IMG/VR virus record: IMGVR_UViG_3300050821_010675
Location: 1-21,902 of that record
DNA: 21,902 bases
Direction: 5' to 3' (one strand)
Origin: a virus
Below, piece after piece: positions 1 through 21,902 of this stretch. The notes below the pieces were generated by a model. It saw nothing but the letters and a program-made list of their open reading frames with translations. It had not been told where the DNA came from and made no database searches. The position numbers and the translations under genes are program-made. Numbering within the stretch: position 1 is the stretch's first letter; every line of letters starts with the position of its first letter.

Positions 1-6
1 GTCCTC

Positions 7-492
7 CTAAGTTTTTGAAGTCGGATCGAGCCTGCTCGTCCGGTACCTGACCGTAAGACTCAGCTTCGCCGCCGCCAGAGGAGTGTCCCCCTCCTTCGAT
101 GACCACGCTGTTTTTCCTTCTTCTACTTCGCTCGCGAGTCCGCCGAACGTGACGTCGGCGCAGATCGCGAGCATTGCCCAAACGTACAGCGGGTCCAGCG
201 CGGCGTCGGGAGATACGCCGGATGAACCCGCTGCTCGCAATTCGAGTGAGACGGAGAGTTGATGCTCCGTCAGCGGCGCGCGGTATTGCTGCTGACTGAG
301 CGGCTTCGGAGGATCGTCGTCGTTGTAGACCATGATCGCCGGTAGCGAATCGATTTCAATCGGCCGCGTGCGCTCGCGGTGGACCGTGAGACCCGCCGGA
401 GCGTTCGCCGTCGAGCCATCGGGCCTGACTGCGGTCGGCGCACTGAGCGCCGCCACGACCGCGATGACGATTTGTTCCCGGATCGAAGCCAC
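7..492 (-). CDS. tail terminator/completion-like protein (gpU position)
   Basis: 161 residues from a GTG start preceded by a strong GAGGAG site. The alpha/beta pattern (N-terminal helix, a strand around DSLPAIMVYN, then LSVSLELRA) resembles tail-completion or tail-terminator proteins that cap the tail tube and join it to the head. No catalytic motif is visible. Its position supports the role: it follows the capsid, a gpFII-like connector and one beta-rich protein, as U follows FII and Z in lambda. The next gene's ribosome site (AGGAGGAC) starts right after the stop, at the edge of the window, so the tail operon continues to the left. The assignment rests mainly on gene order. Confidence 0.6.
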   Translation of the reverse strand: MASIREQIVIAVVAALSAPTAVRPDGSTANAPAGLTVHRERTRPIEIDSLPAIMVYNDDDPPKPLSQQQYRAPLTEHQLSVSLELRAAGSSGVSPDAALDPLYVWAMLAICADVTFGGLASEVEEGKTAWSSKEGDTPLAAAKLSLTVRYRTSRLDPTSKT

Positions 493-502
493 GAACTCTC
501 CT

Positions 503-943
503 CTACGACGCCGACAGCGTCTGGTTTATCGAAGGCAGCTGGAACCAAACGCCGCCGAGAGCTTCGAGCACGAGCGTGTCGCCGATGGCTCCGCCGAAAG
601 TCGCTTTGTGGTTTGCGCCCGAAGAGATTCCCGCGGTCGTCGCCACGGTGTGAGCGTGCGCCGATTTCGCGATGATCTTCAGGACCTTGCCGTCGTCGGC
701 CGGAGTCGACGGGTTCGCCAGCGTCATGACCTGCACGCCGGTGCCGGAGAGCGTGACGGTTCCCTCTTTCTGGGAGATCGCGCCGGACGCCGTGTAGTCA
801 TTCACCGCGTACAGCTGCTCGATGGCCGCGTCTATCGCGTCCATGTTCGCGGCTTCCGCGGGAACGCCGCCGACGTTGCCCTCCACTTCGTTAATGCCGT
901 GCTGCGGCCTCGTGAGAGCGAGCCGCCCAGATGTTTTCAACAT
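503..943 (-). CDS. beta-rich phage structural protein, possible decoration or head-tail protein
   Basis: 146 residues; ATG with an excellent GAAGGAGG site five bases upstream. The N-terminal third is helical (NMDAIDAAIEQLYAVNDYT). The rest is Gly/Ala/Thr-rich beta sequence ending in a pattern (HAHTV, FGGAIGDTLVLEALGGVW) typical of small beta-barrel decoration or fibre modules in tailed phages. It lies between the gpFII-like connector and the tail-terminator-like gene, where lambda carries Z. A Z-like protein is instead found far away at 13099-13740. A virion role is likely; the exact role is not known. Confidence 0.6.
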   Translation of the reverse strand: MLKTSGRLALTRPQHGINEVEGNVGGVPAEAANMDAIDAAIEQLYAVNDYTASGAISQKEGTVTLSGTGVQVMTLANPSTPADDGKVLKIIAKSAHAHTVATTAGISSGANHKATFGGAIGDTLVLEALGGVWFQLPSINQTLSAS

Positions 944-961
944 GCCTGCCTCCTTCGAAAT

Positions 962-1273
962 TTAGACTCCGAGTAAGAGCTTCGTGAGACCGCCGTCGCT
1001 TTCGCGGAGCCGCTCGCGAACCGTGAAGTTCTTAGCGTTCACTACGACCGCATCGCCCACCTTCAACGTGGGAAACGCCGAGGATTGCACAGTGAGGGTT
1101 GTCGCCGTCGCGATGACTTCACCGCGCGTCGCGTCCTGCACGAAAATCTGATCCGCCTCGTCCAGCAAACCAATCCCCGCCACACCGCCCACGGTGATCG
1201 CGATTCCCATGTCCCTCATCAAAGCGGGGATATCGGAATCGCCGAACGCCGCAGCGGTGGACGGGGTCGGCAT
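962..1273 (-). CDS. head-tail connector, gpFII-like
   Basis: 103 residues. The profile matches the lambda gpFII / head-tail joining family: short N-terminus, a beta strand with ITVGGVAGIGLLDEADQ, central TATTLTVQSSAFPTLKVGDAVVV, then a VRERLRESDGGLTKLLL ending. These proteins sit under the portal ring and form the interface for the tail. The ATG directly follows the stop of the preceding small gene (TAA-ATG); the ribosome site AAGGACG is further away than usual, so translation may be coupled. Length is normal for the family. The identification comes from pattern plus position. Confidence 0.72.
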   Translation of the reverse strand: MPTPSTAAAFGDSDIPALMRDMGIAITVGGVAGIGLLDEADQIFVQDATRGEVIATATTLTVQSSAFPTLKVGDAVVVNAKNFTVRERLRESDGGLTKLLLGV

Positions 1274-1555
1274 TTATTTCTTGTCGTCCTTCTCGCGCTT
1301 CACCTTCGGAGTCGGACCGGAAAGTTTTTCCGGCTTGGGATCGGTGTTGGTCGGATGCTCCATCCGATTGACAACACCGGCCGACGGCTCCGGCACATCG
1401 CCCTCTTCGAGATGGTCGACCGCGGACCCTTCGCCGATGAGTCGTGCCGCGAGAGGACGCGAGACGTTGAACACGCTGTCCTTTTCCGCGTGCTCGCCGT
1501 CGAGAATGATGTGACGGGTGAGCCGAATCTTTCGCACGTTCCTTCGTTCCTGCAT
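1274..1555 (-). CDS. small charged protein downstream of capsid gene
   Basis: 93 residues; ATG with a GAGAGGCGAG region upstream. The N-terminal half looks folded (KIRLTRHIILDGEHAEKDSVF, then LAARLIGEGSAVDHL), a beta/alpha pattern seen in small proteins next to capsid genes that bind the edge of the capsid or assist head completion. The C-terminus is a disordered Pro/Lys tail (PKPEKLSG, KVKREKDDKK). It sits between the capsid gene and the gpFII-like gene, the slot of lambda FI. The FI-like role is inferred from position only. Confidence 0.6.
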   Translation of the reverse strand: MQERRNVRKIRLTRHIILDGEHAEKDSVFNVSRPLAARLIGEGSAVDHLEEGDVPEPSAGVVNRMEHPTNTDPKPEKLSGPTPKVKREKDDKK

Positions 1556-1578
1556 TGCTCGCCTCTCTTCTGCGGCTC

Positions 1579-1600
1579 AGGCGGACCCGGAGGTCCGCCT
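1579..1600 (-). promoter_or_regulatory. perfect hairpin after capsid gene
   Basis: AGGCGGACC and GGTCCGCCT form a perfect 9-bp stem around a 4-base loop in the 88-base gap between the capsid stop and the next start. There is no T run after it in the reading direction, so it is not a standard terminator. A 3' stem could protect capsid message from exonucleases or lower read-through, which fits the need for far more capsid than connector. Confidence 0.55.
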
Positions 1601-1643
1601 GTCGCACGCTTGGATTTTGCCGCGGCATGAGCCGCGGGAAGGA

Positions 1644-3797
1644 CTACGTGGTGACGATGAACTTCGCGACAACGAACGCGACGGGGTACTTCAGCGTCAC
1701 GTCGGTGAGCATGAACGTGGTGAGTTCGATCATGCCCTGCTTCTTCAGGCGGTAGGGGTCCACCACCAGTTCGAAGCCGCTCCCCCACATGCCGATGACC
1801 ATCGTCTCGAAGATTCCACGGATGAGCGTGTGCAGAGTCGCGCCGCTCGAACCCTTCGTGGAGTTCTTGGTGACTTGGTTCGAAGAGCGCGCGCGGTAGC
1901 CGTCAACCGTGGAGTCGTCCGCCCAGATCGGCAAACCGATGGTGTTCCCCAAGCGAGCCGTGCGCTTGAGAGACGATTTGATTCCCGGCGTGGTCAGCCA
2001 TGCGCCGTCGCCGAGTTGATCCGCGTTCGCGTCTTCGAGCAGTTCGGACATCTTGACGATGTCGTCCCACGATAGCGCGCCGCCGTTGCCAGCATCCGCG
2101 ATGGCCACATACGACTGAACGCCAGACGTGGAGCCGATGCCGAGAGGTTGGTTCGAGCCGCCGCCGACGATGGCGACGCTGTCCACGGCGAGAGCCATGT
2201 CGCGAGCCAGGTCTTCACGCACGAGAGTGTCGACGTCCACCACCGCCTGCGCGAGCAATTGCCGCGAGTAGCTGCTCGAAGATTGGTACGTCTTCGGGGA
2301 GCTTGCGATGGAGCCGAGAGTCAGCGCGGAGTCCGCCACGTCGGAACCGGGATTTTCTCCAACCCACGAGCCGGACGCTTTCCCGGTCTGCTTCGGGTAG
2401 GAGACGTTGTCGCGGAGACCCGCGATGGTGCGCGCGCCGAGTTCCTTCACGCGCATCGAGTTGTACAGAAACTGAATGAACTCACCCGGCTCGGTGAATT
2501 TCAGTTCCTGCCCTGCGGTCGCCGTGCCGGAGTCCAGACCGGCGCGCATTTCGAAGAGCTTCGGGTACTTCGCCCGGAGTTCCGGCGTCATGGCGTGACG
2601 TATGCTCCACGGGATGAACAAACCACCGTGGCGCGAACCCTTCCAATCTTTCTCGATGGTGTCGCTGATCTCCATCTCGAAAGAGTTCTCACGCTTCGAG
2701 GACCCGCCACTGGATGCGGCCTCGATGTTTTTCACGGCGGTCATGATCCCGCGCGCGAGGTTGTATTCCTTCTGCTCTTTTTCGGTCAGGTCTACCCGCT
2801 CCTGGCCGTCGGTTGGCGGCTGCACGAGCGTTTTCCCGCCGCGCTTCGCCACTTCCTCCAGAACGAACCGCGAGAACTCGTCGACGGATTTACCGCCAGC
2901 GACGAACTCGGCTGCCTTTTCCTGATCGATTCCGTGGACCTTGCCGAGCCGAATGATTTCAGCGGCGGCGGTCCGGGAGTCGTTTACAGCTGTTGCTGTA
3001 TTTGGTTCCACTTTGACCTCCTTGAGATTCGGCTCGGAAGCCGGATTTGCACTGCGAACTAAAACTGGGTACTGCCGGTCCCCGGCCTTGCGGTCGTTGC
3101 CGACCGTCGGATCGGCGGGGACGCCTACAGAACTTGCCTCCATCGGGGTCCACTTCGACGCACGGTACGTGTCGCCCTCGTCCTTCGAACTCGTCACGAG
3201 GGTGTACTCGTTCACCATGTAGCCGACGGAGATGAACCGCCGAATGCCGTCCTGAATGTCCTGTTTGATCTGCTGCGCCGGAGCGCTGCGAGAGAAACGG
3301 ACTTCGCCGCGGAGCTTCTTGTCGTCTCCGACTTTCACCTTCTCGACGATGCCGATGACCGACTTCGCGTCGTGGGAATCCAGAAAAGAGAGTCCGCGCT
3401 TCGCGCGCGATAGGTCGACCGCGTCGGCCGAATGGTCTAGGACTTCTTTCCCGAACCATCGATCGACCGGGTACTCCGAAGAGATCGAAATGGCGAAACG
3501 GTCTTCGTCGCGTTTCCCCGCCGCCTCGTCTTCTTCGTTGTCCGTGTCGTCCGAATTTTCGTCGGCGTCGTCGTCATCGTCCTCTTCGTCATCGTCCGCG
3601 GAATCGGCCGGCTTCCCCGCGGCTGCTTTCTTCTTGCGCTCCTCCTCGGCCGCGGCGCGCGCAGCGACCTCCTCCGGCGTGAGAACTTTCTTCTGGCGCC
3701 TCTTGATCGGCTTCATCTCCAGAACTTCGAACTCGCGCGAGAGCATCGGGAGCGAGTCGCCGAGCTTTTCTTTTGTCCTTACCAGCGTTGGGTTCAT
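1644..3797 (-). CDS. prohead protease - HK97-fold major capsid fusion protein
   Basis: 717 residues; ATG overlaps the portal stop by four bases (ATGA) with AGGAGG just upstream. Three parts are visible. Residues 1-95 are charged, with an unusual Asp/Glu run at about 68-91. Residues 96-235 resemble a U35/HK97 prohead protease: the FLDSHD segment puts a candidate catalytic His at 142 and FISVGY a candidate Ser at 190. Residues 275-370 are a helical scaffold-like delta region. Residues 375-717 are the HK97-fold capsid, with an RVKELGARTI stretch, GVQSYV, a DAAW-like DGAWLTTPGI and a beta-rich end. Protease, scaffold and shell are thus made as one chain and probably self-cleave near residue 370. 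Such fusions are known in phages but less common than separate genes. Confidence 0.93.
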   Translation of the reverse strand: MNPTLVRTKEKLGDSLPMLSREFEVLEMKPIKRRQKKVLTPEEVAARAAAEEERKKKAAAGKPADSADDDEEDDDDDADENSDDTDNEEDEAAGKRDEDRFAISISSEYPVDRWFGKEVLDHSADAVDLSRAKRGLSFLDSHDAKSVIGIVEKVKVGDDKKLRGEVRFSRSAPAQQIKQDIQDGIRRFISVGYMVNEYTLVTSSKDEGDTYRASKWTPMEASSVGVPADPTVGNDRKAGDRQYPVLVRSANPASEPNLKEVKVEPNTATAVNDSRTAAAEIIRLGKVHGIDQEKAAEFVAGGKSVDEFSRFVLEEVAKRGGKTLVQPPTDGQERVDLTEKEQKEYNLARGIMTAVKNIEAASSGGSSKRENSFEMEISDTIEKDWKGSRHGGLFIPWSIRHAMTPELRAKYPKLFEMRAGLDSGTATAGQELKFTEPGEFIQFLYNSMRVKELGARTIAGLRDNVSYPKQTGKASGSWVGENPGSDVADSALTLGSIASSPKTYQSSSSYSRQLLAQAVVDVDTLVREDLARDMALAVDSVAIVGGGSNQPLGIGSTSGVQSYVAIADAGNGGALSWDDIVKMSELLEDANADQLGDGAWLTTPGIKSSLKRTARLGNTIGLPIWADDSTVDGYRARSSNQVTKNSTKGSSGATLHTLIRGIFETMVIGMWGSGFELVVDPYRLKKQGMIELTTFMLTDVTLKYPVAFVVAKFIVTT

Positions 3798-5359
3798 CGA
3801 CCCCTCCTGAGCGAAATGATTCGGCGCGCTCCCGCGACCGCGTGTTTCTTACTGTCGTCCTTGCCATCAGCGTCCGCCTCCGGCTGGCCCTCTTCGTCTT
3901 CCTCGTCGACCTTGTCGACCGGCCCCTTGTCCACCACCGGAGCCTTGGCGGTGATCGTCAAGTGCAGATCGTTCTCGTCGGCCATGCGCTCCTCTTCGGC
4001 CAGCTGCTCGAAGATTTCCTCGACATCGCCGCCCTGCTCTGACACAAGCGCGTCGCGGGACGTGAGTCCCGCGCCGATGCCGAGGATTCCGGCCTGCACG
4101 TCTTTGAGCGGATCGACCCAGAGCCATCCCCGCGGTTCCCACTTCCCCTCGCAAAATCTCGAGGGATCGCGCGAGTCGAGCACCAAAGCGCCGGTGAGCA
4201 GCGCCATCGAGAGCCACGGCTCGAACGTCGGCTGCAGAAAATTTTCCTTCATGAAACTCTGCATCTGCTTCCACTGGTCGCGCTCGATGAGCAGACCGGA
4301 GCGCATGCTCGAATAGTTCACGCCTTCGAGGTCGCACGCGAGCGCGTTGTAGGAGACGCCGAGAGAACTGGCTACGAACCGGAGCATCGCCTTCACAAAC
4401 GTAGGGAACGCGCCGGACGGGTGATCGGGAGACCACGCCTGAAACTCCATCCCCGGAGGCAGCTGCTCGATGACACCCGGCTCCGCATTGATCCGGTACT
4501 TCGCGTCGGGGTTCGGTTCGACGAACGTGGACGCGTCGACGGTTTTCAGGAAACCCATCTTTGCGGCGCCGGTGCGCGCCGCCACGAGTTCCGCTTCGAC
4601 GTAGCCGCCGAGCATTCGAAGTTCGACCATGCACGGGTGATAGACCGTGATCCCGCGGGTTTGATTCACGCGCTCCGGGTCGTACAGATGGAGGATCTGG
4701 TCGGCCGGGATTCGCGTTCGGAGTAAAGAGCCTCCGAGATCGGAGGGATGCTTTTCATTGATGTGGTAGGCGACCGGCCGTCCCCACTCGTCGACTTCCA
4801 CTCCCATCCGAATCTCGTTCTCCTGCTTCGACGGCGCGCGCGAAAACAAATGGTCGAGTTGATCCGCGTCGATGAGTTGGAGCGCGAACCCGAATTTATT
4901 CGGGAAGCCGAGGACCTTCCGAATGAACACCTCGCCGTCCGTCTGCATGTTCTTCAGCGCGAGCACCTGCACCGCGCGAAAAGAAAGTTTGCCGTCGACG
5001 GTGCAGTTTCCCTTTTTCCCCCACTCCTTCCACGCCGCCTCGATTTTTTGATTGAAGAGCGTGTTCAGAGTCTTGTCGTTGTTCCGCACCTGGGCCTTGT
5101 AGCCGATGCCCTTCTCGCCGAGCACGTTCGCCACGAGTAGCTTCAGGTAGGACTTTGCGACGGGATTATTGCGGGAGAGTTCGCGAGCGCGCGCGCGGAG
5201 CAGGCGCATGTTGCCTTTGATTTCCTGATCGGCGGAGAGGATCGAAGCGACCCAATCCATCGTGAAGCGACCGCCGGTCGCTCCGTTGAAAACGGTGAGA
5301 CCGCGCGTTTTGCCTGTCAGGAACGCGGCGACGCGCCGCAGTACGGTGAGAGCGTTCAC
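3794..5359 (-). CDS. portal protein, lambda family
   Basis: 521 residues from the GTG that overlaps the preceding stop by four bases (GTGA); an in-frame start nine codons earlier lacks a better ribosome site. It forms the ring at the capsid vertex through which DNA is pumped. Lambda-type portal marks include RARARELSRNNPVAKSYLKLL near the N-terminus, LQLIDADQLD, the GRPVAYHI strand, an LHLYDPERVNQTRG segment, and the stretch containing GVSYNALACDLEGVNYSSMR, typical of this family. The C-terminal 60 residues are an acidic then Arg-rich tail. It lies between a gpW-like adaptor and the protease-capsid fusion, the lambda W-B-C order. Confidence 0.94.
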   Translation of the reverse strand: MNALTVLRRVAAFLTGKTRGLTVFNGATGGRFTMDWVASILSADQEIKGNMRLLRARARELSRNNPVAKSYLKLLVANVLGEKGIGYKAQVRNNDKTLNTLFNQKIEAAWKEWGKKGNCTVDGKLSFRAVQVLALKNMQTDGEVFIRKVLGFPNKFGFALQLIDADQLDHLFSRAPSKQENEIRMGVEVDEWGRPVAYHINEKHPSDLGGSLLRTRIPADQILHLYDPERVNQTRGITVYHPCMVELRMLGGYVEAELVAARTGAAKMGFLKTVDASTFVEPNPDAKYRINAEPGVIEQLPPGMEFQAWSPDHPSGAFPTFVKAMLRFVASSLGVSYNALACDLEGVNYSSMRSGLLIERDQWKQMQSFMKENFLQPTFEPWLSMALLTGALVLDSRDPSRFCEGKWEPRGWLWVDPLKDVQAGILGIGAGLTSRDALVSEQGGDVEEIFEQLAEEERMADENDLHLTITAKAPVVDKGPVDKVDEEDEEGQPEADADGKDDSKKHAVAGARRIISLRRGR

Positions 5360-5967
5360 TGTTGCAACCCCGTGACGTCCTGCCACGTCGGCGGGTAGTC
5401 CGGCGACTCGGGCTCCAGATCGAACTGCACTCGATAAGGCACGCCGAGTTGACCGGGGTGGTTCTGACGCCAGATCGCTGCGCGAAGTTCACCGCGGATC
5501 GTCCGCAATTCGGCGATGGGGATTTTCGAGACGGAGCGTCCGGCGATTTGGTACGCCTGAATGTCCGACGTGAGCCGCCCCTGAATTGCGGCCTCCACCA
5601 CCACGAGCGTCTGCTCCTCCCACGTATTGAACGCACCGGCCGCGGCCGTGGCCACGTTCGGCTCGATGTTGATCACCAGTTCGTCGCCGGTGAGGTCGTA
5701 CACTTCGCCTGTCCCAGAGTTCGTGAGCCGTTCGGCATAGCGGAATGGACCGGGGTTGAGAGACGCGGTGTCAGAGGGGATGAATTCAATCTGGAAGATG
5801 TTGTCGAGGATCGTCGCGGCTTTGTTGAATTTCTGGGTGAGACCGTTCAGGTAGATCGTGTACAGCCAGCCGTCGCTCGGTTGGAAGTCCCCGAAAGAGC
5901 GCGTGAACTTGACCGTCGTCCCGGCAGGGAAGTGGTCAGGCACGACGTCGGGGATGATCGGCGGCAT
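5356..5967 (-). CDS. gpW-like head-tail joining protein with extra N-terminal beta domain
   Basis: 203 residues. The first ~115 residues are beta-rich (VKFTRSFGDFQPSDGWLYTIYL, YAERLTNSGTGEVYDL). The rest contains a gpW-type pattern: a helix, then YQIAGRSVSKIPIAELRTIR, resembling the lambda gpW arrangement of helix, short hairpin and helix. gpW fills the gap between portal and tail connector. Position directly before the portal matches. No Shine-Dalgarno site is visible before the ATG, and the start lies only about 30 bases after a terminator-like hairpin, so translation initiation here is unusual. The gpW call is moderate; the N-terminal domain is unassigned. Confidence 0.62.
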   Translation of the reverse strand: MPPIIPDVVPDHFPAGTTVKFTRSFGDFQPSDGWLYTIYLNGLTQKFNKAATILDNIFQIEFIPSDTASLNPGPFRYAERLTNSGTGEVYDLTGDELVINIEPNVATAAAGAFNTWEEQTLVVVEAAIQGRLTSDIQAYQIAGRSVSKIPIAELRTIRGELRAAIWRQNHPGQLGVPYRVQFDLEPESPDYPPTWQDVTGLQQ

Positions 5968-5975
5968 GCAAGGAA

Positions 5976-5991
5976 AATAGCTGAATAGCTG
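5976..5991. repeat. direct repeat AATAGCTG x2
   Basis: Two adjacent copies of AATAGCTG lie just upstream of the gpW-like start, in the place where a ribosome site would be expected. They are short enough to be chance, but may be a binding site. Confidence 0.35.
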
Positions 5992-5996
5992 GAGGG

Positions 5997-6020
5997 AAAA
6001 ATACCTGAGACTTTCTCAGG
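5997..6020 (-). terminator. intrinsic terminator before head genes
   Basis: On the minus strand ACCTGAGA and TCTCAGGT form a perfect 8-bp stem with a 3-base loop, followed at once by ATTTTTCCC. This is the shape of a rho-independent terminator for the lysis/accessory cassette. Because the gpW-like gene starts about 30 bases later, it would have to act as an attenuator or be overcome by antitermination for head genes to be expressed from upstream. Confidence 0.65.
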
Positions 6021-6039
6021 TTACGGAAGTTCTAATGAG

Positions 6040-6074
6040 GACGGCTCCCGAAGTCGGGGGACAGGGGAGCCGTC
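6040..6074. repeat. 10-bp inverted repeat with nested palindrome
   Basis: GACGGCTCCC and GGGAGCCGTC pair perfectly over 10 bp around a 15-base loop. One arm overlaps an internal palindrome, CCCGA-AG-TCGGG, so two exclusive foldings are possible. It lies just before the terminator hairpin in transcription order. The arrangement recalls attenuators or protein-binding RNA sites. The rest of the 5968-6150 gap holds no gene that I can see. Confidence 0.5.
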
Positions 6075-6150
6075 GGGGTGGTAGGAACTACGGTCTGCGG
6101 GATTTTAGAGTCGAGCAGGGATTCGCGGCTGTTCATTTCTGGACAGCCCG

Positions 6151-6369
6151 CTATGATGCTTCCTCATTCGCGCGTGCGCCGTCAAGTTCTTTAATCGTTA
6201 GACGGACCTCGCGGATACGCTTCCCCTTGAGCGCCGCGCGCGCGCGGAGTTCAGCGAGACCGCGCGCCGCGGCCGTGTCCATCTCCGCGGCCTTCGCGAC
6301 ACAAGACTGGAACGCGGCGTGCGCCGGTTTCACTTCGGGAAAGAACGCGGAGACGCTGAAGGACCTCAT
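6151..6369 (-). CDS. small basic helical protein, unknown
   Basis: 72 residues; ATG in an ATGA overlap with the previous gene and a GGAGGAGG site. The sequence is mostly helical and basic (MRSFSVSAFF, then FQSCVAKAAEMDTAAARGLAELRARAALKGKRI, REVRLTIKEL). No known domain recognised. It closes the cassette between terminase and head genes and is followed by the structured intergenic region. A small nucleic-acid-binding or lysis-accessory role would be a guess. Confidence 0.6.
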   Translation of the reverse strand: MRSFSVSAFFPEVKPAHAAFQSCVAKAAEMDTAAARGLAELRARAALKGKRIREVRLTIKELDGARANEEAS

Positions 6370-6524
6370 CGCCTCCTCCGCGCGGCGCGCTTGATGCGAC
6401 GCCGCTCGCGGAGCCGCTCCAGATCGCGTTTGAACTCCGGCGACTGCCACGCGCGGACCGCGTCGCGCGCGAAGTAAACCACGGCGCAAAACGCCGCCAC
6501 AAAAAGCGCTTCCTGAATCGTCAT
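6366..6524 (-). CDS. single-helix membrane protein
   Basis: 52 residues; ATGA overlap with the preceding stop and GGAGG nine bases upstream. One hydrophobic helix at about residues 5-19 (EALFVAAFCAVVYFA) is followed by a strongly basic C-terminal helix ending in RRRIKRAARRRR. By the positive-inside rule the tail is cytoplasmic, an N-out topology as in some pinholins and small lysis proteins. It lies six genes after the endolysin in a lysis-like cassette. A holin or lysis-accessory role is possible but unproven. Confidence 0.55.
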   Translation of the reverse strand: MTIQEALFVAAFCAVVYFARDAVRAWQSPEFKRDLERLRERRRIKRAARRRR

Positions 6525-6739
6525 GAGCCGTAGCCTCCGAAACCCTCCGCGCGGTCCGCACACTCGTCGCATTGGTAACCGCGAGCGCGGTCGGCGGGGG
6601 TGAGTTTGTTTTTCTTCCCGCAGTTCGGACAGGGGAGGTTCCGCGGGTTGCGCTTCGAGGCGGCGCGAAGAGCGGAGCGTCCGCCGGGATCGGCGAAGTC
6701 GATGCGGTCGCCGTCTTCGAAATCATCTTCGTGTGGCAT
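6521..6739 (-). CDS. small zinc-ribbon protein
   Basis: 72 residues; ATG with AGGAG upstream. The C-terminal half has paired Cys motifs CPNC and CDEC separated by about 16 residues, a zinc-ribbon arrangement; the N-terminal half is acidic and probably disordered (HEDDFEDGD). Such proteins often bind nucleic acid or partner proteins in phages. Function unknown. It ends in an ATGA overlap with the next gene. Confidence 0.65.
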   Translation of the reverse strand: MPHEDDFEDGDRIDFADPGGRSALRAASKRNPRNLPCPNCGKKNKLTPADRARGYQCDECADRAEGFGGYGS

Positions 6740-6748
6740 GGGTTTCTC

Positions 6749-6949
6749 CTATTCGAGCATGTCGAGAATGAACTGCACGACCTTCGGCTCCGCCTTTCGT
6801 TCGCGGAGCACGACGATCAAATCCCTGTCCATGAAGTAGCCGGACGGAATTCCGTAGTCGTTGTCGGGGATGAACGTGTAGATACCGCTCGCGATTTTTT
6901 GCGCGCGGCGCTCCGCGGTGAAGTGGAGCCACTGCGTCATCTTGATCAC
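6749..6949 (-). CDS. small protein, unknown
   Basis: 66 residues using the GTG that overlaps the previous stop by four bases (GTGA), with AAAGGAG eight bases upstream; an ATG three codons later is an alternative. Beta/alpha pattern: WLHFTAERRAQKIASGIY, then DLIVVLRERKAEPKVVQFILDMLE. No known family recognised. The strong ribosome site and tight coupling support a real gene. Confidence 0.6.
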   Translation of the reverse strand: MIKMTQWLHFTAERRAQKIASGIYTFIPDNDYGIPSGYFMDRDLIVVLRERKAEPKVVQFILDMLE

Positions 6950-7194
6950 AGACCGAACTCCTTTCGTTTGGATTCGAGCTTCGCGACGACCGCGGCGACG
7001 GAGAACACGGCGAGCGGCGAAGAGCAGGTAGAGCCGGTCAAAGGATCGCGGAAGAGAACTAACCCTTCCCACGCGCCGAGCCACTGCGCCCCGGCGAGTT
7101 CGACCACGCGCTCCTCTTTGGTAACCGTAACGATTTCGTGCATGAAAGCCTCCCCCATCAATTCCGCGAGCGAGTGCAGCGCCGCCGCGTTCAC
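6946..7194 (-). CDS. small protein, unknown
   Basis: 82 residues from a GTG overlapping the upstream stop (GTGA). Helical N-terminus (LHSLAELMGEAFMHEIV), a beta-like middle (RVVELAGAQWLGAWEGLVLFRDP), and a C-terminal helix with basic residues (AAVVAKLESKRKEFGL). No known domain recognised. It sits within the endolysin-proximal cassette. Only a weak ribosome site is visible, so translation is probably coupled. Confidence 0.5.
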   Translation of the reverse strand: MNAAALHSLAELMGEAFMHEIVTVTKEERVVELAGAQWLGAWEGLVLFRDPLTGSTCSSPLAVFSVAAVVAKLESKRKEFGL

Positions 7195-7319
7195 GGCCGC
7201 ACCACCGACAGATACATCCCCACGAGGATCGCCACGGCCGAGAGGATCACGAGCGCCTTCGAGAGCCGTGGGAACTCAGCGAAAAACCAAACGAGCATCA
7301 CGAGCGGGAAGCGCTTCAT
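7191..7319 (-). CDS. 42-residue single-helix membrane protein, holin candidate
   Basis: Starts at an ATGA overlap with GAGGTGAAGCC upstream. The whole protein is a short basic N-terminus, one amphipathic stretch (LVMLVWFFAEFPRLSK), a clear hydrophobic helix (ALVILSAVAILVGMYLSVV) and a basic end. Two genes after the endolysin in a co-translated chain, this is the best placed small membrane protein to be a holin or pinholin. No family motif confirms it. Confidence 0.58.
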   Translation of the reverse strand: MKRFPLVMLVWFFAEFPRLSKALVILSAVAILVGMYLSVVRP

Positions 7320-7474
7320 GGCTTCACCTTGAGGCGCTTCAGTTCGTCGGCAACGAGACGCGCGAGAACTTTCTTCATTGGTTGGCCAGATACTGCGGCG
7401 AGAATCTTCAGCGACCGCCGGACCTCGGTAGTGGTGTAGATGAGAGCGCAGCCTTCGCTTTTCAGAATTGTCAT
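7316..7474 (-). CDS. ribbon-helix-helix-like small DNA-binding protein
   Basis: 52 residues; ATGA overlap with the endolysin stop and TTGGAG upstream. A strand (GCALIYTTTEVRRSLKIL) then helix, short turn (SGQPM) and second helix (KKVLARLVADELKRL) is the Arc/MetJ ribbon-helix-helix layout, which binds DNA as a dimer through the strand. If so, it may regulate the cassette it is in, perhaps through the inverted repeat before the endolysin. The fold is inferred from pattern only. Confidence 0.58.
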   Translation of the reverse strand: MTILKSEGCALIYTTTEVRRSLKILAAVSGQPMKKVLARLVADELKRLKVKP

Positions 7475-8004
7475 CGGTTGCTCCAACGTAGAACGCGGAC
7501 ACGGCCCGAGTACCACGGATCGTTCAGGTTGACGGAAGAGAAGCGAGCGACGCCGCGCTCAGGGACAGAATCGATGAACTGACCATCGCCGAGATACGCG
7601 GCGACGTGGACGCGTCCTACCACGAGGACGTCGCCGGGGAGCAGAGCGTGGAGAGACCGCCACGAAGAGACCTCTTCGAACACCGCGAGATCACCTTGGC
7701 AGCCGTCCCACATTTCCGCCGCCAAGCATTCGCGATGCCCGTGAGCGCGATTGATGAGAGCAGAGCAGGTGAGCGCTGTGTACGGCGTGCCTTCGAGCGC
7801 CAGGAGTTCATCGATGAACGATTGGCTGCACGCTCCAGAGACCGTCACGGCAAAGACGGTGAGTAACCCGAAGAGAGCGAGGACGGCGCGGCGTAGACGC
7901 TGCCAGCGCGAGGCGTTGCAGATGATCACCGGCGCGAAGTCGGGATAAGTACGGTCGTACTTCAGCAGTTCGTCGATGGAAGTCATCGGGGACAAGCGCT
8001 TCAT
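7471..8004 (-). CDS. membrane-anchored endolysin, NlpC/P60-like
   Basis: 177 residues; ATG with a perfect GGAGGTTGAA site. Residues 1-37 are a cytoplasmic, basic-ended segment; 38-58 are a hydrophobic helix (VLALFGLLTVFAVTVSGA), probably a signal-anchor or signal-arrest-release element; 60-177 resemble an NlpC/P60 peptidase, with candidate catalytic Cys80 in LTCSALIN and His133 in RVHVAAYLGDGQFIDS, matching the CSG and HVGIYLG motifs of the family. It would cut peptide bonds of peptidoglycan. The long stretch before the anchor is unusual for a signal peptide. It lies between terminase and portal, not at the end of the late genes. Confidence 0.75.
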   Translation of the reverse strand: MKRLSPMTSIDELLKYDRTYPDFAPVIICNASRWQRLRRAVLALFGLLTVFAVTVSGACSQSFIDELLALEGTPYTALTCSALINRAHGHRECLAAEMWDGCQGDLAVFEEVSSWRSLHALLPGDVLVVGRVHVAAYLGDGQFIDSVPERGVARFSSVNLNDPWYSGRVRVLRWSNR

Positions 8005-8020
8005 TTCAACCTCCAGATTT

Positions 8021-8044
8021 ATCGTAGCAAGCACTTACTACGAT
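8021..8044. promoter_or_regulatory. 24-bp inverted repeat upstream of endolysin
   Basis: Arms ATCGTAGCAAG and CTTACTACGAT pair over 11 bp around a 2-base centre with one mismatch that is a G-T wobble as RNA. It abuts the endolysin ribosome site (GGAGG at about 8009-8013). It could be an operator or an RNA stem limiting early endolysin translation. No T run follows, so it is not a simple terminator. The remaining 8045-8136 holds nothing I recognise. Confidence 0.6.
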
Positions 8045-8136
8045 TACAGGTTCGCTCTGAAGTGGGGAAACGGCAAGTTGTTAGTGGACTTATAGGTTCC
8101 AAACGATTAGGCGAATGGAAGGCGATATTCCCCCGG

Positions 8137-10080
8137 TCAGCGCCATCCCTGCACCCATCCAGACCCCGAGTTACCGCGGCCCGAACCCCCAGATGACCCG
8201 CCAGAGCCGCCCGTAGCGCCCCCAGAGCCACCGCCGTCCGGCCCCGGCTCGACCGGCACGCGGAGCGCCGCGGCCATTTCCCCGAGCCGCCGGAGCGTCT
8301 GCTGGCCCAGAACGTAGAGCGCCGCGAGCGAATAGACTTCGAGGTCCAGCGCTTCGTTGCGCGCGCGCGTCTTCACGTACTCGCGGATCGTTCCCTTGCC
8401 GCGGCGGTACCGTCGGATCGCCTTCTCGGAGGTCAGCTGCGCGAGGTACTCGTCCTCGGCGAAGTCGGGGAGATGCATGTAGCCGGGTCCGGGTCCTGGG
8501 ATTTTCAGGCGCGCGAAGATTCGGTCCTTCGCCGTGTCGGTGCCGATGAGCCAGAGCCGAATTCGGTACGCGTTGTTCGTCGAGAACTTCCCGAGGATTT
8601 CCTTCCCGGCTTCGCTGCTGCCTTTGAGCGCGAAGATTTTCCTATGCTGGCGCGCGCGCACGAACCGATAGACGGAGTCAGTGTGCAGACCGCCGGAGTC
8701 GATCATCGTGACGGTGATATTCACCTTCTCCCCGGACGCGTGATCCCACGTCGAGAGCAGGAACGAATCAAGTTCGTTCCACACGGTCTCCTGCCCCGGA
8801 TCTCCGAAGCATTGCTGGTAGGCGATGAGCCAAGATTCTTCTTTCTCGCCCCAACCCTTCACAACCACTTCGAGACGGTCGCTCTGAACGTCGACGGCCG
8901 CTGTGAGCAACCCGACGCCGTCTGGGACTTCCGCCTGATATGGTTCGAGCCTCCCCTTCAGAGTGATCGCTTCGACGGAGTCGCCCTGCTCCTCCCAAGT
9001 CTCGGCAAGTCGGAGATTTACAAAAGCTTTCAGCTTCTCTGGATTGCCTTCTTTGTTGGCCTCGTGCCACTCCTGCGCGAGTTGAAACCAATTTTCGCGC
9101 CACGGTGAGTAGAGCGCGTTGATGTGGAACCCCACCACCGGCCGGTCGGGAAACTCCGCAACCCACTCGCCGCCGTTGAGCATTTGCTGTTTGTAGCGTT
9201 CGCTGATGAGCTTCGCGCACGCGGCAGCGGCGCATTTGTAGGCGACGCTCGCCGGGTCCACTTGCCCGTCGGCGTTTACGGCATACGATAGCCGGTACTC
9301 TTTCGTCGCCGGGTCCCTCCACCAGAGCACCTGCGACGCGGAGCAGAACGGACAGCGAACGTGGAAGCGCCGCATGTCGGACCGGAGGAAGTCGCGCTCG
9401 ATTGCGCTTATCCCTTTCGGCTTCGCTGGCGTTGAACCCTTGACGATTTTCCAGTCGGCGTAACCGTCCGTGCGGCGAGTGCCGATGGCCACGGGATCGC
9501 CCTCGCCGTCGACGTCTAGCGGGTAGCCGTCCACTTCATCGAAGAGAACAACGGGGACAGGATCTGAGCGGAGACCCGCGCCGGAGTTCGCGCCGGTGAG
9601 TTTAAGGAACCCGCCGGGAAATTCCTTCAGGGCGAGCGTGTTCCCCGCGCGCCGCGAAGTCGGCGGTTTTATTTTTTCGCGGAGCGCTGGGCAATTCTCG
9701 ATCATCGGAGTGATCCGCTTCTTTCCATAATCTTTGGCATTTTCTATCGTCGGCTGCACGATCATCAGCGGACGGGGATCGGCATCGATAAAATATCCGC
9801 AGATGTTGTTGAGCACAGCGTCGCTGTAGCCCACCTGCGTGCATTTCATGATCACCACCTCGTGAACGAGCGGGTCGATGATCACGTCCATGAGTTCTAT
9901 CTGAAACTTTTCGGGCTTGAATGGCCCAGGTCGTGAAGTCGTTCCTTTGGGAAGCACTCGATTGCGGATCGCCCACTCAGAGACGGTGAGATCGGGAGGC
10001 GGCTCATAGTGACGCCACGCACGCGCCAACATGTCGTTAAACTTCACCGCGCCAGATTGGTGAGTTTCTACTTGCGACAT
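8137..10080 (-). CDS. terminase large subunit, GpA family
   Basis: 647 residues; start ATG chosen because AGAGG lies upstream and it overlaps the HNH gene by 13 bases. It is the DNA-packaging motor and headful/cos nuclease. The ATPase part has the atypical Walker A region of GpA proteins ([10 protein letters not shown], 78-86) and Walker [12 protein letters not shown] (177-187); the CPFC and CAAAAC Cys pairs (243-288) suggest a zinc site. The nuclease part has [12 protein letters not shown] (394-405), MIDSGG (459-464), and a basic [20 protein letters not shown] segment near 561-580. The last 35 residues are a Gly/Ser-rich tail, probably the portal-binding end. Length is normal for the family. 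Confidence 0.96.
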
Positions 10081-10535
10081 CCTCGCCTCTGATTTCGAGC
10101 TTGCTGGGAGCGCGTAGCCCACCTGCAATTCGAAGTGTAGTAGTGGCCGTCGTTATCACGGCGGTCAAGAGAGCGCCCACGCGGACGTGTCCCCATGTCT
10201 GAGAAAAAAGCGGCGAAGGAGCGGAGCCATCGTGAACAAACTCGAATACCCCGTGCTCCATAAAATTTCCACGCGTTGCACCTTCGGTTCGTGCACCGCT
10301 GAATCATGGAGTCCCAGGAGTGGTACTCCCTCGAAAAACTCATCCCGTGAATGCGTCGGCTACATCCGCAGGACGATGTGTGCCCAGACAGAAGATTTGT
10401 CCCTGAGACCGTCCGGGGAGACGAGCCACAAGCGCACTGAACTTTCCATCGCGACTGGCGAAGCCGTGTGCTCGAATGGAACTTCAGGACACGTAGCCGT
10501 CCAAATTTCCTGCCCGTTAGATCACGCCTCAACAT
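10068..10535 (-). CDS. HNH-type (homing-like) endonuclease between terminase genes
   Basis: 155 residues; ATG with GGAGGTGA eight bases upstream. N-terminal [13 protein letters not shown], a Cys pattern (CACG and CGC), the central [12 protein letters not shown] and [11 protein letters not shown], and a C-terminal [19 protein letters not shown] are hallmarks of a widespread phage family related to HNH homing endonucleases. It overlaps small terminase by 14 bases at its start and large terminase by 13 at its end, so it is fully wired into the operon. It may cut DNA at terminase loci lacking it, or act in packaging as HNH proteins beside HK97-type terminases do. Which of these is not decided by sequence. 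Confidence 0.8.
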
Positions 10536-11007
10536 GAGTCTTCACCTCCCGTTTAGACAGCCCGAGCAGAGCTTCCTTTATGCCCTTTTCGACGATGGCG
10601 TGCGCCATGACGCGCGAGGTCAGTCCGAGCAGTTCTGGGGCGACGCGAGGGGGAACGGCCATCATCCTGGCTTTGGTTGTCAGGATCAGGTCCGTCATTT
10701 CCTTTTCCACGTCTTGGATCGCCACCAGCAGACCGCGCTCCTTCGCGAGTTCCATCTCGCGGAGATCGGCGTCGGCCCGGAGCAGGCGCACGCGTTCCTC
10801 GCGTTCGCCGACGAACCCTCCATCGAGCGTCGGGACGGCTTTCTTTTCGAGAGCGTTCTGCAGATACCTGATGTACCAGAGCATGCACTTCACAGGGTCG
10901 AATTGACCGCGGCCTTCCTTCGGAAGTCCCTCCTTCACTAGCTGGTGGACGCGCTGCTCCGTGAGGTTCAGCGCCTGCGCGATTTTGACGGCGTCTGCGG
11001 TTGGCAT
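10522..11007 (-). CDS. terminase small subunit, Nu1-like
   Basis: 161 residues from ATG four bases after the previous stop. The N-terminal helix-turn-helix ([28 protein letters not shown]) followed by [15 protein letters not shown] matches Nu1-type small terminase DNA-binding domains; the middle coiled coil ([24 protein letters not shown]) is used for oligomerisation and the C-terminal helix would contact the large subunit. It recognises the packaging site. The reading frame stays open upstream to 11238, but that extension overlaps another coding frame and has non-coding character. Confidence 0.88.
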
Positions 11008-11011
11008 GGGC

Positions 11012-11284
11012 CTATGCTTCGGATGACCTCTGGGTATCGCGACCCGCCCTGTAGCCCTTCCAGACGAAATTAAAATGCGCCTGACCGAGCGGCACGAGCG
11101 AGTACTCGAAGTTCGGAAAGCGCTTCTCCACCTGAGCGGCGACGGAGTCCAGATATTGGTTGATGGATTCCTCGGTGAAGGACATCCCTCTCCGCGCGTG
11201 GTATCGGAACAGTTGTGATCCCTGGTTGTTTTCGCCAAATACTCGGATGTTGATGACTCTGAACGACTGCTTTCCCTCGATGAT
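11012..11284 (-). CDS. 90-residue conserved-looking protein with no ordinary start codon
   Basis: The frame opens after a TAA and runs to TAG at 11012. It reads as a clean alpha/beta protein: EGKQSFRVINIRVFGENN, LFRYHARRGMSFTEESINQYL, DSVAAQVEKRFPNFEYSLVPL, FNFVWKGYRAG. No ATG, GTG or TTG occurs before the ATG at 11185, but coding-like sequence extends to about 11284, right after the methyltransferase stop, where AGGGAGGG precedes ACG-CTA-GTC-ATC-ATC. Either a rare ACG/ATC start is used, or the shorter 57-residue form from 11185 (GGAGAGGG directly upstream) is made, or one base has been lost. Function unknown. It fills the gap between the methyltransferase and the small terminase. Confidence 0.6.
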   Translation of the reverse strand: MIEGKQSFRVINIRVFGENNQGSQLFRYHARRGMSFTEESINQYLDSVAAQVEKRFPNFEYSLVPLGQAHFNFVWKGYRAGRDTQRSSEA

Positions 11285-11286
11285 GA

Positions 11287-12594
11287 CTAGCGTCCCTCCC
11301 TCTTCGCCTTATTTCCTGTGGCTTGTTCGTAGCGAGCAATAATCACGTCGCAGAACTTCGGCTCGAGTTCGCACACGTAAGCGAGCCGGCCGTTTTTCTC
11401 ACACGAGATGAGCGTCGAGCCGGAGCCGCCGAATGCGTCGAACACGAGATCGTTTTTCTTCGTCGAGTTGCGGAGCATTTTGTCTATGAGCGCGACCGGC
11501 TTCATCGTCGGATGGTCCTCGTTCTTTTTCGGCCGGGGGATTTTAACCACGGTCGTTTCGAGTTCCTGAACCTGCAGCTTCTCCCCGCGGATCTGATACC
11601 ACTGGTCGCCGAGCCGGAGCCGGTAGACGTTCGGCTCCACCTGGGTGAGCGGCGCTTCGAGCATGAACTCCGCGACGGTCGTCGCCTTGCGGTCGCCGTA
11701 CCATTTGTGCGAGCCGGTCGGTTTCCAGCCGTAGAGGATCGGCTCGTGCTGCCACTGGTAATCGGAGCGGCCGAGCACCAGCGCGTCCTTGCACCAGATC
11801 AAACAGCCGGAGAGCTTGAACCCTGCCTCCTTGAACGCGATCCGAAAATTCAGACCCTCAATGTCAGCGTGGCAAACGTAGACCGCCGCGCCGTCCTTCA
11901 GCACGCGGAACATGACGGAGTAAGCGCGCAGCAAAAACTTTCTGAACGGCGCGTCCTCCATGTCGTCGTTTTTGATCTTCCCGGCGCCTCCCTCGTAGTT
12001 CACGTTGTACGGCGGATCTGTGAACACCGCGTCCGCCTTCAGACCGGCGAAGAGCTTCTCGATGATGAACGGATCGGTGGAGTCGCCGCAGATGAGTTTG
12101 TGTTTGCCGAGCGCGATGACTTCGCCGGGGAAGGTGATCGGCTTCGCCGGAGTCTCCGGGATCGCGTCCTCCTCCGCGCCGGGGAGTAGACCGCCCTGCT
12201 CGATGTTGAGCAGCGCGTTTATTTCGTCGACGTCGAACCCCGTGCTCTCGAGATTGAATCCGAGCTTCGAGAGGTCGCCGAGTTCGAGCGCGAGCAGTTC
12301 CTCGTCCCACTCCGCCTCTTCATGCACGCGGTTGTCAGCGAGCCGGTAAGCCTTTACCTGCGCAGGGGAGAGGTCCACGGCCACGAGCACGGGAACTTCC
12401 TTCATGCCAAGCCGTAGAGCCGCGAGCAAACGCGTGTGGCCGACGATGATCACCGAATCTTTGTCGACTACAATCGGTTGCTTGAACCCAAAATCCTTGA
12501 TGGACGCGGCAACTTTGGCGATAGCGTCGTCGTTGTGCCGCGGGTTCCGTTTGTACGGAGTGATCTTCGAGACGTCCAACATCTGAATTTTCAT
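11287..12594 (-). CDS. ParB/sulfiredoxin domain - DNA methyltransferase fusion
   Basis: 435 residues; ATG with GAGAGGG upstream. Residues 8-75 are a ParB-like domain (NPRHNDDAI, FGFKQPIVV, VGHTRLLAALRLG). Residues 155-435 are a beta-class N6-adenine/N4-cytosine methyltransferase: catalytic TDPPYN at 192-197 precedes the S-adenosylmethionine motif FDAFGGSGST at 385-394, with HPTMKP at 361-366. It transfers a methyl group from S-adenosylmethionine to DNA. No restriction partner is adjacent, so protection against host restriction, or marking DNA before packaging given the terminase neighbour, is likely. The stretch 300-355 is an insert that varies among relatives. Confidence 0.93.
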   Translation of the reverse strand: MKIQMLDVSKITPYKRNPRHNDDAIAKVAASIKDFGFKQPIVVDKDSVIIVGHTRLLAALRLGMKEVPVLVAVDLSPAQVKAYRLADNRVHEEAEWDEELLALELGDLSKLGFNLESTGFDVDEINALLNIEQGGLLPGAEEDAIPETPAKPITFPGEVIALGKHKLICGDSTDPFIIEKLFAGLKADAVFTDPPYNVNYEGGAGKIKNDDMEDAPFRKFLLRAYSVMFRVLKDGAAVYVCHADIEGLNFRIAFKEAGFKLSGCLIWCKDALVLGRSDYQWQHEPILYGWKPTGSHKWYGDRKATTVAEFMLEAPLTQVEPNVYRLRLGDQWYQIRGEKLQVQELETTVVKIPRPKKNEDHPTMKPVALIDKMLRNSTKKNDLVFDAFGGSGSTLISCEKNGRLAYVCELEPKFCDVIIARYEQATGNKAKREGR

Positions 12595-12679
12595 GACAGC
12601 CCTCTCGGTCTGTTTTTTTCTTGCCCTGGCATCTCGAAAAATCGAATCCACCGCTGCATCTCGGACCCAGCGCGAAAAA

Positions 12680-13102
12680 CTAAACTAAAGTCCGCAAAAA
12701 AAACTCAGTCCCAGGGCATGCAACGCAATCGCCGTCACCCGCGATGGCGGCACGCACCGGCAGGGACCCAAACGAAAGCGAACCGTTAAGCCACCCTCCG
12801 AAGTGCGCTTTGCAAGGAGCAGTTGTGAGAAACACAGATGAACTCCCAGCCTTAAGACTCAGATCGTCAAAGCCAGTGCCATGCATCTCCCAACGGCCTG
12901 GTCCAGGCGCCGTTTGCGTTTGTGGAACACTCGGCTTCCAGCAGATGATGCCGTGAGTTCCAATCGTACCTCTGTTTGCTTTGAAGCACACCGGGCACAG
13001 GAACATGACGCCGTCGGCGTCAGCGATTGACTCGACATCTGTGTGGTAGAGATCACTTTTCATCAGCTTAAGAAACTGAGGTTCGAGTTCTTGAAGTCTC
13101 AT
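12680..13102 (-). CDS. conserved small phage protein with odd C-terminal extension
   Basis: 140 residues; ATGA overlap with the preceding gene. The first ~105 residues match a recurrent phage family of unknown function: LELEPQFL, DADGVMFLCPVCFKANRG, GTHGIICWKP, GPGRWEMHGTG, LSLKAGSSSVFLTTAPCKAHFGGWLNG. The CPVC pair suggests metal binding. In relatives the protein ends about there; here it runs another ~35 residues of unrelated sequence to TAG, past a run of eight T, which hints at a frameshift or loss of the original stop. No biochemical role known. Confidence 0.7.
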   Translation of the reverse strand: MRLQELEPQFLKLMKSDLYHTDVESIADADGVMFLCPVCFKANRGTIGTHGIICWKPSVPQTQTAPGPGRWEMHGTGFDDLSLKAGSSSVFLTTAPCKAHFGGWLNGSLSFGSLPVRAAIAGDGDCVACPGTEFFLRTLV

Positions 13103-13740
13103 AACGATCCCGCTTTCTTGAGGATTTCCTTCGTGAATTCCTCGGTGAAGATCGGCGCGAAGCGCTCGCCGATGACCTGCAGCATGGCGTTTTTTAAGTG
13201 GATGTGGATCGGGATTTTCGCGTTCGCTTTGAACGAGTAGATCAAAACCGTCGAGCCTTCCTGCTCGCCAGCGCCGACGCGTTGGAAAATGCCGACGTTC
13301 GGAATCAGGAAAGTTTTTTTGCGGCCCTTCCGATTGTCGAAACGCAAATTCGTGTAGCGCAGCGCCGTGGTGACCGATTCTGGAAAACTCGGCCGTGCGG
13401 CTTCGCCGGTGAGCGGTACTGCGATTTCTGGACCGGCGCTCGGCGCTTTGACGCCTCCCTCTTCGAGAAAACCGAGCAAGAGCGGCGCGCCTTGAATTTT
13501 CGTATCCACGCCGATGATCGCGGAGAGGTTCGACACGCGCGAGTACTGCAAAATCTTGATCCGATTCAGAATGAAGCGCTTCCTGACCTGCAGATCGGCG
13601 GCGACTTCCTTCTGGCCAGCGTCGACCGCTTCCTTCGCGGTTCGAGTGATCGCATTGTTCGTCGCGTATGGCAGCTGCCGGAGCACGGCCGCGGTGAGTT
13701 TCACGACCTGCTCGGCGTCAACGTCGACCGAAATTTTCAT
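13099..13740 (-). CDS. minor tail protein Z-like protein
   Basis: 213 residues; ATGA overlap supports this start over a much longer open frame. The N-terminal pattern (QLPYATNNAITRTAKEAVDAG, then LQVRKRFILNRIKI) matches lambda gpZ, whose start has AINRVASSA followed by KVRRKLVKERARL; the C-terminal half is beta-rich, with FRAN-like repeats of basic strands and a final helix. gpZ helps tail maturation and DNA positioning. Unlike in lambda, it is not beside FII and U but over 12 kb away, next to early micro-genes and the methyltransferase. Moderate confidence from pattern. Confidence 0.66.
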   Translation of the reverse strand: MKISVDVDAEQVVKLTAAVLRQLPYATNNAITRTAKEAVDAGQKEVAADLQVRKRFILNRIKILQYSRVSNLSAIIGVDTKIQGAPLLLGFLEEGGVKAPSAGPEIAVPLTGEAARPSFPESVTTALRYTNLRFDNRKGRKKTFLIPNVGIFQRVGAGEQEGSTVLIYSFKANAKIPIHIHLKNAMLQVIGERFAPIFTEEFTKEILKKAGSL

Positions 13741-13958
13741 AGAATCACCTCGTAGTTCACCCGGATGCGATTCGCCGCCCACGCGCCGGACAAACCGAGC
13801 CGGAGCATCTCGTGCAGCGTATCCTCGCGATTCGTAAAACGCTGCGCGAGCTTGATCTGGTACGTCACATCGAACGCCTGAGCGTTTCCCTTCGGAGCCA
13901 CAATCCAACACGGCGGAAAAGCGCCCACGTACTCGATAACCCACTTCTCTGCCGACAT
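13737..13958 (-). CDS. small protein upstream of gpZ-like gene
   Basis: 73 residues; ATG with AAGGGAG seven bases upstream. WVIEYVGAFPPCWIVAPKGN then AQAFDVTYQIKLAQRFTNREDTLHEMLRLG and RIRVNYEVIL suggest a small alpha/beta fold. No known family recognised. It ends in an ATGA overlap with the gpZ-like gene, so the two are probably made together. Confidence 0.65.
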   Translation of the reverse strand: MSAEKWVIEYVGAFPPCWIVAPKGNAQAFDVTYQIKLAQRFTNREDTLHEMLRLGLSGAWAANRIRVNYEVIL

Positions 13959-14044
13959 TCGTATCTCCCTTTTTTCCTGACTGGTAAAACGAGAACGATG
14001 ATGACAAAAGAGAGAGTGAGCCACACGTCGAAATACCTATGCAC
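13865..14044 (-). CDS. possible overlapping micro-gene with a membrane helix
   Basis: 59 residues from a GTG with GAGGAGGAAG upstream. Residues 3-24 contain a clear hydrophobic helix (VWLTLSFVIIVLVLPV) followed by basic residues, and this part lies in the 78-base gap between two genes. The rest overlaps the following gene in another frame and looks like shadow sequence. Small membrane proteins are common in this genome, so it may be real, but the overlap of 94 bases weakens the case. Confidence 0.33.
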   Translation of the reverse strand: MHRYFDVWLTLSFVIIVLVLPVRKKGRYECRQRSGLSSTWALFRRVGLWLRRETLRRSM

Positions 14045-14243
14045 GTGCTTCCTCCTCACCTTCCGATTCGACGAACAGCGGAACGCCGGGGACGATTTCC
14101 TTCAGAGCTTCCACCGCTCCCGCCGCCACTGCGTCCCGATTTGCTCGGGTGTCCGGCTTGCCGAGCATATTCAGGATCCCAGGGATGTCGATGTGGAGAT
14201 GCTGCTGATCGTCAACGTAGGCCCACGAGTTCAGAACTCTCAA
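14037..14243 (-). CDS. small conserved-looking phage protein
   Basis: 68 residues. The only in-frame start consistent with the protein is TTG, in a TTGA overlap with the previous stop. AYVDDQQHLHIDIPGILNMLG, then RANRDAVAAGAVEALKEIVP, then PLFVE forms a compact alpha/beta unit, ending in acidic residues. I have a sense of similar short phage proteins but no function. Translational coupling would explain the rare start. Confidence 0.55.
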   Translation of the reverse strand: MRVLNSWAYVDDQQHLHIDIPGILNMLGKPDTRANRDAVAAGAVEALKEIVPGVPLFVESEGEEEARA

Positions 14244-14446
14244 AATAGCCTCGGATTCTGTCGCTCTTTCGCGACTTTCGCTCTTTTTTTTGCTTGGGAT
14301 TTGCTGAGACCGTCAGCATCCACTTTCGGACCGTTCTCCAGACAATGCGCGAGCCGCCCATCAAAAACACGATGCTGAGTCGTGCGATTACAGGTGTTGC
14401 ACCAGTACGGAGCCTCAGTCGTAGCTTTGGGATAGTGGTGTGGCAT
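14240..14446 (-). CDS. small Cys-containing protein
   Basis: 68 residues; ATG with GTAGGAGAGG upstream. N-terminal WCNTCNRTTQHRVFDGRLAHC gives three or four possible metal ligands (CxxC plus His and Cys), and the C-terminal half is a basic helix (KSQAKKRAKVAKERQNP). This is a zinc-finger plus basic-tail layout common in phage nucleic-acid-binding micro-proteins. Function unknown. Confidence 0.65.
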   Translation of the reverse strand: MPHHYPKATTEAPYWCNTCNRTTQHRVFDGRLAHCLENGPKVDADGLSKSQAKKRAKVAKERQNPRLF

Positions 14447-14460
14447 CGCGCGCGCCTCTC

Positions 14461-14637
14461 CTACTTCGTCAGCGCGGCCGCGCCGCCGAACGTCAAAACC
14501 CAGAGCAAAATGAAAAACCCGCTAACGAAAACGTAGCCGCCGATTGTGACGTTGCGGTCCTTCGAGCCGTAATAGATCACCAGCCCGATGATCACAGCGA
14601 GGATGGGAATTAGGTACATCAGAGTGTGTTGGTTCAT
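14461..14637 (-). CDS. 58-residue two-helix membrane protein
   Basis: Starts with an ATGA overlap and AAAGGAG seven bases upstream. Two hydrophobic segments, about residues 6-23 (LMYLIPILAVIIGLVIYY) and 36-52 (YVFVSGFFILLWVLTF), are joined by a short polar basic loop (GSKDRNV), which by the positive-inside rule puts both ends outside. Two-helix proteins of this size include class II and III holins, but it is 6.5 kb from the endolysin, so a role in superinfection exclusion or membrane remodelling is as likely. Confidence 0.65.
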   Translation of the reverse strand: MNQHTLMYLIPILAVIIGLVIYYGSKDRNVTIGGYVFVSGFFILLWVLTFGGAAALTK

Positions 14638-14822
14638 TTCGAGTCTCCTTTTTTTTCTGAAGGTCTCACCGCATAAACTTTTTTGTGGTCCGTGCGCCGC
14701 GCGCCGAATTCGATTCGGAAAGCGATAGCGTCCTCCGGCGATTTGATCTGCGAGAGCCGGTACTCGCGCGCCTCTTCCAGCCAGCGCCTCTCCTGATCCC
14801 GATTAGCAATCCAGTCGACCAT
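14634..14822 (-). CDS. small helical protein, unknown
   Basis: 62 residues; highly charged and helical (IANRDQERRWLEEAREYRLSQ), then AIAFRIEFGARR and a basic end. The ribosome site is weak (AAAGGC). It follows the replication-initiator-like gene by 23 bases and ends in ATGA overlap with the membrane protein. No domain recognised. Confidence 0.55.
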   Translation of the reverse strand: MVDWIANRDQERRWLEEAREYRLSQIKSPEDAIAFRIEFGARRTDHKKVYAVRPSEKKGDSK

Positions 14823-14845
14823 TCGGTGCCTTTGCCTTTCCCTCG

Positions 14846-15478
14846 TCAGGAGGTTTTGCTTTTGAACTTCGCCGCAATCGCCGTGGCTTGATCGCGGAGC
14901 AGTTTCCGGCGCGCTTCGAGCGCGGCGGCGTTTTCCACCGGCGAAGAGCGAGCGGAAGCGAGCGTGTCGCCGTAGATTTTCTCTTCAGGTTTACTTCTTA
15001 CTTCTTTGCGGGGACACATCTGTCCCCACGTAAGGGACACATCTGTCCCCACGGGAGCAGTGGATTTCGACTGCTTTTCCACAGCAATTCCGACGGCTTT
15101 TCCACGAGATATCGACAGAGGCTGTGGGAGCAAAAGCGACAGCTGAACGGCCTGAGGCGGCGCGGCGTTCGCCCACTTCGCGGACCCGAGCAGCACCACG
15201 CGAATGCCGTCGCACATCCCGGCGCGCTTCACATGCACGAGACCGGCGCGCTTGAGCTTCGCCATGTGACGCTTCAGCGTGCGGATCACAGGACGCTCGT
15301 CGGGGTTTCCCGGCCATCGCGCGAGCAGCCACGCGTAGGAGATGGGATGCCCGTAGAACACGCGCCCAGCTGCGTCGGTTTGGTTGTCGATGAGCAGATC
15401 GTGAAGCGCGGCCGCGGACCCCAGCCGCCAGAGAGCAGGACGGTCGGGATGCACGGCGACGAATCGAAACTTGGACAC
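14846..15478 (-). CDS. winged-helix replication-initiator-like protein
   Basis: 210 residues from a GTG with CCGGAGG five bases upstream; the frame is open further but that part overlaps the nuclease gene and looks non-coding. Residues ~15-95 are a winged helix (ALHDLLIDNQ, ISYAWLLARW, PVIRTLKRHMAKLKRAGLVHVKR), as in phage O-type and plasmid initiators. The rest is low-complexity linker and a C-terminal basic helix (ALEARRKLLRDQATAIAAKF), possibly for helicase or host DnaA/DnaB contact. Two sets of 23-bp-spaced DNA repeats lie in the linker region, as lambda ori lies inside O. No helicase, primase or polymerase is seen, so host machinery would be recruited. Confidence 0.68.
   Translation of the reverse strand: MSKFRFVAVHPDRPALWRLGSAAALHDLLIDNQTDAAGRVFYGHPISYAWLLARWPGNPDERPVIRTLKRHMAKLKRAGLVHVKRAGMCDGIRVVLLGSAKWANAAPPQAVQLSLLLPQPLSISRGKAVGIAVEKQSKSTAPVGTDVSLTWGQMCPRKEVRSKPEEKIYGDTLASARSSPVENAAALEARRKLLRDQATAIAAKFKSKTS
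14972..15009. other. AT-rich polypyrimidine stretch next to repeats
   Basis: A pyrimidine-rich, locally AT-rich stretch (TTTCTCTTCAGG, TTTACTTCTTACTTCTTTG) immediately borders the palindromic repeats. Unwinding elements of replication origins have this character and position. Noted as part of the candidate origin. Confidence 0.4.
15010..15053. repeat. two palindromic repeats, 23-bp spacing (iteron-like)
   Basis: GGGACACATCTGTCCCCACG occurs at 15011-15030 and again at 15034-15053. Each copy contains GGGACA and TGTCCC arms, 6-7 bp, around CATC. The 23-bp period is not a multiple of three, so this is not a protein repeat. It is selected at DNA level, most simply as protein-binding sites. Confidence 0.72.
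15068..15105. repeat. two direct repeats, 23-bp spacing (iteron-like)
   Basis: CGACTGCTTTTCCAC at 15068-15082 and CGACGGCTTTTCCAC at 15091-15105 differ at one base and are again offset by 23 bp, the same period as the palindromic pair 15 bases away. Together they form a ~95-bp array inside the initiator-like gene. Confidence 0.66.
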
Positions 15479-15569
15479 TTGGCCTCCGGGGATAGGGCTC
15501 GCGAGGTTCCCATGATTCGGGAAACGAGAGAAGCGGCCTGACTGTGCAAACCTGAGGATTTCAGCTCTA

Positions 15570-16064
15570 TCACAAAGCACCTCTGTTCGCGCGGATCGCC
15601 GCGCCGCAAAGTTCTTCGACGTCGGTCGCGCTCCACGCCACGAGCACGAGCGCGCCGCGCCGATGTTTCGCGAGCAGGAACTCAAGCTGCTCCTTCGAAG
15701 CCTGACCAGCGCGCCGGATCACCTTCCGTTTTCCGTCGAGCCATGCCGGAGCTTTCACTTCGATATAAAGCGAACGGCCGCTCGGCGCGAGCGTCGCCTC
15801 CAGATCGGAAAAGCCTGACGGGATTTCGCCTCCGGAGGGAGCGCGCACGCCGGTGAGATCGATGCCCCGCGCCTGCGCCGCTTTGACCATGCGGCCGCGG
15901 TGACGCCGACCTCCTGCGTCGATCGGCACGGCGTCGACGTGGTACAAGGCCATTAGGGAGAGAATGTCCGACTGCACCTGGGCCTCGCTGATTTGGCTCA
16001 TCAGGTAGAGATCGGAGTAGCGACCGCCGATGAAACGCCACGGGAATGGAAACGGCTCGATCAC
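15570..16064 (-). CDS. VRR-NUC domain nuclease
   Basis: 164 residues; GTG in a GTGA overlap with AAAGGAG upstream. Residues ~22-130 carry the VRR-NUC/PD-(D/E)XK pattern: SEAQVQSDILSLMALY, GIPSGFSDLEA-like segment GFSDLEATL with the acidic metal ligand, IEVKAPAWL with the EVK motif, and the later GQASKEQLEFLLAKHRRG helix. Phage VRR-NUC proteins cut structured DNA such as Holliday junctions or branched replication intermediates. Being next to the initiator-like gene fits a replication or recombination role. A phage-encoded anti-defence function cannot be excluded. Confidence 0.82.
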   Translation of the reverse strand: MIEPFPFPWRFIGGRYSDLYLMSQISEAQVQSDILSLMALYHVDAVPIDAGGRRHRGRMVKAAQARGIDLTGVRAPSGGEIPSGFSDLEATLAPSGRSLYIEVKAPAWLDGKRKVIRRAGQASKEQLEFLLAKHRRGALVLVAWSATDVEELCGAAIRANRGAL

Positions 16065-16354
16065 CTGGGCTCCTTTGAATCCATCCACTGCGCGAGCCGA
16101 ACGTAGGCGCTCGAATACCCGCGCTTCTCTTGAAACTCGATGGAGCCGCGGCATACTTTATTAGAGCCGTCGCCGGTCGCCGTCGTCGTTTTGTGACACG
16201 GGAAAAATTTCCCCTCGCTGAGTGCAGAGAGGATCGCCTTCCATCTCTTCGGCCGAAGCGCCCGCCGGAGCGCCAATCCCGGACCAGAAGTGTGGAACGG
16301 ACAGTGGGTGCATTTTTTCGGCATGCACCGTGCGCCGAGTGCTCTGCGTTTCAT
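16061..16354 (-). CDS. small conserved Cys/His phage protein
   Basis: 97 residues. The pattern PKKCTHCPFHTSGPGLALRR, AILSALSEGKFFPCHKTT, KVCRGSIEF, YVRLAQWMDSKEPR belongs to a recurring phage/prophage family of small proteins with CxxCPF, FPCH and C ligands, likely binding a metal. Function unknown. The first ATG is used because GAGGT lies upstream; an internal ATG ten codons later (MPKKC) is an alternative but has no ribosome site. Ends in GTGA overlap with the nuclease gene. Confidence 0.78.
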   Translation of the reverse strand: MKRRALGARCMPKKCTHCPFHTSGPGLALRRALRPKRWKAILSALSEGKFFPCHKTTTATGDGSNKVCRGSIEFQEKRGYSSAYVRLAQWMDSKEPR

Positions 16355-16417
16355 TCGCTACCTCGCGGACAACTAACGATTCGCCGCCTTGCCAGCGGCA
16401 CACCACCACTCGCGCCT

Positions 16418-16636
16418 TCACTCTTCCGGCTCCGTTTTTTTTTGCGGCCGGCCGATTTGGCGAAGATCGTCGAGAGCTTCGCGCATTGCCTCGTAAGAGT
16501 TCATCGCCATGCTCTGCCGCGCGTCGCGCAGCATTCCCTGCAGCACAGCCGTCAGGCGCGAGTCCAGGCTGCTCGCCGCGGCCATCCGTTCTACGCGCGC
16601 GATTTCCTGCATGAGTTCAGCGATGATGTTCGGCAT
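16418..16636 (-). CDS. small helical protein, unknown
   Basis: 72 residues; ATG with AAGGAG five bases upstream, overlapping the preceding gene by 20 bases. Two amphipathic helices (IAELMQEIARVERMAAASSLD, LTAVLQGMLRDARQSMAM, EAMREALDDLRQIG) suggest a small coiled-coil. No family recognised. A 63-base gap follows before the next gene. Confidence 0.62.
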   Translation of the reverse strand: MPNIIAELMQEIARVERMAAASSLDSRLTAVLQGMLRDARQSMAMNSYEAMREALDDLRQIGRPQKKTEPEE

Positions 16637-17132
16637 TCTGCTCCTTCGGATGTTTAGGACAGAAGTCCTTGTCGCCGACGCGACGCGCGCACTGAACGCA
16701 GACCGGAGCTTCGCAAGTGATCGGATCGCCGCCGAGCGTGCGGCCGACTTCGAAGTCGCAAAGCAGCGTGGCGCTCAGAACGATTCCGTCCCACCTCAAG
16801 CGCGATGGGCAAAACTTGCACTTCGGATAGCGACCCGCGGCGTGCTTCACGATGGCGACCGGCTCGAAGCGCTTCGCAGAGATGAACTCAGCGGGACACC
16901 AAAGCATCACGGTCTCGTGAGCCGCGAAAGGCTGATGGCAGTTCCGGCATTTGACGTGGACCGGAGAGCGAGGATCGCCGGGAACATAGGCCGAGCGAAT
17001 CGCCTCGCCAGATGCCACGCTTTCCGCATTTGCGGCCTCGTGGGGAGCCGCGAGAGCCGGATGGTCGGCGGTCGCGGAAACTGTTGATTCTTCGCCGGGT
17101 TGCGCGCCGGAACGCGGTTGTTCGTGAGCCAT
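16617..17132 (-). CDS. multi-Cys zinc-binding protein
   Basis: 171 residues; ATG with GGAGG four bases upstream, chosen over an upstream TTG with no site. The first 55 residues are Ala/Ser/Glu-rich and disordered. The rest holds CRNC, WCPAE, CKFC, CDF, CEAPVCVQCARRV and FCPKH, enough ligands for two or three zinc sites in a treble-clef or zinc-ribbon arrangement. Probably a nucleic-acid- or protein-binding adaptor. Function unknown. It is preceded by a 92-base gap in which I see nothing. Confidence 0.7.
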   Translation of the reverse strand: MAHEQPRSGAQPGEESTVSATADHPALAAPHEAANAESVASGEAIRSAYVPGDPRSPVHVKCRNCHQPFAAHETVMLWCPAEFISAKRFEPVAIVKHAAGRYPKCKFCPSRLRWDGIVLSATLLCDFEVGRTLGGDPITCEAPVCVQCARRVGDKDFCPKHPKEQNAEHHR

Positions 17133-17224
17133 ATTTCCTCCAAAACCACAGGACACTTGGTCCTTGCGAGTCCAAATGTGCCTATCTAAACCAAAAGCAT
17201 TCAAGGCATTGCGGACGGCGTAAT

Positions 17225-17449
17225 TCAACTCGTTTTTGAGTGCCGTCTGGTGCCACTCACAATCGCCATGAACTCGTCACGGTCAAACGAATTTTGCTGA
17301 AGTCCAGCGAAGGCATCCGAAACGTACCGCGCCGCTTTATTGATTCCGGCGAGGAGCATGTCCGTGTTCGAAGTGTCGTCATCGTGGCGCAAGACATCCC
17401 GTCGTGCGGCCTGCAGTTTTAGCGCAACTAATTTAGCGACAGCCGTCAT
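17225..17449 (-). CDS. small helical protein, unknown
   Basis: 74 residues; ATGA overlap with GGAGGG seven bases upstream. Two helices: AVAKLVALKLQAARRDVLRH, then DMLLAGINKAARYVSDAFAGLQQ and a C-terminal FDRDEFMAIVSGTRR. No known family. Co-translated with the following genes of the integrase-linked cluster. Confidence 0.65.
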   Translation of the reverse strand: MTAVAKLVALKLQAARRDVLRHDDDTSNTDMLLAGINKAARYVSDAFAGLQQNSFDRDEFMAIVSGTRRHSKTS

Positions 17450-17661
17450 CGAACCGCCCTCCGCACTCGCGCACTTCGCCGCGACCGCCAGACCTCAAAA
17501 TTGTGCCGGAGAGCCAGCTGCTCACCTTGCGACGCGAGCCGCTGCGTGAAGTAGTAGTCCCACTTCGGATCGCCGAACCATTCGACCATCGCCCGGAAAG
17601 AGAACAGTTCCCACCCTAGAGCGAACGTCACGCCGACGTGGAACGGAGCGCGGACCTTCAC
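17446..17661 (-). CDS. 71-residue protein, unknown
   Basis: Starts at GTG in a GTGA overlap with GGAGGG five bases upstream, well inside a longer open frame whose front part is shadow sequence. Aromatic-rich: VTFALGWELFSFRAMVEWFGDPKWDYYFTQRL, then EQLALRHNFEVWRSRR and a basic tail. Not hydrophobic enough for a clear membrane helix. No domain recognised. Confidence 0.62.
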   Translation of the reverse strand: MKVRAPFHVGVTFALGWELFSFRAMVEWFGDPKWDYYFTQRLASQGEQLALRHNFEVWRSRRSARVRRAVR

Positions 17662-17873
17662 TTTGCCCTCCAGAATCCGCCGCCGACTTCTTGCACCTCG
17701 CCCTGATCGCGGAGACCCTGCAGCGCTTCCCACACGTCGTCGAGCCGGACCTTCAAGAGCCACGCGAGGTCCCCGGCCGTGGCAGGAGTTCCTGTGAGCC
17801 GGAGCGCCTGGATAATGCGCTCCACGAGCGGCAGTCTCTCCCACAGCTTCAGCTGCTCCGCGGGAATCCTCAC
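17658..17873 (-). CDS. winged-helix-like small protein after integrase
   Basis: 71 residues; GTGA overlap with the integrase stop and AAGGAG six bases upstream. LVERIIQALRLTGTPATAGDLAWLLKVRLDDVWEALQGLRDQGEVQEVGGGFWRA has the helix, helix, recognition-helix, wing layout of small winged-helix DNA-binding proteins. Directly coupled to the integrase, it could be a recombination directionality factor (excisionase). Most excisionases are of this size and fold, but the sequence alone does not decide. Confidence 0.62.
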   Translation of the reverse strand: MRIPAEQLKLWERLPLVERIIQALRLTGTPATAGDLAWLLKVRLDDVWEALQGLRDQGEVQEVGGGFWRAK

Positions 17874-18910
17874 CGGCGTCTCCTTGGTACCGCCGCCTCG
17901 ACGTTCATCTTTGCGACCGCCGCCTTCCGGTGATCGGCCGAGAGATGCGAGTACCGCATGGTCTGCACGATGGACTTGTGGCCGAGCAGTTCCTGCACAG
18001 TGCGGATATCGACCCCGGCCATCACGAGCCGCGAGGCGAACGTGTGCCGGAGATCGTGCCAGTGGAAGTTCGAGACCCTCGCCGCTTTCGCCGCGTCGGT
18101 CAGCCAGGTCCTCCAGTCCCTCTTTTGCGTTCCATCGTTGTCCGGACAGACGAACTCGCGCTCGCCGGAGATCGTCTGCAATTTCACGAGCGCCGCAATT
18201 GCCGTGGTGTTCGCGACGATGTGGCGCCTGCCGGTCTTCCCGTTGACCGTCAGATTTCCCCGTTCAAGGTCGATATCTTTCCATCGAAGCCAGAACTGCT
18301 CGCCGCGGCGAATCCCCGTGTGCAGCGCCAGGTCGAACTCCCACTCGTGCGAATCGACGTGGAACTCCCGGCGGATTTTTTCTTCCTCCTCCGGCCGGAG
18401 CCAACGGAGACGGGAATCGTTCTCCTTGTAGCGGCCGACGCGAGCGACCGGGTTCGCGGAAATCAAATTCGTTTTGAGCGCGTGACTGAACACGCTGCTG
18501 ATGAACGAGCGGTAACGATTGAGCGTGGAGTTCGAAAGAGGTTTGTCCTTCAGCTTCGCGAGCACATGCTCGATGACCTCTGGGGTGAGTCGGTCGTAAC
18601 GCATCGCGCCGATGTGAGGCACGAGCTGGCCCAGGCGGATCGTGTCGGTCGCGATGGTTTGGGGAGCGAGCCGGAGAGCCTTCCGCTTGATCGTCTCCTC
18701 GGCCAACTTTTTGAAAGTCCACGCGCGCGTCTGCCGCGGCGGAATGTATTCGCCCTTCTTCACCTGCAGCCTGCGAGCCGCCAGCAAATCGAGAGCCGCC
18801 GCTAGTTTTCCCGCCTTCTCCCGCCGACGCATGCCGGTGGTGTCGGTGTAGGAAACCCAGTGAATGCCGCTGTTCGGCGGTCTCTCGAAAATGCCGGGGA
18901 TTTTGCTCAT
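17870..18910 (-). CDS. int: tyrosine integrase
   Basis: 346 residues; ATG two bases after the previous stop. N-terminal arm-binding type strand (GIHWVSYTDTTGMRRREKAG), a core-binding SAM-like domain at ~65-155, and the catalytic domain at ~165-335. Active-site residues are present: Arg201 (TGIRRGE), Lys225 (NGKTGRRH), His285 and Arg288 (HDLRHTFAS), His311 (LLGHKS) and nucleophile Tyr320 (MRYSHLS). It inserts and excises phage DNA at an attachment site. It sits inside an overlapping gene chain; attP is not evident beside it. Confidence 0.95.
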   Translation of the reverse strand: MSKIPGIFERPPNSGIHWVSYTDTTGMRRREKAGKLAAALDLLAARRLQVKKGEYIPPRQTRAWTFKKLAEETIKRKALRLAPQTIATDTIRLGQLVPHIGAMRYDRLTPEVIEHVLAKLKDKPLSNSTLNRYRSFISSVFSHALKTNLISANPVARVGRYKENDSRLRWLRPEEEEKIRREFHVDSHEWEFDLALHTGIRRGEQFWLRWKDIDLERGNLTVNGKTGRRHIVANTTAIAALVKLQTISGEREFVCPDNDGTQKRDWRTWLTDAAKAARVSNFHWHDLRHTFASRLVMAGVDIRTVQELLGHKSIVQTMRYSHLSADHRKAAVAKMNVEAAVPRRRR

Positions 18911-18912
18911 GG

Positions 18913-19182
18913 CTACTCGATGAATCCCCACTTCGGCGAGACCGCGATTTGCAGGCTGTTGCTCGTGACCTTGCCGTTGTTCGTTGACATACTCCCCGAC
19001 GCCGAGACCTCGACGACTTGCGACGGGTCCTGACCGGCCAGAGCTGCGTCGATCATGTGCGCCGCGGCCTGGCGAATCGTCTCCTCGGGCTCAGCGCATT
19101 TACTGGCGTCAGCAAACTGCTTCGCGACTTTCTCGGCAACCGCTGGCGCTCTTCCAAAAACAGTTCCTATGCTCCAAGACAT
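18913..19182 (-). CDS. small conserved phage protein (MSWS type)
   Basis: 89 residues; the ATG eight bases after AAGGAG is used rather than an upstream one only two bases away. MSWSIGTVFGRAPAVAEKV, IRQAAAHMIDAAL, VVEVSASGSM and a C-terminal SLQIAVSPKWG give an alpha/beta protein of the widespread early-region family beginning MSW. Function unknown. It directly precedes the integrase. Confidence 0.72.
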   Translation of the reverse strand: MSWSIGTVFGRAPAVAEKVAKQFADASKCAEPEETIRQAAAHMIDAALAGQDPSQVVEVSASGSMSTNNGKVTSNSLQIAVSPKWGFIE

Positions 19183-19221
19183 CGTCATTTCTCCTTTTCG
19201 ATTTGTGAAAAACTGCACCGC

Positions 19222-19233
19222 GCGAGTACTCGC
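19222..19233. promoter_or_regulatory. 12-bp perfect palindrome GCGAGTACTCGC
   Basis: A perfect 12-bp palindrome with a small GGGG-TTT-CCCC hairpin ten bases away (19243-19253), in the 95-base gap between two early genes. Candidate operator; chance is possible in GC-rich sequence. Confidence 0.35.
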
Positions 19234-19277
19234 CTTTAGCAGGGGGTTTCCCCGCGCGGCTCCTTGTCGACAGGAAC

Positions 19278-20024
19278 TCAGCTGATGACCGGGACCTTGT
19301 CGCCGAACTTCGCCGCGAGCCAGGTCTTCAGAGCGGAGTACGCGCCTAGTTTCCAGCGACCGCCGTCGGCCTCGAAGAGCGCGAGTTTCGCCGTGCCGCC
19401 ATCGACGCGAGCGCGGAAAACGAAGGTCGACAGCACCTGGTCGATTTCAGCGAACGTGCGATACGGCGCGAGGTTCACGAGCGGCTTCAGGACCGTCTCC
19501 GCCTTCAGAGCGATGCCCTGCCGGACGGCGACACGCTGCGCGAACCCGTCGTCCTGATTGTCGGCCGCGTTTTCCGCGGTAATCTTGGAGGCGATTTGCA
19601 GCACGTAGTCGAGGTCCTTCACAAACGAACCGTCGTCGGCCTCCACCTTCACGCGTTGGAAGTTCGCCTGCGCGCCGATGATGAATTGCTCCGGGTCGAG
19701 CCACGCGCCGAACGGGAAACCTTTGCATTCCGGGTAGGTCGCCTCCGCCCAAACGCGGCGACGGCCGTGATCGTCCGACTCCCGCGAGAGCAGACCGACG
19801 GTCGTCGTCGAATGGATGTGGCAGAGCAGATCGCCCTTCGAGTGAGCGTCGTCGAGTTCCCCGGCCCACAGGTCCACTAGACCCTGCAGCGTCGAGCACT
19901 CGACCGCCTTTGGAGACGGCGGGTAAATCAGTTCCAGCTTTTTGTCCGTGAATTCGAGCTCGCCCACCGTGTGAATGTTCGGCGGCGCGAGCGCGAGGAC
20001 CCGGTCGATAGCTTCTTTGATCAT
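19278..20024 (-). CDS. DUF2303-like early protein (tentative)
   Basis: 248 residues; ATG with AAGGAGG five bases upstream. Alpha/beta with ALAPPNIHTVGELEFTDKKL, STLQGLVDLWAGEL, LLCHIHSTTTVGLLSRESD, YPECKGFPFGAWLDPEQFI and LDYVLQIASKI, followed by FAQRVAVRQGIALKAETVL. The length and layout resemble the DUF2303 (YfdQ) family of phage early proteins, and the gene is next to the 'replication terminator protein'-like gene with which such proteins are often paired. Function unknown; probably recombination or replication associated. Confidence 0.55.
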   Translation of the reverse strand: MIKEAIDRVLALAPPNIHTVGELEFTDKKLELIYPPSPKAVECSTLQGLVDLWAGELDDAHSKGDLLCHIHSTTTVGLLSRESDDHGRRRVWAEATYPECKGFPFGAWLDPEQFIIGAQANFQRVKVEADDGSFVKDLDYVLQIASKITAENAADNQDDGFAQRVAVRQGIALKAETVLKPLVNLAPYRTFAEIDQVLSTFVFRARVDGGTAKLALFEADGGRWKLGAYSALKTWLAAKFGDKVPVIS

Positions 20025-20045
20025 CTTTTCCTCCTTCGAGAAAAG

Positions 20046-20072
20046 TGGTGAAATCTGGTGAATTGTGGTGAA
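20046..20072. repeat. three TGGTGAA direct repeats at exact 10-bp period
   Basis: TGGTGAA at 20046-20052, 20056-20062 and 20066-20072, each separated by exactly 10 bp, one helical turn. They lie in the 54-base gap between two early genes, directly in front of the ribosome site of the DUF2303-like gene. Helical phasing argues for a bound protein or a structured leader. Confidence 0.68.
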
Positions 20073-20078
20073 CGTGGC

Positions 20079-20423
20079 CTAGTTCGTTTTGTCGCCGGAC
20101 GCCGCGGACTTCCCGTCGAACATTCTGATCTGCTTCGGATCGTGAGGGACGGCGACCATCACGAGACCCTTCCGCTGCAGGAACACCGTGCCCTTCACCG
20201 CGTTGACCGGGACGACCTTCGACTTGCAGGAGAACGTCACCTGCGCGCCGGAGCGGTCCTCGAACGGCTCGATGGTGAACTCGAGCGTGATCTTGCGCTT
20301 CGCTTCGGCGTCGGTGTTCACGTCGCCGATGTTCGCGAGGACTTCAGCGAACTCGCGCTGGAACACTTCCTCGACCGCGCCGCCGCAAAGATTGCTGAGA
20401 CTGACTTGTTCTTTCTCTTCCAT
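20079..20423 (-). CDS. 'replication terminator protein'-like phage protein
   Basis: 114 residues; GAGGAGG eight bases before ATG. Family features: VSLSNLCGGAVEEVFQREFAE near the start, VLANIGDVNTDAEAKRKITL, then FTIEPFEDRSGAQVTFSCKSKVVPV and a VFLQRKGL strand. Databases often label this family replication terminator protein, without phage evidence; the real role is unknown. It begins the early gene pair that ends in the DUF2303-like gene. Confidence 0.78.
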   Translation of the reverse strand: MEEKEQVSLSNLCGGAVEEVFQREFAEVLANIGDVNTDAEAKRKITLEFTIEPFEDRSGAQVTFSCKSKVVPVNAVKGTVFLQRKGLVMVAVPHDPKQIRMFDGKSAASGDKTN

Positions 20424-20466
20424 GAGTCGCTTTCCTCCTCGTGAGTGTTGGCCTTTGTGGATCGAG

Positions 20467-20745
20467 TCAGACGCGCGCGGGTTCAGGTTTCAGGGAAGAG
20501 GTCGTGTAGCGTTCGCTTTCGACCTCGCGGAAGTGCTGATAGATTTCGTCCAGGGAGAGCGCGACGCCGCGCTGCTTCGCGAGCTTCTGGATTTTGAGCG
20601 CGTTGGCGGGATGGGGAGACGTCGAGCCGCGGAGCCAGTGGTAGATCGCGGACGGGTTGACCGCAAGCCGGCGCGCGAGTTCCTCTACACCGAATCCTCG
20701 AACGAACTGGTCGAACTTGGTCGGCTCCTGCGGTTTTTTCGACAC
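20467..20745 (-). CDS. XRE/Cro-type HTH DNA-binding protein
   Basis: 92 residues from a GTG with AAGGGAG six bases upstream; the upstream in-frame ATG at 20769 overlaps the preceding micro-gene by four bases but has no ribosome site. FGVEELARRLAVNPSAIYHWLRGSTSPHPANALKIQKLAKQRG is a classical helix-turn-helix (lambda Cro/CI fold). The small size and lack of a cleavage or dimer domain suggest a Cro-like regulator of early transcription. No paired repressor is seen in the window; it may lie past the right edge. Confidence 0.8.
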   Translation of the reverse strand: MSKKPQEPTKFDQFVRGFGVEELARRLAVNPSAIYHWLRGSTSPHPANALKIQKLAKQRGVALSLDEIYQHFREVESERYTTSSLKPEPARV

Positions 20746-20765
20746 GAGCGTCTCCCTTCGCGTTT

Positions 20766-20924
20766 TCATAGATTTAGGGGGATGAAGATGCGGTCAGAGT
20801 ATGGCGTAGCTATTAGGGAACCCGTACGGATACGGACCGCATGACGATTCCCAAATCGCTCAGATACAATCATCCTGACCGCTCTCCTTCCCCCGGCACT
20901 GCCGTAAAAAATCGTAGCGTTCAT
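20766..20924 (-). CDS. repeated micro-gene, copy 1
   Basis: 52 residues; ATG five bases after the stop of the preceding gene. Sequence features: ATIFYGSAGGRRAV, IVSERFGNRHAVRI, YSDRIFIPLNL. No known family recognised. It shares a 110-bp block (20819-20928) with copy 2 (21286-21395), with four differences, and its end resembles copies 2 and 3. Stop overlaps the ATG of the HTH frame (ATGA). Confidence 0.62.
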   Translation of the reverse strand: MNATIFYGSAGGRRAVRMIVSERFGNRHAVRIRTGSLIATPYSDRIFIPLNL

Positions 20925-20928
20925 TTCG
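20819..20928. repeat. 110-bp block shared with 21286-21395
   Basis: I count four mismatches between the two 110-bp copies, an offset of 467 bases. The block covers the N-terminal half of the micro-genes and the start of each. DNA-level identity this high, including silent sites, indicates a recent duplication or gene conversion. Confidence 0.85.
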
Positions 20929-20929
20929 G

Positions 20930-21175
20930 TCACTTCCGCGGAGCTTCGACGTCCGGACCCGGATCATTCACCTTGAGAAAAAAACGCTTCCCTGGAATCG
21001 CCTCCATCCGGTCCTCGTCGAACCACCTCGCCTCTTCGAACGTGCCTCCCTTTTTTTTCACTGGAGGCTGCACCAGAAGTTGATTGCATCCGGTGATGTA
21101 CTGGACGCGGCCGGTCACCATTCCTTCGAAACCAGTGATCCTGTCGCGGACCTTCAAACCGAGAACGTTCTCCAT
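20930..21175 (-). CDS. small conserved phage protein (VRDRITGFEG type)
   Basis: 81 residues; ATG with AAGGAGGAG four bases upstream, used in preference to an upstream start lacking a site. GLKVRDRITGFEGMVTGRVQYITGCNQLLVQPP, then WFDEDRMEAI, is a common short beta-barrel-like phage protein of unknown function, often next to replication genes. It lies between copies 1 and 2 of the micro-gene. Confidence 0.78.
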   Translation of the reverse strand: MENVLGLKVRDRITGFEGMVTGRVQYITGCNQLLVQPPVKKKGGTFEEARWFDEDRMEAIPGKRFFLKVNDPGPDVEAPRK

Positions 21176-21217
21176 TTCTCCTCCTTGAATTTTCCACAAA
21201 CACACTTATCCCCATGC

Positions 21218-21291
21218 GCTTCATAGGTTTAAGGGTATGTAGATGCGATTCGGATGTTGCTGCTGGAGTTCTGTAGCTATTTCGTAACCCG
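21218..21291. repeat. 74-bp block shared with 21784-21857
   Basis: Four differences in 74 bp, offset 566 bases. It covers the C-terminal half of the micro-gene (YEIATELQQQHPNRIYIPLNL) and its stop. Copy 2 is thus a mosaic of the other two. Confidence 0.83.
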
Positions 21292-21403
21292 TATGGATAC
21301 GGACCGCATGACGATTCCCAGATCGCTCAGATACAATCATCCTGACCGCTCTCCTTCCCCGGGCACTGCCGTAAAAAATCGTAGCGTTCACTTCGAATCC
21401 CAT
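21221..21403 (-). CDS. repeated micro-gene, copy 2 (mosaic)
   Basis: 60 residues from the ATG with GGAG upstream; the equivalent of copy 1's start is a GTG at 21391, which forms a GTGA overlap with the upstream stop. The N-terminal part follows copy 1 (ATIFYGSARGRRAV, IVSERSGNRHAVRI) while the C-terminal part (GYEIATELQQQHPNRIYIPL) follows copy 3. Unknown function. It sits before the small VRDRITGFEG gene. Confidence 0.62.
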   Translation of the reverse strand: MGFEVNATIFYGSARGRRAVRMIVSERSGNRHAVRIHTGYEIATELQQQHPNRIYIPLNL

Positions 21404-21741
21404 TTCCACTCCGCTTCGCAATTTTCGCGATATCGCAGAATCTCTCTGTCGAACGCGTGGGATTCTCGATGGTTCTTCAACAGATAGCACCTGAGACCTT
21501 CGCCATTAATTTCGTCGCACTGCTCTTGTTCGTGCCCTTGGCAGACACTCACGGGATCGAAGTTTTTTCCATTCACTGGAAACTGATATCTCTCCCGTCG
21601 ACCGACGAGCACGGCATGATGCCGGTTGCCATCCGTATCGATTGGCCCAGTGTTATTTTCAGCGTGACAGATCGTGCTCCAGCTTGTCGGTCGTGGAACT
21701 GGAACTTCTTCCCCGCAAAATACGCAATGTTTATGGCCCAT
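21388..21741 (-). CDS. Cys-rich small protein
   Basis: 117 residues; ATG six bases after GAGGAG, used instead of a GTG ten codons upstream without a site. CVFCGEEV at the start and further Cys and His residues (ICH, VCQGHEQEQC, RCYLLKNHRESH) give candidate zinc ligands. No known family recognised. It lies between copies 2 and 3 of the micro-gene and overlaps copy 2. Confidence 0.62.
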   Translation of the reverse strand: MGHKHCVFCGEEVPVPRPTSWSTICHAENNTGPIDTDGNRHHAVLVGRRERYQFPVNGKNFDPVSVCQGHEQEQCDEINGEGLRCYLLKNHRESHAFDREILRYRENCEAEWKWDSK

Positions 21742-21786
21742 CTTGCACTCCTCAGACTTCTTCAAACGCACCTATCCGTCTATGCT

Positions 21787-21902
21787 TCATAGGTTTAAGG
21801 GGATATAGATGCGGTTAGGATGTTGCTGCTGGAGTTCTGTAGCTATTTCGTAACCCGCACGGGAACGGGTTTCCATTGCTCCACAAAAAACCGGCGCGGT
21901 CA
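21787..21902 (-). CDS. repeated micro-gene, copy 3, cut by window edge or shortened
   Basis: Ends with the same 21 residues as copy 2 (GYEIATELQQQHPNRIYIPLN). Upstream, an ATG at 21876 gives a 29-residue form with GGAG only two bases away, while the frame stays open to the window edge and includes a segment (VFCGAM) that resembles IFYGSA of the other copies. So it may be a version missing about 20 central residues, or the end of a longer gene. Confidence 0.5.
   Translation of the reverse strand, partial: TAPVFCGAMETRSRAGYEIATELQQQHPNRIYIPLNL

What the first reader, a model, noticed from the sequence alone, without database searches (positions are those of the whole stretch)
20766..21902. Three mosaic copies of a micro-gene, each in front of a different gene
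The micro-gene occurs before the HTH gene, before the VRDRITGFEG gene and before the Cys-rich gene. Copy 2 is 96% identical to copy 1 over 110 bp in its N-terminal half and about 95% identical to copy 3 over 74 bp in its C-terminal half. A duplicated leader-like micro-gene, exchanged by recombination and always directly upstream of another gene, could be a leader peptide, a repeated regulatory RNA, or a toxin/inhibitor-like peptide. I recognise no known family.
Basis: partly seen in the sequence, partly recalled or inferred. Interest (0 to 1): 0.66.

Follow-up and report, generated by a model that had tools for sequence, protein, structure and literature searches.

The report
Stacked phage integrase attachment-site copies
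The repeated "micro-gene" is not a small gene: it is the tail end of a phage integrase gene, which contains the DNA site where the phage joins its host's chromosome, and in this phage extra copies of that site bracket two unrelated small genes, as if they had been inserted there by recombination at the site.

Summary
The three mosaic copies are real. They are not leader peptides, regulatory RNAs or toxins. In about ten related soil phages or prophages the same 3' segment is the tail of a large serine recombinase (LSR, phage integrase) gene (R-[ILMV]-[FWY]-[IL]-P-L-N-L-stop), upstream of an HTH gene, sometimes with cargo between. That segment contains attP. Three integrated relatives show it: two break a host aldo/keto reductase gene and one breaks comM of a Terriglobia MAG, exactly in this segment, and joining the flanks restores the host reading frames. 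Copy 3 looks like the attP-bearing 3' end of an LSR gene running off the contig. Copies 1 and 2 share another left arm (L2) fused to the integrase-tail arm. The mosaic switch lies at the att core: left of it copy 1 = copy 2, right of it copy 2 = copy 3. So two unrelated genes (Cys-rich, VRDRITGFEG) sit in two att-bounded units (566 and 467 bp) between integrase and HTH gene. Best reading: site-specific accretion at attP; homologous duplication plus LSR-body loss is the main rival. No second stacked case was found. The att identity is secure; the assembly route is inferred.

The parts
21790..21902 (-). Copy 3: 3' end of a large serine recombinase gene (truncated by the contig edge), containing an attP-like site; stop codon at 21787-21789
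   Evidence: Peptide TAPVFCGAMETRSRAGYEIATELQQQHPNRIYIPLNL matches LSR C-termini of L009/L041, L006/L040, L005 and L020 (E 1e-6 to 1e-4). Dyad 8/11 inner, 6/14 outer. The LSR body itself lies outside the window (inferred).
21861..21862 (-). Centre (CC) of the att-like dyad of copy 3
   Evidence: same register as attP sites reconstructed from integrated relatives
21388..21741 (-). Cys-rich gene, 117 aa; cargo of the first att-bounded unit
   Evidence: ORF; no relative in IMG/VR, no significant Pfam or PHROG match
21296..21861 (-). First att-bounded unit: P'2 arm + LSR tail + leader + Cys-rich gene + left arm L2 (566 bp core to core)
   Evidence: Repeat spacing 566; binned identities
21224..21395 (-). 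Copy 2: left arm L2 joined to P'2 arm and LSR tail; stop codon at 21221-21223
   Evidence: dyad 7/11 inner, 3/14 outer, like true attL sites
21295..21296 (-). Centre (CC) of the att-like dyad of copy 2, the mosaic switch point
20930..21175 (-). VRDRITGFEG gene, 81 aa; cargo of the second unit; PHROG_16275-like
   Evidence: PHROG_16275 E 6e-18; relatives in Rhodobacter and Pseudomonas phages
20829..21295 (-). Second att-bounded unit: P'2 arm + LSR tail + leader + VRDRITGFEG gene + left arm L2 (467 bp core to core)
   Evidence: Repeat spacing 467
20769..20928 (-). Copy 1: left arm L2 joined to P'1 arm and LSR tail; stop codon at 20766-20768
   Evidence: Right arm matches L005 (85% over 73 nt) and L020 (80% over 88 nt) at their LSR 3' ends; dyad 6/11 inner, 4/14 outer
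20828..20829 (-). Centre (CC) of the att-like dyad of copy 1
20467..20745 (-). HTH (repressor-like) gene; start probably the GTG at 20745, not the ATG at 20769 that overlaps the LSR-tail stop
   Evidence: HTH_3 and PHROG_35 hits; homologue follows the LSR or its cargo in relatives; start inferred by comparison with L020

Best explanation
The repeat is the attP-bearing 3' end of a phage large serine recombinase gene. SHOWN by sequence: in relatives the phage attachment site lies inside the last codons of the LSR gene, just ahead of an HTH gene (sometimes with one or more cargo genes between), and integration into the host gene cuts the conserved tail off the LSR. SHOWN: the window holds one such 3' end (copy 3) and two further tail-plus-att copies whose left arm (L2) differs, with the mosaic joint at the att core. 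INFERRED: two small DNA units, each running from a right half-site (P'2 with LSR tail and leader) through one gene to a left half-site (L2), were added one after the other at the attP of an ordinary LSR-P|P'1-HTH phage by recombination at the att core, most simply by the phage's own or a related LSR. This gives LSR-P|P'2-Cys-L2|P'2-VRDR-L2|P'1-HTH. The genes then sit in the usual cargo position of these phages, next to the integrase and the repressor-like gene.
For: (1) The tail peptide is the C-terminus of intact LSR ORFs in L005, L020, L009, L006, L018; Pfam Resolvase, Recombinase and Zn_ribbon_recom, PHROG_95 integrase. (2) Integrated forms: L042+L015 and L046+L007 (aldo/keto reductase), L053+L083 (comM in a Terriglobia MAG). 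The break falls inside this segment; joined flanks restore ...AYSPLGRGFLTG... and ...MNPCPCGYFGD.... (3) Dyad symmetry with covarying outer arms, e.g. TTCAGCGA/TCGCTGAA in L020 and GTCAGC/GCTGAC in L018. (4) Left arms switch at the core; right arms switch within about -1 to +10 of it. (5) Copies 1 and 2 have the dyad profile of true attL sites (inner 6-7/11, outer 3-4/14, against 6-8/11 and 3-4/14), copy 3 is closer to attP. (6) Both units share both flanks while their genes are unrelated. (7) The PLNL codons of 14 tails differ only synonymously (195 pairwise synonymous, 0 non-synonymous).
Against: The LSR body is off the contig, so copy 3 as an LSR end rests on about 40 nt of P arm. No second phage with stacked copies was found (8 IMG/VR scans; samples of 396 and 399 genomes around the Terriglobia MAG). 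Characterised serine integrases do not recombine attP with attP or attL without a directionality factor (PMC3783163), so the simplest insertion reaction is not canonical. L2 begins like the LSR gene itself (16/23), which also fits an LSR stub left by deletion. The junction evidence is sequence only.
Confidence: 0.7

Rival explanations
1. Homologous duplication plus deletion: tandem or co-infecting relatives recombined through their LSR/att regions, and the LSR bodies were then lost, leaving 3' stubs behind whatever gene lay upstream. No site-specific reaction built the array.
For: L092 is a natural LSR stub: the gene upstream of the LSR is fused to the tail YSDRIFIPLNL* in front of the HTH gene, with no LSR body. 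L2 starts like LSR codons VT[AS]P (16/23 in copy 3 and L020; only 22 of 1.8 million windows, in overlapping loci, score 16).
Against: Two arm switches coincide at the att core. Both units have the same outer boundaries (near the start codon and near the stop codon) around unrelated genes, which independent deletions would not give.
Confidence: 0.25
2. A genuine micro-gene: L2 supplies a ribosome site (AAGGAG) and ATG so that the LSR tail is expressed as a free ~35-39 aa peptide in copies 1 and 2.
For: GGAAGGAGAGCGGTCAGGATG lies in frame with the tail in both copies; the tail codons are constrained.
Against: All four copy 1/2 differences in the upstream half are non-synonymous. No free-standing version was found in any relative; the L2 core pattern was not found in related phages. 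Copy 3 and the relatives need no such peptide.
Confidence: 0.04
3. Assembly chimera: the metagenome assembler joined variants of one att region from several related phages.
For: Single metagenomic contig; the edge falls inside copy 3; shared arms could confuse assembly.
Against: The identical stretches are short compared with usual assembly k-mers (inference), each cargo gene is intact, and the three copies have three different downstream genes in a consistent order.
Confidence: 0.05

Closest known systems
Phage large serine integrases and their attP sites (phiC31, Bxb1, A118; PMC3783163)
   Same: Resolvase/Recombinase/zinc-ribbon protein, dyad att site of about 50 bp, core dinucleotide, attL/attR hybrids; a Mg chelatase gene is also the target of the serine recombinase of phage WO (PMC9203015)
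   Different: Here attP lies inside the last codons of the integrase gene, so integration truncates the integrase; the window has three stacked sites
Integration-dependent immunity of mycobacteriophage BPs (attP inside the repressor gene; PMC4557955)
   Same: Integration removes the 3' end of a phage gene, so free phage and prophage make different proteins
   Different: The truncated gene is the serine integrase itself, not the repressor; no immunity effect is shown
Tandem accretion of genomic islands by site-specific recombination, cis-mobilizable elements, CcrB-like ssrA islands of Dehalococcoides, composite SCC (PMC3146451)
   Same: Modules without their own integrase stacked between repeats of one att site
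   Different: Here the modules are single genes of about 0.5 kb inside a phage genome, at its own attP
Integron gene cassettes
   Same: Single-gene units sharing a recombination half-site, stacked beside an integrase-proximal site
   Different: Serine, not tyrosine, recombinase; no attC hairpin shown; only two units known

Membership tests
Large serine recombinase (phage integrase) | Resolvase catalytic domain, Recombinase domain and zinc ribbon in a ~500 aa protein | tested here: met
   Relatives L005 and L018: PF00239, PF07508, PF13408; PHROG_95. The window's own LSR body is off the contig.
Phage attachment site (attP) | Integrated relatives are split exactly here and the empty host site can be restored | tested here: met
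   Three prophages; aldo/keto reductase and comM frames restored
Phage attachment site (attP) | Inverted half-sites around a 2-bp core with outer zinc-domain motifs | tested here: met
   attP sites of relatives; copy 3 weaker in the outer part (6/14, p 0.11)
attL-type hybrid site (copies 1 and 2) | P' arm with outer motif joined to a left arm without the P-type outer motif | tested here: met
   Inner 6-7/11, outer 3-4/14, same as three true attL sites
attL-type hybrid site (copies 1 and 2) | Left arm comes from the bacterial target | tested here: inconclusive
   L2 not found in IMG/VR relatives or in 396 sampled genomes beyond chance-level hits; its first 23 nt resemble the LSR gene
Integron-like cassette array | Free circular cassettes and recombinase-dependent insertion at the proximal site | not testable with these tools
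   Sequence only; two units in one contig
Leader peptide / regulatory RNA / toxin peptide | Conserved free ORF or conserved RNA structure | tested here: not met

The most novel reading that the evidence does not exclude
A phage-borne, integron-like cassette system: a large serine integrase captures single-gene circular cassettes, each carrying one L2|P' att site, at its own attP inside its own gene, building a cargo array between integrase and repressor-like gene, while phage integration switches off or retunes the integrase by removing its conserved PLNL tail.
Probability: 0.15. Interest if true: 0.78.

Novelty: new variant of a known kind. Interest (0 to 1): 0.52.

Why it matters
It turns an orphan micro-gene into a precise, testable recombination site. 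It reveals a phage group (one member integrated in a Terriglobia MAG) whose integrase gene carries its own attachment site, so integration edits the integrase. It also offers a natural example of single-gene cargo stacked at a serine-integrase site, which would bear on how temperate phages pick up accessory genes.

Tried and rejected
Direct micro-peptide searches of IMG/VR, INPHARED phages, Pfam and PHROGs: nothing, because only the tail is conserved. Rfam and RNA folding: nothing. P' arm and L2 DNA scans: unrelated hits apart from known relatives. Cys-rich gene: no relatives; VRDR relatives lie in other phages and gave no tail or arm match. The low-scoring L2 matches in four genomes (E 0.001-0.01, 22-31 nt) are at chance level for that number of genomes. 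L086 is a chance match to the tail pattern. The LSR has no match in the named phage or plasmid collections at the limits used. Not tried: structure prediction, since the window holds no complete LSR.

Full report
OBSERVATION. On the - strand of the window's right end, three related segments precede the HTH gene, the VRDRITGFEG gene and the Cys-rich gene. Copy 1 and copy 2 are 94% identical over 123 nt; copy 2 and copy 3 are 86% identical over 106 nt. A degenerate 27-nt tail pattern hits the window three times and no shuffle.

WHAT IT IS. The window is a 21.9-kb virus contig with tyrosine integrase, HTH, DUF2303-like, terminase, portal and capsid genes. Using the DUF2303-like protein (PHROG_1029) I fetched 36 related loci. 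In L005, L020, L009, L006 and L018 the C-terminal half of the micro-peptide is the C-terminus of a 520-540 aa protein, followed by a homologue of the same HTH gene, directly or after one small gene. The protein is a large serine recombinase: Resolvase, Recombinase and zinc ribbon domains, PHROG_95 integrase.

THE SEGMENT IS THE ATTACHMENT SITE. In three relatives this segment is broken and joined to bacterial genes. Contig 3300047509_000176 has an LSR ending in a foreign sequence at one end (L042) and the right arm plus tail plus HTH at the other (L015). Joining the bacterial flanks restores an aldo/keto reductase frame (...AYSPLGRGFLTG...; gene named from its motif by knowledge of the family). 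Contig 3300050821_009708 (L046, L007) does the same in the same kind of gene in the opposite orientation, which fits their different core dinucleotides (GG and CC). The Terriglobia MAG JAIQEV010000001.1 has a ~40-kb prophage (L053, L083) in comM; joining restores ...MNPCPCGYFGD.... The reconstructed attP sites and those of unintegrated relatives are dyads about 50 bp long with covarying inner and outer arms. The outer motif lies where zinc-domain motifs are expected in attP, roughly positions 16-24 (PMC3783163). Integration therefore removes the last ~20 codons of the LSR. Those codons are conserved at protein level: across 14 tails the PLNL codons differ only synonymously (195 pairwise synonymous, 0 non-synonymous), so the tail probably matters in the free phage.

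THE ARRAY. Copy 3 has an LSR-type left arm up to the contig edge (TAPVFCG..., compare VTAPALCG in L042) and an attP-like dyad. Copies 1 and 2 share another left arm, L2 (~100 nt). Left of the core copy 1 = copy 2 and copy 3 differs; right of it copy 2 = copy 3, including ~30-40 nt of leader past the tail stop, and copy 1 differs. Copy 1's right arm resembles those of L005 and L020, so it is taken as the resident arm. Written out: LSR(off contig)-P|P'2-Cys-L2|P'2-VRDR-L2|P'1-HTH. The units are 566 and 467 bp core to core, share both flanks and carry unrelated genes. The dyad profile of copies 1 and 2 (good inner, no outer match on the left) equals that of the three true attL sites and differs from attP. 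L2 starts like the LSR gene (16/23) and then diverges, so it may be a variant or decayed LSR 3' end rather than a bacterial arm.

MECHANISM. The simplest single account of the joint at the core, the repeated flanks and the cargo position is stepwise accretion at attP by site-specific recombination. Shown: attP identity, truncation of the LSR on integration, joint at the core. Inferred: that the LSR did it, that the units were circular, and the order of events. Against: characterised serine integrases do not pair attP with attP or attL without a directionality factor (PMC3783163), and no second array was found in eight IMG/VR scans or in samples of 396 and 399 genomes around the Terriglobia MAG. 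The main rival, duplication by homologous recombination with loss of LSR bodies, has a natural precedent in L092, where the LSR body is gone and only the tail remains before the HTH gene.

COMPARISON. It works like site-specific accretion of islands and cis-mobilizable elements (PMC3146451) and recalls integration-dependent truncation of the BPs repressor (PMC4557955). It is not shown to be a member of either. My literature searches found no report of attP inside a serine integrase gene's 3' end, but the library is partial and this is not proof of novelty.

VERDICT. The att and LSR-tail identity is near certain. The single-gene accretion reading is favoured but unproven.

Noticed in passing
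window 17870-18931 and relatives: Many of these phages carry both a tyrosine integrase (next to the DUF2303-like gene) and the serine recombinase; the window's tyrosine integrase is 83% identical to that of the Terriglobia prophage. Why two integrases are kept is unexplained.
   Followed up: partly
L005:4923-5260, L006:4892-5262, L015:397-810, L007:158-860: The stretch between the LSR tail and the HTH gene is a variable cargo spot in relatives (different small genes), absent in L009, L018 and L020.
   Followed up: partly
L042/L015 and L046/L007: Two related phages use the same kind of host gene (aldo/keto reductase) in opposite orientation, with core dinucleotides GG and CC.
   Followed up: yes
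L092:1470-1620: A relative that lost the LSR body: the upstream gene is fused in frame to the LSR tail before the HTH gene, although the tyrosine integrase is kept.
   Followed up: yes
window 10068-10535: A small ORF between the terminase genes that looks like an HNH/AP2-type homing endonuclease; judged by eye only.
   Followed up: no
window 1644-3797: Capsid protease and major head protein appear fused in one 717-aa ORF (PHROG_617, PHROG_4523).
   Followed up: no
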